Below the pieces are notes generated by a model that did no database searches, was not told where the DNA came from, and was given only the letters and a program-made list of their open reading frames with translations. From positions 7,378,001-7,442,000 of the forward strand of contig NZ_CP036426.1 in NCBI RefSeq assembly GCF_007752535.1: 64,000 nucleotides of DNA, read 5' to 3'. Position 1 is the stretch's first letter. Every line of letters starts with the position of its first letter. The position numbers and the translations under genes are program-made. The stretch is from Tautonia plasticadhaerens. Its GTDB lineage: Bacteria; Planctomycetota; Planctomycetia; Isosphaerales; Isosphaeraceae. Positions 1 to 64,000 of the stretch are shown here, piece by piece.

Positions 1-41
1 TCCGCCGCCGGCTAGCGCACGAGGCCGGCCCCGATCGAACC

Positions 42-70
42 TTCCCGACCGCGCCGGTGCCTGCTATACT
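42..70 (+). promoter_or_regulatory. possible promoter of the tRNA-Gln gene
   Basis: A TATACT box at 65-70 (five of six matches to TATAAT) lies 28 bases before the tRNA. Seventeen bases upstream is TTCCCG at 42-47, a weak match to a -35 box. Spacing and position fit a housekeeping sigma promoter, but the -35 match is poor, so only the -10 is convincing. Confidence 0.4.
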
Positions 71-98
71 GGCGATCGAGCGAGGGGCGTCCCGCCAT

Positions 99-170
99 TA
101 CCCGGTGGTGAAATTGGTATCACAACAGGTTTTGGTCCTGTTTTTCCAGGTTCGAGTCCTGGCCGGGTAG
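99..170 (+). tRNA. tRNA-Gln (anticodon UUG)
   Basis: The 72-base sequence folds as a standard cloverleaf. The acceptor stem pairs TACCCGG (99-105) with CCGGGTA (163-169) and G170 is the discriminator base. The anticodon stem ACAGG (125-129) pairs with CCTGT (137-141) around the loop TTTTGGT, which gives anticodon TTG at 132-134 and reads CAA glutamine codons. The T-arm carries GGTTCGAGTCC. The 3' CCA is not encoded and must be added after transcription. Confidence 0.95.
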
Positions 171-214
171 CTCCGACACCGCCCCCCTCATCGCGGCCGA
201 CGGACCACGGACGA

Positions 215-248
215 GGGCCCCCCGGGGTACACGATCCCCGGGGGGCCC
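215..248. terminator. perfect 13-bp hairpin between tRNA-Gln and a convergent gene
   Basis: Positions 215-227 (GGGCCCCCCGGGG) are the exact reverse complement of 236-248, separated by the 8-base loop TACACGAT. It sits between the tRNA (plus strand) and the end of a minus-strand gene at 278, so it can stop transcription from both sides. There is no T-run, so it is a hairpin-only candidate. Confidence 0.65.
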
Positions 249-277
249 GTCCCATTCCCGACCTGGGTCCCTGGCCC

Positions 278-1159
278 TCAGGCCTCCAGCGGGACCCAGA
301 CCTCGATGCCCCCCGTCCCCGACGCGGGGTCGAACGCGTTCGAGTAGCGTTCCAGGCACGGGGAATCGGCCGAGAGCCGGAGCCCGCACTCGGGGGCCCA
401 ACGGGACCAGATCGCGTCGATCGTGCCCGGGAGGCCCGAGACGTGGCCCGGGTGGGCGAAGACGGCATAGCGCCGGGCGTCGACCTTCAGCGCCCGGAAC
501 CCCTCCGGCAGCCCCTCCGCCGACGAGACGGCCACGCCGGCGAGGTAGTCGAAGGTACAGCCCGGGGCCGCGTTCCAGCAGGCGCCGAAGGAGTCGTCCC
601 CCACCCTCCCGGGGATCTCCCCGAGGCGCGTGGCGAGCCGCTCCCACTGCCGGGGGATCCGCGCCCGGGTCTCCGCGTCATACGACTCGGCCAGCCCGGC
701 GAGGAGCAGTTCGGGGGCCTCTTGGAAGGTCGGCGAGGTCAGCCCCAACGCCCGGGCCCTGGTGGCGGCCTCCTGCTCCCGGAGCTCCGGGGTGAACGCC
801 TCCCCCAGGTCGTCGGCCTCGACGATCGGCCGGATCTCCAGGTCGGACTCCCCCGGCATCGGGTTCGGGCAGCGCCTCGCCCAGGAGATCGCCTCCTCCA
901 TCGAACCGACCTTCCAGATCCAGAACCCGGCAATCAGCTCCTTCGTCTCGGCGAACGGCCCGTCGATGACGGTGCGATCCGCCCCGGAGAAGCGCACCCG
1001 GGCCCCCTTCGAGCTGGGCTGCAATCCCTCGCCCGCGAGCATCACGCCCGCCTTGGCCAGCTCCTCGCAGTAGTCGCCCATCGCGGTCAGCAGCTCGGTG
1101 TCCGGCAGCTCGCCGGCCTCGGAACTCTTCGAGGCCCTGACGATGACCATGACTCGCAT
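278..1159 (-). CDS. DGPF/YCII-domain protein fused to a GyrI-like effector-binding domain
   Basis: About 293 residues. The first ~110 residues form a YCII-like (DGPF) domain, seen in the signature VIDGPFAETKE and a dimeric alpha/beta-barrel pattern starting MRVMVIVRASK. The last ~140 residues resemble the GyrI-like/AraC effector-binding fold (Cass2 type), with YAVFAHPGHVSGLPGTIDAI and a closing GGIEVWVPL. The start is the ATG at 1159, just after GGAGGGGGG. DGPF proteins are the standard partners of ECF42 sigma factors, and this gene is the last of the five-gene block led by such a sigma factor at 4474. Its substrate is unknown. A ligand sensor or small-molecule modifying role is inference. 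Confidence 0.85.
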   Translation of the reverse strand: MRVMVIVRASKSSEAGELPDTELLTAMGDYCEELAKAGVMLAGEGLQPSSKGARVRFSGADRTVIDGPFAETKELIAGFWIWKVGSMEEAISWARRCPNPMPGESDLEIRPIVEADDLGEAFTPELREQEAATRARALGLTSPTFQEAPELLLAGLAESYDAETRARIPRQWERLATRLGEIPGRVGDDSFGACWNAAPGCTFDYLAGVAVSSAEGLPEGFRALKVDARRYAVFAHPGHVSGLPGTIDAIWSRWAPECGLRLSADSPCLERYSNAFDPASGTGGIEVWVPLEA

Positions 1160-1212
1160 GACGTCCCCCCTCCGGGTCTCCCGGTTCGGTCCTCGGCCCG
1201 ACTCCCGGGCGG

Positions 1213-1641
1213 TCAGTCCTCCGGATTCGCCATCATGACCATCCAGCCCACGCCGAAGCGGTCGGTGAGCATGCCGTAACAGGGGGACCAGAAGGTCTTG
1301 CACAGCGGCATCTGGACGCTCCCGCCGCCGGCCAACGCGTCGAAGGCCCGATGGGCGTCCTCCTCGGTCGGGACGGCCAGCGCCAGCCGGAAGCCGTCGA
1401 ACCGGGAGGCGTCGTCGCAGCCGTCGGACATCATGATCGGGATGCCCCGGACCCGGATCGACGCGTGCATGACCTTCTTCTCGAACCCCTCCTGGAGCAT
1501 CCCGGGCGGCGGGGGATCGGGGCTCTCGTCGAACCTCATGAGCATCTCGACCTCGGCGCCGAGCGTCTCCGTGTAGAAGGCGATGGCCTCCTCGCAACGG
1601 CCGCCGAGGAACAGGTACGGGGTGATGGTCGTCCGGGACAT
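1213..1641 (-). CDS. VOC superfamily (PhnB/glyoxalase-like) protein
   Basis: A 142-residue vicinal oxygen chelate protein with the PhnB-like opening TPYLFLGGRCEEAIAFY and the closing segment DRFGVGWMVMMANPED. It has two beta-alpha-beta modules in the usual order. It is shorter than the VOC protein at 2593-3066 but clearly of the same broad family. Such proteins bind metals or small ligands and this subgroup has no settled substrate. A TGTCGA-type promoter box lies about 80 bases upstream (1722-1745), so the gene is probably transcribed by the ECF42 sigma factor of this cluster, together with the DGPF-GyrI gene downstream (gap 53 bases). Confidence 0.85.
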   Translation of the reverse strand: MSRTTITPYLFLGGRCEEAIAFYTETLGAEVEMLMRFDESPDPPPPGMLQEGFEKKVMHASIRVRGIPIMMSDGCDDASRFDGFRLALAVPTEEDAHRAFDALAGGGSVQMPLCKTFWSPCYGMLTDRFGVGWMVMMANPED

Positions 1642-1721
1642 GAGTTCCCCCTCGGGACGGGTTGGTGGTCGTCGAGGGGGGGCGGCCCGATCGGCCGCCT
1701 CCGCCCCTCCCCTTCATGGTC

Positions 1722-1745
1722 GATCGGCCCCGGGTCGGATCGACA
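1722..1745 (-). promoter_or_regulatory. candidate ECF42-type promoter box (TGTCGA-N13-CGATC)
   Basis: On the minus strand TGTCGA (1740-1745) is followed after 13 bases by CGATC (1722-1726). The same arrangement occurs at 3146-3169, also about 80 bases before a VOC gene. I recall TGTCGA (-35) and CGATC-like (-10) as the motif reported for ECF42 sigma factors in Streptomyces. The box overlaps the very end of the spacer behind the tandem DGPF gene. Confidence 0.55.
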
Positions 1746-1750
1746 CCGGC

Positions 1751-2521
1751 TCAGGAAATCGGGGCGGCCCCGCGGAGGGCGGAGAGGTCGAAGATCGGCC
1801 GGACCTCGACCGAGCCGAACCGGGCGCCCGGGTGCCGGGAGGCGACCTGGACGGCCTCGTCCCGGGACCGGGCCATGATGACGTAGTAGCCGCCGAGCAC
1901 CTCGTTCGTCTCGGCGAAGGGGCCGTCGGTGACCTGCCTCAGTCCGTCCCGGACCCGGACGCTCGTGGCCAGCTCCGTCGGGTGCAGCGGCGAGGCGCTC
2001 ACGTAGCGGCCGGCCTCGCTCAGCTCCCGGGCCAGGGCCGACGCCTCCGCCATGGCCGCCCGATGGGCCTCCTCCCCGGCCGACGTCCATGCCCCCTCGT
2101 CGTCGTAGCAGAGGAGCATGAACGGCCGGCCCGAGCCCGCCTCGGCCGGCCCTCCCGGCAGGGGACGGGACGGGGGCAGGCCGTCCAGCTCGAGGACCGG
2201 GCGGATCTCCACGGTCCCCTTCTTCGCCGGGGGCAGCCTCGACGCGACGGCGATCGCCTCGTCCAGGTCCTCCAGCTCCAGGATGTAGAACCCGCCGAGC
2301 TGCTCCGTCGTCTCGGCGAAGGGGCCGTCGGTGACCATCGCCCGGCCGTCCCGGACCCGGACCGTCGCGGCGGTCGCCGCCGGCTCCAGGGGGGACGAGT
2401 CGAGGTACTTGCCCCGGGCGGACAGCTCGTCGCCGATCCCCATCGACTCGACCATGCAGGCCTCCCGCTCTTCCTCGGTCCAGGAATCCTCGGCCCCGTA
2501 GATCAGCAGCATGTATTTCAT
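1751..2521 (-). CDS. tandem DGPF/YCII-domain protein (two domains)
   Basis: A 256-residue protein made of two YCII-like domains joined by a proline/glycine-rich linker near residue 120-135. Each half carries its own signature: VTDGPFAETTEQLGGFY in the first and VTDGPFAETNEVLGGYY in the second. Single-domain DGPF proteins are about 120 residues, so this is an in-frame duplication and fusion. The start is ATG at 2521. The gene lies between the two VOC genes, 71 bases behind the first. In ECF42 systems DGPF proteins are thought to work with the sigma factor and its C-terminal extension, but their reaction is unknown. Confidence 0.88.
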   Translation of the reverse strand: MKYMLLIYGAEDSWTEEEREACMVESMGIGDELSARGKYLDSSPLEPAATAATVRVRDGRAMVTDGPFAETTEQLGGFYILELEDLDEAIAVASRLPPAKKGTVEIRPVLELDGLPPSRPLPGGPAEAGSGRPFMLLCYDDEGAWTSAGEEAHRAAMAEASALARELSEAGRYVSASPLHPTELATSVRVRDGLRQVTDGPFAETNEVLGGYYVIMARSRDEAVQVASRHPGARFGSVEVRPIFDLSALRGAAPIS

Positions 2522-2592
2522 CGCGTCTCCCCGGCCTGGTCCGCCCCGAAGATTGAAAATGTCCTCATGGGCGATCGTCGCCCCGTCGTCTG

Positions 2593-3066
2593 TCACGCGG
2601 CCTCCTCCTCGCCGTCGGCGGCGGCCCGGAGCCTGGCGATGTCGAGCTTGATCATCGACATGACGGCCCCCATCACCCGGGCCGCCCGGGCGGGGTCGCC
2701 GCCCTTGAGGAGGTCCGGCAGGACCGAAGGCACCACCTGCCAGGACAGGCCGTACCGGTCCTTGAGCCAGCCGCACTGGGACTCCGAACCCCCCTCGCAG
2801 AGCGTCTCCCAGAGCACGTCGAGCTCCTCCTGGGAGTCGCAGTTGATCGAGAGCGACACCGCCTCGTTGAAGGTGAAGTGCGGCCCGCCGTTGAGCGCCG
2901 TGAAGGTCGTCTCCCCCAGCCGGAACTCCACGACCAGGGGTGAGCCGTCCGGGCCCGGCGTGACGCCGAGGATTTCGGCGTCCTCGAAGAGCGAGACGTA
3001 GAAGCGGGCGGCCTCCTCGGCCTTGCCGTCGAACCAGAGACAGGGGATGACCTTCGGTCGGGACAT
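2593..3066 (-). CDS. VOC family PhnB-like protein
   Basis: A 157-residue protein of the PhnB / 3-demethylubiquinone-methyltransferase-like branch of the VOC superfamily. It is recognised by KVIPCLWFDGKAEEAARFY at the N-terminus, FTALNGGPHFTFNEAVS in the middle, and DRYGLSWQVVPSVLPDLL near the C-terminus. The start ATG at 3066 follows the spacer behind the sigma factor gene. A TGTCGA-type box (3146-3169) stands 80 bases upstream. Members of this branch are common companions of DGPF proteins. A catalytic function is not established. Confidence 0.87.
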   Translation of the reverse strand: MSRPKVIPCLWFDGKAEEAARFYVSLFEDAEILGVTPGPDGSPLVVEFRLGETTFTALNGGPHFTFNEAVSLSINCDSQEELDVLWETLCEGGSESQCGWLKDRYGLSWQVVPSVLPDLLKGGDPARAARVMGAVMSMIKLDIARLRAAADGEEEAA

Positions 3067-3145
3067 GGGAACGTCCTCGGCATCGGGAATCGTCCGGGGG
3101 ACGGGGGACGATCTCCCGATCGCCCCCCACGCTCGCCCCCTGGTC

Positions 3146-3169
3146 GATCGGGCCGGGCTCGGATCGACA
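3146..3169 (-). promoter_or_regulatory. candidate ECF42-type promoter box (TGTCGA-N13-CGATC)
   Basis: Minus-strand TGTCGA (3164-3169), 13-base spacer, CGATC (3146-3150). It is the twin of the box at 1722-1745, with identical spacing and nearly the same distance to the downstream VOC start. It lies in the 163-base gap after the sigma factor gene, so the sigma factor would drive its own neighbours from here. Confidence 0.55.
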
Positions 3170-3229
3170 CCCCCCCCGGGATTCCCTCCCGGGGCCTCGA
3201 CCGGGGGCGGGGCGGGGGGCCCTCGGCCG

Positions 3230-4474
3230 TCAGAGCTGCCCGATCCGCTCCCTCAGGAATCGGCGTTCCGGGCCCTGCCGGGCCAGGTCCAGCGCCCTCC
3301 CGTAGGCCTCCCGGGCCTCGTCGGCCCGGCCCAGCCGGCGGAGCAGGTCGGCCCGGGCCGCGTGGGCCAAGTGGTAGCCGTCCAGGTCGCCCCGGTCGAG
3401 GATCGCGTCGATCAGCGAGAGCCCCGCATCGGGCCCGTCCCTCATCGCCACGGCCACCGCCCGATTCAGCTCCACGACCGGCGAGGGGTTGATCGCCCGG
3501 AGGGCGTCGTAGAGCCCGACCACCTGCCTCCAGTCCGTCTCGCCGGGGGTCGCCGCCCCCGCGTGGACGGCGGCGATGGCCGCCTGGATGCCGTAGGGGC
3601 CGAACCCCCGGGTCCGGAGGGCCCGATCGACCAGCGCCGTCCCCTCCTCGATCAGCCGACGGTCCCAGAGCGACCGGTCCTGGTCCTCCAGGAGGATGAG
3701 GTCCCCCTCGGGGGTCGACCTCGCCAGGCGTCGGGACTCCTGGAGCAGCATCAGGGCGAGCAGCCCGATCGCCTCCGGGTCGGGCAGCAGCTCGACGACG
3801 AGCCTCCCCAGCCGGATCGCCTCCCCCGAGAGGTCGGCCCTCGTCACCGAATCCCCGGCCGAGGCGGAATACCCCTCATTGAAGACGAGGTAGACGACCG
3901 CCAGGACGGAGCCCAGCCGGTCGGGCAGCTCCTCGGCGTCCGGGATGGCGAACGGGATCCCGGCGTCCCGGATCTTGGATTTCCCCCGGACCAGGCGCTG
4001 GGCCATCGTCGCCGGGGGGACCAGGAACGCCGAGGCGATCTCCTCGGTCGTCAGGCCGCAGACCTCCCGGAGCGTCAGCGGGACCTGCACCTTGCGGTCG
4101 ATCGCCGGGTGGCAGCAGGCGAAGATCAGCCGGAGGCGGTCGTCCTCGATCTCCTCGCCCGCCCTCGACGCGTTGGCCGCCGCGACCTCGGCCAGCCGGC
4201 CCGCCAGCCCCGGCCGGAGTTCGGCCAGGTGACTCCGGCGTCGGATGGCGTCGATCGCCTTGAACCGCCCGGCCGACACCAGCCAGGCCCTCGGGTTGCC
4301 CGGCACCCCCTCCCGGGGCCAGCGCTCGACGGCCGCCGTGAAGGCCTCGTGCAAGGCCTCCTCGGCCAGGTCGAAGTCCCGGACCAGCCGGACCAGCGAG
4401 GCGAAGACCCGGCGCGACTCGGCCCGATAGAGCCCGTCGACCAGCCCCCGGATGTCGGTCGATTCCCCGGTCAC
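3230..4474 (-). CDS. ECF42-type RNA polymerase sigma factor with C-terminal TPR-like extension
   Basis: A 414-residue alternative sigma factor. Region 2 is at about residues 10-80 ([17 protein letters not shown], then [18 protein letters not shown]). Region 4 is at about 125-185 ([19 protein letters not shown] and [11 protein letters not shown]). The remaining ~220 residues are a helical extension ([44 protein letters not shown]) typical of the ECF42 group, which has no separate anti-sigma factor. It uses a GTG start at 4474 behind AAGGAGGGG. It heads a minus-strand block of VOC and DGPF genes, the known context of ECF42. I see no TGTCGA box in front of the sigma gene itself, so autoregulation is not evident. 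Confidence 0.92.
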
Positions 4475-4760
4475 GTTGCCCCTCCTTCCCCGATCGGAAG
4501 GCCTCGATCACAGCCGCTCCCTCGGCCGGATCGGCCGGGGACCGAGAACAGGCCCCCGGCGGCGGACCCCTCCGCATCGGGGGCTCGCTCCGCGTGTCCT
4601 CGGCCGCCCCGGCGGCCGGCCCACCAGGCGTCTCGAGCGGATCCCGCGAGAGGGCGGCCCGCCGCCGATCGGCGATCGATCGATGGGTCGTTGTGCCCTG
4701 ATTCCGTTTCCCTCGCCCGGGCCCCCGACGGATCGCCGCCCCGTCCCCCCGACGTCGCCC

Positions 4761-5366
4761 TCAGAACATCACCAGCAGAAAGAAGATCGGAAGCGGCGAC
4801 GAGAGGCACCAGAGCCCGCAGACGGCCAGCCCGAGGCGGTCGATCCAGCACCCCGGGCACGCCCGACGCCGGGGGAGGAAGGCCGAGGCGGTCGCCCAGC
4901 CGGCGACGATCGCGAAGGACGAGGCGGGGAGGCTGACCAGCAGGGCCATGCCCAGCAGCCCCGGCAGCTCCGCCAGGACGTCGACGGTGCGATTCAGCAG
5001 CGGCCCGGCCAGGGTCGACCACCCGAGCAGGAGGACGATCGCCGAGGCAAAGCCCAGGACGATCCAGGAGCATCCCTGGACCCCGGGGGACCGCAACGCC
5101 CGACGCAGCGAGGGCCGGGGCCTCCGGAGCCGGATCGCCACCGTCGCCGCCGAGAGTCCCAGGAGAATCGGGGACGCCAGGATCAGCCACAACTCCATGC
5201 ACGCGACGATCGCGTCCGAGAGGTCCCCGCTCTGGAGCTCCCTCGCGAAGTAATCCCAGCGGATCTCGGGGAAGATGGCACGGATGACCCCCAGCCCGAC
5301 CGAGACGGACCCGACCAGGATCATCACGTCGAGCACCCCGAAAGGCCGGCAGCGTCCCGGAGCCAT
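4761..5366 (-). CDS. integral membrane protein of unknown function
   Basis: A 201-residue protein with about five hydrophobic segments, for example VLDVMILVGSVSVGLGVI, LILASPILLGLSAATVA, WIVLGFASAIVLLLGW and a C-terminal PLPIFFLLVMF. A short cysteine pair (CPGC) lies before the last segment. I recognise no family. It stands alone between the sigma factor (divided from it by ~290 bases with no gene) and ruvA on the other strand. The start is the only good ATG (5366). Confidence 0.6.
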   Translation of the reverse strand: MAPGRCRPFGVLDVMILVGSVSVGLGVIRAIFPEIRWDYFARELQSGDLSDAIVACMELWLILASPILLGLSAATVAIRLRRPRPSLRRALRSPGVQGCSWIVLGFASAIVLLLGWSTLAGPLLNRTVDVLAELPGLLGMALLVSLPASSFAIVAGWATASAFLPRRRACPGCWIDRLGLAVCGLWCLSSPLPIFFLLVMF

Positions 5367-5468
5367 CGCGACCCCCTCGTGCGTCCCTCATCGCGTCGCC
5401 CGATCCTATCTCCGCTGCAGCGGGCTGGGAAGATCCGCCGATCCTGGGGAGAATGAGGGGAGAGGGCC

Positions 5469-5497
5469 TTGCCCGTCCCCCCGAGTTCGGGCATAGT
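5469..5497 (+). promoter_or_regulatory. possible promoter of the ruvA-ruvB region
   Basis: TTGCCC (5469-5474), a 17-base spacer and CATAGT (5492-5497) give a plausible housekeeping promoter 60 bases before ruvA. The match is moderate. Confidence 0.4.
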
Positions 5498-5556
5498 AGT
5501 GTACAAACCATACGGTCGCAAGCCGAATCCTCGAAACGATCGGGCGGGCGAAACTC

Positions 5557-6225
5557 GTGATTACGCAGATCCGGGGCGTCTTGAAGTCGGTGGCGGAGGA
5601 ATCCTTGATCCTCGGGGTCGAGCCGTTCTTCGACCTGGAGGTGCTGATCCCGGAGTACGCCCGTCGGCAGCTCCAGGCGAAGCTCGACGAGCCGGTGGTC
5701 CTGCACACGGTCTTCGACATCGAGGGGAACCAGATGTCGGGCCGGATGAAGCCCCGGCTGATCGGCTTCCTCTCGCCGGTCGACCGGGAGTTCTTCGAGG
5801 TCTTCTGCTCGGTCGACGGCGTCGGCGTCCGCAAGGCGCTCCGGGCGATGGTCCGGCCGGTCCGGGAGCTGGCGAGGATGATCCAGGACTCCGACCTCCG
5901 GACCCTGGCCACCTTCCCCGGCATCGGCGAGGCCACGGCCGAGCGGATCGTCGCCAAGCTGCGCCGCAAGGTGAGCAAGTTCGCCCTGATGGTCGGCCCC
6001 GGCGCCGACGACCGCTCGGCCGTGGGGGCCTCGGAGGCCAATGGCGAGCCGTCGAACGCCGAGCCGGACGTGATCCGGGACGCCTACCACGCGCTGCTCT
6101 CCGTCGGGCATTCCGAGGCGCAGGCGCGGCACCTGCTCGACCAGGCCCTCTCCGGCAAGAAGAAGTACAAGACCGTCGACGCGATGTTGATGGCCATCTA
6201 CCAGAACGAGACGCCCGGCAAGTGA
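5557..6225 (+). CDS. ruvA: Holliday junction branch migration protein RuvA
   Basis: A 222-residue RuvA, close to the usual ~200. Residues 1-65 form the OB-fold domain (MITQIRGVLK). Two helix-hairpin-helix motifs follow, at VDGVGVRKA (87-95) and FPGIGEATAERI (120-131), which bind DNA at the junction. A flexible linker then leads to domain III at about 170-222, which contacts RuvB. RuvA tetramers hold the Holliday junction while RuvB hexamers drive branch migration. The start is GTG at 5557. ruvB follows after one small gene, so both subunits come from one transcript. No ruvC is present in this window. Confidence 0.95.
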   Translation: MITQIRGVLKSVAEESLILGVEPFFDLEVLIPEYARRQLQAKLDEPVVLHTVFDIEGNQMSGRMKPRLIGFLSPVDREFFEVFCSVDGVGVRKALRAMVRPVRELARMIQDSDLRTLATFPGIGEATAERIVAKLRRKVSKFALMVGPGADDRSAVGASEANGEPSNAEPDVIRDAYHALLSVGHSEAQARHLLDQALSGKKKYKTVDAMLMAIYQNETPGK

Positions 6226-6235
6226 GGCCCGAGCC

Positions 6236-6475
6236 ATGCAGATCCAGGCGATCCGATCGATGCTCTCCCGGCGGCCGTTCGTCCCCTTCGCCCTGCACCT
6301 GGCCGACGGCCGGGTGATCCCGATCCGGCACCCCGACATGCTGGTCATCTCCCCCAACGGGGCGACGGCCGAGACGTTCGTGAACTACGAGACGAGGGAG
6401 GTCATCCCCCTGGACCGGGTGGCCTCCCTGGACACCCCCGGCGCGGGATCCCCGGGGGGCGGGCCCCGCCCCTGA
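6236..6475 (+). CDS. conserved small protein between ruvA and ruvB, function unknown
   Basis: A 79-residue protein starting MQIQAIRSMLSRRPFVPF. It has a compact beta-rich pattern (ALHLADGRVIPIRHPDMLVI, then FVNYETREVIPLDRVASL) and a glycine/proline tail. I have the impression of a small SH3-like or PilZ-like barrel, but this is weak. Similar short proteins are common in planctomycetes. It starts 10 bases after ruvA and ends 49 bases before ruvB, so it is very likely co-transcribed with them. Confidence 0.75.
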   Translation: MQIQAIRSMLSRRPFVPFALHLADGRVIPIRHPDMLVISPNGATAETFVNYETREVIPLDRVASLDTPGAGSPGGGPRP

Positions 6476-6524
6476 CCCGATCCCGGCCGCGAATCCACCG
6501 CACCACCCTTCAGGAGGGGACCCG

Positions 6525-7622
6525 ATGAGCGCGAGGGAGCCGATCATCACCGGGGGCGGCCCCCCCGGGGACGGGCCGGGCCGTCGAGACGTCCACGACG
6601 ACCGCCCCCAGCGGCCCGCCGACGCGATGGACGAGAAGCTCCGCCCCCAGCGGCTGGCCGAGGTGATCGGCCAGCGGGCCGTGGCCGAGCGGCTCTCGAT
6701 CGCCCTGGAGGCCAGCCGCAAGCGAGGGGAGCCGCTGCCGCACATCCTCTTCGACGGCCCCCCCGGCCTGGGCAAGACGACCTTCGCCACCGTCCTGCAC
6801 AACGAACTGGGCGTGGAGCTGGCCATGACCAGCGGCCCCGCGCTGGCCAAGAACGCCGACATCCTGCCCTACCTGACCAACGCCTCGGCCGGGTCGATCC
6901 TATTCATCGACGAGATCCACCGGCTCCCCCGGGTCGTCGAGGAGTTCATCTACCCCGTCATGGAGGACTTCCGAGTCGACATCGTCCTGGGCGAGGGGAT
7001 GAACGCCCGGACGGTGAACCTCCCCCTCAAGAAGTTCACCATCATCGGCGCCACCACCCGCAGCGGCATGCTCTCCGGCCCCCTCCGGGACCGCTTCCAG
7101 CTGCACGAACACCTGGAGTTCTACGAGGTCGAGGAGCTGGCCCGGATCGTCGCCATCAACGCCGGCAAGCTCCGGACGACCGTCACCGGGGACGCCGCCC
7201 AGGAGCTGGCCCGGCGCAGCCGGGGCACCCCCCGGCTCGCCAACTCCCGCCTCCGGTGGGTCCGGGACTACGCCGTCGCCCGGGCCGACGGCCACATCAC
7301 CCGCCCCATCGCCGTCGACGCCCTGGACATGCAGGAGGTCGACGTCGAGGGGCTCGACCGCCAGGACCGCCGCTACATCGAGACCCTCATCCGGGTCTTC
7401 CGGGGGGGGCCGACCGGCGTCGAGGCGATGGCCGCCACCATGAACGTCGCCGTCGACACCCTCACCGACGAGGTCGAGCCCTACCTCCTCCGCCGCGAGT
7501 TCATCGTCCGGACCCCCCGGGGCCGACGGGCCACCGAGGCCGCCTACCTCCACCTCGGCCTGGAGGCCCCCGAGCCCGATCCTCCCTTCGACCTCCTCGA
7601 CCAGCCCCGGCTGTTCGAGTGA
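6525..7622 (+). CDS. ruvB: Holliday junction branch migration DNA helicase RuvB
   Basis: A 365-residue AAA+ motor. After a disordered N-terminal extension of about 35 residues come the RuvB core motifs. They are Walker A GPPGLGKT (78-85), Walker B DEIHRL (from 129), the sensor/arginine-finger segment GATTRSGMLSGPLRDRF, and RGTPRLANSRLRWVRD. The C-terminal winged helix ends TPRGRRATEAAYLHLGL. RuvB hexamers pump DNA through the RuvA-bound junction during recombination and replication-fork repair. The ATG at 6525 follows AGGAGGGGA. A second start could be used at the internal ATG (residue 35), which is where most RuvB proteins begin. Confidence 0.96.
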   Translation: MSAREPIITGGGPPGDGPGRRDVHDDRPQRPADAMDEKLRPQRLAEVIGQRAVAERLSIALEASRKRGEPLPHILFDGPPGLGKTTFATVLHNELGVELAMTSGPALAKNADILPYLTNASAGSILFIDEIHRLPRVVEEFIYPVMEDFRVDIVLGEGMNARTVNLPLKKFTIIGATTRSGMLSGPLRDRFQLHEHLEFYEVEELARIVAINAGKLRTTVTGDAAQELARRSRGTPRLANSRLRWVRDYAVARADGHITRPIAVDALDMQEVDVEGLDRQDRRYIETLIRVFRGGPTGVEAMAATMNVAVDTLTDEVEPYLLRREFIVRTPRGRRATEAAYLHLGLEAPEPDPPFDLLDQPRLFE

Positions 7623-7652
7623 CCCCCGGCGGGGCGGCCCCCGCTCGGCGCC

Positions 7653-7716
7653 GGACTTGCGTCGCCCCTCCTGGAAACGCCCCCCTGCCCGGGGGGAGTC
7701 GCAAGTCCAGGAGGGG
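7653..7716 (+). promoter_or_regulatory. leader with two mutually exclusive stems around the BrkB ribosome-binding site
   Basis: GGACTTGCG (7653-7661) is perfectly complementary to CGCAAGTCC (7700-7708). CCCCTCCTGG (7665-7674) is perfectly complementary to CCAGGAGGGG (7707-7716), which contains the Shine-Dalgarno sequence of the next gene. The two pairings interleave and share 7707-7708, so they exclude each other unless a pseudoknot forms. A third hairpin, CCCCCC/GGGGGG, lies inside (7680-7696). It could be a ruvB terminator or a translational switch. Nothing resembles a known riboswitch class. Confidence 0.45.
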
Positions 7717-7722
7717 TTCGAC

Positions 7723-8727
7723 GTGTCATTCCCGCCGATCCGATTGCGGTCCGCCTTCAACCTGGGGGGGCTCTCGCCGGTGCAGCTCGCCCGCAGGACC
7801 TGGTGCCGGGTGTCCGAGAATTCGCTGATGAGCCGGGCGGCGGCCGTCGCCTTCTACGCGATGCTCGCCCTGGTGCCGTTCCTGGCGCTGGTGCTCACCC
7901 TGACGGTCAAGGCGCTGCCGGACCTCACCGAGGCCACCGTCGGCCAGGGGGCCGACCTGGGCAACCAGGCGGTCTCGGAATTCGAGCGGACCCTGGAGCA
8001 GTCCTTCCCCCAGGAGGCGGTCGGGCTGATCAAGGACCAGATCGCCCAGATCCAGGAGGGGGGCCGGCTCGACCTGCTCTCCTTCGGCCTGCTGGTGACG
8101 ATCTGGCTGGCCTCGGCCCTGTTCCTGGAGATCATCGACTCCCTCAACGCCGTGCACGGCGTCTCCGAGTCCCGGCCGATCTGGAGGCTCCGGATCCAGG
8201 CGATCTTCCTGACCCTGGTCCAGGCCACCATCCTCATCTCCGCGCTGGTGTCGATCGTCGCCTGGCCCCAGATCATCAGCGCGATCGGCCTGGGGACCGG
8301 CCCGGCCTTCATCGCCTCGGCGGTCCGATGGCTCCTGATCTTCCTGATGCTGCTGTCCAGCTTCGCCCTCACCTACTACTTCGCCCCCGACGCCGACACC
8401 CGATGGGAGTGGATCACCCCGGGCAGCCTCATCGGCTCGGCGGTCTTCGTCGTGGCGACCCTCGGCTTCCGCGTCTACGTCCAGAACTTCGCCGACTACA
8501 ACGAGACTTACGGCACGCTCGGCGGCGTCATGGTCCTGATGTTCTGGTTCTGGATCTCGGCCCTCGTGCTGCTCGTCTCGGCCCAGGTGAACCGGGTCAT
8601 CGAGGATGCCTCCCCCATCGGCAAGAAGACCGGCCAGAAGTCCGACCCCACTGACGGCCCCGACCTGGAGCACATCGACCCCGAGCCCGCCGAGGACTCC
8701 GAGGAACGCCGGCGGGCCCACCGCTGA
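7723..8727 (+). CDS. YihY/virulence factor BrkB family membrane protein
   Basis: A 334-residue inner-membrane protein of the YihY/BrkB family. It has about six transmembrane segments, including SLMSRAAAVAFYAMLALVPF, LSFGLLVTIWLASALFLEII, LLIFLMLLSSFALTYYF and MVLMFWFWISALVLLVSAQV. The family hallmark near the C-terminus (YGTLGGVMVLMFWFW) is present. The tail is acidic and hydrophilic. I chose the GTG at 7723 because AGGAGGGG ends six bases upstream; longer readings begin before that site. The RBS can pair with an upstream anti-SD segment (see the leader). Its transport role, if any, is unknown. Confidence 0.88.
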   Translation: MSFPPIRLRSAFNLGGLSPVQLARRTWCRVSENSLMSRAAAVAFYAMLALVPFLALVLTLTVKALPDLTEATVGQGADLGNQAVSEFERTLEQSFPQEAVGLIKDQIAQIQEGGRLDLLSFGLLVTIWLASALFLEIIDSLNAVHGVSESRPIWRLRIQAIFLTLVQATILISALVSIVAWPQIISAIGLGTGPAFIASAVRWLLIFLMLLSSFALTYYFAPDADTRWEWITPGSLIGSAVFVVATLGFRVYVQNFADYNETYGTLGGVMVLMFWFWISALVLLVSAQVNRVIEDASPIGKKTGQKSDPTDGPDLEHIDPEPAEDSEERRRAHR

Positions 8728-8755
8728 GCCCGACGAGGAGGACAGGGGAGGACGC

Positions 8756-9787
8756 TCAGAGGCCCAGGGCCTTCCCGGCGTGGTCGAGGCAGGCCCGGAC
8801 GTTGGCCTCCTCCTCGGCGATCCTCGCCTCGGGGGCCAGCCCCTCGACCCTCGGCAGCGACCTTCCCCGGTCCTCCCCCCGGACCAGGGCCAGGGTCCGG
8901 GCCAGGTCCCGGCCCGGCACCCCGGGGAGCGTCTCCCAGTACGGGTCGGCCAGGCAGGGGATCCGGAGCGGGTCCCTCGTAATCATCTCCAGCATGAACC
9001 GGCACCCCGGCCGGGCCGACCGGATCGCCGCCACCAGGCCCGGGAGGTCGAGCACCCCCCGGCCGAGCGGCACCTCCGAGAGCAGGAAGCCGTCCTCGGC
9101 CTCGGCGACGGCCATGTCCTTGACGTGGCAGGTCATCGCCATCGGGGCCAGCGCCCGGATCGTCCCCGCCGGGTCCTCCAGCAGGGCGAGGTTGTTCCCC
9201 AGATCCACGCAGACGCCGATCAGTTCCGAGCCGATCTCCCGGAGCAGCTCGATCTGCTCGTCCGATCGGAAGTCCTTGTGGTTCTCGACCGCCAGCGCCA
9301 CCCCTTGCCGCTCCAGCAGCGGCGCGGCCAGCCGGAGCGACCGGGCCGATCGGTCCCGGAACCGCTCGAACTGCTCCATCGAGTCGAACGTCTCGTACCT
9401 CCGGCCGCCGAGCATCACCGTCCGGACGACCGTCACCCCCGCCCGGGAGGCGGTCCGCAGCTCGGCCTCGAAGCGATCCCGGTCGGCCGGGTCGTCCGGG
9501 TCCGGCGTCCGTGTCGACCCCTCGAAGACCATCCCGGCCTCGTCGGCCATCGCCCGGAGGGCGTCGGCGTAGGCCTCGTCCCGCGATCCGATCGGCAATT
9601 GCACCCCGCCGGCACCGAGCCCCCGGCAGTGCGACAGGAACCGGATCGGGTCCCGGAACTCCGGCTCGATCCGGGTCCGATTCCCATACGAGCTGATGCC
9701 GATGCCCAGGCTCATCGGCCGGGGCGTCCCCCCCAGCAGGGGCAGGGCCACGGGGGAGGCGAGGAAGGCCCGTCTCGTCGCCGACAT
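8756..9787 (-). CDS. sugar phosphate isomerase/epimerase-like TIM barrel, exported
   Basis: A 343-residue protein. The N-terminus MSATRRAFLASPVALPLLGG is a twin-arginine (Tat) type signal. The rest is an AP-endonuclease-family-2/xylose-isomerase-like TIM barrel. Metal-site landmarks are VALAVENHKDFRSD, GVCVDLGNN, MTCHVKDMAV and FMLEMITRDP, matching the usual Glu-Asp-His-Glu metal ligands. This family is greatly expanded in planctomycetes and usually works on unusual sugars or inositols. The precise substrate is unknown. The gene is transcribed away from lipB and converges with the BrkB gene (gap 28 bases). Confidence 0.87.
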   Translation of the reverse strand: MSATRRAFLASPVALPLLGGTPRPMSLGIGISSYGNRTRIEPEFRDPIRFLSHCRGLGAGGVQLPIGSRDEAYADALRAMADEAGMVFEGSTRTPDPDDPADRDRFEAELRTASRAGVTVVRTVMLGGRRYETFDSMEQFERFRDRSARSLRLAAPLLERQGVALAVENHKDFRSDEQIELLREIGSELIGVCVDLGNNLALLEDPAGTIRALAPMAMTCHVKDMAVAEAEDGFLLSEVPLGRGVLDLPGLVAAIRSARPGCRFMLEMITRDPLRIPCLADPYWETLPGVPGRDLARTLALVRGEDRGRSLPRVEGLAPEARIAEEEANVRACLDHAGKALGL

Positions 9788-9987
9788 CGGAGTTGGTCTC
9801 CCGATCGCGTCCCGGGGAACGAACCGAGTGCGGGGAGGACGACACGTCGACCGACCCGGGATCAGGCGGGGGGGCTCCTCGCCCGTCCCCGGCCCGGGTC
9901 GAATCGACTCCCGGGCTCGACCATAGCACGGCGTCCCGCCCGCGTCGACGGGCCGCATCGCGGGCCCTCCGGCCTCGCCGATCGCCC

Positions 9988-10017
9988 TTGCCCCGGCCCG
10001 AGGCCGAGGTGTACAGT
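9988..10017 (+). promoter_or_regulatory. possible promoter of lipB-lipA
   Basis: TTGCCC (9988-9993), an 18-base spacer and TACAGT (10012-10017) fit a housekeeping promoter 113 bases before lipB. It lies in the 342-base gap between the divergent isomerase and lipB, in which I see nothing else. Confidence 0.4.
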
Positions 10018-10129
10018 GACCCTGTCGGAATCGTCGTCGGACGCCCGCATCGCTCAACGGGCCGGGGCCTCCCCCGTGCCTCGTCGGTCGGCCGCTTGCC
10101 AAGGGAATCGAGGGGGAGCAGGACCGGAC

Positions 10130-10864
10130 ATGTCGACCGTTCTCTCCCCCCCCTTGGAGGTCTACCTGCTCGGCCTGGTCGACTTCGACGAGGCCCAGTC
10201 CCTCCAGCGGCGATTGGTGTACGACCTCGGGGAATCCCGGGCCGCGGGGGCCCTGGTGCTCTGCGAGCACCCGCCGACGATCAGCATCGGCCGGTCCGGC
10301 AGCCGGGCGCACGTCGCCGCCGACGACGTCGAGTTGCATCGGCACGGCATCGACGTCCGCTGGGTCAACCGGGGTGGGGGGACGCTGCTGCATCTGCCGG
10401 GGCAGCTCAACGCCTACCTCGCCCTGGACCTCTCCCGGGCCGGGCTCGACCTCCGGGGCTACCTCGACGGCCTGCACCGGGCCGCGGTCGCCGTGGTCAA
10501 CGAGTTCGGCCTGAAGGGCGAGGCCCACCCGAAGGCCGCCGGCGTCTTCGCCGGCAATGCCCGGGTCGCCTCGATCGGCGTGGCCGTCAGGCGCTGGATC
10601 GCCTATCATGGACTGACGATCAACGTGGGCCCGTTCCTGGAGCCGTTCCAGCTGATCGACGAGCCCGGCCCCGACGGCTCCCGGCTCCGGCAGACCTCCC
10701 TGGAGGCCCAGCGACAGCGAGCCGCCCCGATGCCCAAGGTACGGGAGTCCCTGATCCGGCACCTGGAATCGACCTTCGGGCTGACCCGGCACCACGTCTT
10801 CACCGACCACCCGATGATCCGCCGCAAGGCCCGACTGCATGCCTACGCTCAGAGCCTCGGATAA
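10130..10864 (+). CDS. lipB: LipB-like octanoyltransferase with altered active site
   Basis: A 244-residue protein with the LipB fold and most family signatures: LCEHPPTISIGRSG (44-57), RGGGTLLHLPGQLNAY (81-96), and the IG...HGLTINV block (149-166). LipB moves octanoate from acyl carrier protein to lipoyl domains through a cysteine thioester helped by a lysine. Here the lysine position (NARVASIG) holds Arg145. The loop that normally reads NPCG is IDEPGPDGS (177-184 region), with no cysteine. So either a different mechanism or a non-classical role applies. The start ATG is at 10130. The 3' end overlaps lipA by 26 bases, which implies coupled expression and supports a lipoate role. Confidence 0.85.
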   Translation: MSTVLSPPLEVYLLGLVDFDEAQSLQRRLVYDLGESRAAGALVLCEHPPTISIGRSGSRAHVAADDVELHRHGIDVRWVNRGGGTLLHLPGQLNAYLALDLSRAGLDLRGYLDGLHRAAVAVVNEFGLKGEAHPKAAGVFAGNARVASIGVAVRRWIAYHGLTINVGPFLEPFQLIDEPGPDGSRLRQTSLEAQRQRAAPMPKVRESLIRHLESTFGLTRHHVFTDHPMIRRKARLHAYAQSLG

Positions 10865-11816
10865 GGACACCTCGGAGGAGGACGGTCGCGCGACCGCCCC
10901 CCCCTCCTTGCCCTCGTTGCCGATCGTCGGCCCCGACGGCCGGGACGTGCGGCAGGTCCCCCATCGCCGGCTCCCCTCGTGGCTCAAGCGCCCCCTGCCC
11001 GAGTCCGGGGGCATGGGCCCCACCGCGCGGCTGATCGAGGAACTCGGGCTGGAGACGATCTGCGAGTCCGGCAAGTGCCCGAACCGGTCGGAGTGCTGGA
11101 CCCGCAAGACCGCCTCCTTCATGGTCCTCGGCGAAGTCTGCACCCGCCCCTGCGGCTTCTGCTCCGTCCCCCGGGGCAAGCCCGAGGCCCCCGCCCTCGA
11201 CGAGCCCGACCGCCTGGCCGAGGCCTGCGCCCGGCTCGGCCTGAAGCACGTGGTCATCACCTCCGTCACCCGGGACGACCTGCCCGACGGCGGCGCCGAC
11301 CACTTCCGCCGCTGCATCCTCGCCGTCCGGGCCCGCACCGGGGCCGTCGTCGAGGTCCTCACCCCCGACTTCGACGGCGACACCTCGGCCATCGACACCG
11401 TCCTCTCCGCCTCCCCCGAGGTCTTCAACCACAACATCGAGACGGTCGCCCGCCTCCAGCGGCACGTCCGCCGCAAGAGCCAGTACCCCGTCAGCCTCCG
11501 CGTGCTGGAGCACGCCAAGCGGGCCCGCCCCGACCTGCTCACCAAGAGCGGCCTGATGCTCGGCCTCGGCGAGACGACCGAGGAGGTGATCGAGACCCTC
11601 GCCGACCTCCGATCCGTCGGCTGCGACCTGATCACCATCGGCCAGTACCTCCGCCCCTCCCCGAAGCACCTGCCCGTCGAGCGCTACCTCCCCCCCGGGG
11701 AATTCGACGAGCTGGGGCGGGTCGCCCGATCGCTCGGCTTCGCCGACGTCGCCAGCGGCCCGTTCGTCCGCTCCAGCTACCACGCCGACCGCCTGGCCGC
11801 CGGGCACCACGACTGA
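10839..11816 (+). CDS. lipA: lipoyl synthase
   Basis: A 325-residue radical SAM enzyme that inserts two sulfurs into protein-bound octanoate. The auxiliary cluster cysteines are C75, C80 and C86 (CESGKCPNRSEC). The radical SAM cluster motif is CTRPCGFC (C101, C105, C108). The closing RSSYHAD supplies the conserved serine ligand. All catalytic elements are intact. The N-terminal ~45 residues are more variable and the ATG at 10839 lies inside the end of lipB, so a later start is possible. It forms a two-gene operon with lipB. Confidence 0.95.
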   Translation: MPTLRASDKDTSEEDGRATAPPSLPSLPIVGPDGRDVRQVPHRRLPSWLKRPLPESGGMGPTARLIEELGLETICESGKCPNRSECWTRKTASFMVLGEVCTRPCGFCSVPRGKPEAPALDEPDRLAEACARLGLKHVVITSVTRDDLPDGGADHFRRCILAVRARTGAVVEVLTPDFDGDTSAIDTVLSASPEVFNHNIETVARLQRHVRRKSQYPVSLRVLEHAKRARPDLLTKSGLMLGLGETTEEVIETLADLRSVGCDLITIGQYLRPSPKHLPVERYLPPGEFDELGRVARSLGFADVASGPFVRSSYHADRLAAGHHD

Positions 11817-12044
11817 CCGGCCCTCGCCGGCCGCGCTCCCGGACGGGGTCGAATCGACGCGGGCCCACCTTCACGAAATCTCCGCGGTTTCCTGAAGAAT
11901 TCTTCCCGGTCGCCGTGTAGACTGATCTTTCAATCCACGGATGTCGGCCCCGCCGAGGCCGGCCCCGGCGTCCGGTCACCGCCCCCGGTCGGGCCCTGCA
12001 ACCATTTCCCCCCCACCGATTTGCCGACCGTCGAGAACGCGCCC

Positions 12045-12230
12045 ATGTTACGGAAACTCCTGGCGACCTCGATGACCGCCGCGGTCGTCTGCGCGTCGCT
12101 CACCCTCTCCTCGGTCGTCCTGCCCGGCTGCGGCGGGGACGACAAGATCCGAGACCTGCCCGGCGGCGAGATGCCGGTGCCGACGGCCGAGGAGAAGGCC
12201 CAGTTGAAGGCCGACTACAGCCAGAAGTGA
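12045..12230 (+). CDS. small predicted lipoprotein
   Basis: 61 residues. It starts MLRKLLATSMTAAVVCASLT and has a lipobox-like VVLPGC, so Cys at about residue 30 would be lipidated. The short mature part is charged (DDKIRDLPGGEMPVPTAEEK). I recognise no family beyond similar planctomycete lipoproteins. It ends 108 bases before the DUF1559 gene and may share its promoter. A perfect 12-base palindrome GAAGAATTCTTC at 11894-11905 stands upstream and could be an operator. Confidence 0.7.
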   Translation: MLRKLLATSMTAAVVCASLTLSSVVLPGCGGDDKIRDLPGGEMPVPTAEEKAQLKADYSQK

Positions 12231-12338
12231 CGCCCCGGCCGCCCGGGGCCGCCCCCGGGGGCCGTGCCGCCCGGATCCGAGTCCGAACCGCCCCGCCCAC
12301 CGCCCCGCCCATACACCCTTCTTCCTCGCGAGGTCTCC

Positions 12339-13385
12339 ATGAACCGAACCCATCGCGGCCGGGTCGCGCGACCCGGCTTCACCCTGATCGAGCTGCTCGT
12401 CGTCATCGCCATCATCGGGGTGCTCATCGCCCTCCTGTTGCCGGCCGTGCAGAGCGCCCGCGAGGCGGCCCGCCGCGCCCAGTGCACCAACAACCTCAAG
12501 CAGATCGCCCTGGCGAGCATGAACTACGAGTCGGCCTTCGGCTCGCTGCCCCCGGGCAACCTCAACGCCCCCGACCCCGAGGGCGGCCTCGCCTGGTACA
12601 CCGGCGTCAACAGCTTCGCCTTCATCCTCGGCTTCATCGAGCAGGGCGCCATGCTCAGCGCCTACAACTACGACCTGAGCATGAGGGCCTCGGCCAACGT
12701 CACCGCCGCGGCCACCAACTTCAACGCCTACTGGTGCCCCAGCGACCCCGAGGCCGCCGAACTGATCCCGGTCAACGATTGGTACCACGGCCAGGCCCTC
12801 TTCCCCAACTTCACCCAGGCCGCCCGCAGCTACGTCGCCAATCGCGGTACCTTCTGGATGACCGACTTCCGCTACAACACCCTCGACCCCTGCTACAGCA
12901 CGGTCACCCGGACGGCCACCGGCACCATCTACGACGGCAGCGCCACCAAGCTCTCGGAGATCCGGGACGGCACCAGCAACACCTTCCTCTACGGCGAGGC
13001 CGCCTTCGGCGAGCTCTGGCCCGCCTCCCGGAAGGCCTGGAACCGCTGGTGGCACTCCGGCTGGATGGAGGACGCCTTCTTCGACACCACCGTCCCGATT
13101 AACAAGGGCGGACCCGGCAAGACCCCGCACGACTGGCACAGCACGACGGCCGCCTCCAGCTACCACCCCGGCGGCGCCAACTTCGCCATGGCCGACGGCT
13201 CGGTCCGCTTCATCAAGGACACGATCAACACCTGGCCGCTCGGCGACGACGGCGAGCCGGTCGGCTATAGCCTCCGATACTGCGGCAGCTGGCCCATCTA
13301 CGAGCAGGGCAACGCCGTCCCCGGCGTCTACCAGGCCCTCTCCACCCGCAAGGGCGGCGAGGTCGTCAGCGCCGACCAGTATTGA
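12339..13385 (+). CDS. DUF1559 domain protein with type II/IV prepilin signal
   Basis: A 348-residue pseudopilin-like protein. The prepilin cleavage and methylation site is [20 protein letters not shown] (about residues 13-32), followed by the invariant planctomycete block [17 protein letters not shown]. The DUF1559 body ends with the H-X9-DG signature: [16 protein letters not shown]. Planctomycete genomes carry dozens of these proteins, and they are thought to be assembled or anchored by a type II secretion-like machine. No secretion machinery gene is nearby, so it is an isolated member. ATG at 12339 precedes MNRTHRGR. Confidence 0.93.
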
Positions 13386-13426
13386 GCGAGGCCGCCCCGG
13401 CCTCCCGCCCCCCGGCTTCCCCAATC

Positions 13427-13462
13427 GCCGGGCCCGCCCCGAGGGGTCGGGCCCGGCGTTTT
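13427..13462 (+). terminator. Rho-independent terminator after the DUF1559 gene
   Basis: GCCGGGCCCG (13427-13436) pairs with CGGGCCCGGC (13448-13457). The inner CCCC and GGGG can extend the stem, and GTTTT follows at 13458-13462. It lies 42 bases after the stop codon. Confidence 0.75.
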
Positions 13463-13811
13463 CGCGCGCCCGGTGCCGGTCCCGACCCGGCCCGGCTCGC
13501 CCCCCCGCACGAGGCCGACGGTCGACCCGCCCGACCGGATTGTGTGACTAAATTCGGCCCATCCCACGATGATCTAGGATGAGGGCCCGCTCGGCGGCCC
13601 CGCCGTCCCGACCTGCGCGGAAGCCTCCCCCGATGCCGGCCCCCTCGACGACCCTCGACCGATCCCCCCGACCCCGGCCCGGCCCTCCGGCCCGACCCGG
13701 GCCGCCGATCGTCGACCGTCCCGGCCTCCGCCCCGGCCTGCCCGCCGATCGGCCGGCGTCGGGACTCTCCCGCCCGACCCGCCGGGGATCGGCCTCCTGC
13801 CGGCGCGCACC

Positions 13812-14110
13812 GCGCGGAGCGAACCCATTTCCGATTCCGCAAGTCGATTTATTGGAGCAACTTGAGCGGAGAGCGTCCGGGCCGAAATCGGCGCACCGTC
13901 CGCGACCCGGCCGCGTCCACTCCGATCCGGGGCCCTCGGGACGGGAATGCAGGCCGGCCAACCGTTCCCCCGTCGGATCGGCCCCTCGCCGGTGCGCCCT
14001 CGCCGGTGCGCCGCGCGGAGCGAACCCATTTCGAGCCCCATCGAATCGCGCAATTGCAATTCCGAACGTGAGTTGCGGCGATCACCCGGCGTCGACTGGC
14101 GGCGCACCGT
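13812..14110. repeat. diverged intergenic direct repeat (two ~90-base units)
   Basis: The 19-mer GCGCGGAGCGAACCCATTT occurs at 13812-13830 and again at 14013-14031, exactly 201 bases apart. Each copy is followed, 60-70 bases on, by GGCGCACCGT (13890-13899 and 14101-14110). Between them both units have an AT-richer stretch unlike the surrounding DNA. Read on the minus strand both copies encode KWVRSAR in an open frame, but there is no start, RBS or conserved length. The whole 13463-14360 gap (about 900 bases) otherwise shows no gene. A TAGAAT box at 14280-14285 may be part of the leuC promoter. Confidence 0.6.
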
Positions 14111-14360
14111 GCCCGATCCGGCCGGCCCCGGGCCGTCTCGCCGGGCGGCGCCCCGGTCGAACCCGGAGCGGCCCGACGGGGTCTGGGGGGCGAGGCCTCC
14201 ACGGAGGCCGGGGCCGCCCGGGGCGACCGGACCGTCAGGGGCGCTGCGGTCTCCTGGTGCGTCCGCCCCCCCTCCCGGGTAGAATGAATGGCCCGCCGCC
14301 GGGGCCCGAGGCTCCCCCGAATTTCTTCCGAAGCCGTCCCGCACGATCGAGATCCGCCCG

Positions 14361-15797
<1,437 letters not shown>

Positions 15798-15799
15798 CG

Positions 15800-16237
15800 A
15801 TGGCAAGGCCCCGGTCAACGGCCCGATCCCGCTCGACAACGGGGGATTATCAGGTTTTTATCAGTCATGCAACTCCCGACAAGTGGATCGCCAAGGTCCT
15901 CTGCGAGAAGCTCGAAGGTGTCGGAGCCACGACCTTCCGGGACGATCGAGACGTCGACGGGGGCGACGACATCCCGGACGAGATTCGTCGACAGATCAAG
16001 CGATCGAAGGAACTCCTCGTACTACTGACGCCCAAGTCGGTCGGCCGCCCCTGGGTGTTGCTCGAGATCGGCGCGGCGTGGCTCTGGAGCGGGAAGACCC
16101 GGATCACCGTCGTCCTCTATCATGTCGAGGTGGATTCGGTCCCCGACATGCTGAAGTCGAAGAAAGCGATCGCGTTGAACGACCTCGACGAGTACCTTTC
16201 CGAGGTGGCAAAGCGTGTGAGGGCACTCGGGCGATGA
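15800..16237 (+). CDS. stand-alone TIR-domain protein (first of a coupled pair)
   Basis: 145 residues, almost entirely one TIR (TIR_2-type) domain. Box 1 is YQVFISHATPDKWIAKVL (17-34). The central GDDIPDEIRRQIKRSKELLV (55-74) follows, and the NADase-type glutamate is Glu89 in WVLLEIGAAWLW. Bacterial TIR domains of this kind cleave NAD or make cyclic ADP-ribose signals, often in anti-phage defence. No effector or sensor domain is attached. It starts two bases after leuC and its stop overlaps the start of the next TIR gene in ATGA. GC content is visibly lower than in leuC and leuD, which suggests later acquisition. Its role in defence is inference from the family. Confidence 0.88.
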   Translation: MARPRSTARSRSTTGDYQVFISHATPDKWIAKVLCEKLEGVGATTFRDDRDVDGGDDIPDEIRRQIKRSKELLVLLTPKSVGRPWVLLEIGAAWLWSGKTRITVVLYHVEVDSVPDMLKSKKAIALNDLDEYLSEVAKRVRALGR

Positions 16238-16839
16238 CGAAGAACGAGGTCACCTACGATGTGTTCCTCTCGGCGTCCACCTTGGATGTTGGGGTCGCAG
16301 AGGTCGTTCGACGATCGTTCGAATCTCGGGGATTGACGGTCTTCTCTGCCCTCGAGATGAAGGCGGGCGTGAGGTTCGAGGATGTGATCCGATCGGCGAT
16401 GGCGGAGGCGCGAATCTTCGTCGCGATCCTGACCCGGGCTTCGATGAGCAGTGCGAACTTCGCGGTGGAGTTCGGGGCGGCGCTCGCGTGGGGGAAGTTC
16501 ATCTATCTCCTGAATGCCGGGATCTCACCAAGAGACATGCCTGCTTGGCTTTCGCATTACCGACTCGCCCCGATTTCGGAACTCGATCAGGTTATTGATG
16601 CGATCTTAGGCGCGATCGAACCACTCAGCGAGGAGCAGGCGGTGGTGCTGGGCGAGGCGTATGGCGCCGTCGGGGTTGCCTCGGAGCAACTCTCCAGCCG
16701 GCCGAGTTCGCTGGACCAATTGACGCAACGTTTTAACCGCCGTGCCGGGACTTCGTTCTCGCCCGAACGGATCCTCCAGGAAGTGATTCGGCTTCGAAAA
16801 CGTGGTGATCTCCCGAAACTGAGTCGAAAGACCCGCTGA
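16234..16839 (+). CDS. TIR-domain protein with C-terminal helical extension (second of a coupled pair)
   Basis: 201 residues. Residues 6-125 form a TIR domain: YDVFLSASTLDVGVAEVV (box 1), FSALEMKAGVRFEDVIRSAM, and Glu79 in NFAVEFGAALAWGK as candidate catalytic glutamate. The usual SH after the first strand is SA here, so box 1 is altered. Residues 130-201 are a charged, probably helical domain (QAVVLGEAYGAV, LDQLTQRFNRR, ILQEVIRLRKRGDL) that I cannot assign. It starts inside the stop of the first TIR gene (ATGA). The 60-base block 16501-16560 counts 30 G+C, far below the leu genes. It ends 27 bases before leuD. Confidence 0.86.
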   Translation: MTKNEVTYDVFLSASTLDVGVAEVVRRSFESRGLTVFSALEMKAGVRFEDVIRSAMAEARIFVAILTRASMSSANFAVEFGAALAWGKFIYLLNAGISPRDMPAWLSHYRLAPISELDQVIDAILGAIEPLSEEQAVVLGEAYGAVGVASEQLSSRPSSLDQLTQRFNRRAGTSFSPERILQEVIRLRKRGDLPKLSRKTR

Positions 16840-16866
16840 TCCACACAATCCTTCCGGGAGCCTCTT

Positions 16867-17538
16867 TTGGACGCCTTTACGACCCATCGCGGCAAGGTCG
16901 CCCTGCTCGACTGGAGCGACGTCAACACCGACCTGATCATCCCCGCCCGCTACCTGAAGCGGGTCGAGCGGACCGGGTACGGGCCCTTGCTGTTCGCCGA
17001 CAAGCGCTACGCCCCCGGCGGCGCCCCCGAGCCGGATGCCCCCGAGCGGCACGGCCCCCTCGCCGGGGACTTCCCCCTGAACCGGCCCGAGGCGGAGGGT
17101 GCGACCATCCTCGTCGTCGGCCGCAACTTCGGCTGCGGCTCCAGCCGGGAGCACGCCGTCTGGGCCGTCCAGCAGGCCGGCTACCGTGCGCTGATCGCCC
17201 CCGGCAAGGGGGAGGGGTTCGCCGACATCTTCGAGGGCAACTCGTACAACAACGGCCTGCTGCCGATCGAGCTGCCCGAGGCCGACTGGCGGGCGATCGC
17301 CGAGGCCACCCGGGCCGACTCGTCCCTGGAGGCGACGATCGACCTGGAGGCCGGCACGATCGCCCTGCACCCCTCGCCCGGCGGCGTCGGGCCCGAATTC
17401 CGATTCCGGGTCTCCGAGGCCGACCGCCACCGGCTGCTCAACGGCCTCGACGCGATCGGCGAGACGCTCCAGCACGACCCGGTCATCGGCGACTACGAGA
17501 ACAGGAGCCCGGCCTGGGCGTCGTCCCCCGGGGCATGA
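16867..17538 (+). CDS. leuD: 3-isopropylmalate dehydratase small subunit
   Basis: A 223-residue swivel-domain subunit of isopropylmalate isomerase, slightly longer than the usual ~200. Signatures are VNTDLIIPARYLKRVERTGYG, the conserved NFGCGSSREHAVWA, and FADIFEGNSYNNGLLPI. It uses a TTG start at 16867, with GGGAG six bases upstream. It must pair with LeuC, which lies upstream beyond the two TIR genes. The 3' end overlaps the convergent ogt gene by 46 bases. Confidence 0.95.
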   Translation: MDAFTTHRGKVALLDWSDVNTDLIIPARYLKRVERTGYGPLLFADKRYAPGGAPEPDAPERHGPLAGDFPLNRPEAEGATILVVGRNFGCGSSREHAVWAVQQAGYRALIAPGKGEGFADIFEGNSYNNGLLPIELPEADWRAIAEATRADSSLEATIDLEAGTIALHPSPGGVGPEFRFRVSEADRHRLLNGLDAIGETLQHDPVIGDYENRSPAWASSPGA

Positions 17539-18080
17539 CGGCGCTCCAGGTCGATCAGGAATTGCTTGCGCCAGAGACCGCCCCCGTAGCCGCAGAGGCG
17601 GCCCCCCGAGGCCACGACGCGGTGGCAGGGCACGACGATCGCCAGCCGGTTCCGGCCGTTCGCCGCGCCCACGGCCCGGACGGCCGCCGGCCGGCCGATC
17701 GCCCGGGCCTGCTCAGCGTAGGTCCGGGTCCGGCCGAAGGGGATGTCCCGGAGCGCCTGCCAGGCCATCACCTGGAACGGCGACCCGGCCAGCCGGAGGG
17801 GGACCGAGAACTCGGCCCTCGTCCCCTCGAAGTACTCGAACAGCTCCCCGGCGAGCCGGGCCAGCAGGGGGTGGTCCCCCTCCTCCGCCCGGCAGCCGAT
17901 CGCCTTCCGGGCGGCGTCGAGCTGGGGCCCGAGTCGATCCGGCTCGGCGAACTCCAGCAACGCGAGCCCCTCGTCGGTCGCCCCCGCGACCATCGGGCCG
18001 AGGGGGGTCTCGATTCGACGGGTGATCAGGGCCTCGGCCGTCCGGTTCGGGGCCGCTCCGGTGGCGGGGGGCATGTCCAT
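17493..18080 (-). CDS. ogt: methylated-DNA-protein cysteine methyltransferase
   Basis: A 195-residue O6-alkylguanine-DNA alkyltransferase of the Ogt type. It removes methyl groups from guanine O6 onto its own cysteine, once per protein molecule. The active site PCHRV places the acceptor Cys at 152. Upstream are the DNA-binding helix-turn-helix signatures GSPFQVMAWQAL and PFGRTRTYAEQARAIG, and the Asn hinge AVGAANGRN. It runs against leuD and their 3' ends overlap by 46 bases. No Ada-type regulatory domain is attached. Confidence 0.94.
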   Translation of the reverse strand: MDMPPATGAAPNRTAEALITRRIETPLGPMVAGATDEGLALLEFAEPDRLGPQLDAARKAIGCRAEEGDHPLLARLAGELFEYFEGTRAEFSVPLRLAGSPFQVMAWQALRDIPFGRTRTYAEQARAIGRPAAVRAVGAANGRNRLAIVVPCHRVVASGGRLCGYGGGLWRKQFLIDLERRHAPGDDAQAGLLFS

Positions 18081-18276
18081 GGCGCCTGGGGCTCTCCCGG
18101 GGGATCGAGAGGGGCGGTCCGGGACTCGACCCAGTCATCCCGCACGCGTCCATCCCGGCCATTATGTCCCACGAGGACGCCCGGAGACGACCCAGGCCTT
18201 CGAACTCCGGCCGGCCCGCCGTGTCCATCGGATCTCCGGCCGGGGACGCGACTGATTTCGACCGCCGACCCTCGCG

Positions 18277-19287
18277 ATGGAGACGGACATGAGGCGAAGT
18301 GAACTCGGCAGGGGTGGGTTCGAGGTCTCGGCGATCGGCCTGGGCTGCTGGGGGATGTCCGGCTCCTACGGCCCCGCCGACGAGGCCGAGTCGGTCGCCA
18401 CCCTGCACCACGCCCTCGACCGGGGGGTCACCCTCATCGACACCGCCGACTCCTACGGCGACGACGGCCACAACGAACGCCTCCTCGGTCGGGCCCTGGA
18501 CGGGCGACGCCACGAGGCGGTCCTGGCGACCAAGACCGGCTTCGTCCGCCGGACGGCGGCCGACGGCACGACGGCCGTCGAGGTCGACGGCCGCCCCGGG
18601 CGCATCCGATCGGCCTGCGAGGCGAGCCTGGCCCGCCTGCGGACGGAGGTGATCGACCTGTACTACCTCCACCGGGCCGACCCGGACGTGCCGATCGAGG
18701 AGTCGGTCGGGGCGATGGCCGAGCTGGTCGCCGCCGGCAAGGTCCGGGCCATCGGGCTGTCGGAGGTCTCCGAGGCCACGCTGCGGCGGGCGCACGCCGC
18801 CCACCCGATCGCCGCCCTCCAGTCGGAGTACTCGCCCTGGACGAGGGAGCCGGAGGCGGCGGTCATGCCGGCCTGCCGGGAGCTGGGGATCGCCTTCGTC
18901 CCCTTCAGCCCGCTGGGCCGGGGCTTCCTCACCGGCACGCTGACCGACCCGAGGCGCCTGGCCCGGGGCGACTGGCGGGCATCGAACGCCCGCTTCGCCG
19001 GGGGGAACCTCGCCCGCAACCTCGCCCTGCTGCGGCCCCTGGAGGAGGTCGCCCGGCCCCACGGGGCGAAGCCGGGCCAGGTCGCCCTGGCCTGGGTGCT
19101 CTCCCGTGGCGAGCGGGTCATCCCGATCCCCGGCATGAAGCGGCGGACTCACCTGGACGAGAACGCGGCGGCGGCGGACATCGGGCTGACGCCCGAGGAG
19201 ATCGCCCGGCTGGACGCCGCCTTCCCGCCCGGAGCCGCCGCGGGCGACCGCTACGACCCCGGGCAGGCCCGCTGGCTGGGCCGTTAG
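18277..19287 (+). CDS. aldo/keto reductase
   Basis: A 336-residue NADPH-dependent (beta/alpha)8 oxidoreductase of the aldo/keto reductase superfamily (AKR13-like). The catalytic tetrad is visible: Asp and Tyr in IDTADSYGDDGHNE, Lys in VLATKTGF and His in YYLHRADPDVPIEESV. The coenzyme motif near the C-terminus is IPIPGMKRRTHLDEN. Substrates cannot be told from sequence, though related enzymes reduce reactive carbonyls. METDMRR (18277) or the second Met four codons later may be the start. It stands just before the decayed MarR gene and the pirin/quinone reductase pair, a typical electrophile-response neighbourhood. Confidence 0.93.
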   Translation: METDMRRSELGRGGFEVSAIGLGCWGMSGSYGPADEAESVATLHHALDRGVTLIDTADSYGDDGHNERLLGRALDGRRHEAVLATKTGFVRRTAADGTTAVEVDGRPGRIRSACEASLARLRTEVIDLYYLHRADPDVPIEESVGAMAELVAAGKVRAIGLSEVSEATLRRAHAAHPIAALQSEYSPWTREPEAAVMPACRELGIAFVPFSPLGRGFLTGTLTDPRRLARGDWRASNARFAGGNLARNLALLRPLEEVARPHGAKPGQVALAWVLSRGERVIPIPGMKRRTHLDENAAAADIGLTPEEIARLDAAFPPGAAAGDRYDPGQARWLGR

Positions 19288-19321
19288 CCCTCGCCCCGGG
19301 GCTGGTGCCCCCCGCGAACCC

Positions 19322-19350
19322 TTGACTCGCATTTAGTTGTCGCGTAAATT
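19322..19350 (+). promoter_or_regulatory. strong sigma-70-like promoter with an overlapping inverted repeat
   Basis: TTGACT (19322-19327), exactly 17 bases, then TAAATT (19345-19350). Inside it, ATTTA (19331-19335) and TAAAT (19345-19349) form a 5-base inverted repeat covering the -10. That is the typical position for a MarR-family operator. It precedes the broken MarR gene. Confidence 0.6.
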
Positions 19351-19367
19351 AAATTCGTGACGACCAA

Positions 19368-19839
19368 GTGGCGGGCGGGGGATGGGCCATCCCGGTGGGT
19401 CGATGGCAGGAGGAGCCGGAGGGGACGCGGACCTTCGACTCGCCGGCGCGGGAGGCCACGCTGGGCATCGCCCGCACCGCCGACCGCTCCGGCATCCGCG
19501 TCTCCCGGCTGTCCCGGGAGCACGGTCCGACCCCCTCGCAGCACGACGTCCTGCGATCCTCCGGGGCGAGGACAAACCGCTGCCGATCCTGGAGGTCGCC
19601 GACCGCCTGGTCGCCGTGCCGGGCATCACCGGCCTGATCGACCGGCCGGAGGCCATGGGGCTGATCGCCCGGGAGCGCTCGGCCGAGGATCGACGGGCCG
19701 TCTTCGTGGCGAGCACGCCGAAGGGCCGGACCTGCTCGGCAGGCTGGGCGAGCCGGTCGGGGCGCCGCACGAGGGGTTGGTCGGCCACCGCTCGCAGGCC
19801 GAGCTGAACGAACCGATCCGGCTGCCGGAGAAGGCACGG
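19368..19839 (+). pseudogene. MarR-family transcriptional regulator, broken by two frameshifts
   Basis: Three consecutive reading frames together spell a MarR repressor. The first (19368 to about 19560) gives REATLGIARTADRSGIRVSR and HGPTPSQHDVLR. The second (to about 19728) gives LPILEVADRLVAVPGITGLI and the wing ERSAEDRRAVFVASTPKG. The third (to 19839) gives the dimerisation helix DLLGRLGEPVGA and AELNEPIRLPEKAR. The frame shifts in the same direction each time, as would two single-base deletions. A start GTG at 19357 or 19368 follows a good promoter with an operator-like repeat. MarR regulators next to pirin and quinone reductase genes usually repress them, so loss may make these genes constitutive. 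Confidence 0.72.
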
Positions 19840-19921
19840 CAATCGCTTTCCGAGCCCGACCGAGCTTATTTCGGTCTTGATTTCCATGTCATCTATTGGC
19901 GAGAAAACCAGGGGGGAATCG

Positions 19922-20620
19922 ATGATGACGATCCGCGGGGCGGGCGAGCGGGGCCACTTCGACCACGGCTGGCTCGACACCTACCACACCTTCTCGTTCG
20001 CCCGGTACGTCGACCGTCGCCACATGGGGTTCCGCGCCCTGCGGGTCATCAACGAGGACCGGGTGGCGCCGGGGCGGGGCTTCGGCACCCACCCGCACGG
20101 CGACATGGAGATCGTCACCTACGTCCTCTCCGGGGCGCTGGAGCACCGGGACAGCCTGGGCACCGGCAGCGTGATCCGCCCCGGCGAGCTGCAGCGGATG
20201 ACCGCCGGCACGGGCATCACGCACAGCGAGTTCAACCCCTCGGAGTCCGAGCCGGTCCACCTCTACCAGATCTGGCTGCTGCCGGAGCGGGAGGGGCTGG
20301 AGCCGTCCTACGAGCAGAAGGCGTTCCCCGAGGACGAGCGGCGCAACCGGCTGCGGCTGGTCGCCTCGCCCGACGGGACCGGGGGCTCACTGACGATCCG
20401 GCAGGACGCCCGGCTCTACCTCGCCACGCTGGACGGCGGCCGGGAGGTCTCGCACGAACTGGCACCGGGCCGCCACGCCTGGCTCCAGGTCTTGCGAGGC
20501 GGCGTCACCCTGAACGGATCGGCCCTCTCCGCCGGAGATGGGGCCGCCCTCGGCGACGAGTCGGCCCTGGCGATCCGGGCCGACGAACCGTCGGAGGTCT
20601 TGCTGTTCGACCTGGCGTGA
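19922..20620 (+). CDS. pirin family protein
   Basis: A 232-residue bicupin. The N-terminal cupin has the pirin signature: [14 protein letters not shown], then the metal ligands in [19 protein letters not shown] and [17 protein letters not shown]. The C-terminal domain is YhaK-like. Pirins bind Fe(II); some have quercetin dioxygenase activity and others act as redox-sensitive regulators. I chose the ATG at 19922 ([11 protein letters not shown]) because of the G-rich RBS just upstream; a longer reading exists. It is the first intact gene after the decayed MarR regulator, with the quinone reductase 88 bases behind. Confidence 0.92.
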
Positions 20621-20708
20621 GGCTCTCTCAGGGAGCGGAGAGCCCGGGTCCGCCGTCATCGGTGACCGGCGGCCATCATCCCGAACCCCAGGCGCAGGAG
20701 CAATCGCC

Positions 20709-21326
20709 GTGAAGATCCAGGTGGTGTTCTACAGCATGCACGGCCACCTCTACCGCATGGCCGAGGCCGTCGCCGAGGGCGCCCGCCGGGTCGAGGGGGC
20801 GGACGTGGCCCTGTTTCAGGTGCCCGAGCTGGTGCCCGAGGAGGCGCTGGAGGAGAGCGGGGCGAAGGCCGCCCGGGCGGCCTTCGCCCACGTGCCGGTC
20901 ATGGAGCCGGGCCGGCTGGCCGAGGCCGACGCCATCCTCTTCGGCACGCCGACCCGCTTCGGCAACATGTGCGCCCAGATGCGCAACTTCCTCGACCGCA
21001 CGACGAGGCTCTGGCTCTCGGGCGCCCTGGTCGGCAAGGTGGGCAGCGTGTTCGCCTCCACGGCCAGCCAGCACGGCGGGCAGGAGACGACGATCACCAG
21101 CTTCCACACCACGCTGCTGCACCACGGCATGATCATCGTCGGCGTGCCGTACTCCGAGCAGCGGCTCGTGCAGATGGACGAGATCGGCGGCGGGACGCCC
21201 TACGGGGCGACCACGCTGGCCGGGGCCGACGGCAGTCGGCAGCCGAGCGCCATCGAGCTGGAGATCGCCCGCTTCCAGGGCCGACACGTCGCCGAGATCA
21301 CCCGACGGCTGGTGTCCGCTCACTGA
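20709..21326 (+). CDS. NAD(P)H:quinone oxidoreductase, WrbA/flavodoxin family
   Basis: A 205-residue flavoprotein of the WrbA type that reduces quinones by two electrons. The FMN phosphate loop is at the N-terminus ([20 protein letters not shown]). [16 protein letters not shown] and [14 protein letters not shown] are the family's FMN- and tetramer-contact segments. [16 protein letters not shown] closes the site. The GTG start at 20709 lies eight bases after GGAGCAA. Together with pirin it forms a redox/electrophile-stress pair. Confidence 0.94.
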
Positions 21327-21884
21327 CCGGCTGCCCGGTAATTCTTCCTGCGCTTTCCGGGACTTGAAGGGTGCCTCTCGGCTGGTCCGATCCGGTTTCA
21401 AGGGCCTGAGCATCCGATGGATCGAGCCGATCCGGATCATCGACTCGCTGGTCTCCGGGTGCCACTCTTCGTCTCGGCCGTGCCGTCGGTCTCGCCCCAG
21501 CCGGGCGAACGTCCGCTCTTCTCGCGTCCCGGGCGTGGCCGTATTCCTGCCCGAAGGGCGATGGTAGAGAGATTGGAGGCGACGCCCCGGCGCCGGCCCG
21601 AAGCCGGTGTGGGCAGGTCGCGGGGAGTGGCCTGGCGCGATTGAGCCGCGAAGGGCCATCCCGGGCAAGGTCAGCGTTCGAGCGGCCATCCCCGGGTCGG
21701 CGGCGGGGGGTGGGTCCTCCCGGGTCGAGGATCCGGCCTCCGGGAGTGGGGATCGGGGTGCCCCGCCCCGCCGGGGCCGCCTTCGGGGCTCGTCCGGGTA
21801 CCCTCCGGTGGCGTACGATGAGGGCGTGCTCCCGACGTCCCGGCTCCGGGCCCCCCGGGGGCGACTCCACCCGAGGACGACGCA
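21327..21884. other. gene-free spacer before the GH5 gene
   Basis: About 560 bases with no reading frame that has both an RBS and a family match. The first ~240 bases are noticeably AT-richer than the rest and may hold remnants of older sequence. No hairpin terminator or clear promoter stood out. Confidence 0.4.
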
Positions 21885-22922
21885 ATGACGCCACCACGAT
21901 CGACGATCGCCCTGACCGTGTTCGCCACGCTCGCCGCGATGGCGGGCCCCTCCGCCTCCCCCGCCGCCGACGAGGCGGCCGTCGAGGCCAACGGTCGGCT
22001 CGGCCGGGGGATCAACCTCGGCAACGCCCTGGAGGCCCCCCGAGGCCAGAGCTGGGGCATGGAGATCCGGGACGACTACTTCGAGCAGATCAAGCGGGCC
22101 GGGTTCGACTCCGTCCGGATCCCGATACGGTGGTCGGACTACGCCTCGGACCGGCCCCCCTACGCCATCGACCCTGGGTTCTTCGAGCAGGTGGACGGGG
22201 CGATCGACTCGGCCCTCTCCCGGGGGCTGACCGCCGTGATCAACTTCCACCACATCGAGCCGATCTACGAGGACCCGGCCGCCTTCCGGGACGCCTTCCT
22301 CGCCCTCTGGGGGCAGGTGGCCGAACGTTATCGGGACCGGCCCGAGACGCTCGTGTTCGAGATCCTCAACGAGCCCCACGCGAACCTCGACGCGGCCTCC
22401 TGGAACGACCTGATCCCCGAGGCCCTGGGGGTGATCCGGGAGTCGAACCCGGACCGGGTCGTGATCGTCGGCCCGGCCGGGTGGAACAACTTCCGGGAGC
22501 TGGACACGCTGGAGCTGCCCGACGACGACCGCCTGATCGTCACCTTCCACTACTACGAGCCCTTCCCGTTCACCCACCAGGGGGCCGAGTGGAACGACCC
22601 GGTCCCGCCGGTCGGCGTCGAGTGGACCGGCTCGGACGAGGAGCAGGCCGAGGTGACCCGGGCCTTCGACCGGGTCTCCTCCTGGGCCGAGGAGCACGGC
22701 CGGCCGATCTACCTCGGCGAGTTCGGCGCCTACAACAAGGCCGACATGGAATCCCGGGCCCGATGGACCGCCTTAGTCGCCCGGGAGGCCGAACGTCGGG
22801 GGTTCTCCTGGGCCTACTGGGAGTTCGGCTCCGGCTTCGGCGCGTTTGACCGCGAGTCCGGCCGTTGGCGGCCGGAGCTGCTCCGGGCGCTGGTCCCGGA
22901 CTCCCCGACCCGGGGACGCTGA
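21885..22922 (+). CDS. secreted glycoside hydrolase family 5 (endoglucanase-like)
   Basis: A 345-residue secreted enzyme. Residues 1-28 are a signal peptide ending near ASPAADE. The (beta/alpha)8 barrel shows GH5 hallmarks: GRGINLGNALEAP, FDSVRIPIRWSDY, INFHHIEP, the acid/base Glu163 in FEILNEPH, HYYEPFPFTHQG, and the nucleophile Glu279 in YLGEFGAY. FSWAYWEFGSGFG carries the conserved Trp. It probably cleaves beta-1,4-glucans or related polysaccharides outside the cytoplasm. No carbohydrate-binding module is attached. Confidence 0.94.
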   Translation: MTPPRSTIALTVFATLAAMAGPSASPAADEAAVEANGRLGRGINLGNALEAPRGQSWGMEIRDDYFEQIKRAGFDSVRIPIRWSDYASDRPPYAIDPGFFEQVDGAIDSALSRGLTAVINFHHIEPIYEDPAAFRDAFLALWGQVAERYRDRPETLVFEILNEPHANLDAASWNDLIPEALGVIRESNPDRVVIVGPAGWNNFRELDTLELPDDDRLIVTFHYYEPFPFTHQGAEWNDPVPPVGVEWTGSDEEQAEVTRAFDRVSSWAEEHGRPIYLGEFGAYNKADMESRARWTALVAREAERRGFSWAYWEFGSGFGAFDRESGRWRPELLRALVPDSPTRGR

Positions 22923-22986
22923 TCGGGCCTCGACGACGGCCCCCACCCTGGCCATCGGCCGGGCGGGCGGGGGCCGGCCGACGCCG

Positions 22987-23346
22987 TCAGGTCGCGGAGC
23001 GGTCCATGGGGATACGGACCCAGCCGTCGGAGAGGAAGGACTCGGAGACCAGCGCGGCGTCGTGGTCGATCGGTTCCCAGTGGATCGCGAAGGTGGTGCT
23101 GCGTCCGAGCGCGACGCGAGCCGGGGGCGGCCCGGTCGTCGCGGCCGAGGCGGCGGCGAGCGCCTCGCCCAGGCCCACCTTGGCGTGGGTGATCGGGTCG
23201 GGGGCGTCGATGGCGCCGAACAGGGCGACCAGGCTGAGGAACTCGGGGGCCGAGACCTTGCGGGTCGTCTCGAGTCCCCTCGGGGCCATGGGACGATCGG
23301 CGCGACCCCCGAGGCGGAACCTTCTCAGGCAATCGTTCAACCACAT
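22987..23346 (-). CDS. hypothetical protein, 119 residues
   Basis: Starts MWLNDCLRRFRLGGRADRP behind a strong GGGAGG ribosome site, six bases before the ATG at 23346. The middle is moderately hydrophobic (FLSLVALFGAIDAPDP) and the C-terminus is SDGWVRIPMDRSAT. I recognise no domain. The RBS is the main reason to accept it. It converges with the GH5 gene (gap 64 bases). Confidence 0.5.
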   Translation of the reverse strand: MWLNDCLRRFRLGGRADRPMAPRGLETTRKVSAPEFLSLVALFGAIDAPDPITHAKVGLGEALAAASAATTGPPPARVALGRSTTFAIHWEPIDHDAALVSESFLSDGWVRIPMDRSAT

Positions 23347-23570
23347 TTTCGGTTTCCTCCCATCGCTGGATTCTCGAACCGACCCGCCCCGGACGCCGGG
23401 GCGGGTTGGGGCCGGTCGTTCGGCCCCGGGCCGGCGGGCGCGAGGGGCCGGGCCCGCGTCGGAATTCCGCGGGGAATCGGCCCGGGGCGCGGACGTCGAA
23501 CCGGGCCGGCTCGCGACCTCCCCGGGTTGGAGGCGGCGAGGCGGCCAATCGGTCGGTCGGCCGGCCGGTC

Positions 23571-23903
23571 TCAGCAGCGGAGGGAGGCGGAGCGGTCGGG
23601 GTAGCGTCGGCGGGCGAGTGGGGGCCGTCGGGACGGCGAGCGGTCGTCGGTCGGGCGCCCGGGGTGTCGGTCTGCCCGGGTGCCGACGGCCCCGTCGAGG
23701 CCGTCCTCGGATCCCTCACCCTCCGAAAAGGCGGCGAGGGCCTCGGGCCGGAGGGTGTCGGGGGCGATGCCGAGCCGACTCGTGGTCGGATGGCATGAGG
23801 CGGCCGGCTCGGCGGCGGCGACCGGCGCCGAGACCTGGGGACGGTCAACGGCCTGACCGGGGCCGCCGAGCCAGAGGGTGAGGAGGAGCGGGAGGAGCGG
23901 CAC
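23571..23903 (-). CDS. small predicted secreted protein
   Basis: About 110 residues if translation begins at the GTG at 23903, which follows GGGAG by nine bases. The N-terminus VPLLPLLLTLWLGGPGQAVD looks like a signal peptide; the mature part is charged and low in complexity. A very good promoter lies 65 bases upstream (23968-23996). No family is recognised. Promoter, RBS and signal peptide agree, but the coding bias is weak. Confidence 0.42.
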   Translation of the reverse strand: MPLLPLLLTLWLGGPGQAVDRPQVSAPVAAAEPAASCHPTTSRLGIAPDTLRPEALAAFSEGEGSEDGLDGAVGTRADRHPGRPTDDRSPSRRPPLARRRYPDRSASLRC

Positions 23904-23967
23904 GGCGCGATGCTCCCGATCGGTGCCGAGGGGCGGGGGACCCGGGGATGGATCCGGACTGTCGGGA

Positions 23968-23996
23968 ACTATAAGGGGCGTCGACCTTGAAATCAA
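23968..23996 (-). promoter_or_regulatory. sigma-70-like promoter (TTGATT-N17-TATAGT)
   Basis: Reading the minus strand, TTGATT (23991-23996) is followed after exactly 17 bases by TATAGT (23968-23973), five of six matches to TATAAT. It points toward the small secreted protein gene ending at 23571. It is one of the best promoter matches in the window. Confidence 0.55.
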
Positions 23997-24108
23997 GGCG
24001 ATCGGGAGGCCTCGAACGGTCGGCCGGGAGGGCCGGTGCCGGGTTCCCTCGGGCTCGATCGCGCGGGATTATTGGGGCGGTTCCCCCCCCCACTAGGAGC
24101 ACCGCGAC

Positions 24109-25419
24109 ATGACCGACCCGATCTCCCGACGGAACTTCCTCGCCTCCTCGGCCCTGGCCGCCGGCTCCCTGGCCGCCGGGGCGTCCGCCGCCGCCGGGAC
24201 GAGACCGCACCCGAGGCCGGGCCGCCCCGGGCCGAACGAGCAGATCGTGCTCGGCTTCATCGGCACCGGGGGGATGGGGCGTGGCCTGATCAACCGATTC
24301 AAGTCGTTCGACGACGTGAAGATCGGCGCCGTCTGCGACGTGTACGAGCCCCACGCGCTGGAGGCCGTCTCGGCCTCCGGGCAGAGCCCTGACGTCTACG
24401 GCGACTTCCGGCGGGTCCTGGACCGGGACGACCTGGACGCCGTGGTCGTGGCCACGCCGGACCACTGGCACGCGATCCCGACGATCATGGCCTGCCAGGC
24501 GGGGAAGGACGTCTACTGCGAGAAGCCGCTGGCCTGGTCGATCGGCGAGGGGGGCCGGGTGGCCAAGGCGTCGGAGAAGTACGGGCGGGTCACCCAGATG
24601 GGGAACCTGATCCACGCGACCGACAACTACCACCGGATCGCCGAGCTCGTGCAGTCGGGCGGCCTGGGCAAGGTCACCAAGGCACGGGTCTGGATGGCCC
24701 GCAGCGCCCAGGACGACATCGGCAGCCCCCCCAACGGCCAGCCCCCCTCGGGCTGCAACTACGACATGTGGCTCGGGCCCGCGCCGGAGCGGCCGTTCAA
24801 CCCGAACCGGTTCACCTTCAACTGGCGGTTCTTCTGGGACTACGGCGGCGGCTTCCTCTCCGACTTCGTCTGCCACCTGGTCGACCCGGTCCTCTGGGGG
24901 ATGAAGGCGACCGCCCCCGAGCTGGTCGTCGCCGGGGGCGGCCGCTACGTGCTGGACGACAACGGCGAGACGCCCGACACACTGGAAGTCATCTACAAGT
25001 TCCCCGAGAAGTGGGACCTCGTCTGGAGCCTCCAGTCCGACGCCCCCCACGGCTTCCACGGCCGGGGCGCCGGCGTCGAGTTCGTCGGCACCAAGGGGAC
25101 CCTGCACGGGCACTACGACGACTACACGATCATCCCCAACCCCGGCGAGGAGGTGGTCGAGCCCGAGCCGTTCCTGCCCCGGTCCCAGGGGCACCACCGG
25201 GAGTGGCTGGACAAGATCAAGACCCGGGAGCTGTGCTCCTGCAACTTCCGCTATGGCCACCAGCTCAGCGCCATCGGCCACATGGGGAACATCGCCTTCC
25301 GCACCGAAAAGGCCCTGAAGTGGGACGCCGAGGCCGAGCGGTTCACCAACGCCGAGGAGGCGAACGCCTACCTGTTCCGGGAGCAGTACCGCAAGCCCTG
25401 GGCCCTGCCCGAGGTCTGA
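24109..25419 (+). CDS. Gfo/Idh/MocA family oxidoreductase with Tat signal
   Basis: A 436-residue NAD(P)-dependent sugar or inositol dehydrogenase-like protein. The N-terminus SRRNFLASSALAAGSLAAG is a twin-arginine signal, so it acts in the periplasm. The Rossmann fold begins LGFIGTGGMGRGLINRF (about residue 47). The family motif is CEKPLAW, and DFVCHLVDPVLWG carries the usual catalytic Asp and His region. The C-terminal beta-sheet domain is complete. The ATG at 24109 follows AGGAG. Planctomycetes carry many such exported oxidoreductases, mostly of unknown substrate. Confidence 0.92.
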   Translation: MTDPISRRNFLASSALAAGSLAAGASAAAGTRPHPRPGRPGPNEQIVLGFIGTGGMGRGLINRFKSFDDVKIGAVCDVYEPHALEAVSASGQSPDVYGDFRRVLDRDDLDAVVVATPDHWHAIPTIMACQAGKDVYCEKPLAWSIGEGGRVAKASEKYGRVTQMGNLIHATDNYHRIAELVQSGGLGKVTKARVWMARSAQDDIGSPPNGQPPSGCNYDMWLGPAPERPFNPNRFTFNWRFFWDYGGGFLSDFVCHLVDPVLWGMKATAPELVVAGGGRYVLDDNGETPDTLEVIYKFPEKWDLVWSLQSDAPHGFHGRGAGVEFVGTKGTLHGHYDDYTIIPNPGEEVVEPEPFLPRSQGHHREWLDKIKTRELCSCNFRYGHQLSAIGHMGNIAFRTEKALKWDAEAERFTNAEEANAYLFREQYRKPWALPEV

Positions 25420-25549
25420 TCGCCGAGGCCGGGAGTCCCCGACCGGTCCCCACGAGGCGACCGGCCGGGGAGCCTCCCGGCATCCGGAAGGATCCCCTCG
25501 ACAGGCCCGGACTCGAAGGACTCGGGAGCTTGATCGGCCCTCGTGCGGA

Positions 25550-28500
25550 TCAGGTGCCGAGCGGCCCGGGCCCTCCCAGGTGCTCCAATGCGAGGTCGAA
25601 CAGCCCGGCCCAGCGTCCCGAGGGGATCGGTCGGGGCCGCCCCTCCGGGGCATCCGGGATCACGAAGGGGGCCGCCCGACGGGCCGCGGACCCGAGCCCC
25701 TCGGATCGGGAGGCGGCCTCCTCGACGCCGCCCTGCACGCGGAACAGGCCGGAGAACGGGGGCAGGGCGATTGTCCCGGGGCCGCCGAACGGTTCGGTCC
25801 GGGTCGGGGCGCCGATCGAGGGGATGATGCCGAACCGGCTGAAGCCGTTGTCGGGGCTGTAGCCGAAGACGGCCAGGTCCGTCACGCCGTCGCCGTCGTA
25901 ATCCCCGCCGACGGGCACGTCGGCCGGGCCCCCGAACGGGAGCATCAGGGTCGGCCGGCCCGAGCTGTGGAGGACGCCGAACCGGGAGGAGCCGTCGATC
26001 GGGCTGTCGCCGAAGACGGCCAGGTCCGTCACGCCGTCGCCGTCGTAGTCGCCGGCGACGGGCACGTCGTCCGGGCCACCGAAGGGTTGCGTCAGGGTGG
26101 GACGGCCGCCGCTGAAGACCACGCCGAATCGGGAGAAGCCGTTGACCGGGCTGAAGCCGAAGACGGCCGGGTCGTCGGCGCCGTCGCCGTCGTAGTCGCC
26201 GACCACGGGGAAGTCCCGGATCCCGCCGAAGGGGAGGGTGAGGGAAGCCCTGCCCGAGCTGTAGACCACGGCGTAGCGGCTGAAGCCGTTGTCGGGGCTG
26301 TAGCCGAAGACGGCCAGGTCCGTCACGCCGTCGCCGTCGTAATCCCCGCCGATCGGGAAGTCGAAGGGCCCCCCGAAGGGGGAGGCGCGGTGCCCGCCGT
26401 CGCTCGACCGGATGTATTGCAGCACCGAGAAGCCGAGGTCGGGGCTGTAGCCGAAGACGGCGGGGTCGGTGGTGCCGTCGCCGTCGTAGTCGCCGTCGAT
26501 GGGGAAGGAACCCGGGCCTCCCAGCTCGACCACCCGCACGGCGCCGTCGGAGGACCGCCGGATCTCGAATCGGCCGACGCCGTCGACGACGGCGAAGGTC
26601 GCCAGGTCGCTGATGAAGTCGCCGTCGTAATCGGCCGGGACTGCCCGGGGGCGGACCGAGAACCGCGCCGAGCCGGACCCGACGCCCGGGTTGCCGGCCG
26701 GGTCCCGGACCGCCGTCGCGTCGACGACCAGCTCATAGGCCCCCCGGCCCGAGGTCGCCCCCCCGAGCCCCTGGAGCCGATACGCCCCCGCCAGGCCCGG
26801 TTCCGGCTCGATCGTCGCCCCCGGTCCCAGCGGCACCACCTCCCCTCCCCGGGAGAGCCGGGCCGCGTCGAGGAGCAGGGACGGGTCGATCGGCTCGCTG
26901 AACTCCACCCGGAGCGACTCCACCCCCCGTCGCCTGCGACTGGGGTCGGGCTGCTCGACCGAGACCAGGCGGGGGGCGGTCCGGTCGACGACGAACCCGA
27001 CCGAGATCCTCCCCGAGCCGACGTTGCCGAGCGGGTCCCGCACGCCCGAGGCCTCGGCCGTCAGCTCGTAGAGGCCGTCGATCCCGGTCGCGTCCCCCAG
27101 CCCGAGGATCCGGAACCGGGCCGGGGCCCCGGCGACGGGCTCGATCGTCACCCCTGGGCCCAGCGGCACCACCTCCCCCCCCCTCGACAGCGAGAGCGAG
27201 AGCGACCCGTCGAGGACGCTCTCGGGCGCGACCGCCTCGGAGAAGGCCACCTCCACCGACTCGACGGGCGTCGCCCTGGGAGACGGGTCGACCGGGCCGA
27301 GCCGGTCGAGGCGGGGGCCCGTCGCGTCGACCCGGAACGCGACGGTCAGGGTGCCGACGCCCGGGTTGCCGGCCGGGTCCCTCGCGGACGAGGCGTCGAC
27401 CGTCAGCAGGTAGGAGCCGTCGAGCCCCGTCAGGGGCCCCAGGCCGAGGATCCGGTAGTCCCCCGGCCCCTCGGCGACGGGCTCGACCCCCACCCCGTCC
27501 CCCAGCGGCACCACCCCGCCGTCCCGGAGGAGGACCAGGCCGTCGAGCAGGCCGATCGGGTCGATGGGCCCGCTGAACCGGAGCGCGACGGTGTCGACGG
27601 GGACGTTCCGGGGGCTGGGGGCCACCGGGCCGAGCCGGAGGAAGACCGGCGGGCCCGATTCGGTCCGGAGCCGGGCGACGCCGACGACCGAGCCGCCGAC
27701 CCCGTCGTCGACCCGGCCGGCGACGACCAGGCGGCCGGCCGGGTCGAGGACCGCACCCCGGGCCCGGTCGTTGTCCAGCGGCCGGGGGCCGAGGTCGAAC
27801 CGGATGAGGGCCAGGCCGCCGTCGCCGAAGCCGACGTCGGGCCGGCCGGAGGGGTCGAGCCGGATCGCGCCGAAGTCCGAGTCGCCGTCCGAGTCCCGGG
27901 CCGTCCCGGCGACAAGGATCCGGCCGTCGGGCTGCAAGGCCAGGGCCGAGGCGAAGGCCAGGGCCCCGGCCCCGACCGGGTGGTCGACCCGCCCTGCGAC
28001 GCCGAAGGAGACGTCGGGGGAGCCGTCGTCGAGCAGGCGGACGAGCCCAAATCGACTCCCCGCCCCGGCCACGTCGACCGTCCCGGCGACGAGGATCCGG
28101 CCGTCGGGCTGCGACGCCAGGGCGGCCGGCAGGTCGTCCCGGTCCATCGGCAGCTCCCCCAGGTCGAAGCCGATCACGACCCTCCCGTCGCCGGAGGGGC
28201 CGAAGGAGGGGACGGGGAGGCCCCGGGCGTCCAGCCGGGCGACGCCGAAGTCGGCATGGCCGTCGGCCGTCATGACCGGCCCCGCCACGAGGACCGAGCC
28301 GTCGGCCCGGATCGCCACCGCCGAGGCGTTGTCGTCCCGGGTGGGGGCGCCCGGCCCGAGGTCGAAGCCGACGACCGCCCGGCCGTCGTCGCCGAAGCCG
28401 GGATCGGGGCGGCCATCGGCGTCGAGCCGCAGGATCCCGAAGTCGTTCTCGTCCCCCACGTCGTCGACCTGGCCGACGACGACGATCGAGCCGTCGGCGT

Positions 28501-29104
28501 CGACCGCCAGGGCCGTCGCCACGTCGTCCCGCTCGGCGAGGACCGGGCCGAGGTCGAAGCCGACCACGACCCTCCCGTCGCCCCCCGGGCCGAAGGAGGG
28601 GTCGGGCCGGCCGTCGGCGTCGAGCCGGACGACGGCGAAGTCGAGCTGGCCGCCGGGGCGCTCGACCTGGCCGACGACGAGGATTTGGCCGTCGGGCCGG
28701 ACCAGGACGGCCCGGGCCCGGTCGTCGACGTCGTCCCCGCCGCCGAGGTCGAAGCCGATCGTCGCCACCCCCCCGGAGCCGAAGGAGGGGTCGGGCCGGC
28801 CGTCGGCGTCGAGCCGGACGACGGCGAAGTCGTCGTTGCCGAGCCGGCCCACCGTGCCGGCCACGACGAGGCCGTCGTCGCCCAGGGCCGCCACCCCGGC
28901 CACCTCGGCCAGGCCGGCGACCTCGACCGTCGCCCGGCCGGGCAGGTCGACGCGGCCGAAGCCCGGGTCGAGCGAGCCGTCGAGCGGCAACCGGGCTTCC
29001 AGGCGCTCGACCGAGGCGACGAGCTCGGGGGCCCGATGCCGTCGCCGGCCGGGACGAGGGCCCTGGCGAAGGCCGGGGGGCGGGCCGATCGTCGAGGCAT
29101 CCAT
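25550..29104 (-). CDS. large surface protein: delta-60 repeats, Ig-like domains, FG-GAP repeats
   Basis: 1184 residues. The N-terminus has a LEPR-like export signature, ASVERLEARLPLDGSLD. About residues 40-470 hold seven delta-60 repeats (for example DGRPDPSFGSGGVATIGFDL and DGRILVAGTV), likely a beta-propeller. About 475-865 hold three bacterial Ig-like (Big_5) domains, each ending DPAGNPGVG or similar. About 880-1140 hold six FG-GAP/VCBS-like repeats (GDYDGDGVTDLAVFGYSPD) with calcium-binding Asp-rich loops. It is probably exported and structural or adhesive. The ATG at 29104 gives the natural N-terminus; its 3' end is 130 bases from the Gfo/Idh/MocA gene. Confidence 0.9.
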   Translation of the reverse strand: MDASTIGPPPGLRQGPRPGRRRHRAPELVASVERLEARLPLDGSLDPGFGRVDLPGRATVEVAGLAEVAGVAALGDDGLVVAGTVGRLGNDDFAVVRLDADGRPDPSFGSGGVATIGFDLGGGDDVDDRARAVLVRPDGQILVVGQVERPGGQLDFAVVRLDADGRPDPSFGPGGDGRVVVGFDLGPVLAERDDVATALAVDADGSIVVVGQVDDVGDENDFGILRLDADGRPDPGFGDDGRAVVGFDLGPGAPTRDDNASAVAIRADGSVLVAGPVMTADGHADFGVARLDARGLPVPSFGPSGDGRVVIGFDLGELPMDRDDLPAALASQPDGRILVAGTVDVAGAGSRFGLVRLLDDGSPDVSFGVAGRVDHPVGAGALAFASALALQPDGRILVAGTARDSDGDSDFGAIRLDPSGRPDVGFGDGGLALIRFDLGPRPLDNDRARGAVLDPAGRLVVAGRVDDGVGGSVVGVARLRTESGPPVFLRLGPVAPSPRNVPVDTVALRFSGPIDPIGLLDGLVLLRDGGVVPLGDGVGVEPVAEGPGDYRILGLGPLTGLDGSYLLTVDASSARDPAGNPGVGTLTVAFRVDATGPRLDRLGPVDPSPRATPVESVEVAFSEAVAPESVLDGSLSLSLSRGGEVVPLGPGVTIEPVAGAPARFRILGLGDATGIDGLYELTAEASGVRDPLGNVGSGRISVGFVVDRTAPRLVSVEQPDPSRRRRGVESLRVEFSEPIDPSLLLDAARLSRGGEVVPLGPGATIEPEPGLAGAYRLQGLGGATSGRGAYELVVDATAVRDPAGNPGVGSGSARFSVRPRAVPADYDGDFISDLATFAVVDGVGRFEIRRSSDGAVRVVELGGPGSFPIDGDYDGDGTTDPAVFGYSPDLGFSVLQYIRSSDGGHRASPFGGPFDFPIGGDYDGDGVTDLAVFGYSPDNGFSRYAVVYSSGRASLTLPFGGIRDFPVVGDYDGDGADDPAVFGFSPVNGFSRFGVVFSGGRPTLTQPFGGPDDVPVAGDYDGDGVTDLAVFGDSPIDGSSRFGVLHSSGRPTLMLPFGGPADVPVGGDYDGDGVTDLAVFGYSPDNGFSRFGIIPSIGAPTRTEPFGGPGTIALPPFSGLFRVQGGVEEAASRSEGLGSAARRAAPFVIPDAPEGRPRPIPSGRWAGLFDLALEHLGGPGPLGT
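25881..26629 (-). repeat. tandem 147-base repeats encoding FG-GAP units
   Basis: A segment beginning with GTCACGCCGTCGCCGTCGTA recurs at 25881, 26028, 26175, 26322 and 26469 with an exact 147-base period (49 codons). A sixth, diverged unit is shifted to 141 bases. It is in frame within the surface protein, so each unit adds one Asp-rich repeat. Several units are nearly identical at DNA level, which points to recent duplication or gene conversion. Confidence 0.85.
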
Positions 29105-29657
29105 CGGATCGTTCCCGAATCGGGGCAGAATGGGGGGACGCTCGGGCGGCCGGGGTGGCACGAGGCGACCGGGGTCGGCCTCCGGAGGGCGATCGGGCCT
29201 CGGGGGGAGGGCCCTCGCCTCCGGGACGCGCCGCTCGGCCCTGCGGGCGTGCCACTCACGCCGATCGGCCGGGCCCGGGTCGCTCCTACATCGAGCGATC
29301 GGCCATCGGGCCGACCGGATGGACGGCGACTCCGGACCCCGGGGATCCCTCCCCGGCCGATTCCCCCGCGATCCGGGGCGGGCGGCCGGGCGGTCCGCCG
29401 GGTGAGCCCCTGTATCCTAGCGACCTCGGCCGCCGGCTCATACCGGAATTTCTGGAAGCCACGGGTCGGACCCGGGCGCCCGTTCCGGGCCGGCTTCGCC
29501 GTCGGGGACGGCCCGAGGGCCGGGGGGATACCGGGGCTTCGGCCGGGGACGTTACCATGGTCCCGTCGCCGGCCCCGACCGCCGGGCGGGGCCCTCGGGG
29601 TCGCCCGGCGGGCCTCCCCGGCCTGTCCCCTTCGCGCTCCCCGTCGGGCACCCTCCC
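29105..29657. other. gene-free spacer between divergent genes
   Basis: About 550 bases between the minus-strand surface protein and the plus-strand gene at 29658. It must hold both promoters. I see no convincing -35/-10 pair, hairpin or gene in it. Confidence 0.4.
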
Positions 29658-29972
29658 GTGATCGAACGCCTGCTGATCCCCTCCTGGAACGCCCCCCCCC
29701 GATCCGTCGACGACTGGTGCGAACGCCTGGGGGCCCTCGGGCACCCGCCGGGCCGCTCGAAGGGGGGGGCGGACGAGACCTGGCTCGTGATCGAGCCGCT
29801 CGGGCTCCGCCTGCTGGCCGTCCTCGAAGGCGGCACCCTCACCGCCCTCCACGCCGAGCTCGACGCCCCCGACCCCGGGCCCGCCCTCGCGCTGCTGGCC
29901 GAGGCCGCCCCCGGCCTGGACTGGGAAGTCCACGACGAGGACGACGACGAGGGCGAGGGCGGGCGGGGCTGA
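29658..29972 (+). CDS. hypothetical acidic protein, 104 residues
   Basis: Starts with GTG (29658): MIERLLIPSWNAPPRSVDDW. It looks like a small alpha/beta domain (ETWLVIEPLGLRLLAVLEGG, then LTALHAELDAPDPGPALALL) with an acidic tail DEDDDEGEGG. I recognise no family and the RBS is poor. Amino-acid composition and codon pattern look genuine. Confidence 0.6.
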   Translation: MIERLLIPSWNAPPRSVDDWCERLGALGHPPGRSKGGADETWLVIEPLGLRLLAVLEGGTLTALHAELDAPDPGPALALLAEAAPGLDWEVHDEDDDEGEGGRG

Positions 29973-30069
29973 TCGACCCGGCCCCGGGCCCGCCCAACGC
30001 TTCATCCGACCCGAACGCCCCCGGCCGGGGGCCGGGTCGGGCCGGGTCCCTTCCCTTGGCGGCCCCGGA

Positions 30070-30733
30070 TCAGCCCCGACGCCTTGACGCCCGGAGCGTC
30101 GAGAGCGGCCCGAGCGGGATGCCCGAGCCCGACGACCGGGCGGCCGAGCCGGTGCCGCCCCCCTGCCCCGAGTCGACCGTGGCCATCCCCGAGGCGATCA
30201 GGACGCGGTCGATCGCCGCGGCCCGGGCGAACAGCGGGGCGATCTCGCCGCCTCGGTACGCCTGGCCCCCCGTCCGGACGACCAGCCGGATCGGGCCCGG
30301 GGAGGCCGGGGTGTCGGGCGAGGCAGACTCCCGGAGCACCTCGGCCCGGTCGAGGTAGACGCCCCGGCCGAACCGGGCGACGAAGGCACCGCCGGCGACC
30401 CCGTCGCCGTCGCCGTCCAGCGCGAGCCCGCCCTCGCCGACCAGGCCCGACTCGCCCCCGGAGCGGACCTCCAGCCGGGCGAACGCCAGGTAGGGCAGGC
30501 GGAACCGGGGCTCCAGGGTGACGGCCCGGGAGTCCTCGTCGTAGGTCGCGGCGGCGATCGGCACGACCAGGTCGTCCCCGGTCCCCATGCGATCGTCGCC
30601 GCCGGGCAGGACGAGGCGGTAGGCGTCCGGGGCCTCGGCGGTCTCCGGGTCGACCGGGCCGTCGAAGGTCAGTACGATCCGGGTCGGGTCGGGCCCGACG
30701 CCGAACCGTTCCAGGTCGACGACCCGGGGGGGG
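30070..30733 (-). pseudogene. out-of-frame C-terminal part of the cyclophilin surface protein
   Basis: This stretch continues the protein of 30669-32525 but in another frame. From about 30733 downward it reads VVDLERFGVGPDPTRIVLTF, then DGPVDPETAEAPDAYRL and LDGDGDGVAGGAFVARFGRG, which is the C-terminal Ig-like (Big_5) domain usual in such planctomycete proteins. It has no start or RBS of its own. One extra base in the run of eight G at 30726-30733 would join the two parts. Confidence 0.7.
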
Positions 30734-32525
30734 TGGTGGGGGCGGGGGCCTCGGTGACGGTCGTCGTGTCGCTCGCCGAGACGGCGGCGATCCCCTGGGC
30801 CGACACCCGGGCGAGGGTCGAATACGTGCCGGCGGCCGTCGGCCGCGCCACGACGGTCACCGTCCGGCTCTCACCGGCGGCGATCGTGCCGACGGGGATC
30901 GTCACCTGGCCGGCGGCCTGGGCGGTGGGGGCGATCGTCGACGAGACGAAGGTCGAGCCCGCCGGCAGGGTCTGGAGCAGGGTCACGCCCTGGAGCGGTG
31001 TGGTCCCGGAGTTCCGGATGACGACCGAGTAGGCCACGTCCCTCCCCAGGGCCACCGCCCCGGGGGTGCCGACCACGCTCACCAGCAGCGGGGAGGACTG
31101 GGCCCCCACGACGGTCACGGTCGTCAAGGTGCTGGTGGTGGCGTCGTCCGGTCCGGTGACCGAGATCACCATGGGGAAGTTACCGTCCGAGCCGTAGGTG
31201 TGGGTGCCACGCACCTCGAACCCGCCGCCCTCGCGGCCGACGACCGTCCCGCCCGTGGTCGTCCCGTCCCCCCAGTCGATCGTCGCCGAGTAGTCGGAGG
31301 CCACGCCCCCGGCCGTCGCCGGGATCCGGGCCACGGGGACGTCCCGGAGCGCGACGCCTTCCGTGCCGGAGACCGGCACCCCCTCGATCGGCAGCGAGGA
31401 CGGGGCCACCGAGACGGTGATCTCCTGCGAGTCGTACGGGTTGGGGGTCGACCCCCGGCCCGTCGCCCCCTGCTGCCGGACGCCGACCCGGAGCGTCAGG
31501 TCCCCGGTGAACCCGGCCTGGGGGGTGACGGTCACCCGGTTGCCCGAGACGGCGACCGAGGCCCGGTCGGCGTTGGTCACGAGGGTGGCCTGGTACTCGA
31601 CCGGATCCCCCTCCAGGTCGGTCGACGAGAGGTCGAAGCCCAGCGGGACGCCGGAGACGGCCTGCTGGTCGGCGACCGGGCCGAGGATCGGCGGGTCGTC
31701 GGTGGCGTCGGCGACGACGTCGACGGCGATCGCCTCGGAGTCCGTCTCCCCGGTGCCGTCGCGGGCGGTGACGGTGACGACGGCCGCGTCGGCCCCCTCG
31801 TCGGCCCGGATCAGCAGGACGGAATCGGTGACGTTGGACACGATCCGGGCGTCGGAGATGACCACCGGGGTGGTCGGGCGGTCGTTCGAGCCGGTCGGCA
31901 CGTCGGCGATGGCCTCGGCGACGTCCTGACCCCGGACGAGCTGGCCGAGGATCGTGTGGTTGAAGTCCAGCGACCGTTGCGGGCCGAGCGTGACGAAGAG
32001 CTGGGAGCCGTTGGTGTCCTTGCCCGAATTGGCCATCGCCAGCTGGCCGCTCCCGCTGAAGATCGCCGAGGGGGCGAACTCGTCGTCGAACCGGAAGCCG
32101 GGGCCCCCGGAGCCGTCCCCCTCGGGGTCGCCCCCCTGGAGGACGAAGCCGGGGATCACCCGGTGGAAGGTCAGGCCGTCGTAGAAGCCGTCGTCGACCA
32201 GGTCGGTGATCTGCCGGACCGTCTCCGGCGCGAGGTCGCCGAAGAGCTGGAACTCCAGGTCGCCGAAGCCCTCGACCGAGAGCCTCAGGAAGGTCCCCCC
32301 CGCGCGGACCTCCGCCCGCACCCCCGAGGAGTCGCTGGCCACGGCGTACGTAATCGGGTCGCCGTCGGCGTCGCTGCCCCGGAGCGGCACGAACAGCGTC
32401 TTGCCCCCCGGCACGCTCACCGCCGGGATCGGCTCGATCACCGGGGCCGCCAGGAGCTGCCTCCCCTCCAGCGCCTCCACCGCCAAGCCCCGCCCCGTCC
32501 TTCGGCCGCCGGTCCGCCTCGCCAT
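30669..32525 (-). CDS. secreted cyclophilin-type peptidyl-prolyl isomerase with cadherin/PKD/DUF11-like domains (frameshifted at its 3' end)
   Basis: About 618 residues as written. It opens with a LEPR-like signature (GLAVEALEGRQLLAAP, 13-28). A cyclophilin domain lies at about 86-230, with LTFHRVIPGFVLQGGDP and the SQLFVTLGPQRSLDFNHTIL region. Cadherin-like (DLEGDPVEYQATL), PKD-like (SATIDWGDGTTTGGTVVG) and DUF11-like (AYSVVIRNSGTTPLQGVTLL) domains follow. I chose ATG at 32525 because GAGGAGG precedes it. The reading frame ends early (30669) after the run of eight G at 30726-30733; the true C-terminus lies in the adjacent frame. It likely folds or anchors exported proteins. Confidence 0.82.
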   Translation of the reverse strand: MARRTGGRRTGRGLAVEALEGRQLLAAPVIEPIPAVSVPGGKTLFVPLRGSDADGDPITYAVASDSSGVRAEVRAGGTFLRLSVEGFGDLEFQLFGDLAPETVRQITDLVDDGFYDGLTFHRVIPGFVLQGGDPEGDGSGGPGFRFDDEFAPSAIFSGSGQLAMANSGKDTNGSQLFVTLGPQRSLDFNHTILGQLVRGQDVAEAIADVPTGSNDRPTTPVVISDARIVSNVTDSVLLIRADEGADAAVVTVTARDGTGETDSEAIAVDVVADATDDPPILGPVADQQAVSGVPLGFDLSSTDLEGDPVEYQATLVTNADRASVAVSGNRVTVTPQAGFTGDLTLRVGVRQQGATGRGSTPNPYDSQEITVSVAPSSLPIEGVPVSGTEGVALRDVPVARIPATAGGVASDYSATIDWGDGTTTGGTVVGREGGGFEVRGTHTYGSDGNFPMVISVTGPDDATTSTLTTVTVVGAQSSPLLVSVVGTPGAVALGRDVAYSVVIRNSGTTPLQGVTLLQTLPAGSTFVSSTIAPTAQAAGQVTIPVGTIAAGESRTVTVVARPTAAGTYSTLARVSAQGIAAVSASDTTTVTEAPAPTTPPGSSTWNGSASGPTRPGSY

Positions 32526-32747
32526 CGTCGCACCCTCCTCGATGAGCCGCCGCGCCCGGGCCGCGATCACCTCGATCACGCGTACAGCATGCAACCAATC
32601 ATAATCACCGACGACGACGGTTCAAGGGGCTGGGCCGGTCGGGCCGGTCGGGTCGGTCGGGCCGGTCGACGATGCCCCGGTGCGGCAGGGCGGCGGGCCC
32701 GATATGATCGGGCGATCGGATACGCACCCGGGAGGAGAGGAGACGCC

Positions 32748-33989
32748 ATGAGCGCGAGGACGTTCTCGATGTTGTGCCGATCGGCCCTGGCCCTGCTCCT
32801 CGGGGCGGGGATGGCCCGGGCCGACGGCGAGTCGGGCTGGACGAAGCATGCGATCAACGACCGCAGCCCCTTCGAGGCCGCCGGGGCCCTGGACGTGGAC
32901 GGCGACGGCGTGCTCGACGTCGTCTGCGGCGAGACCTGGTACGAGGGCCCCGGGTTCTCCGAGTCCTTCAAGGTCCGGGACGTGGCGCAACAGGGCACCT
33001 ACTTCAACTGCTTCGCCACCCTGCCGGTCGACGTGAACGCCGACGGCCGGATGGACTACGTCACCTGCTCCTACTTCGGCCGGGACGTCGGCTGGGTGGA
33101 GAACCCCGGCGAGGCGGGCGCCCCCTGGACCTATCACGCCATCGACCAGCCCGGCCCGAGCGAGGCCGCCTGGCTCGTCGACCTGACCGGGGACGGCGTG
33201 CCCGAGGTCCTGCCGAACGCGGTGAACGTCGCCGTCTTCTACGAGCTGAAGGACCCCGGCCCGGCTGCCTCCTGGAAGAAGTACGAGCTGGGCTCCCAGG
33301 AGGCCGGGCACGGCGTCGGCACCGGCGACGTGAACGGCGACGGCCGGACCGACCTGCTCACCCCAAAGGGCTGGTTCGAGGCCCCGCCCGACCCCTCGGG
33401 GGAGTCCTGGGCCTTCCACCCCGAGTGGTCCACCGTCGGCGGCGAACAGGGGAAGAATACCGCCGCCGGCATCCAGATCCTCGCCCGGGACGTGGACGGC
33501 GACGGCCTCTCCGATGTCGTCTTCGGCATGGGCCACGACTACGGGCTCTACTGGCTCACGCAGCAGCAGGACGACGACGGCAACCGGACCTGGTCGGAGC
33601 CGAAGTTCATCGACGACACGATCCACCAGGCCCACACCCTGATGTGGGCCGACCTCGACGGCGACGAGGCCGACGAGCTGGTCACCGGCACCCGCATCTA
33701 CGGCCACGAGGTCGAGCCCGGCGACACCGACGCGCCGATCATCGCCTCGTATCGCTTCGACCGCGACTCCGGCGACTGGGAGCGGACCATCCTCTACCGG
33801 GGAGAGGCCGCGACAAATGCCCCCCCCCGGGACCGGGCCGCCGAGCGGGACGCCCTCAAGGACTTCCCCCGCGGGACCGCCGGCACCGGCCTCCAGATGA
33901 TGGCCGTCGACCTCGACGCCGACGGCGACGCCGACCTGCTCTGCCCCGGCAAGAGCGGCCTCTACTGGCTGGAAAACCCGGGGGCGTGA
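32748..33989 (+). CDS. secreted FG-GAP/VCBS repeat protein
   Basis: A 413-residue protein with a signal peptide (MSARTFSMLCRSALALLLGA, cleaved near ARADG). Asp-rich repeats recur: LDVDGDGVLDVVCGETWYEG, VDVNADGRMDYVTCSYF, GDVNGDGRTDLLTPKGW, RDVDGDGLSDVVFGMGHD, ADLDGDEADELVTG, DLDADGDADLLCPGK. They would form a seven-bladed propeller with calcium sites. The mature protein ends SGLYWLENPG. ATG at 32748 follows GGAGGAGAGGAG. This family is abundant in planctomycetes and may bind polysaccharide. It is transcribed away from the cyclophilin gene. Confidence 0.9.
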   Translation: MSARTFSMLCRSALALLLGAGMARADGESGWTKHAINDRSPFEAAGALDVDGDGVLDVVCGETWYEGPGFSESFKVRDVAQQGTYFNCFATLPVDVNADGRMDYVTCSYFGRDVGWVENPGEAGAPWTYHAIDQPGPSEAAWLVDLTGDGVPEVLPNAVNVAVFYELKDPGPAASWKKYELGSQEAGHGVGTGDVNGDGRTDLLTPKGWFEAPPDPSGESWAFHPEWSTVGGEQGKNTAAGIQILARDVDGDGLSDVVFGMGHDYGLYWLTQQQDDDGNRTWSEPKFIDDTIHQAHTLMWADLDGDEADELVTGTRIYGHEVEPGDTDAPIIASYRFDRDSGDWERTILYRGEAATNAPPRDRAAERDALKDFPRGTAGTGLQMMAVDLDADGDADLLCPGKSGLYWLENPGA

Positions 33990-34055
33990 GGGCCGTCGAG
34001 TCGGCCGAGGGCGGAGGCGTGACGGCCGCGTCGACCCGCCCTCCCCCGGCCCCCG

Positions 34056-34736
34056 TCAGCCTCTCCCCAACAGCCGCGCCGGGAACCTCCCCGGCGCGGG
34101 CCGGGGCCGGTAGGAGAAGAAGCCGTTCGAGGCGATCGAGGCCTCGAAATCCCCCCCGGGGACGCCGTCCCCGGAGGGGAGCGTGCGGCCGAACTCGCCG
34201 TCGAGCGGCCGGCCGGCCAGGTCCCGGACGCCCCCGGACCGGATCAGGAGCCGGTAGTTCCCCCGGGGCAAGGGCGCCCCGAAGTCGTAGGAGACCCCGA
34301 CGACCGGCGTGCCCGTCGGCCCCCCGGGGTTGACCGGCTCGTACACGGTCGGCAGGACCTGGGGCTCGCCGATCAGGGTGACCTCGCCGGGCACCACCAG
34401 GGGGGAATGCCTCCGGACGAGCCGCACGTTGCCGGGCAGCGAGGCCGGGTCGACCCCTCCCCCCTCGGCCCCCCGGAATTGCACCAGCAGCCGACCCGCC
34501 CGGGCGTTCAGCACGGCGGACTCGACCCGGAAGGTCGGGGCGAGCGGCGGCTGAAACCGGCCGACCTGGAGGAACCGCCTGGCCTCGGCCACGTCGTGCG
34601 CCATCAGGAACAGCGACCGGGCGGTCACGCCGCCGGACAGGAAGCTCCGAGGCTCCAGGCCCTCGACCGGGCCGGCCCGCCAGGCTCGTCGGCCCGGGCT
34701 CGGTCGACGGCTCGAACGCCACAGGCTCCGCGACAT
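34056..34736 (-). CDS. LEPR-signature surface protein
   Basis: About 226 residues from the ATG at 34736 (RBS GGGGAGGGG). The classical signature VEGLEPRSFLSGG appears at about residues 25-37. The rest is a beta-rich Ig-like (Big_5-related) domain: VRLVRRHSPLVVPGEVTLIG, GNYRLLIRSGGVRDLAGRPL and GDGVPGGDFEASIASNGFF. It looks exported and is one of three such proteins within 9 kb. Confidence 0.78.
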   Translation of the reverse strand: MSRSLWRSSRRPSPGRRAWRAGPVEGLEPRSFLSGGVTARSLFLMAHDVAEARRFLQVGRFQPPLAPTFRVESAVLNARAGRLLVQFRGAEGGGVDPASLPGNVRLVRRHSPLVVPGEVTLIGEPQVLPTVYEPVNPGGPTGTPVVGVSYDFGAPLPRGNYRLLIRSGGVRDLAGRPLDGEFGRTLPSGDGVPGGDFEASIASNGFFSYRPRPAPGRFPARLLGRG

Positions 34737-35041
34737 CGCCCCTCCCCCCACCGGTCGCCCGGCGTCGGCCGACGCCCCGGCCCGGGGCCCCGATGAGCCC
34801 CGACCCGGGGTCGGTGTCCCTCGGGAGTTCTCATCGCCCGATCGACGGCCCGGGTCCAGCGATTCGGGCGGCCGGTCATCCCCCTCGCCCTCAGATCCGG
34901 CGCGTCCGCCCGTCGCCCTCGGTCCCGACTTACGCTATCGTGGGAAATGACGCGGAGCGGCTCCGGCCCCGTCCTTGCAGGCTCGGGAGGGGCGAGACCC
35001 GACGCGAGGCCCATCGAACTCGAACCCGGGAGAGACCGACC

Positions 35042-36190
35042 ATGGCGACCGCCGCCGCCACCCCGCTGACGAAGCTCCAGGCCCTGAAGCAGAGCGTCTG
35101 GATGGACTTCATGAGCCGACAGTTCGTCCGGCAGGGGGAGCTCGCCCGGCTGATCGAGGACGACGGGCTCCAGGGGGCCACCTCCAACCCCACGATCTTC
35201 GAGAAGGCCATCGGCCACAGCGCCGACTACGACGACGACACCCGGGCCCTCGTCGCCGAGGGTGCCGACGTCGACCACATCTACGAGGCCCTGGTCGTCG
35301 AGGACATCCGGGGCGCCCTCGACCTGTTCCGCCCGGTCTACGACCGCACCGACGGGCTGGACGGCTACGTCAGCCTGGAGGTCTCCCCCCTGCTCGCCCT
35401 CGAGCGGGAGAAGACCGCGACCGAGGCCAAGCACTACTGGGGCAAGCTCGACCGCCCCAACGCCATGATCAAGATCCCGGGCACCGAGCAGTGCGTCCCG
35501 GCGATCGAGGACTCCCTGGCCGACGGCCTGAACATCAACGTCACCCTGCTCTTCAGCGTCGAGGCGTACGAGGCCGTCGCACACGCCTACATCCGGGCCC
35601 TGAGGCGGAGGGTCGAGGCCGGCCGGCCGATCGACCACGTCGCCTCGGTCGCCAGCTTCTTCGTCTCCCGGATCGACGCCGAGGTCGACGGCCGGCTCGA
35701 CGCGATCATCGCCAAGGAATCCGACGCCGGCCGCAAGGCGAAGCTCGAAGCCCTCAAGGGCAAGGCGGCGATCGCCAACGCCAAGATCGCCTACGAGTCG
35801 TTCGGGAAGATCTTCTCCGGCCCCGAGTGGCAGGCCCTCGCCGCCAAGGGGGCGAAGCCCCAGCGGCTGCTCTGGGCGTCGGTCGGCACCAAGAACCCGA
35901 GCTACCCCGACACCCTCTACATCGACGAGCTGATCGGCCCCGACACCGTCAGCACCATGCCCCCCGAGACCTACCAGGCCTTCCGGGACCACGGCAGGGT
36001 CGTCGACTCCCCACCCCTCACCGCCGACACGGCCGCCGCCCACGAGGTCATGGCCGACCTCGCCGGGGCGGGCGTCGACTTCAAGGACGTCACCGACCAC
36101 CTGCTCAAGGACGGCGTCCAGAAGTTCGCCAAGTCCTTCGACGACCTCCTCGGCGCCGTCCGAGGCAAGCGGGAGCAGCTCGCCAAGTAA
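35042..36190 (+). CDS. tal: transaldolase
   Basis: A 382-residue transaldolase (TalB-related, long form). It moves a dihydroxyacetone unit between sedoheptulose-7-phosphate and glyceraldehyde-3-phosphate in the pentose phosphate pathway. Landmarks are DDGLQGATSNPTIFEKAI, DGYVSLEVSP, the Schiff-base lysine in NAMIKIPGT, NINVTLLFSVEAYEAVAHAY, and LLWASVGTKNPSYPD. The start ATG at 35042 is preceded by GGGAGAG. A strong hairpin terminator follows at 36312. Confidence 0.95.
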   Translation: MATAAATPLTKLQALKQSVWMDFMSRQFVRQGELARLIEDDGLQGATSNPTIFEKAIGHSADYDDDTRALVAEGADVDHIYEALVVEDIRGALDLFRPVYDRTDGLDGYVSLEVSPLLALEREKTATEAKHYWGKLDRPNAMIKIPGTEQCVPAIEDSLADGLNINVTLLFSVEAYEAVAHAYIRALRRRVEAGRPIDHVASVASFFVSRIDAEVDGRLDAIIAKESDAGRKAKLEALKGKAAIANAKIAYESFGKIFSGPEWQALAAKGAKPQRLLWASVGTKNPSYPDTLYIDELIGPDTVSTMPPETYQAFRDHGRVVDSPPLTADTAAAHEVMADLAGAGVDFKDVTDHLLKDGVQKFAKSFDDLLGAVRGKREQLAK

Positions 36191-36311
36191 GACTGGAGAG
36201 GATACGGGACTCACGCAGCGAAGCGGGGAAGCGGAAGGCCGGGAGAAAGAATCTCCCCGCGCGCGGTCTTCCCCGCGACGCCGCGTGTGATCCCCGCACT
36301 CCGAACACGAA

Positions 36312-36354
36312 ACGGCCGGCGGCCCGCCCCGGGTGGGGGCGGGCCGCCGGCCGT
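36312..36354. terminator. perfect 19-bp hairpin, bidirectional terminator
   Basis: ACGGCCGGCGGCCCGCCCC (36312-36330) and its exact reverse complement (36336-36354) are separated by GGGTG. It lies between the 3' ends of the convergent transaldolase and small lipoprotein genes, so it serves both. Confidence 0.85.
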
Positions 36355-36400
36355 CGTGATTCGATTCACATCAGGCGATCGGGCCGGGGCGGAGGTCCGA

Positions 36401-36634
36401 TCAGGGACCGAGGCCGCCGTGGGTCCGGAAGGGCGTCATGTGGGACGGCTGGTCGAGGAACCAGAACCGTTCCCATTCGTCGCCGATCTGCCTCAGGTTC
36501 TCCGAGTCGACGAGCAGTTCTTCGACCCGCCTGGGCGGATATGCCGCGTAGCGCGGCAGGGGCACCGGCGCGCAGCCCTCGCTCGACACGAGGATGATCG
36601 CCAGCAAACCCAGCAAGAGCAAGGGTTTTCGCAT
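36401..36634 (-). CDS. small lipoprotein, planctomycete family
   Basis: 77 residues. A lipoprotein signal MRKPLLLLGLLAIILVSSEGC is followed by a Pro/Arg-rich stretch and the conserved end FWFLDQPSHMTPFRTHGGLG. I have seen the DQPSH-TP-R-HGG ending in many planctomycete proteins, but no function is known. ATG at 36634 follows GGAGGTACTTCTC. It shares the 19-bp terminator with transaldolase. Confidence 0.8.
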   Translation of the reverse strand: MRKPLLLLGLLAIILVSSEGCAPVPLPRYAAYPPRRVEELLVDSENLRQIGDEWERFWFLDQPSHMTPFRTHGGLGP

Positions 36635-36877
36635 GAGAAGTACCTCCCGCCTCCGTTCGGGATCGACCGGACCGGGGTGATCCTCCTGAACCCGAACGCC
36701 CCCCGAGGGGGACGACCGGGCCGGTCCGGTGGGGGCGATCCGATCTCGGGACGCGACCGGGCCGTCTCCGGCCGATCCCGCCCCCCGCGACGCACGCCCA
36801 CCGCCCGATGGGCGTCCCGTCCGCTGCGACCCGAACCTGGGGGGACTGACTCGGCGGAAGGCGGGGCGATCGCTCGC

Positions 36878-37279
36878 TCAGCGCTTCGCGTCGGCCCCGG
36901 CCGGCGAATGCAGCCGGGGTCCCTCCGGGCCCGGGTCCACGGACCCGTCACTGTCAAAATCGGAATCCCCGTCGTCTTTCTCCAGCGGAAGTTTCGACGG
37001 GTCCATCTTCCGGACCAGTTCCTCCATCTCCTTGCCCGGCTTGAACGTCACCACGTTCTTGGCCGGCACCGAGACCTTGTCGCCGGTCCGGGGGTTCCTC
37101 GCCTTGCGAGGGGCCCGCCGCTTGACCTCGAAGACTCCGAAGTTCCGCAGCTCGATCCGACCCTCCTCGACCAGCGTCTTGATGATCTCGTCCAGCGTGC
37201 GCTGCACGATGTCCTTGGTCTTGAGCTGGGTCAGCCCGATCTCCTCGGAGATCTTCTTCACGATCTCTTTCTTCGTCAC
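36878..37279 (-). CDS. HU-family DNA-binding protein with acidic tail
   Basis: 133 residues, longer than the usual 90 of HU. The HU fold starts [19 protein letters not shown], and the DNA-binding arm is [20 protein letters not shown] / [22 protein letters not shown]-terminal Asp/Ser-rich tail of ~35 residues follows ([14 protein letters not shown]). HU bends and compacts DNA; the tail may tune binding. I chose the GTG at 37279, as the family start residue aligns there. A promoter with a perfect TTGACA sits upstream inside the previous gene. Confidence 0.92.
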
Positions 37280-37334
37280 GATGGCGGTCTCCAGCGGGAG
37301 CAGCTCGGCCCGGCCCCAGGGGACGATCGGCTCA

Positions 37335-37363
37335 AGGTTATTGGCCACTTGGACTAATGTCAA
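37335..37363 (-). promoter_or_regulatory. promoter of the HU gene (TTGACA-N17-TAACCT)
   Basis: On the minus strand a perfect TTGACA (37358-37363) is followed after 17 bases by TAACCT (37335-37340). It lies at the 3' end of the upstream YkgJ-like gene and 56 bases before the HU start. The -10 is a weak match. Confidence 0.5.
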
Positions 37364-37904
37364 GCGATTCCCGGCCGGAAACCGCGGCAACCCGCTCGAC
37401 CGCGCCCCGGCACGGGTCGTCGCCCGGCCCGGCCGTGAGCAGGCCCGCCTCAATGGCCGCCCTCACGTGTCGATGCATCCTCGCATAGCCCCAGGGCAGG
37501 CCCAGCGACTCGACCAGCCTCCTGAGCCTGCCGAGGAACTCCTCGGTGATCGGCCCGGCCTCCCCCTCGTAGTTCGGATCGCAGAAATAGACCCGACAGC
37601 CCAGGGGACGGGCGTCCCGGGCGGTGCAACGCCCGAGCCGGTCCTGCCAGGGGCAGGTCGCGCCGTCATCCGGGGTACGGGCAGGAGGAGGCGCGTCGGC
37701 CACCAGCAGCGCCGCCTCGGCCGCCGAGAGGAAGAGCGTATGCCCGTACTCCTCGAACCGGCAGCAGCGGCCGCTGACGACGCAGGTCGGCCCGTGCTCG
37801 GCGACCCGGGCGTCGAGCTCCCGGTAGAGCGTCCGCAACGGCCCCCGGACCCGCTCGGGGTCGATCGCCGAGACCGGATCGACACCGTCGATGCCCCCGG
37901 TCAC
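37338..37904 (-). CDS. YkgJ-type cysteine-cluster protein
   Basis: About 188 residues from the GTG at 37904. Cysteine motifs [30 protein letters not shown] and VYFCDP match the CxxxCxxCC-type zinc/iron-chelating domain of the YkgJ family. It carries a long helical C-terminus ([20 protein letters not shown]). The start overlaps the stop of the preceding YkgJ gene (GTGA), so the two are translationally coupled. Metal identity and function are unknown; the CXXXCXXCC family is only presumed metal-binding. Confidence 0.8.
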
Positions 37905-38323
37905 GAGGCCGTCCGCGCCGCCGCGGCCTCGACCTCCTCGACGCTGTGCCAACGGCCCCGGTCCACCCCGGGGCAGCCCCGGCCGACCAGCTCCCAGTCG
38001 GCCCTCGATTCGATGTTCTCCTCCCAGAACGGCCAGGTCCTGCACTGGGTCGGCCTCGCCTCATAGACGGTGCAGCCGACCGCCTTGTCCCAGAAGATGC
38101 ACTCGCCGTTGGGACGCTCGATCAGGCTGTACCGCCGTCCCACCCGGCGGACGAACCGCAGGCCGAACTCCTCGACCGACAGGCCGACCGAATCGGCCAG
38201 CGCGGCGATCTCGTCGGCGTCGACCCACACATAGCCCGGCGCCCCGGTGCAGCAGTTGCCGCACTGCGTGCAGGAGAACCGCAGGCCGTCTCGGTACCAG
38301 GGGGCGGGCGACTCGGCGTTCAT
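37901..38323 (-). CDS. YkgJ family cysteine-cluster protein
   Basis: 140 residues, starting MNAESPAPWYRDGLRFSC. The metal-binding signature is FSCTQCGNCCTGAPGYVWV, followed by CIFWDKAVGCTVYEARPTQC and RTWPFWEEN. This is the canonical YkgJ domain (Fe or Zn ligation by cysteines). It is the first gene of a coupled pair with the gene ending at 37338. A longer reading begins at 38392, but the family start fits the ATG at 38323. Confidence 0.88.
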   Translation of the reverse strand: MNAESPAPWYRDGLRFSCTQCGNCCTGAPGYVWVDADEIAALADSVGLSVEEFGLRFVRRVGRRYSLIERPNGECIFWDKAVGCTVYEARPTQCRTWPFWEENIESRADWELVGRGCPGVDRGRWHSVEEVEAAAARTAS

Positions 38324-38478
38324 GATGGGGCCGGGCGGTGGTCGATCGGGGAGGCGCGTCGGGCGGCAGGGGCAACGACCTGAGCATATCAATCCCCCCG
38401 CCCCCGCTCAAGCCCGATCACCACAAGTCGCCGTTTCGGATCGGGTTGCGTGCCGAATCCCGGCGGCCTCGCCGTCGA

Positions 38479-39501
38479 TCAGCCCCCGATCGAGTGCATC
38501 AGCCGCTCCGGCTTGATGAAGTTCGCCGCGTTGATCTGGTGCCCTTCCCACTTCGCCGCCACGCTCTCCCGGAGGGCCTCGGCCAGCTCGGAATCGGGGG
38601 CGCCTCCCCGGATCAGGGCCCGGATGTCCGTCTCGTCCAGGGCGAACAGGCAATTGCGCAACTTGCCGTCGGCGGTCAGCCGGACCCGGTTGCAGCTCCC
38701 GCAGAAGGGGCGGCTGACCGAGGCGATCAGCCCGACCCGGCCGCCGCCGTCGTCGTAGTCGTAGTCGACGGCCGGGGCCCTGGGGTCCTGGTCCGGCGCC
38801 GGGGACAGTGGGCCGATCCCTCGCGAGAGCAGGTCGAGGATCTCGGAGGCGTACAGGACCTTGTCGCGTTCCCAGGCGTTGCCGGCGTCGAGCGGCATGT
38901 ACTCGATGAACCGAAGCTCCAGGCCGTGCTCCCGGGCGAACCGGCCGAGGGGGACGACGTCCTCGTCGGTCTCCCCCTTGATCGCCACCGCGTTGACCTT
39001 CACCGGATCGAACCCGGCCTCCTTCGCCGCCAGGATCCCCTCGATGACCTTCTCGAAGCCCGGCCTCCGGGTGAGTCTCTCGAAGCGGGCGGGATCCATC
39101 GTGTCGAGGCTGACGTTGATCCGCCTCAGGCCGGCGTCGAACAGCGCTCGGGCCGCCGGCGCCAGCAGCATGCCGTTGGTTGTCAGCCCGACGTCGACGA
39201 TGCCGGGCACGTTCGCCAGCTTCCCGACCAGCACCGGCAGATCCCGGCGCACGAGCGGTTCCCCGCCGGTGAGGCGGATTTTATCGATGCCGAGCGCGGT
39301 CGACACCCGGACGAACCGCTCGATCTCCTCGAACGTGAGTAATTCCTGCCGGGGGAGGAACTGGACCAGCTCGGGCATGCAGTAGGTGCACCGGATGTTG
39401 CAGCGGTCGGTGACGCTGATCCGGAGGTTGTTGTGCACCCGGCCGAAGCGGTCGACGAGGCGGTCGGTGGGCATGGCGATTCGCTCGGGTTCGTCGCTCA
39501 T
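38479..39501 (-). CDS. moaA: GTP 3',8-cyclase
   Basis: A 340-residue radical SAM enzyme that rearranges GTP in the first step of molybdenum cofactor synthesis. The SAM cluster motif is CNIRCTYC (C34, C38, C41). The second cluster lies in PFCGSCNRVRLTADGKLRNC. The C-terminal GG of MHSIGG is intact. RLTGGEPLVRRDLP is the SAM-binding segment. The start ATG overlaps the moaE stop by four bases (ATGA). Order in the operon is membrane protein, moaD, moaE, moaA. Confidence 0.96.
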   Translation of the reverse strand: MSDEPERIAMPTDRLVDRFGRVHNNLRISVTDRCNIRCTYCMPELVQFLPRQELLTFEEIERFVRVSTALGIDKIRLTGGEPLVRRDLPVLVGKLANVPGIVDVGLTTNGMLLAPAARALFDAGLRRINVSLDTMDPARFERLTRRPGFEKVIEGILAAKEAGFDPVKVNAVAIKGETDEDVVPLGRFAREHGLELRFIEYMPLDAGNAWERDKVLYASEILDLLSRGIGPLSPAPDQDPRAPAVDYDYDDGGGRVGLIASVSRPFCGSCNRVRLTADGKLRNCLFALDETDIRALIRGGAPDSELAEALRESVAAKWEGHQINAANFIKPERLMHSIGG

Positions 39502-40004
39502 CCTTCCAGCCTACCCGATCGCCGGCCCGACGCCACTCCCCCGGCGGGCCGGGCCGTCGGGCGATCAACCCGGGGGGGATCGGGGGTCGGGTCGAGCCCG
39601 GGGTGGACCCATTCCTCGGAGCCGTCGGCCCAGGTCTCCTTCTTCCAGATCGGGACGACCTCCTTGATCGTGTCCATCAGCCACTGGCAGGCCTCGAACG
39701 CCTGTTTGCGGTGTGGGGCGCTGACGGCCACCACCACGCTGATCTCCCCCAGCTCGACCCGGCCGACCCGATGCTCGATCGCCACGTCGACGAGCGCCCA
39801 GCGTTCCCGGGCCTCCGCCTCCAGATCCCCGAGCGTCTTCTCGGCCATCCCGGCGTAGGCCTCGTAGTCGAGGTGGTCGGTCCTCCGGTCCCCGGTCACC
39901 TCCCGGGTCGTCCCCAGGAACGTGCAGACGGCCCCCGCCCGGGTCGATCGGACCCGGTCGGTCAGTCGGGCGTGGTCGATGGGCTGGTCAGTGATGGCGA
40001 TCAT
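39498..40004 (-). CDS. moaE: molybdopterin synthase catalytic subunit
   Basis: A 168-residue MoaE. It converts cyclic pyranopterin monophosphate to molybdopterin with sulfur carried by MoaD. Conserved elements are GAVCTFLGTTREVTGD, LDYEAYAGMAEKTL, EHRVGRVELGEISVVVAVS, and the catalytic lysines in APHRKQAFEACQWLMDTIKE and VPIWKKETWADGSEEW. The last ~25 residues are a Pro/Arg-rich extension. It starts 41 bases after moaD and overlaps moaA. Confidence 0.95.
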   Translation of the reverse strand: MIAITDQPIDHARLTDRVRSTRAGAVCTFLGTTREVTGDRRTDHLDYEAYAGMAEKTLGDLEAEARERWALVDVAIEHRVGRVELGEISVVVAVSAPHRKQAFEACQWLMDTIKEVVPIWKKETWADGSEEWVHPGLDPTPDPPRVDRPTARPAGGVASGRRSGRLEG

Positions 40005-40044
40005 GGACGTCGTCCCAAACTGACTGCGAAATCCCGGTCGGGAT

Positions 40045-40323
40045 TCACCGATTCCCGGCGGCTCGCCGGTCGTGCACCGCTCCCCCGCTGACCGGGGGGA
40101 TCAACGCGACCTCCTGGCCCGCCCGAATCTCCCGGTCCTCGGCCGCGTATTCCCCCTCGACCGCCACCATCATCCCCGGCATCAGGGCGGCCAGGGCCGG
40201 ATGCTGCTCGGCGACTGCGGTCCTCAGCGTCGCCACGGTCGCCGGCTCGGGCAGCTCGACGCCGACCTCGGGCGATCCCAACCGCTGCCGGGCGACCGCG
40301 AACAGGCGAATCTTAACGAGCAA
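40045..40323 (-). CDS. moaD: MoaD-like sulfur carrier with C-terminal extension
   Basis: A 92-residue ubiquitin-fold protein (VKIRLFAVARQRLGSPEV, RAGQEVALIPPVSGG). Normal MoaD ends in a free Gly-Gly that is thiocarboxylated. Here Gly80-Gly81 is followed by 11 further residues (AVHDRRAAGNR), so it would need trimming before use, or the tail is tolerated. TTG start at 40323 behind GGAGGGGA. The start overlaps the preceding membrane protein gene by 11 bases. Confidence 0.82.
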   Translation of the reverse strand: MLVKIRLFAVARQRLGSPEVGVELPEPATVATLRTAVAEQHPALAALMPGMMVAVEGEYAAEDREIRAGQEVALIPPVSGGAVHDRRAAGNR

Positions 40324-40789
40324 CGGACGTCCCCTCCCCGGTCGATCCCTCGGGCCTCGCCCGTTCCGAGCGCAGCGCGATCCGACTCGCGATCAGGCCG
40401 CCGAGCAGCGCGACGAGCACTGCGACGAGCGAATGGCCGGCATCCTCGAAGCTCTCGGCTCGAACCTTCGACGTCGACCCGAGCGCGATCAGGCTCATCG
40501 TCTCGAGGACCAGCGTCGGGGCGAGCCGAGGCCGAATCGACGACTCCAGGCCGGGGGCGAAGGCCATCGCCAGGTATCCCCAGCCGAAGGATGAGGCCCC
40601 GGCCCAGAACACCCGGGCCCGTCCCCGGAGATAGGCCACATGCAGGGACGCGACCCCGAGGAAGGCCACCGCCCCGGTGAATGCGACGCTCGACCACCAG
40701 TCCGACGGATCCCGGACCGCGACGAAGAAGACCGCCGCCAGGGCCACGACGGCCATCAGGCCACCCAGAGAGAATCGGGGAATCGTCAT
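40313..40789 (-). CDS. small membrane protein preceding moaD
   Basis: About 158 residues from the ATG at 40789 (MTIPRFSLGGLMAVVALAAV), a start typical of a planctomycete membrane protein family. Four hydrophobic segments follow, the last at SLVAVLVALLGGLIASRIAL. No known domain. It may be first in the moa operon, as it overlaps moaD, but nothing links it to cofactor synthesis. Confidence 0.65.
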   Translation of the reverse strand: MTIPRFSLGGLMAVVALAAVFFVAVRDPSDWWSSVAFTGAVAFLGVASLHVAYLRGRARVFWAGASSFGWGYLAMAFAPGLESSIRPRLAPTLVLETMSLIALGSTSKVRAESFEDAGHSLVAVLVALLGGLIASRIALRSERARPEGSTGEGTSVAR

Positions 40790-40919
40790 CTCGACTCCGA
40801 TGCGCCTCCGGTCGGCGGTCACGCCCGCCCCGGGCGTTCCCTTGCCGCCCGGCGCCAGGGAGTAGTAGTGTGAACAGTTTCGGGGCGGGGTTCAATCGAG
40901 GATCGGGGGTCGTCGGCCC

Positions 40920-43760
40920 ATGAGCGATCGGAACGGCGGGCCGGGGGGGGCGTCCATCCGGGTCCGGGGGGCCCGGGTGCACAACCTGAGGGACGTGGAC
41001 GTCGACCTGCCCCGGGACCGCCTCGTCGTGCTGACCGGCGTCAGCGGCTCGGGCAAGAGTTCGCTCGCGTTCGACACGATCTACGCCGAGGGCCAGCGGC
41101 GCTACATCGAGGGGCTCTCGGCCTACGCCCGGCAGTTCCTCGACCAGCTCGAACCGCCCGACGTGGACCTGATCGAGGGGCTGCCGCCCACGGTCGCCAT
41201 CGACCAGAAGTCGGGCGCCGCCGGCCCCCGGAGCACGGTCGCCACCGTCACCGAGATCCACGACTACCTGCGCCTGCTCTACGCCAGGGCCGGCGTGCCC
41301 CACTGCCCCGGCTGCGGCGAGCCGATCCGGTCGCAGACCGCCGAGCAGATGATCGGCTCGGTGCTCGGCCTGGGGGAGGGCCGCAAGGTCATCATCCTGG
41401 CGCCGATCGTCCGGGGCCGCAAGGGCCAGCACCTCGACGCCTTCCGGGCGATCCGGCGGGCCGGCCTGATCCGAACCAGAGTCGACGGCGAGACGATCGA
41501 GCTGGCCGACGAGCCCCCGAAGCTGGCCAAGACCAAGGTCCACGACATCGAGGCCGTCGTCGACCGGCTGGTGGTCCGGGAGGGGATCCGGTCCCGGCTG
41601 GCCGACAGCGTGGACCTCGCCCTGAAGCTCGGCGACGGCGCCCTCGTCCTCTCGATCCAGCAGGAGGGGGGCTCCTGGCTCGACCGTTCCCTGAGCACGA
41701 AGCTCTCCTGCCCGCGTTGCGGGCTCGGCGTGCCGGAGATCGAGCCCCGGACCTTCAGCTTCAACAGCCCCTACGGCGCCTGCCCGGGCTGCGACGGCCT
41801 GGGCGTCGTCTCCGCCTTCGACCCGGAGCTGGTCGCCCCCGACCGCTCGAAGTCGATCGCCGGGGGGGCCGTCGCCGCCTGGGCGGCCCTGCCCCCGAAG
41901 TCCCGCACGGAGGTCCAGGGGGATGATCGCCTGATCGCACTCCTGGATCGGCACAAGATCACGAGTGAGACCCCCCTCTCCTCCTGGCCCGCCAAGGCCC
42001 TCCGGGAGTTCTTCGAGGGCGGCCCGACCGGCAAGGGGAAGCCCCCCTACAACGGCGTGATCGTCGAGCTCCGGGCCGTCCACGACGCGCTCCCCGAGCG
42101 CCGCCGGGAGGCGCTCGACGCCTTCCGTTCCGACCTCCCCTGCCCCTCCTGCCTGGGCGCCCGGCTCCGGCCCGAGGCCCGGGCCGTCACCCTCGACGGC
42201 ACCCCGATCCACGCCCTCACCGCGATGACGGCCGACCGAGCCCGGGGCGTCCTGGGGTCGCTCCGCTTCGAGCCCCCGCTCGACCGGGTCGGCCCCCCGC
42301 TCGTCGCCGAGGTGGCCGAGCGACTTTCCTTCCTGGAGCGGGTCGGCCTGGGCTACCTGACGCTCGACCGCCCGGCCGACACGCTCTCCGGCGGGGAGTT
42401 GCAGCGGGTCCGGCTCGCCACCCAGATCGGCTCTGGCCTGGTCGGCGTCTGCTACGTCCTCGACGAGCCGACGGCCGGCCTGCACCCCCGGGACACCGAG
42501 CGGCTGCTGGCCAGTCTGGCCGACCTGCGAGCCCGGGGCAACAGCGTCCTCGTCGTTGAGCACGACGAGACGACCATCCGGGCCGCCGACTGGCTCGTCG
42601 ACCTCGGACCCGGGGCGGGCCCCGACGGGGGGCGGGTCGTCGCCCTCGGCCCCCCCGGGGCGATGGACGAGACCGAGCCCGGCGCCTCGGTCACGCTCCG
42701 ATACCTCCGGGGAGGGGAGCGGCGGGAGGGGCCCCTCCCGGCGCTCATCCCCCCCGGCGAGGCCCGACTCGCCCGGAGCCCCGGGCGAATCGCGATCTCC
42801 GGGGCGTCGGAGCACAACCTCAAGTCGATCGACGTCGAGATCCCGATCGGGGCCCTGACGGGCGTCTCGGGGGTCAGCGGATCGGGCAAGAGTTCCCTCG
42901 TCCTCGACATCCTCGCCCGCGCCGCCCGGCGGGCCCTGGAAGGGACCGGCCCCCGGCCCGGTGCCCACACGTCCATCTCCGGCCTGGACCAGATCGACAA
43001 GCAGATCCTCATCGACCAGTCCCCCATCGGCCGCACCCCCCGCTCGACCCCCGCCACCTACACCGGGGTCTTCGACGACATCCGGCGCCTCTATGCCACC
43101 ACCCGGGAGGCCAAGGTCCGGGGCTACGGCCCCGGCCGCTTCAGCTTCAACACGAAGGGGGGCCGGTGCGAGTCGTGCGAGGGCCAGGGGGTCCGCCGGA
43201 TCGAGATGACCTTCCTGCCCGACCTGGACATCCCCTGCGAGACGTGCCGGGGCCTGCGGTTCGACCGCGCCACCCTGGAGTGCCGCTTCCGGGGCAAATC
43301 CATCGGCGACGTCCTGCTCATGCGCGTCGACGAGGCCCGGCCCCTGTTCGAGAACGTCCCGAAGGTCGCTCGGGGGCTGGAGGCCCTGCACGAGGCCGGG
43401 CTCGGCTACGTCACCCTCGGCCAGTCGAGCACCACGCTCTCCGGGGGGGAGGCCCAGCGGGTGAAGCTCGCCGCCGAGCTGGGCCGGGTCGCCACCGGCC
43501 GGACGCTCTACGTCCTGGACGAGCCGACGACCGGGCTGCACTTCGCCGACGTCGACAACCTGCTCCGCATCCTGCTCCGCCTGGCCGACCTGGGGAACAC
43601 CGTGGTCGTCATCGAGCACAACCCCGACGTCCTCCGGGCCGCCGACTGGCTCATCGACCTCGGCCCCGATGCCGGAGATGCCGGCGGCTCCCTCGTGGCG
43701 ATGGGCCCCCCGGCCGAGGTCGCCGCATCGGGCAAGGGCCACACGAGCCGCTACCTCTGA
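40920..43760 (+). CDS. uvrA: excinuclease ABC subunit UvrA
   Basis: A 946-residue DNA damage sensor of nucleotide excision repair, normal for UvrA (~940). Two ABC ATPase modules are present: Walker A GVSGSGKSS at about 40-48 and again at about 651-658; signature motifs LSGGELQRVRLATQIGSG and LSGGEAQRVKLAAELGR; Walker B VLDEPTAGLH and VLDEPTTGLH. Zinc modules include CPGCGEPI, CPRCGLGVPEI, CPGCDGLG, CESCEGQG and CETCRGLRF. It scans DNA with UvrB. No uvrB or uvrC lies in the window. ATG at 40920. Confidence 0.96.
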   Translation: MSDRNGGPGGASIRVRGARVHNLRDVDVDLPRDRLVVLTGVSGSGKSSLAFDTIYAEGQRRYIEGLSAYARQFLDQLEPPDVDLIEGLPPTVAIDQKSGAAGPRSTVATVTEIHDYLRLLYARAGVPHCPGCGEPIRSQTAEQMIGSVLGLGEGRKVIILAPIVRGRKGQHLDAFRAIRRAGLIRTRVDGETIELADEPPKLAKTKVHDIEAVVDRLVVREGIRSRLADSVDLALKLGDGALVLSIQQEGGSWLDRSLSTKLSCPRCGLGVPEIEPRTFSFNSPYGACPGCDGLGVVSAFDPELVAPDRSKSIAGGAVAAWAALPPKSRTEVQGDDRLIALLDRHKITSETPLSSWPAKALREFFEGGPTGKGKPPYNGVIVELRAVHDALPERRREALDAFRSDLPCPSCLGARLRPEARAVTLDGTPIHALTAMTADRARGVLGSLRFEPPLDRVGPPLVAEVAERLSFLERVGLGYLTLDRPADTLSGGELQRVRLATQIGSGLVGVCYVLDEPTAGLHPRDTERLLASLADLRARGNSVLVVEHDETTIRAADWLVDLGPGAGPDGGRVVALGPPGAMDETEPGASVTLRYLRGGERREGPLPALIPPGEARLARSPGRIAISGASEHNLKSIDVEIPIGALTGVSGVSGSGKSSLVLDILARAARRALEGTGPRPGAHTSISGLDQIDKQILIDQSPIGRTPRSTPATYTGVFDDIRRLYATTREAKVRGYGPGRFSFNTKGGRCESCEGQGVRRIEMTFLPDLDIPCETCRGLRFDRATLECRFRGKSIGDVLLMRVDEARPLFENVPKVARGLEALHEAGLGYVTLGQSSTTLSGGEAQRVKLAAELGRVATGRTLYVLDEPTTGLHFADVDNLLRILLRLADLGNTVVVIEHNPDVLRAADWLIDLGPDAGDAGGSLVAMGPPAEVAASGKGHTSRYL

Positions 43761-45199
43761 CCGCCCCCGATCGGGATCGGCCCCCCCTCCAGCGGCACGA
43801 TCCAGGGGGCCGGGCCGATCGCCCGGGGCTGTGCCGCCAGGTCCACCCGATCGTCCACCAGCTTCTGGGGCGGCCTGCCGTTGAGCGAGGCGACGGCCAG
43901 CGCCCGCACCTCCACGCCGGGGACGCCGGCCTCCCCGTAGAAGTCGGCCAGGTAGTGGGCGAACTGGCGGATCATGTGCGGCCGGATCGCCATCTTCGCC
44001 TCCTGGCGGGGGGAGAGGAAGTCGGCCGGGTTCACCACCGCCGACCGGCCGGTGCCCGGGTCCGTCACCACGAACCGGATGTCTCCGCTCTTGTCCCGCA
44101 ACTTCATGTGCCAGGAGAAGCGGTGGCCCTCCTCGGTCCAGTTCACGTCACCCGGATAGAGGTGATGGCGCAGCGGGATGAGCACCTGCAAACCCAGGTA
44201 GAGGCCGATCAGGGCCGCCATCACCCGCCTCGACCGGCGGGAGGGCACGTCGGGCAGTTCGTCAGGGGCCGGTTCCCGACGGCCGCCGAAGAGCGGGCGG
44301 AGCGACGTCGAGGGGAAGAAGATCGGCGTGGCGAGGATCATGAACCAGGGGAAGATGCCGATCTCGAAGAGCGCGGCGTTCGTCAGGTGGAAGGCCAGCA
44401 GGACGAGCGCCGCGAACGCCCGGGTCCGCCCCCAGAGCAGCATCGGCGCGGCGAGCAGGTCCAGCAGCAGGCCGCCGTAGGAGAACCCGAGCACCACCCA
44501 GCGCTCCGAGAGCCAGGGGCCGACGACCGGGGCCCCGGCATGGATCGCCAGCCAGCTCCGCATCGGCTCTCCCCGGAGCCAGTCCCCGTTGAGCTTCGCC
44601 ACGCCGCCGAAAAAGTAGACCAGGCCGAGCTGGGCCCTCAGGATCCCGAGCGTCCAGGCCGGGACCCACCGCCTCCGGATCCAGGGCAGCATCCGGACGT
44701 CGGCCGAGAAGTCCCGGTTCGCCGGCAGCAGCGGCATGAGCCCCGAGAGCAGGACGATCAAATAGAAGTGGTTCTGATACAGGCATTGATCCAGCAGGAA
44801 GACATACGAGAACCCCAGGAAGAACAGCACCGACGCCAGCCGGTAGTACAACCCGGCCGCGATCATCGCCGCCGCCAGCCCCATCCCGTAGAAATGGAGG
44901 TGCATCCACTTCTCGGGCCAGGGGCGGACCCAGCCGAATCCCGGATAGGTGAACAGGTAGATCGGGTCCAGGAACAGTTGCCGGACCCAGCCGAACCGGA
45001 GGAATCCGGCCACCTCCCAGAGCATCACCAGGCCGAAGACGACCCGGAAATAGACCAGCGCCGCCACGTCGACCGGCCCGAACAGCAGCCGCCCGGCCTT
45101 GGCCGTCGCCGTCCTCGTTGTTCGGGATCCCGTCGAGGGCGACCGCTCGGCGACGGCCCCGGGCGACGGCCGATCATCCACGTCGCGGTGCGTTTCCAT
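43751..45199 (-). CDS. HTTM/vitamin K-dependent gamma-carboxylase-like membrane protein
   Basis: 482 residues. After a polar N-terminus the horizontally transferred TM (HTTM) region begins AALVYFRVVFGLVMLWEVAG, with several transmembrane helices: LAAAMIAAGLYYRLASVLFF, LVYFFGGVAKLNGDWL, and GIFPWFMILATPIFFP. Segments LDQCLYQNHFYLIVLLSGLM and the C-terminal soluble domain (WHMKLRDKSGDIRFVVTDPG) match bacterial VKGC homologues. Human VKGC carboxylates glutamates with reduced vitamin K; the role in bacteria is unknown. The start ATG at 45199 and the hydrolase gene 10 bases upstream suggest one operon. Its 3' end overlaps uvrA by 10 bases. Confidence 0.82.
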   Translation of the reverse strand: METHRDVDDRPSPGAVAERSPSTGSRTTRTATAKAGRLLFGPVDVAALVYFRVVFGLVMLWEVAGFLRFGWVRQLFLDPIYLFTYPGFGWVRPWPEKWMHLHFYGMGLAAAMIAAGLYYRLASVLFFLGFSYVFLLDQCLYQNHFYLIVLLSGLMPLLPANRDFSADVRMLPWIRRRWVPAWTLGILRAQLGLVYFFGGVAKLNGDWLRGEPMRSWLAIHAGAPVVGPWLSERWVVLGFSYGGLLLDLLAAPMLLWGRTRAFAALVLLAFHLTNAALFEIGIFPWFMILATPIFFPSTSLRPLFGGRREPAPDELPDVPSRRSRRVMAALIGLYLGLQVLIPLRHHLYPGDVNWTEEGHRFSWHMKLRDKSGDIRFVVTDPGTGRSAVVNPADFLSPRQEAKMAIRPHMIRQFAHYLADFYGEAGVPGVEVRALAVASLNGRPPQKLVDDRVDLAAQPRAIGPAPWIVPLEGGPIPIGGGQR

Positions 45200-45209
45200 G
45201 CAATCGAGG

Positions 45210-46166
45210 CTAACGGCCCGCCGTCGGGACGGCAACCGAGCGGGCCACCGCATCCCCCCCCTCCAGGTGCTCCCGGAAGAAGCGGTCGACCCGGTCGACG
45301 TAGCGCGACCGGTGGTCCCGATACGCCCCGACGTGCTCCACGCCCGGCAGCGCGACCAGCTCGCACGACTCCCCGACGGCCCGGGCGATCGCCCGGCCGT
45401 GGGAGACGGGGACGATGGAGTCGTCCTCGCCGTGGATCACCAGCATCGGCCGCTCCCCCCATCCGGAGGCCAGCCGGGCCGGCTTCAGGTCGTCGGTCCG
45501 GACGCCGTAGACGAGGTGCGCCGCCAGCAGAATGCCGGGGTTGAACTGCGGGGGCAGGCCGCTGTGCGCGCTGAGCTGCGTGTCCAGCAGTTCGGGCAGG
45601 TCGCCGAAGGGGCTGTCGAGCACGGCGGCGCCGATCTCGGGGTTCTCCAGCCCTTCGAGCAGGATCGTCGACGCCCCCAGCGACCAGCCGAGCCAGCCGA
45701 CCCGATCGGGCGGGAACCCCTCCTCCCCGGCCCATCGGAGCGCGGCCCGGAGGTCGGCCCGCTCGTCCCGGCCCATCGAGAGCCGCGCGGGGTCGCTCCG
45801 GCCGTGGCCCCGGAGGTCGAACAGCAGCACGTCGAACCCCCGGGCGTGCAGGTCCCGGCCGACCCCGGCCAGCTCCTCCCAGTTCATGAGCATGCCGTGG
45901 ACGCCCACCACCAGCCGCCGCCGTTCCTCGGTCGGGAAGTACCAGCCCCTCAGGGTCAGGCCGTCCTCGGTGGTCGCCTCCCACCGCTCGGCAGGGCCGA
46001 CGAGCCTGGGGTCGAGCCGGGCGGGCCGGTTGCTCGGCCTCGTCAGGTAGTGGGCCGAGACGATCGCCACGCCGAGGTAGCCGAACGGCATCGCCGCGAC
46101 CGCGACGATCGACGCCACGGCGACGATCCGGAACGGGGGCCGACGGCGTCGAGCGGGGACGTCCAT
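45210..46166 (-). CDS. membrane-anchored alpha/beta hydrolase
   Basis: A 318-residue serine hydrolase. An N-terminal transmembrane anchor (FRIVAVASIVAVAAMPFGYL) is followed by the hydrolase fold. The oxyanion turn is VGVHGMLMNW, the nucleophile elbow GWSLGAS, the acid in VIHGEDDSIVPVSHG and the base in LPGVEHVGAYRDH. It resembles the bacterial BEM46/FrsA-like group. The ATG at 46166 follows a GAGG site. It lies 10 bases before the HTTM gene on the same strand. Substrate is unknown. Confidence 0.88.
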   Translation of the reverse strand: MDVPARRRRPPFRIVAVASIVAVAAMPFGYLGVAIVSAHYLTRPSNRPARLDPRLVGPAERWEATTEDGLTLRGWYFPTEERRRLVVGVHGMLMNWEELAGVGRDLHARGFDVLLFDLRGHGRSDPARLSMGRDERADLRAALRWAGEEGFPPDRVGWLGWSLGASTILLEGLENPEIGAAVLDSPFGDLPELLDTQLSAHSGLPPQFNPGILLAAHLVYGVRTDDLKPARLASGWGERPMLVIHGEDDSIVPVSHGRAIARAVGESCELVALPGVEHVGAYRDHRSRYVDRVDRFFREHLEGGDAVARSVAVPTAGR

Positions 46167-46348
46167 GAAGCCGACCTCCGGTGTCGAGACGGGCCGGGCG
46201 GTTCGAAGGGCACCCTCACCTCTAATCGAACCGCCCCCGGGTGGCAACGCGAATCCCCCGGCCCTCGCCCCGCCCGGCCCCGTCGACTAGACTCGCCTCG
46301 ATCGCCCCGACCCGATCACCCGGCCCCCTTCGCGCGGAGGAATCCATC

Positions 46349-47005
46349 ATGCTGCTGCCGATCGCCCTCGCCGCCCTGCTCTCCCCGACGGCCCAGGAGA
46401 CTCCCGGCGCCCTGGAGCAGGACCCCTCCGGCTGGATCGACCTCATCGAGGCGTCGGGCGCCGACCTGGAGGGTTGGACCCGGGTCCCGATCCCCCCCGA
46501 CGGCGCGTTGAATCCCGACTCGCAGTGGTCCGTCGACCCCGAGACGGGTTCGATCGTCTGCTCCGGCGACAAGGGGCACGAGTGGCTCCGCTGGGATGCC
46601 CCCCAGCGGGACGGCATCTACCACGTCGAGTGGCGCTTCGTCCCCGTCGCCGAGGGCCCTCGGCGGTACAACTCCGGCATCTACGTCCGGAACTCCGAGG
46701 ACGGAACCGTCTGGCATCAGGCCCAGACCGGCGACGCCTCCGGCGGCTTCCTCTTCGGCGACACCCTGATCGACGGCGAGCTCGAACGCATCAGCACCCG
46801 AGACCGGGTGCCCGACCCCCGGGTCAAGCCCGCCGGCGAGTGGAACACGTATGAGGTGACCTTCGCCGGGGAACGCGTGACCCTCTGGGTCAACGGCGCC
46901 GTCACCGTCGACTGGGAGACCTGCCAGGTCCCGTCCGGCCACGTCGGGCTGGAGGCCGAAGGCTACCGGATCGAGTTCCGACGCGTCCTGCTCAAGCCAC
47001 TCTGA
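46349..47005 (+). CDS. DUF1080 (3-keto-disaccharide hydrolase-like) protein
   Basis: A 218-residue secreted protein: signal peptide MLLPIALAALLSPTAQE, then one beta-jelly-roll DUF1080 domain. Typical elements are WIDLIEASGADLEGWTR, EWRFVPVAEGPRRYNSGIYV, GFLFGDTLIDGELERIS, EWNTYEVTFAGERVTLWVNG and GHVGLEAEGYRIEFRRVLLK. The family is concanavalin A-like; some members hydrolyse 3-keto-glycosides. A GCGGAGGAA site precedes the ATG at 46349. Confidence 0.9.
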   Translation: MLLPIALAALLSPTAQETPGALEQDPSGWIDLIEASGADLEGWTRVPIPPDGALNPDSQWSVDPETGSIVCSGDKGHEWLRWDAPQRDGIYHVEWRFVPVAEGPRRYNSGIYVRNSEDGTVWHQAQTGDASGGFLFGDTLIDGELERISTRDRVPDPRVKPAGEWNTYEVTFAGERVTLWVNGAVTVDWETCQVPSGHVGLEAEGYRIEFRRVLLKPL

Positions 47006-47135
47006 ATCGGGCGTCGGGCGTCGGGCGTCCCCGCCCCGGTGCTCGGTCGTCCCCCGCACCCGCCGCGCGCACGACGACCCCCCGAGCCGATCCAGGGCAA
47101 TCGGCCGGGGGAGCGTCGCGTTCGATCGGTCTCGG

Positions 47136-47205
47136 GAGGGGCGGGGTGCTAGCAACAGCCACCCCTCGGGTTCGAATGGGCCGGGGTGCTAGCAACAACC
47201 GGCCC
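47136..47205. repeat. two TGCTAGCA-loop hairpins, 40 bases apart
   Basis: GGTGCTAGCAACA(G/A) occurs at 47145-47158 and 47185-47198. The first lies in the loop of a GAGGGG/CCCCTC stem (47136-47141 with 47162-47167). The second lies in the loop of a GGGCCGG/CCGGCCC stem (47178-47184 with 47199-47205). Both loops carry the palindrome TGCTAGCA. They sit in the 384-base gap after the DUF1080 gene, which holds no gene. A further small CCCGA/TCGGG hairpin lies at 47248-47266. Function unknown. Confidence 0.6.
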
Positions 47206-47389
47206 ACGGTAAGGGGACCGAAATCGGCATCCGACCGCGACACGAAACCCGAAAAAAGAAATCGGGGCGGGGATCCGGCCGGGGATCGCGGGGGACCGCG
47301 CAGGGGAGACGCCCGGCCCGGGGCCCGCCAGGGGCCCCGAGGCGGGCGTCCGCGTCATTCCCGGATTTCGATGCGATGCCCGACGTCGA

Positions 47390-49147
47390 TCAGCGCCGGT
47401 CGTCCGAACGGATCGACGCCGGCCTCGGCGCGGGGGACGCGGCCGTCCCGGTCCCTTCGGGGGCGGCCCCGGGGGCGAGGGACTCGGAGGCGAGCTTGCC
47501 GAGCATGACCTGCTCGAAGCCCCTCAGGTCGGTCCAGAAGGTGCCTGGTCCGGCGTAGAAGACGCCCAGGCGGAGGTCCTCCGGCAGGTTCTCGGCGAAG
47601 AGGTAGCGGTTGTACGAATCCGGCCCGCCGAGGGTCTGGACGTACCGCTGATAGCGCTCGGCCTCGGCGGCGTTGGTCAGCTCGACCTTCTTCGCCTCGG
47701 CCTCGCCGATCGTGGTCGTGATGTCGGCCTGGATGGCGGCGGTCCGGGCGTCAAGCTCCGCCTCCAGCTTCTCCGTGGTCGCCTCGATCTCCCTGGCCTG
47801 TTTCTCGCCCTGGGCGATCGCCTCGGCGAACAGCTTGTCCGTCTCGGCGGCCACCCGGCGCTCCTCCAGCGTGACCTTGGCCTTGGCCTCCATCAGGTCG
47901 CCCTCGGCCTCGGCGGTGAGCTGCTTCTGGTCGTTGGTCAGCTTCACCTCCATGGCGATCTTCGACCGCTGGATCGGCTCCCGGACCTCCGCCGGCACGT
48001 AGATGTGCCTCGTCAGGCCGAACAGTAGCGTCAGGTTCTTCTCGTTGAGCCGGGACTCCAGGTCCTCGGAGGTGTCCGTCTGGAACGCCTCCCGGCTGTC
48101 GCCGATCAGCAGGTCGACGGCGCCGTGGCGGGAGCCGTTGATCCGGGCGATCGAGCCGATGTCCGGCAGGACCACCTGCTCCTCCACCACCTCCAGGACG
48201 TTCTGCTGCTGCTCCCCGGCCTTGCCGAAGCGTCGGATGACGTCGGGGGCCTGGTCGGGCAGGATGCCCCAGATGGTGGTGAAGTCGAGGAAGATGTCGA
48301 AGCCGTCCCGGGAGAGGAACCAGATCCCCTTCTCCTTGTCGTAGACCGGGTCCCTCGACAGCGGGGCCAGCTCGCCGACGCCGACCGCCTCGACCTCCTG
48401 GTAGAGCATGCTGCCGTCGGGGCCGACCTCGGGCGCGACCTGCAGGGTCGTCTCGTTGTAGCCCACGCTCAGGATGTCGACCTGGGTGGCGAAGGGGTTC
48501 AGGTAGTAGATGCCCGGCTGCAGGACGTCGTCCTGCGTGCCCCGGCGGGCGCCGGTGCGGAGGTCCTCGGAGCGATTGGTGACCACGCCGACGTAGCCGG
48601 CCGGGATCAGCAGCGCCTCCCCCGGCTCGTGCTGCACGCCGCCGTTGGTCTTCACGCAGGAGGTGACGGGCAGGACCTCGACGTCATAGGCGTACGAGTT
48701 GATCCGGTACCGGCCGGGCGTGAGCACCTTGCGCTGGATGCCGCGCTGGCCCTCCCGGTCGGCCAGGTACTGCCCCTGCGGGAGTTGCTCGCCGAACTTG
48801 GCGGTCAGCACGGCGATCTCGCCGGGCTTGATCAGCGTGTCCCGGATCCGCTCGTACTTGTATTCCAGGGGGTTGATGAAATGCCTCCCCGGGCCGGGCA
48901 TCTCCTGGAGGATGCCCACCTGCTTCGGCCGGCCTCGGCCGTCCGTCTCGACCAGAGTCCCGGTCGGGGCCGTCGGCACGGAGCGGAGCGGCGGGAAGGG
49001 CCCCCGGTAGGTCAGCAGCAGGCTCTCGCCGGGGGGGACCTCCACCCGGCAGACCACCCACTTCCAGGCGAGCAGATACCCGAAGACGTACAGGGCCACC
49101 AGCGCCACGGCGGCCCCGATCAGCGGTCGGATCAATCGGGGGTTCAT
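47390..49147 (-). CDS. SPFH/band 7 (flotillin/prohibitin-like) membrane protein, second gene of a pair
   Basis: 585 residues. One N-terminal transmembrane helix (LIGAAVALVALYVFGYLLAW) anchors a long SPFH domain with repeated GRYRINSYAYDVEVLPV / GIYYLNPFATQVDILSV units. A long coiled coil follows (LEERRVAAETDKLFAEAIAQ and so on to AEAERYQRY). Its C-terminus is proline/alanine rich. SPFH proteins build ring-like scaffolds in membranes and often partner proteases. Its ATG overlaps the stop of the upstream SPFH gene in ATGA. Confidence 0.88.
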   Translation of the reverse strand: MNPRLIRPLIGAAVALVALYVFGYLLAWKWVVCRVEVPPGESLLLTYRGPFPPLRSVPTAPTGTLVETDGRGRPKQVGILQEMPGPGRHFINPLEYKYERIRDTLIKPGEIAVLTAKFGEQLPQGQYLADREGQRGIQRKVLTPGRYRINSYAYDVEVLPVTSCVKTNGGVQHEPGEALLIPAGYVGVVTNRSEDLRTGARRGTQDDVLQPGIYYLNPFATQVDILSVGYNETTLQVAPEVGPDGSMLYQEVEAVGVGELAPLSRDPVYDKEKGIWFLSRDGFDIFLDFTTIWGILPDQAPDVIRRFGKAGEQQQNVLEVVEEQVVLPDIGSIARINGSRHGAVDLLIGDSREAFQTDTSEDLESRLNEKNLTLLFGLTRHIYVPAEVREPIQRSKIAMEVKLTNDQKQLTAEAEGDLMEAKAKVTLEERRVAAETDKLFAEAIAQGEKQAREIEATTEKLEAELDARTAAIQADITTTIGEAEAKKVELTNAAEAERYQRYVQTLGGPDSYNRYLFAENLPEDLRLGVFYAGPGTFWTDLRGFEQVMLGKLASESLAPGAAPEGTGTAASPAPRPASIRSDDRR

Positions 49148-50790
49148 CGGTTGGCCTCCGCGGTGCGGAACGGGTTGGAGGGGATCGTCCCCGGGTCGGT
49201 CGACTCGTCGCCGGCCAGGGGGCCCGGCGGGGCCGCCGGCGGGGTCGAGGCGGGTCCCGGGGACGCCGCGTCGGTGGCGAACTGGCTGAACAGCTCCATC
49301 AGCGGGCCGTCGGAGTTGGTCAGGATCGACCGGAACGCCGGGGCCACCTTGCCGATCATCACGTTGCGGGCGAGCGCCCCGCCGTCCCCGCCGAAGGCGG
49401 ACACCCGGAGGGCCAGGCCGGCCAGGTCGGCCTCGTTCTCGAACCGGATCACGTCGGCCGACGCCCGGGCCTCCGAGCCCAGCGCCTCCGCCTTGCTCCG
49501 GGCGGCCTCCAGGCGGGTCTGCGCGACGGCCAGCCGCTGCTCGGCGGTGGTGACGGCCACCTCCTGGTCCTGCATCGCCCGGGTCTTCTGCTCGACCACC
49601 TCCTGCTCGGCCTCGATCAGCCGGGCCTTCTGCTCGGCCAGCAGGTTCTTCACCCGCAGCTCGGCCTGGGATTCCTGCTGGATCTTCTCCTGGAGGAACT
49701 GGTCGAGCTGCTGCTTGGCCACCTCCCGGGCCCGCACCGGCGCCCGGATCTCCTCCGGGGCCGAGGCCGAGGTGACGGCCACCTGCACGATGTCCACCCC
49801 CTGCTCCTCGCAGCGGTCGGAGAGGGTGCGCTGGAGGTTCTGCTGGAAGATCTCCCGGTCGTCCCCCGAGATGAACTGCACGGCGTTGAGCTTCGAGCCG
49901 TTCACCCGGCAGATCGACCGGGCATAGGGGGTGATGATCTTGTTGATGATTTCCTCGTCGATCGCGTCCCCGTTGCGGTCCTCGTTGTAGAGGACGAAGA
50001 CCTCGGCGGCGCGGGCCTCGTCGATCCGGAAGTTCACCTTGCCGTCGAGCGAGATGTTGAAGCCGTCGGCCGAGAGGAAGGTGATGTCGGCGTCGTCATT
50101 GAGGCCGAAGGTCCGGCTCCGGCAGTCGACCACGTTGATCCGCTGCTCGAAGGGGTTGATGAAGTACTTGCCCGGCGGCAGGGTCTCCTGCTGCACGCCA
50201 CGCTCCCCGGCGTCGACCAGGACCACGTTGGGGTCCTTCGGCTCCCGGCCGGCCAGCAGCGTGACCACGCCCCGGCCGCCGGTCGGCACGTCGATCGGCT
50301 CGACCACCAGGAACTCGGTGGCGTAGGGGTTGTAGGCGACCCGGGCCCCGGCCTCGATCACGCCGGGCTCGATCCCCTTCTGGCCCGGCTCGGCCAGCAC
50401 CCTCCCCTCGGGCAACTCCTCGCCGACGAGGCTGACCCGCACGGCGCACTTCCCCTCGGGGACCTCGAACTGGTCGGAGAGCTCCCAGTCCCAGAAGAAC
50501 GGGTTGTAGAAATACCGGCCCTCGGTCAGGACCTCCGGCTGCACTCCCTTGGTGTAGCCGACCTCCTCCGACCGGGCCCGGGCGATTTCCATGCCCGCCT
50601 CCAGGTCCCGGCCGACCTTGCGGATCAGGACCGCCTGCTTCCCCTTGCCCACCTCGACGCGGCAGGCCCCGTAGAGCAGCCAGCCGCCCACCGCGACCAG
50701 GGCGAGCAGGCCGACGATCAGGCCGCCCCCGAGTCGGGGCGGACCCCCGGCGCCGCGACCCGTCGGGTCGCGTCGATCGATCGATGCCAT
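49144..50790 (-). CDS. SPFH/band 7 (flotillin/prohibitin-like) membrane protein, first gene of a pair
   Basis: 548 residues. N-terminal helix GLIVGLLALVAVGGWLLYGA, followed by an SPFH domain (EPIDVPTGGRGVVTLLAGRE, GERGVQQETLPPGKYFINPF, DADITFLSADGFNISLDGKV) and a long Glu/Ala/Gln-rich coiled coil (KQQLDQFLQEKIQQESQAEL). The tail is proline rich. Both proteins share the GKYFINPFE-type element, so they are likely paralogues that form a hetero-oligomer. No protease gene of the FtsH/NfeD type is next to them. ATG at 50790. Confidence 0.88.
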   Translation of the reverse strand: MASIDRRDPTGRGAGGPPRLGGGLIVGLLALVAVGGWLLYGACRVEVGKGKQAVLIRKVGRDLEAGMEIARARSEEVGYTKGVQPEVLTEGRYFYNPFFWDWELSDQFEVPEGKCAVRVSLVGEELPEGRVLAEPGQKGIEPGVIEAGARVAYNPYATEFLVVEPIDVPTGGRGVVTLLAGREPKDPNVVLVDAGERGVQQETLPPGKYFINPFEQRINVVDCRSRTFGLNDDADITFLSADGFNISLDGKVNFRIDEARAAEVFVLYNEDRNGDAIDEEIINKIITPYARSICRVNGSKLNAVQFISGDDREIFQQNLQRTLSDRCEEQGVDIVQVAVTSASAPEEIRAPVRAREVAKQQLDQFLQEKIQQESQAELRVKNLLAEQKARLIEAEQEVVEQKTRAMQDQEVAVTTAEQRLAVAQTRLEAARSKAEALGSEARASADVIRFENEADLAGLALRVSAFGGDGGALARNVMIGKVAPAFRSILTNSDGPLMELFSQFATDAASPGPASTPPAAPPGPLAGDESTDPGTIPSNPFRTAEANR

Positions 50791-51098
50791 GGGTGAATTC
50801 CTCGGTCAGACCCCGGCCGGCCCTGGCCCGCCATACGACGTCGCGGGGAAGCGGCTCGGCCCTCGGCGCGAAGTACTTCGCCGCAGGGTCCACCCTATTC
50901 ATACCATGTCGATGAATCCCCCGGGATCGCCGGCCGACGACCCGGGGCCGGGCATCCGGCGCCCGGCACCACGCGACTCGCCCCGACCGCCATCGTCGGG
51001 GCGTCTTGGACACGATCTGCAAGGCGTCCCGAAACGGACGGGGCCGGGCCGAGCCGACTCGGAGGATTCCGGACCGAGGGGGGCCGTCCCGACCGGCC
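50791..51098. other. gene-free spacer upstream of the SPFH pair
   Basis: 308 bases. It holds the leader of the SPFH pair and the 3' flank of the small basic gene. I find no hairpin or -35/-10 pair I would defend. Confidence 0.35.
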
Positions 51099-51188
51099 TT
51101 ACTTCTTGCGGTGTCGGATCTTGCTGCGCATGCGGCGCTTCTTCCGACCGACCTTCCGACGGCCCTTCCCTCGACGGCGGCTAGCCAT
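51099..51188 (-). CDS. 29-residue highly basic protein, AURKAIP1/COX24-like
   Basis: The frame from ATG at 51188 to TAA at 51099 encodes 29 residues starting MASRRRGKGRRKVGRKKRRM and ending SKIRHRKK. About two thirds are Arg or Lys. The motif KKRRMRSKIRHRKK resembles the AURKAIP1/COX24 domain found in tiny ribosome-associated proteins of planctomycetes and Bacteroidetes and in mitochondrial mS38. AGGGGAGGG lies three bases before the ATG, a very strong RBS. It would bind rRNA; that is inference. Too short for standard gene finders. Confidence 0.72.
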   Translation of the reverse strand: MASRRRGKGRRKVGRKKRRMRSKIRHRKK

Positions 51189-51314
51189 GAGCCCTCCCCT
51201 GGGTTGTTCGGGTGTTTCGAGCGAGAATGCGAGAATGCGGACGGATCCCCCGCGGGGGAAGATCTTCACTGTACCACGTCGGGCCCGATCGGCTCAAGCA
51301 CAAGCCCGGTCGAC

Positions 51315-52184
51315 TCACTCGGGGGCGTCGGTGCCGAACGGGTCATCGGCCTTGGGGCCCAGCTCGGCGGCGATCTCGTCGAGCCGCTCCCGGACCTCCT
51401 GCATGCCAGACGGCCGGCGGTCGGGTTTCGGTGCGATGCAGTCCATGATCAGGTCGCTGAGCGACTTCGGCAGGTCGGGCACCATTGAGGCGGGCGACTT
51501 CATCCGGGCCCGGTTGGCCCGGCCGTTGTCCAGCCCGGGGATGCCGAGATTGGCATACTCCCCGGTGAACATCCGATACATGGTGGCGCCGAAGTTGTAC
51601 ACGTCCGTCTTCTCGTCCACCACCTTGCGCTGGGCCTGCTCGGGGGCCATGTAATAGGGGGTCCCCTGGACCCGGCCCTTGTCCTCTCCCCGGATCCAGG
51701 CGGTGCCGAAGTCGATCACCTTGACCTGGCCGTCCCGGGTGATCATCAGGTTGCCCGGCTTCAGGTCGCCGTGGTAGACCCCCCGGCGGTGCATGTGGGC
51801 CATCGCGTCGGCGACCCGGCGGAAGAAGGCGACCAGCCTGGGGACGGGGAGTTTCGCCAGCAGGTCGTCCAGCATCACCCCGTCGACGTACTCCAGCAGC
51901 AGCTCGACGCCGGTGGTCTTGAACCACGACTTCTTCACCCGGAAGTCGAGCACCCTGACGATGTTGGGGTGGTTGAGCATCCGGGCCACGTCCCACTCGA
52001 CCATCGCCTGGTTGACGTAGATGTCGTCGTCGGGACCCTGCCGGCGGACGACCTTCAGCGCATACTTGCGGCCGGTCGCCTTGTCCCGGACCAGGAGGAT
52101 CGTGCTGCCCGCCCCCGTGCCGAGGCTGCGGACCACCTCGTAGTCCATCTTCGCCAGCTTGGGCGCGGCGGTCGTGCTCGCCAT
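51315..52184 (-). CDS. small soluble Ser/Thr protein kinase
   Basis: 289 residues, a single kinase domain without membrane anchor. Glycine loop LGTGAGS (21-27), ATP lysine K44 in YALKVV, catalytic loop HGDLKPGN (138-145), DFG at 158-160, and GTPYYMAPEQAQRK of the activation/P+1 region. HRD is changed to HGD, so it is a non-RD kinase. C-terminal lobe closes DLIMDCIAPKPDRRPSGMQE. Start ATG at 52184. No cognate phosphatase is next to it. Confidence 0.92.
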   Translation of the reverse strand: MASTTAAPKLAKMDYEVVRSLGTGAGSTILLVRDKATGRKYALKVVRRQGPDDDIYVNQAMVEWDVARMLNHPNIVRVLDFRVKKSWFKTTGVELLLEYVDGVMLDDLLAKLPVPRLVAFFRRVADAMAHMHRRGVYHGDLKPGNLMITRDGQVKVIDFGTAWIRGEDKGRVQGTPYYMAPEQAQRKVVDEKTDVYNFGATMYRMFTGEYANLGIPGLDNGRANRARMKSPASMVPDLPKSLSDLIMDCIAPKPDRRPSGMQEVRERLDEIAAELGPKADDPFGTDAPE

Positions 52185-52358
52185 GCGGTCTTCACTCTCC
52201 CGGGCTCGTTCGGGTCGTCCCCGGCCGGTCGCCGGGAGACGCCGGCGATCGGCCGATCCGATCGGCCTGGTCCGGTGACCAGGCACCGCAGTCTACCAGA
52301 ATAAGCCGGCCCGATCGACAGGGCGATTGCTCGCATGGGACGAAGGGCTCCGGCCGGT

Positions 52359-53093
52359 TCAGGGCAGCAGGCCCCCCGGCCTGATCCTCCCCCAGAGGGG
52401 GGCGGGCCGGAACGCCTCCGCGAAGCGGGCCCCGCACTGGAACCCCCGGAGCCGGGACTGGACCTCCATCAGCTCGGCCAGGGCGTGGATGCCGCCGTCC
52501 TCCCGGGAGGTCTGGCTGGCGTGGCAGGCGAGCATCCGGCGCTTGCGGTCGATCGCCGACGAGATGTCGACGTAATGGGCCGGCTCGAAGCCGACCGCGG
52601 CGATCGTGTCCATGTAGACCAGGACCGGGGGCCTCCCCAGCGGGGGCCGGTCGCCGACGACCCACCCCCCCGAGGCCGAGAGCCAGCAGGCCATCCCCGC
52701 CAGTTCCCCCACCCGGGCGTGATCGGCGTGATAGTCCTCCGGCGGGTGAGTGATCACCAGGTCCGGCCTCGACTCCCGCAGCAACGACACGAACCGGGCC
52801 CTCGATTCCGGGGAATCGTAGACGTCGGAGTCGCCGAACCCGAGGAAGCGGATCGGCGCCCCGAGGGCGCCCGCGGCGGCCTCGGCCTCGGCCCTCCTCC
52901 GGTCGGCCAGGGCCGGGTCCGGCCCGCCCGATCCCCCCCGGTCCCCCCGGCAGGCGACGGCCAGCTCGACGGCCGAGCCGAGGTCGAGGAACCTCGCCAG
53001 GGTCCCCGAGCAGAGCAATTCCAGGTCGTCCGGGTGGGCCCCGATCGCCAGCACCCGGCCCGGCAGGTCCGGCCCGGCCCCGGTCCCGATCAT
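52359..53093 (-). CDS. PIG-L/LmbE-family deacetylase
   Basis: 244 residues. Zinc site AIGAHPDDLELLCSGTLARF (AHPDD) and THPPEDYHADHARVGELAG (HPDYH-like region) mark the PIG-L deacetylase family, which removes acetyl from GlcNAc-type substrates. ATG at 53093 overlaps the NagB-like stop (ATGA), so the two are coupled. Pairing with a GlcN6P deaminase-like gene fits amino-sugar breakdown. Confidence 0.9.
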   Translation of the reverse strand: MIGTGAGPDLPGRVLAIGAHPDDLELLCSGTLARFLDLGSAVELAVACRGDRGGSGGPDPALADRRRAEAEAAAGALGAPIRFLGFGDSDVYDSPESRARFVSLLRESRPDLVITHPPEDYHADHARVGELAGMACWLSASGGWVVGDRPPLGRPPVLVYMDTIAAVGFEPAHYVDISSAIDRKRRMLACHASQTSREDGGIHALAELMEVQSRLRGFQCGARFAEAFRPAPLWGRIRPGGLLP

Positions 53094-53923
53094 CGCAGGG
53101 CGACCTCCGTCGGCTCGGCCACGAAGTCGCTCGCGACGATCTCGGCGTCCGGGTGCATCTGCATCAGCGAGGCCGGGCAGCTCGCCGACGCCGGGCCGTG
53201 CACCGCCATCCGCACCACCCCGCGCTGCCAGGGCCGGTTCGCGTAGAGCCGGATCATCCGGGCGCCGAGGATCTCCGCCATGCCCACCGTCACCGCCGCG
53301 CCCGGGATCAGCTCCAGGGCGCAGCTCAGGTTCACCGCCATGTGCGCCCGGGATTCCGGGGCCACGGCGACGACCCTCGTCCCCCTGGTGGCGAACTCCG
53401 GCACGGTCGCCCCGGGTTCCGGCTCGTTGAAGGCGACGTGCCCGTTCAGGCCGATCCCGCCGAAGCAGGCGTCCACGCCCCCGCGGGCCCGGATCCCCTC
53501 TCCCACGAGTTCCGGCGCCTCGGGGTCGGGCACGATGCGGTTTCCCGGCCTCGGGGCCCGGTCGCCCGGCAGGAGGTCGAAGAAGGCCCGTTCGACGAAC
53601 CCCCGGAAGCTCAGGGGGTCGGACGCCTCGATCCACCGCCCCGGCCCGGCGAGGAACTCGTCCATCAGGATGAACGTCGTCGCCGAGAGGTCCAGCCCCT
53701 CGTCCCGGACCATCCTGACCAGGTGCTCGTACTGCCCGACCGGCCCCACCGGGACGATCAGGCAGGCCGCCTTGCCGGCCTTCGCCCGATCCGAGACGAC
53801 CCCCGCCATCGCCCTCGCCATGTCGACGGCCAGCGCCTCGGCGTCCCCGACGACCCGCACCCGGACGTTCGACCCCTCGCCGAGCCGCCCGCGGGGGATC
53901 GCCATCAGTGCCCGGAGATCCAC
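53090..53923 (-). CDS. NagB-like glucosamine-6-phosphate deaminase homologue
   Basis: 277 residues from the GTG at 53923 (GGGAGG six bases before). Deaminase elements are LIVPVGPVGQYEHLV, TTFILMDEFLAG and FGGIGLNGHVAFNEPEP. In E. coli NagB the last motif reads GNDGHIAFNEP; here the Asp is Asn, while the catalytic His and following Glu are kept. So a change of specificity or activity is possible. It lies between a sugar isomerase and a PIG-L deacetylase in a tight operon. A longer reading from a TTG at 53953 exists but has no RBS. Confidence 0.85.
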   Translation of the reverse strand: MDLRALMAIPRGRLGEGSNVRVRVVGDAEALAVDMARAMAGVVSDRAKAGKAACLIVPVGPVGQYEHLVRMVRDEGLDLSATTFILMDEFLAGPGRWIEASDPLSFRGFVERAFFDLLPGDRAPRPGNRIVPDPEAPELVGEGIRARGGVDACFGGIGLNGHVAFNEPEPGATVPEFATRGTRVVAVAPESRAHMAVNLSCALELIPGAAVTVGMAEILGARMIRLYANRPWQRGVVRMAVHGPASASCPASLMQMHPDAEIVASDFVAEPTEVALR

Positions 53924-53953
53924 GGCGATCCTCCCGCGATGCCCGACCGCCAA

Positions 53954-54796
53954 TCAATCGAAGTAGCCGCATTTCCTCAGGTGTTCGACGCTCCGCTTGA
54001 CCCGGTCGTGCCGGCCGTCGAGGCCCGGCTCGGGCTCGCCGGCGATCCCCTCGATCTCGATGGTATAGGGGCCGGCGAAGCCGACGGCGTCGAGCTGCTG
54101 GCGGATCCGGGCGAAGTCGATCGCGCCGCCGTCGCCGACGGCGGGGAAGTACCAGTCGTCGGGCTTGCCGCGCGAGTCCTTCAGGTGGACGTTGCGGACG
54201 TACTCCTTGACGCGGTCGAGCTGCTCGTGGAGGTCGGCGCCGGGGTTGTAATAGAGGATGTTCCCGGTGTCGTAGTTCAGCCGCACCGCGGGGTGGTGCA
54301 CCTCGAACATCAGGGTGAGCATCTCGTCGGCGTTCTGGGTCGGGCCCTTGTGCGTCTCCAGGGCGATGACCACGCCGAGGATCTGGGCCACGTCGCCGAC
54401 CTTGCGGAGGTTCTCGACCACCGCCCGGCGCTCCTCGGGGGTCGCGGGCTGGCTGGCGCCGGAGACGACCACGTCGACGTCGAACCACTTCTTCGCGAAC
54501 CGGATGCGGCGGGCGGTCAGCTCGGTCCCCTCGTCGGTGCGCATGTCGCCGCCGCCGACGTTGCAGCCGCTCACCTCCACGCCGAGCCTCGCCAGCTCGT
54601 CGCGGAAGGCGCCGGCGGTGGCGTCGTCGGCCTTCTCGGTGACGACGGCCTCCTCGGGGATGACCAGGCCGCCGAAGTCGTGGCCGCGGAGGGCCAGCTC
54701 CAGGTGGTCGATGCCGGCGTCCCGGATCTTCGAGGCGGCGGCGCGGACGCCGGAGGCCCCGTAGCAATTGGAGAAGCAGCTGATGATGCGATTCAT
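53954..54796 (-). CDS. sugar phosphate isomerase/epimerase (TIM barrel)
   Basis: A 280-residue xylose-isomerase-like barrel: MNRIISCFSNCYGASGVRAA, DHLELALRGHDFGG, GVVIALETHKGPTQNAD, AVRLNYDTGNILYYNPG, VRNVHLKDSRGKPDDWYFP and YTIEIEGIAGEPEPG give the Glu-Asp-His-Glu metal site. Substrate unknown. Cytoplasmic, as no signal is present. Its ATG at 54796 overlaps the RNase D stop, so it is coupled to it, and the NagB-like gene follows closely. Confidence 0.9.
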   Translation of the reverse strand: MNRIISCFSNCYGASGVRAAASKIRDAGIDHLELALRGHDFGGLVIPEEAVVTEKADDATAGAFRDELARLGVEVSGCNVGGGDMRTDEGTELTARRIRFAKKWFDVDVVVSGASQPATPEERRAVVENLRKVGDVAQILGVVIALETHKGPTQNADEMLTLMFEVHHPAVRLNYDTGNILYYNPGADLHEQLDRVKEYVRNVHLKDSRGKPDDWYFPAVGDGGAIDFARIRQQLDAVGFAGPYTIEIEGIAGEPEPGLDGRHDRVKRSVEHLRKCGYFD

Positions 54797-56055
54797 GGCG
54801 ATCCGTCGGGCGGGTTCGATGGCGATGGCGATGGCGAGTCGGATTCGTCGGGGGGGTGGGGGGCGACCGGCTCCAGCGCCACGGGCACCTCCGAGCCGAG
54901 GTCGTCGATCCGCAGGGCGAGCCGGCCGGAGAGCACGTCCAGCAGGGCCCGGCCGCATACCTCGGCCCGCCAGCCCTTCAGGATCTCCGGGGTGCGGTCC
55001 CCCGGCTGGCCGTCGAGGTGCCAGCGGACCAGCTCCTTCAGGTCGCCGGTCGAGCCCACCAGCCCGGTCGAGATCTGGTGACGGGCCGCGCAGTGGGCCA
55101 TCGTGGCGTTGAGCAGCGAGGTGAGCATCGACATCCCCGGCAGGTCGTCGACGCGCTCGCCCGGCTCCGGCAGCCGGTCCTCGGGCACCGCGAGGGCCTC
55201 GGCGATCACGTCGAGGATCTCCCGGGACCGGGCGATCAGGGCCGGGCGGTTGAAGTCCCGGAGAGCTTCCAGGTCGCGCTTGTTCCGGGGCTGTCGGCGG
55301 GCGAGGCCGACCATCAGGTCGTCCCGCATCACCTGGCGGATCGGCCGGTTGGAGGCCCGGGCCTCCTCGACGCGCCACTCGTAGAGCCTCCGGGCGACTT
55401 CCAGCGACCTCCGGCCCAGCGTCCCGGCCCCGGGGAGCCGTCGCCAACGGTCCTCCTCGACCCGGCGTCGGACCGACTCGATGAAGTCCGAGAACTCGTG
55501 CTCGGCCCATTCGACCCGCCCCCGGCGCTCCAGGCGGTCCCTCAGGTGGTCGGCCACGTCGAGCAGGTGGGCCACGTCGTCCAGGGCGTATTCGACCTGG
55601 GCGTCGCTCAGGGGCCGTCGCCTCCAGTCGGTCCTCGTCTCGCTGCCGGCCAGGCTCACGCCGACGGTCTGGCCGACGAGATTGACCAGCGACATCGGGT
55701 AGCCGTACCCGGCCAGCCCGGCGGCGACCTGGGTGTCGAACACCCGATCGGGCAGCCGGCCGGTCCGCAATCGGCAGATGCGCAGATCCTCCCCCGAGGC
55801 GTGCATGACCACCTCGACGCCCGGGTCGAGCACCACCTCCCAGAGCGGATCCAGATCCAGCCCCCGGGCCAGCGGGTCGACGGCCACCATGCGGTCCCGG
55901 GTGGCGACCTGCACCAGGCAGAGGACCGGCTCGAAGGTGTCCTCGGAGACGAATTCCGTGTCGAAGGCGAAACGGCCGACCCGGCGGAGGTGCTCCACCA
56001 GCTCGGCCAGCTCGGCGTCGGCGGCGATCAGGGGGTCGACGTGGCGTCCCGGCAT
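54793..56055 (-). CDS. rnd: ribonuclease D-type 3'-5' exonuclease
   Basis: 420 residues. DEDDy exonuclease: FAFDTEFVSEDTFEPVLCLV (Exo I, Asp and Glu), VMHASGEDLRICRLRT (Exo II, Asp), VEYALDDVAHLLDV (Exo III, Tyr and Asp). An HRDC-like helical domain follows (IRQVMRDDLMVGLARRQPRN). RNase D trims tRNA precursors. The C-terminus has a Pro/Ser-rich tail. It is the first gene of a tight operon with amino-sugar genes, an odd partnership. Confidence 0.93.
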   Translation of the reverse strand: MPGRHVDPLIAADAELAELVEHLRRVGRFAFDTEFVSEDTFEPVLCLVQVATRDRMVAVDPLARGLDLDPLWEVVLDPGVEVVMHASGEDLRICRLRTGRLPDRVFDTQVAAGLAGYGYPMSLVNLVGQTVGVSLAGSETRTDWRRRPLSDAQVEYALDDVAHLLDVADHLRDRLERRGRVEWAEHEFSDFIESVRRRVEEDRWRRLPGAGTLGRRSLEVARRLYEWRVEEARASNRPIRQVMRDDLMVGLARRQPRNKRDLEALRDFNRPALIARSREILDVIAEALAVPEDRLPEPGERVDDLPGMSMLTSLLNATMAHCAARHQISTGLVGSTGDLKELVRWHLDGQPGDRTPEILKGWRAEVCGRALLDVLSGRLALRIDDLGSEVPVALEPVAPHPPDESDSPSPSPSNPPDGSP

Positions 56056-56279
56056 CGTTCGGGTCGGTCCCGAGTCCCTGGAGGTTGGGGAGGCGCGGGT
56101 TCGTCCCACGCCGAGGGCCCGACCCTTATCGCACGCCGGGGCCCTCGATGCAAGGGTCGGACCCCGGTCGAGATGCGGCGCCGACGGACCGGTCGAAGCC
56201 CGACCGCGGGCAGAGGGCCAGCCCGCCGCCGCCCCCGGGGCCGGGCAGGTCGACCGGCCGGAGGGTGGGGGCCGGCCGC

Positions 56280-59200
56280 TCATCGCCCCGATCCGCCCGG
56301 CTCGTACAGGACGTACCCGGCCCAGTGGACCGGATCCGAGGTCGAGGGCCGCTCGGCGACCGACCGCCGGGCGAGCTCGAGCGCCCCGGCCGCCGACAGG
56401 CCCCGGGCGAGGCCCCGGTGCAGCCCGGCGGCGAAGGCGGGGGCCGAGTCGGCCGGCGGGTCCCAGAGCGACACGATCACCGCGTCGGCCCCGGCGGCGA
56501 GCCAGCCCGAGGCCAGGTCCCTCCAGGCGGTCGGCGTCGCCACCGGGGGCATCGGCCGGTGCTCCAGCTGGAGCACCACCAGGGCGCCGTCCAGCTCCAG
56601 GCCGAGCACGTCCGACTCCGAGAGCCTCGGCGTCCCCGGGTCGATCCCCCCCGAGCCCTCCGGCCCGAGCAGCAGCTCCGGCCCCCCCGAGCCCGACTCG
56701 GCCGGGTCGAGCACGGCGACGGTCGAGAGCTGGAGCACCCCCCGCGGCCCCCCGGGGCCGATCAGCCGCGCCGGCAAGGACGCCAGATCCCCCGGCACCT
56801 CGACGGCCGGACCCCCCTCCCCGTAGGCCGACCGCACCGCCAGGGCCCCGACCACGTCCCCCGCCGACATCACCAGCACCGACCCCCGCCGATCCCCCCG
56901 CCCCCGGCCCGACGCCCGGGCCCTCCGGATCATCGAGAGCGACGGGGCATACGCGATCGAGGGCAGGCCCGGCCCCCCCTCTCCGGCCGCCAACGCCCCC
57001 AGCGGCACCGCCGAGTCGGCGTCCCCCGGCACGACGACCAGCCGATCGACCCCCGCCAGCCCCCCCCGGAACGGGCCGAGGACCGACTCGACGATCAGGC
57101 GACCCGGCGGCAGGCCGTCGGGCGGCGTCTCCCCGGGCGGGAGGTCCGGCTCGGGGGCGATCGAGAGCAACCCCCCGGGCCCCGGCGTCTCGTCCAGCTC
57201 GCACGACCGACCCCCGTCCCCCAGCGAGGCCCGCCAGAGCCGGGCGGCCCTCCCCAGGGCCGGTCGACCGATCGGCAGCCGCCTCGCCAGCACCGGCCCG
57301 CCGGGGCGGATCAGGAACCCCGACAGCGACTCCGGCCCCGTCGGCGAGACGACCAGCACCGCCTCACCGGCCCCCAGGCGGAGCGAGGAGGGGTCGAACG
57401 GCCGGGTCGGGTCGGCCAGCGAGAGTTCCTGGTGCTCGGCGGCGCGCCGGGCCTCCAGGCCCCGGACCCGGGCCCGGGACCCCGAGTCCGCCCCCCCCAG
57501 GCCGATCGGCGCGAAGGCCGACCGCCTCGCCTCCCGGAGCGCCCCCTCCGTCGTCCCCCCCGGCGGGGCGATCCCCCGGGACGACCGCACCAGGGCCTCC
57601 CCCGACCGCTCGAACCAGCCGACCAGCGCCTCCTGGTCGATCGCACCCAGGGCGTGCCCCGGCATCCCCCCGGCGAGCTGGCACCGGGCCAGGCCCCGGT
57701 GCGCCCGGCCCGCCGCGAAGGCGATCGGCCGGGCCGCCCCCCGGGTCCGGGGCCGGTCCCCCTCGGGGGCGAGGGTCCGGGCCACCCGGGCGTACAGCGC
57801 GATCGCCTCCCCCGGCCTCCCGAGCCGCTCCAGCGCCTCGGCCCGCTCCAGGTCGGCCTCGATCGCCAGGTCCGACCGCCCCGCCTCCCGGTGCGCCTCG
57901 CCCGCGAGGGCGAGCAGCCCGGCCCCCGACGCCAGCGACCCCTCCGAGGCGACGGCCACCCGGCCCCGGACGTGGGCGATCGCCGCCGCCTCCGGCAAGT
58001 CGGACGGGCCCCCGGGCGGCCCGTCGGGGACGGGCCCGACGTCGATCCCCGCCCGACGCCGGACGGTGGCCCGGCGCAGGGCCCATTCCGGATCCGAGGG
58101 CCGATCCTCGGCGAGCACCCGGGCCGCCTCGGCCCATCTCCCCAGCGCGGCGAGGTCGCCGACCCGCTCCAGGGCCGCCTCCCTCGCCAGGTCCTCCCGG
58201 CCGGCCGGCGGCGGGGTCAGCCGGCGGAGCAGGCGGTCGCTGGCGAGGTCGGCCGCCTCCCAGTCCCCCCGGGAGGCGGCCAGGGCGGCGGCGATCCGGT
58301 CGAACTCCGGCGCCTGCCGGATCACCGGGTCGGCCTCGGCGAACCGGGCGACCGGCCCGAAAACCGAGTGGGCCTCGGCCGGCCTCCCCAGGGTGAGCAG
58401 GCCCCAGGAGGCCATCGCCTCGGCGATCCTGGCCTGGCGCTCCAGCCCCGGGTCGGCACTTCGGTACAGGGCAGCGGCCTCCCGGAGCTCCGCCAGCGCC
58501 TCCTCGATCCGGACCGGGTCGGCCGGGGCCCCCCGGCCGTCGAAGCCCGGCAGCAGCAGGCTGCCGGCCCAGAGTCGCAGGTCCGCCTCCCGGGCCGACC
58601 ACCCCCGCTGCTCGAACGTCGACCGCGCCGAATCGATCGGCGGCCGGATGCTCGACGTCGGCCAGCCGGTCGCCTGCCGGACCGCCGCCGTCAGGGCCGC
58701 CACCTCGGCCGAGGCGTCCCGGTCCAGCGCCGGGTCGGCCTCCAGGTCCCTCACGGTCGCCAGCAACCCGTCCAGCTCCCCCCGGTCGAGCCGCCGCCTC
58801 GCCTCGGCGATCCGCCCGGCCAGCCGCTCCGAGGTCGTCGAGGCCCGGCCCTCCCCGGGCCTCGGATGATAGGCCCGGCGATGCGGCCGGAAGGCCAGGT
58901 CCGGCGCCCCGTCCAGGGAGATCGGGCCGGCCGACCTCGCCAGGTCCTCGGCGTCGTAGACGAGCAGGCGGCCGGCCGAGTCCGCCACCGCCAGCCGACG
59001 GCCGGCCGGGTCGAGCGGGTCGCTCGCCACCCGGCCCTCCCCCTCGGCCGGGAGCCCCCGCACCTCCGAGGGCCTCGGCGGCCCTCCTCCCTCGCCCCGG
59101 ACGAGCAGGATCCTCCCCTCGCAGGCGACCACCAGCCCCTCCCCCCGGAGCACCCCCGCCAGCTCGACCCCCTCGGCCGGCAGGGGGAACCGCCAGCGGG

Positions 59201-60026
59201 GGACGCCGTCCCGGTCGGACCGGACCAGCGCCGGGCCGTCGTCCGCCGGGCCGACCAGCCGGACGAGCCCCCCGCCCGCCCCCTCCGCCGCCGAGCGGGC
59301 CGGGCCGATCGGCTCGGCCGGGCCGTCGAGCGACCGGCCCCGCCGCTCCGAGCCGCCGTCGGCCCGGAAGACGAGGACCGACCGGCCGCCGTCGGCGAAC
59401 CCCAGGCCCGTCACCCCCGAGGCCCGGCCGCTCGACCTCGCCTCGGCCCTCGGCGGGCCGATCGCGTCCCGGCCGGGCCGGAACCGGAGCAGCCGGCCGT
59501 CCCCCAGCCCCGCGAGCAGGTCCCCGGGGCCGATCGGCTCGACGGCCAGCGCCCCGATGGCGCCGCAGTCCAGCCGGTCGATCGGCCGGGCGATCGCCCC
59601 GGAGGTGTCCCAGAGCAGCAGGCCCCGGCCGTCCCCGGTCACGGCCCGGTCGGCCGAGCAGAGCGCCAGGCTCGACAGGTCGCCCCGGCCCGGGGGCACC
59701 AGGCCGACCGACACCGGGCCCGGCCCCGCCGGGGGCCGGTAGGCGGCGAACCGGCCGTCGTCGAAGCGGACCCCGAGCCTCCGGTCGGCCGCCGGCCCCC
59801 CCCAGCAGAGCCCCTCGACCCCCGCCGCCTTGCCGCCGGGGGGGGCGAGCGACCGGGCGTCGTCGGCCACCGACGCCTCGGCCTGGTCCCGGGAGGAGGC
59901 GCCCCCCGGGGCGCAGCCGATCCCGAGCGACGCCAGCAGCAGGGCCAGCATCGCCGTCGGGGCCGGGGGCGGCATCCGGGCCGCCGGGTGGGTCCGGCCA
60001 TCCTGGCCGGGCCGGTCCTGGGTCAT
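56280..60026 (-). CDS. large lipoprotein: beta-propeller, TPR and CHAT domain without catalytic dyad
   Basis: 1248 residues. The N-terminus carries a lipoprotein-like signal (AMLALLLASLGIGCAPGG). About 70-400 is a beta-propeller-like region (GLLLWDTSGAIARPIDRLDC, LRFRPGRDAIG). About 430-830 is helical and TPR-like. The C-terminal ~280 residues match CHAT (caspase HetF associated with TPRs) by LVVVPGDADSAVPLGALAAG and AVIVSLWDPPADSAPAFAAG. The usual HFATHG and SACETG motifs read QLSTVAV and VLQLEHR here, so the His-Cys pair is missing. It starts six bases after the hydrolase gene. Confidence 0.85.
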   Translation of the reverse strand: MTQDRPGQDGRTHPAARMPPPAPTAMLALLLASLGIGCAPGGASSRDQAEASVADDARSLAPPGGKAAGVEGLCWGGPAADRRLGVRFDDGRFAAYRPPAGPGPVSVGLVPPGRGDLSSLALCSADRAVTGDGRGLLLWDTSGAIARPIDRLDCGAIGALAVEPIGPGDLLAGLGDGRLLRFRPGRDAIGPPRAEARSSGRASGVTGLGFADGGRSVLVFRADGGSERRGRSLDGPAEPIGPARSAAEGAGGGLVRLVGPADDGPALVRSDRDGVPRWRFPLPAEGVELAGVLRGEGLVVACEGRILLVRGEGGGPPRPSEVRGLPAEGEGRVASDPLDPAGRRLAVADSAGRLLVYDAEDLARSAGPISLDGAPDLAFRPHRRAYHPRPGEGRASTTSERLAGRIAEARRRLDRGELDGLLATVRDLEADPALDRDASAEVAALTAAVRQATGWPTSSIRPPIDSARSTFEQRGWSAREADLRLWAGSLLLPGFDGRGAPADPVRIEEALAELREAAALYRSADPGLERQARIAEAMASWGLLTLGRPAEAHSVFGPVARFAEADPVIRQAPEFDRIAAALAASRGDWEAADLASDRLLRRLTPPPAGREDLAREAALERVGDLAALGRWAEAARVLAEDRPSDPEWALRRATVRRRAGIDVGPVPDGPPGGPSDLPEAAAIAHVRGRVAVASEGSLASGAGLLALAGEAHREAGRSDLAIEADLERAEALERLGRPGEAIALYARVARTLAPEGDRPRTRGAARPIAFAAGRAHRGLARCQLAGGMPGHALGAIDQEALVGWFERSGEALVRSSRGIAPPGGTTEGALREARRSAFAPIGLGGADSGSRARVRGLEARRAAEHQELSLADPTRPFDPSSLRLGAGEAVLVVSPTGPESLSGFLIRPGGPVLARRLPIGRPALGRAARLWRASLGDGGRSCELDETPGPGGLLSIAPEPDLPPGETPPDGLPPGRLIVESVLGPFRGGLAGVDRLVVVPGDADSAVPLGALAAGEGGPGLPSIAYAPSLSMIRRARASGRGRGDRRGSVLVMSAGDVVGALAVRSAYGEGGPAVEVPGDLASLPARLIGPGGPRGVLQLSTVAVLDPAESGSGGPELLLGPEGSGGIDPGTPRLSESDVLGLELDGALVVLQLEHRPMPPVATPTAWRDLASGWLAAGADAVIVSLWDPPADSAPAFAAGLHRGLARGLSAAGALELARRSVAERPSTSDPVHWAGYVLYEPGGSGR

Positions 60027-60032
60027 CTCGGG

Positions 60033-60806
60033 TCAGCCCAGGCGGCCGAGGAAGGAGCGGATCGCCGCGTCGGTCGCCCCGGGGGCCTCCATCGGCGAGA
60101 GGTGGCCGACCCCGGGGATCACGATCAGCTCCCCGTCCGACGCCGCCTCGGCCATCGCCCGGGAGTCCTCCTCGGGCACGATCGCGTCCTCTTCCCCGGC
60201 GATCACCAGCACCGGCACCCGGAGCGACCGGATCACCCCCAGCCGGTCCGGCCGGGTCGCCATCCCTCGCAGGGCCCCGGCGGCCCCCCCGGGGGCGGTC
60301 CTCCGGATCACCCCCGAAATCTGGTCGACCAGCTCCGGCCTGCCGTGCAGGGTCGACGGCGCGAACAGCTTCTCGACCATCCCCGACAGGGACTCGGTCG
60401 AGCCCTCGTGCTCGATCGTCCTCGCCGAGTCCTCCCGCCTGGCGGCCGCCTCCGGCGAGTCGGCGCCGGCCCGGGTGTTCAGGAGTATCAGCCCCCGGAT
60501 CCGGTCCGGGAGTCGTTCCGCCATCGCCAGCGCGACGTATCCCCCCATCGACAGCCCGCCGACGACGTAGGGCGGCTCGATCCCGGCGGCGTCGAGCGTC
60601 TCGACCACGTCGGCGGCCAGCTCCTCCATCGGGTACGGCCCCGGGGGGGTGGGGGACTCGCCGTGGCCCCTCAGGTCGGGCGTGACCACCCGATGGTGGC
60701 CGGACAGCACGCCGATTTGGCCCGACCACATCGTCCGGTCGAGCGGGAAGCCGTGCAGCAGCACGACCGCGGGCCCGCTGCCCTGTTCGTCGAAGGCCAG
60801 CCTCAT
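60033..60806 (-). CDS. alpha/beta fold hydrolase
   Basis: 257 residues. Oxyanion loop LLHGFPLDRTMW, DLRGHGES, nucleophile elbow GLSMGGYVAL, acid in VIAGEEDAIVPEEDS and base in IPGVGHLSPMEAP. This is a typical esterase/haloperoxidase-like hydrolase without signal. Substrate unknown. ATG at 60806 follows GGGGAGGAG. The CHAT lipoprotein gene begins six bases after its end, so they form an operon. Confidence 0.92.
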   Translation of the reverse strand: MRLAFDEQGSGPAVVLLHGFPLDRTMWSGQIGVLSGHHRVVTPDLRGHGESPTPPGPYPMEELAADVVETLDAAGIEPPYVVGGLSMGGYVALAMAERLPDRIRGLILLNTRAGADSPEAAARREDSARTIEHEGSTESLSGMVEKLFAPSTLHGRPELVDQISGVIRRTAPGGAAGALRGMATRPDRLGVIRSLRVPVLVIAGEEDAIVPEEDSRAMAEAASDGELIVIPGVGHLSPMEAPGATDAAIRSFLGRLG

Positions 60807-61088
60807 CGGTGGGGCTCCTCCCCTGGGGTCGCTCGGTCGGCTCGGCTCGTTGCGGACGCTTGGCGACTCGAGGCGCGGGATCACCTCCGTTCGGATCGGT
60901 CGCCGATTCTAAAGCGGATCATGGGCGCGGTCAAACCCGACCCGACCGCCGGCCCATCGGCCCGGGTTCCTCGGATTTCTCATGTCGACGCCGTCGCGCC
61001 CAATTATGCTGAGGCCCAGTCGGGCCACCTCCCCTTTTCGGCCCGCCGACGTCGGCCGGAGGACTGGGTACCGGCGGGGAGCATCGCC

Positions 61089-64000
61089 ATGACCGTCTCG
61101 AACCGATGCCCGACCTGCAACGCCGAGCTCCCCCCGGGCTCCCCGCCGGGCCGATGCCCCCGATGCCCGACGAGCGACGCCGGCCATCACTCCCCGAGCC
61201 CGACCCTCGACGCCACCGCGACGATCACCCCGGCCCGCCTCCCCGGCGCCGACCCGACCCTGGACCACCCCGCCCGGCCCATCGCCGACGCGACCCCGAC
61301 CTCGACCCTCGACGCTTCCCCGCCAACCGCCCCGCCCCCCTCCCCGGCCCTGCCCAGCCCCTTCGGCCCCTTCGAGCTGCAACGGATGCTCGGCCGGGGC
61401 GGCATGGGCGTGGTCTACCGGGCGATCCACAGCGGCTTGAACCGCCCGGTGGCCCTGAAGATGATCCGGGCCGGGCTGCTCGCCGACGCCGACGACCTGC
61501 GACGCTTCCGCAATGAGGCCCGGGCCGTTGCCCTGCTGGACCACCCCGGCATCGTCCCGGTCTTCGAGGTCGGCGAGCACGACGGCCGGCACTACTTCAG
61601 CATGAAGCTCGTCGAGGGCGGCACCCTGGCCGACCTCATCGCCGAGGGCCGGTCCCTCCCCCGAGGCTCGGCCCTGCTGGTGGCCGAGGCCGCCCGGGCG
61701 GTCCACCACGCCCACATCCGGGGCATCCTCCACCGAGACCTGAAGCCGGCCAACATCCTCCTCGACGTCGAGGGCTCTCCCCTCGTCTCCGACTTCGGCC
61801 TCGCCAAGCGGATCGGGCCCGACGCCGACGCCGACACCGAGCAGACCGCCGACGGTGCCATCCTCGGCACGCCCGCCTACATGAGCCCCGAGCAGGCCGG
61901 CGGCCCGGCCGGCTCGATCACCACGGCGGCCGACGTCTACGGCCTCGGCGCCATCCTCTATGCCCTGCTCGCCGGCCGGGCCCCGTTCCAGGGCGAGAGC
62001 ACCGCCGCCGTCCTCGATGCCGTCCGCAATCGCCCCCCCGCCCGCCCCTCGGCCCTCAACCCGGACGTCCCCAGGGACCTGGAGACCATCTGCCTGAAGT
62101 GCCTGGAGAAGGACCCCGCCCGGCGGTACGGCTCGGCCCTGGCCCTCGCCGACGACCTGCTCGCCTGGCTCGACGGCCGGCCGATCGCCGCCCGACGGGC
62201 CGGGCCGGTCGAGCGCGCCCGGCTCTGGTGCCGGAGGAGGCCGGCGGTCGCCGCCCTGGCCGCGGCGGTCGTGCTCGCGGTAGTCGTCGGGGTGGCCTCG
62301 ACGATCGTCCTCCAGGCCCGGGCCAACGCCCGCCTGGAGGCCCAGTACCAGGCCACCCTCAAGGCCGAGGCCCTGGCCGACGACCGCCTCGACCGCGCCA
62401 TGCAGGCCATCGAGGACTACTACACCGGCGTCTCCGCCGACGCGATCCTCGGCCAGCAGGTCCCCGAGGCCGTCCGGGAACGCCTCCTCTCCCGCCCGAT
62501 CCGGTTCTACGAGGAGCTGACCCGGGAGCTGGACGCGAAGGCCGACCCCAGCCCCCGGGAGCGCCTGCTCCTGGCCGAGGGCCGCTCCGGCCTCGGACAG
62601 ATCCTCCTGATCCTCGGCCGGCCGACCGAGGCGGCGGGCCAGTGCCGGGCGGCGATCGCCGTGCTCGATCGCCTGGCGGCCGACCGGCCCGACGACCCCG
62701 AGGCCCGGGCCGCCCTCGCCTCGTCGGAAATCGACCTGGGAAAGATCCTCCACGCCTCCGGCGAGATCCGACTGGCCATCGACGCCTTCGGCCGGGCCGC
62801 CTCCCGCCTCGAGGCCCTCCACGCCGAAGCCCCAGGGGAGGGCTCCTACCGCGACCTGCTCGCCGACGCCTGCAAGAACCTCGGCCAGATGCACCTGCTC
62901 TCCGGCGACTCCCGCTCCGCCCGGACGATCGTCGGCCGGGCCGTCTCGCTCCGGGAGGCCCAAGCAGCCGAGCACCCCGACGACCCCGAGGCCCGCGCCG
63001 GCCTGGCCGACAGCCGCCTCGCCCTCGGGACCGCCCTCTACCTGGGCGGCCAGCTCGACGCGGCGAAGGCCCCCTACAGCCGGGCGATCGAGGGCTACGA
63101 GGCCCTCGCCGCCGAGTCCCCCGACGTGACCTCCTACCGGTCCGGCCTGGCCCTGGCCTGCAACAACCTCAGCGGCGCCCTCGCCCAGCTCGGCGAGTAC
63201 GAGCCGGCCCGGGCCCTGCTGGAGCGGGCCATCGCCCTCCGGGAGGCCCTGGTGGCCGAGCGCCCCGGCGTCCCCAAGTATCGCGACGACCTGGCGATGA
63301 GCCTCTACAACCTCGGCAGCGACGACTGGGGGGACGGGCGGCTCGAACCCGCCCGAGAGGCGTTCCAGCGATCGATCGACCATTACCTCGCGCTGACGGC
63401 CGAGCACCCCGACGTGCCCGAGTACCGCGCCGGCCTGGGGGACAGCTACACCGGGCTCGGCCGGGCCCTGTCCGGCCTCGGCGAGTCCGGCCCCGCCCGG
63501 GACTCCTACGAGCGGGCCGTCTCCTGCTTCGAGGCCGTCTCGGCGGCCCGGCCCGACGAGGGGGACTTCCTCCTCCGACTGGCCGGGGGCTACGCCGACC
63601 TCGCCTCGGCCTGCCAGGAGGCAGGCGAGCTCGACCGCGCCGAGGAGCTCCTCGACCGGGCCGTCCCCCTCCTGGAAGCCCTCTTCGAGGCCCACCCCGA
63701 GGTGATCGAGTACCGGGCCGGCCTGGCCGACGCCTGCCTGAACCTCGGCAACCTGCTCAACGGGCTCGGCCCGGAGGGCTCGGCCCGGGCCGTCGGGGCG
63801 TATGAGCGGGCGATCGCCCACTCCAAGGCCCTGACCGCCGCCCGGCCCGGCCTGGCGGTCGACCGCCTGGCGACCGCCTGGGGATATGGCGGCCTCGGCC
63901 TGGCGCTCCGAAGATCCGGCGACCCGACCCGCGCCCGGGACGCCTACATCGAGGCGATCTCCCGCCTCGACGCCCTCGCCGACGACCACCTCGACGTCCC
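61089..64000 (+). CDS. Ser/Thr protein kinase with N-terminal zinc ribbon, membrane span and TPR receptor domain (runs off the window)
   Basis: At least 970 residues; the 3' end is outside. Residues 7-26 carry two CxxC pairs (CPTC, CPRC), a zinc ribbon. A Pro/Thr-rich linker follows. The kinase domain starts near 95 with LGRGGMGVVYRA; Lys in VALKMI; HRDLKPANI from residue 215; DFGLAKR; GTPAYMSPEQAGG. A transmembrane helix lies at about 385-408 (AVAALAAAVVLAVVVGVAST). Beyond it are many TPR-like repeats (NLGQMHLLSGDSRSA, CNNLSGALAQLGEYEPARAL). It would be a typical planctomycete receptor-like kinase with its TPR sensor outside the membrane. Confidence 0.93.
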   Translation, partial: MTVSNRCPTCNAELPPGSPPGRCPRCPTSDAGHHSPSPTLDATATITPARLPGADPTLDHPARPIADATPTSTLDASPPTAPPPSPALPSPFGPFELQRMLGRGGMGVVYRAIHSGLNRPVALKMIRAGLLADADDLRRFRNEARAVALLDHPGIVPVFEVGEHDGRHYFSMKLVEGGTLADLIAEGRSLPRGSALLVAEAARAVHHAHIRGILHRDLKPANILLDVEGSPLVSDFGLAKRIGPDADADTEQTADGAILGTPAYMSPEQAGGPAGSITTAADVYGLGAILYALLAGRAPFQGESTAAVLDAVRNRPPARPSALNPDVPRDLETICLKCLEKDPARRYGSALALADDLLAWLDGRPIAARRAGPVERARLWCRRRPAVAALAAAVVLAVVVGVASTIVLQARANARLEAQYQATLKAEALADDRLDRAMQAIEDYYTGVSADAILGQQVPEAVRERLLSRPIRFYEELTRELDAKADPSPRERLLLAEGRSGLGQILLILGRPTEAAGQCRAAIAVLDRLAADRPDDPEARAALASSEIDLGKILHASGEIRLAIDAFGRAASRLEALHAEAPGEGSYRDLLADACKNLGQMHLLSGDSRSARTIVGRAVSLREAQAAEHPDDPEARAGLADSRLALGTALYLGGQLDAAKAPYSRAIEGYEALAAESPDVTSYRSGLALACNNLSGALAQLGEYEPARALLERAIALREALVAERPGVPKYRDDLAMSLYNLGSDDWGDGRLEPAREAFQRSIDHYLALTAEHPDVPEYRAGLGDSYTGLGRALSGLGESGPARDSYERAVSCFEAVSAARPDEGDFLLRLAGGYADLASACQEAGELDRAEELLDRAVPLLEALFEAHPEVIEYRAGLADACLNLGNLLNGLGPEGSARAVGAYERAIAHSKALTAARPGLAVDRLATAWGYGGLGLALRRSGDPTRARDAYIEAISRLDALADDHLDV

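Follow-up and report, generated by a model that had tools for sequence, protein, structure and literature searches.

A Tautonia plasticadhaerens propeller-solenoid protein, probably lipid-anchored, carries a CHAT domain without the protease dyad

Among described systems, Csx29 of Craspase is close to the protein studied here in that helical repeats are followed by a CHAT fold. The Craspase CHAT protease is described as having the catalytic dyad H585/C627 and as cleaving Csx30 (PMC9729208). The protein that we found in Tautonia plasticadhaerens shares this order of parts but lacks the dyad, and it has, in addition, a propeller and a signal-like N-terminus. Separase likewise has a helical region and, behind it, a protease fold of the caspase type; the same source refers to it as a protease that uses a His-Cys dyad (PMC9729208), and again it is the dyad that the Tautonia protein is missing. 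DdvA (PDB 8rot, 8rw5), a transmembrane anti-sigma factor, is also a bacterial membrane protein with a CHAT fold. Its aligned sequence, however, retains the ATHG and AACE motifs, and it is described as transmembrane rather than lipid-anchored.

Dead caspase homologues are already known from bacteria. Pseudo-orthocaspases keep the caspase fold with the His-Cys dyad replaced and are reported to account for 8.6% of bacterial orthocaspases (PMC6426788), while 64% of planctomycete metacaspases are reported to retain the dyad (PMC3501461). Pseudo-orthocaspases differ from the Tautonia protein in being built on p20 (Peptidase_C14) with most often Tyr-Ser in place of the dyad, whereas the Tautonia protein is of the CHAT type and has no fixed replacement. 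In the titles, abstract openings and text passages covered by the literature searches, we met neither a dead CHAT domain, as lipoprotein or otherwise, nor a planctomycete CHAT lipoprotein. With regard to the remaining parts of the protein, membrane-coat-like proteins of the PVC superphylum are defined by a propeller at the N-terminus with pairs of stacked helices behind it (PMC2799638). The modeled domain order of the Tautonia protein agrees with this definition and adds to it a C-terminal CHAT fold.

The analysis covered a stretch of 64,000 nucleotides (the window) from the T. plasticadhaerens genome, which comprises 6 contigs and 9,395,224 bases. The features considered below are as follows:

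56280..60026, minus strand: gene for the propeller-solenoid-pseudo-CHAT lipoprotein (1248 aa and a stop codon, from the open reading frame; lipoprotein by probable assignment)
59913..60026, minus strand: signal-like N-terminal stretch up to Cys38, which is presumed to be lipidated on the basis of its invariance
58935..59870, minus strand: WD40-type propeller, residues ~53-364 (model me14e3590031d and VIA-align)
57429..58829, minus strand: helical solenoid, TPR-like, residues ~400-866 (helices in the model)
56304..57425, minus strand: CHAT fold, residues 868-1241 (Pfam, model and structural match)
56712..56735, minus strand: former His motif, residues 1098-1105, LQLSTVAV (alignments; Val1103 at the catalytic His position)
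56556..56576, minus strand: former Cys motif, residues 1151-1157, VLQLEHR (alignments; Glu1155 at the catalytic Cys position)
60033..60806, minus strand: alpha/beta hydrolase gene, directly upstream of the lipoprotein gene (Pfam Abhydrolase_1, E 2.6e-36)
54793..56055, minus strand: ribonuclease D-like gene, downstream of the lipoprotein gene (DNA_pol_A_exo1 and HRDC domains)
60906..60934, minus strand: promoter-like site upstream of the hydrolase gene (10/12 in a sigma-70 consensus scan, which is no proof of function)

The block at 56001-60000 has a G+C content of 0.803, compared with 0.696-0.765 for the other 4-kb blocks of the window. On the opposite strand, at 61085-63998, lies a frame that reads as a serine/threonine kinase-like protein; it includes an extended repeat region and runs past the end of the window.

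Proteins with the whole domain order (hereafter members, the window protein included) were found in seven of 45 Isosphaeraceae genomes, with up to 15 candidates scored per genome. They belong to four genera, as all four genomes of the window's genus and one genome from each of three other genera carry the gene, and 12 further genomes of the 45 matched the profile in the CHAT region only. Across 392 genomes of the phylum, with two candidates scored per genome, no full-length relative besides the window's own was found outside the family and 20 others gave CHAT-only matches, although a very divergent relative may escape such searches. A scan of named genomes returned five loci, three of them members and two CHAT-only, and a second full-length copy was not found in the window's own genome. 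In the members, the reading frame stays open through all of the domains; in genome G026 it is shorter, with part of the solenoid and part of the dyad region gone. Together with the codon estimates given below, these open frames make a pseudogene unlikely. A role as a component of a defence system was also considered and set aside, as PADLOC matched neither the lipoprotein nor the hydrolase.

The C-terminal CHAT fold expected by the original prediction is borne out by profile and by model. Pfam CHAT (PF12770) matched residues 974-1241 with an E-value of 2.9e-14 and 53.6 bits, against a curated cut-off of 24, and the same profile matched all seven members; an NCBIfam scan of the 1248-aa protein gave no family match. 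A model of the CHAT region, built from 30 sequences that included canonical CHAT domains, reached a pLDDT of 83.7 and a pTM of 0.88. Its best structural match was Csx29 (VIA-align Z 23.6, 307 residues, 3.5 A), with the best separase chains at Z ~21, and the region thus has a caspase/separase-like fold; DdvA followed at Z 17.6-18.0 and 20-21% identity. Peptidase_C14 was absent from the Pfam matches at E-values up to 1, with CHAT found instead, and the protein is thus no pseudo-orthocaspase by this measure.

The propeller that had been proposed ahead of the CHAT domain is likewise seen in the model. Residues 52-1248, modeled from seven sequences (mean pLDDT 78.6, pTM 0.75), form a beta-propeller (~53-364), then a helical solenoid (~400-866) and then the alpha/beta domain (868-1241). 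VIA-align placed the propeller against WD40 chains of WDR91, G-beta and beta'-COP with Z 26.8-27.3 over 273-290 aligned residues, which identifies a WD40-type fold, while the WD40 sequence profile gave a weak match in one of the seven members (E 0.063). WDR91, G-beta and beta'-COP WD40 chains are seven-bladed, and by analogy with them the Tautonia propeller probably has seven blades. For the part that had been called a TPR region, the helical solenoid of the model and clear TPR_19 matches in two of the seven members (best E 3.4e-6) speak in favor of the term; in the window protein itself, however, the TPR profile is weak and under the cut-off (E 0.67), and we therefore call it TPR-like. Among the matches that Foldseek gave for the whole model are chains of IFT-A, COPI, nucleoporins and separase, all at low TM-scores.

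The description of the protein as a lipoprotein should be taken with somewhat more caution. It relies on a signal-like stretch and on Cys38, both read from the sequence. Cys38 is invariant in all seven members, where it is preceded by G, S or A. On the other hand, the four Tautonia proteins have Gly at position -3, which gives a relaxed lipobox and makes the assignment less certain. The protein is probably lipid-anchored, in which case it would face the periplasm or the outside.

The loss of the catalytic residues, on which the original prediction was centered, is confirmed by alignment with other CHAT domains. QLSTVAV (residues 1099-1105), where HFATHG was expected, aligns with the HxxTHG motif and places Val1103 at the His, and VLQLEHR (residues 1151-1157), in place of SACETG, aligns with the LSACxT motif and places Glu1155 at the Cys. 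This placement was the same in two separate alignments, the first of the seven members with 33 comparison CHAT domains (30 of which have both residues) and the second with 27 further domains (25 with both, and two not spanning both columns). In the seven members, the His column reads V, P, I, I, R, L and N, and the Cys column E, S, E, E, S, G and V, so that the catalytic His and Cys of a CHAT protease occur in none of them; it should be noted that the G026 member (L015) is shortened near the His column, where its alignment is uncertain. By comparison, both residues are kept in 55 of the 58 comparison domains that span both positions, and these 55 include 19 of 19 CHAT loci taken from the phylum's other families. 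Three domains depart from this: L006 of the window's own genome, with Tyr for His, and L077 and L078 of genus g15, in which both residues are lost. In the CHAT tree, calculated from the seven members and 32 of the first 33 domains, the members form one clade with a local support of 1.0, and the loss is thus most simply placed before their split.

Some observations on other CHAT domains accompany this comparison. L002 and L006 lie ~0.4 kb apart in the window's own genome, the former with His and Cys and the latter with Tyr for His and the Cys kept. L077 and L078 (L082:5625-9569) belong to a repeat-rich protein and fall elsewhere in the CHAT tree, and their dyad loss is probably a second, separate event. 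L138 and L139 are CHAT domains in open frames of 2833 and 2834 codons; the two genomes concerned belong to a different family within the phylum.

An alternative dyad would speak against a dead enzyme, and none that spans the family was found. In the alignment of the seven, no Cys is common to all CHAT regions: the single Cys of the window region, Cys942, is absent from every other member, and Cys1174 occurs in three Tautonia members, with neither the window protein nor the other genera having it. His1234, in the last strand, is the only His invariant in all seven CHAT regions, and His also occupies this position in six of the 33 comparison domains. At position 1099, which corresponds to the first His of the motif, four of the seven members have His, the window protein not being among them, and His1156 and His1203 are present in four and five members, respectively. 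In the Craspase CHAT protease, exchange of the catalytic Cys for Ala or Ser is reported to have abolished cleavage (PMC9729208), which by analogy supports inactivity of the window domain. The reading as a pseudo-protease is thus well supported by sequence and by predicted fold: by these measures, the protein is a CHAT-domain protein but not a CHAT protease.

As to what such a protein might do, we lean, if only moderately, towards an exported and probably lipid-anchored scaffold, made of propeller and solenoid and capped by a CHAT domain that does not cleave. The propeller and solenoid would offer an extended surface that binds partners outside the cytoplasmic membrane, and the dead CHAT domain would cap the solenoid or serve as an interaction module, with no protease chemistry involved. 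The binding platform at the membrane surface that had been suggested before is plausible in this respect, as it fits both the predicted propeller and solenoid and the invariant Cys38.

The conservation data should be considered with regard to this scaffold and to the alternative that deserves most attention, namely that the CHAT domain, being dead, persists as a structural remnant needed for folding or stability only, with function residing in the propeller and solenoid. Five within-genus pairs gave CHAT dN/dS values of ~0.16, 0.47, 0.29, 0.32 and 0.30, which, as simple NG86 point estimates without errors and at high dS, are approximate and suggest that the coding sequence is constrained. The segment around the former active site (1060-1170) had a higher dN/dS than the CHAT domain in four of the five pairs and an equal one in the fifth. 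Between genera, CHAT values of ~0.4 to 0.8 were obtained with dS near saturation and are, therefore, little informative. The identity between the window protein and L010 is 58% for CHAT, 73% for the propeller and 66% for the solenoid; within the genus, CHAT is less conserved than the other two parts, a difference that largely disappears in comparisons between genera. Such weaker within-genus conservation fits a weakened role of the domain and counts against the scaffold that we favor, as do the relaxed lipobox, the shortened member of G026 and the presence of the gene in no more than seven of the 45 genomes.

In blocks of 20 residues across the seven members, 721-740 is the best conserved (0.69), followed by two blocks of the CHAT region, 921-940 (0.67) and 1221-1240 (0.64). 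Blocks within 1041-1160 score 0.21-0.28, except for 1101-1120, which holds Val1103 (0.40). Since the surroundings of the old active site are poorly conserved relative to 921-940 and 1221-1240, the evidence leans against this site as a binding site, and the CHAT domain appears to be under selection still, though mainly on account of parts other than that site. A structural remnant would account for these poorly conserved surroundings, for the faster change of CHAT within the genus and for dyad positions that have no conserved substitutes. It agrees less well with the second and third best conserved blocks of the whole protein lying in this domain, and with the retention of the domain in all seven members, and we regard it as unlikely, though a serious contender. 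Under the scaffold reading, interaction might instead involve the N-terminal segment ~921-940 and the C-terminal strand 1231-1241, away from the old active site.

The protein might also serve as a regulator, as decoy or partner, of a different cellular protease of the CHAT or caspase-like type. The window's own genome does hold CHAT stretches with an intact dyad (L001-L004 and L008); however, its other CHAT matches are more than 800 kb distant and the predicted location of the protein is outside the cytoplasm, which makes such regulation improbable.

The neighboring genes bear on the claim that the alpha/beta hydrolase is an operon partner of the lipoprotein. In all seven bearing genomes, the lipoprotein gene sits between the hydrolase and RNase D genes; RNase D follows downstream, directly in five of the loci and after one extra gene in the other two. 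The hydrolase stop codon and the lipoprotein ATG are separated by 6 bp, and the sigma-70 consensus scan found no promoter-like site between the two genes. A single transcript is suggested by this short gap together with the lone promoter-like site ahead of the hydrolase gene, and co-transcription is likely. The partnership itself is weaker. The hydrolase was found in 41 of the 45 genomes, RNase D in 41 and both in 39, and in 29 of these 39 they lie 13-270 bp apart with no lipoprotein gene. Seven of the other ten have the lipoprotein gene, one has a gap of 1262 bp occupied by an esterase-like gene, one has the two genes far apart and one has them on different contigs. In addition, no export signal is evident from the sequence at the start of the hydrolase, and the two products are, therefore, probably in different compartments. 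As hydrolase and RNase D mostly occur together without the lipoprotein gene, a shared transcript is a safer reading than a shared complex, and a physical complex with the hydrolase, for all the 6 bp spacing and the constant adjacency, seems to us very improbable.

The same neighbors provide some information on the history of the gene. No lipoprotein remnants were detected beside RNase D in genomes G005, G006, G012, G015 and G043 (tblastn, E up to 0.01). In a tree of hydrolase and RNase D, with g19 chosen as the root, the seven bearers do not form a clade; with support of 13-86 at the key nodes, this tree is compatible with one gain followed by losses as well as with transfer. An esterase-like gene of 327-344 aa, so named from its GGGWR stretch, lies between the same neighbors in three genomes (L087:11942-12976, L088:6760-7770 and L094:1410-2393). 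Two of these also have the lipoprotein gene next to it, whereas G005 does not.

Residual cleavage by other residues, such as the Ser at the Cys position of two members or the Cys1174 common to three Tautonia members, is hardly credible, given that the catalytic-position His is found in none of the seven, that the Cys position holds Glu in three, Gly in one and Val in one, that Cys1174 is missing from the window protein and the other genera, and that the Cys-to-Ser form of Craspase is reported to be inactive (PMC9729208).

For annotation, the CHAT label by itself would lead to this protein being mislabelled as a protease. In a wider form of the scaffold reading, which we consider doubtful, the protein would be a periplasm-facing, membrane-coat-like planctomycete scaffold in which a separase-type protease fold has become a permanent structural or adaptor module; if true, it would represent a bacterial counterpart of the propeller-solenoid coats. 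The seven members present the CHAT-fold counterpart of the p20 pseudo-caspases: on the separase-like branch, too, the chemistry has been given up, here across four genera and at a single gene position. They provide a defined protein for studying the use of a non-cleaving caspase fold in bacteria whose membranes are unusual.
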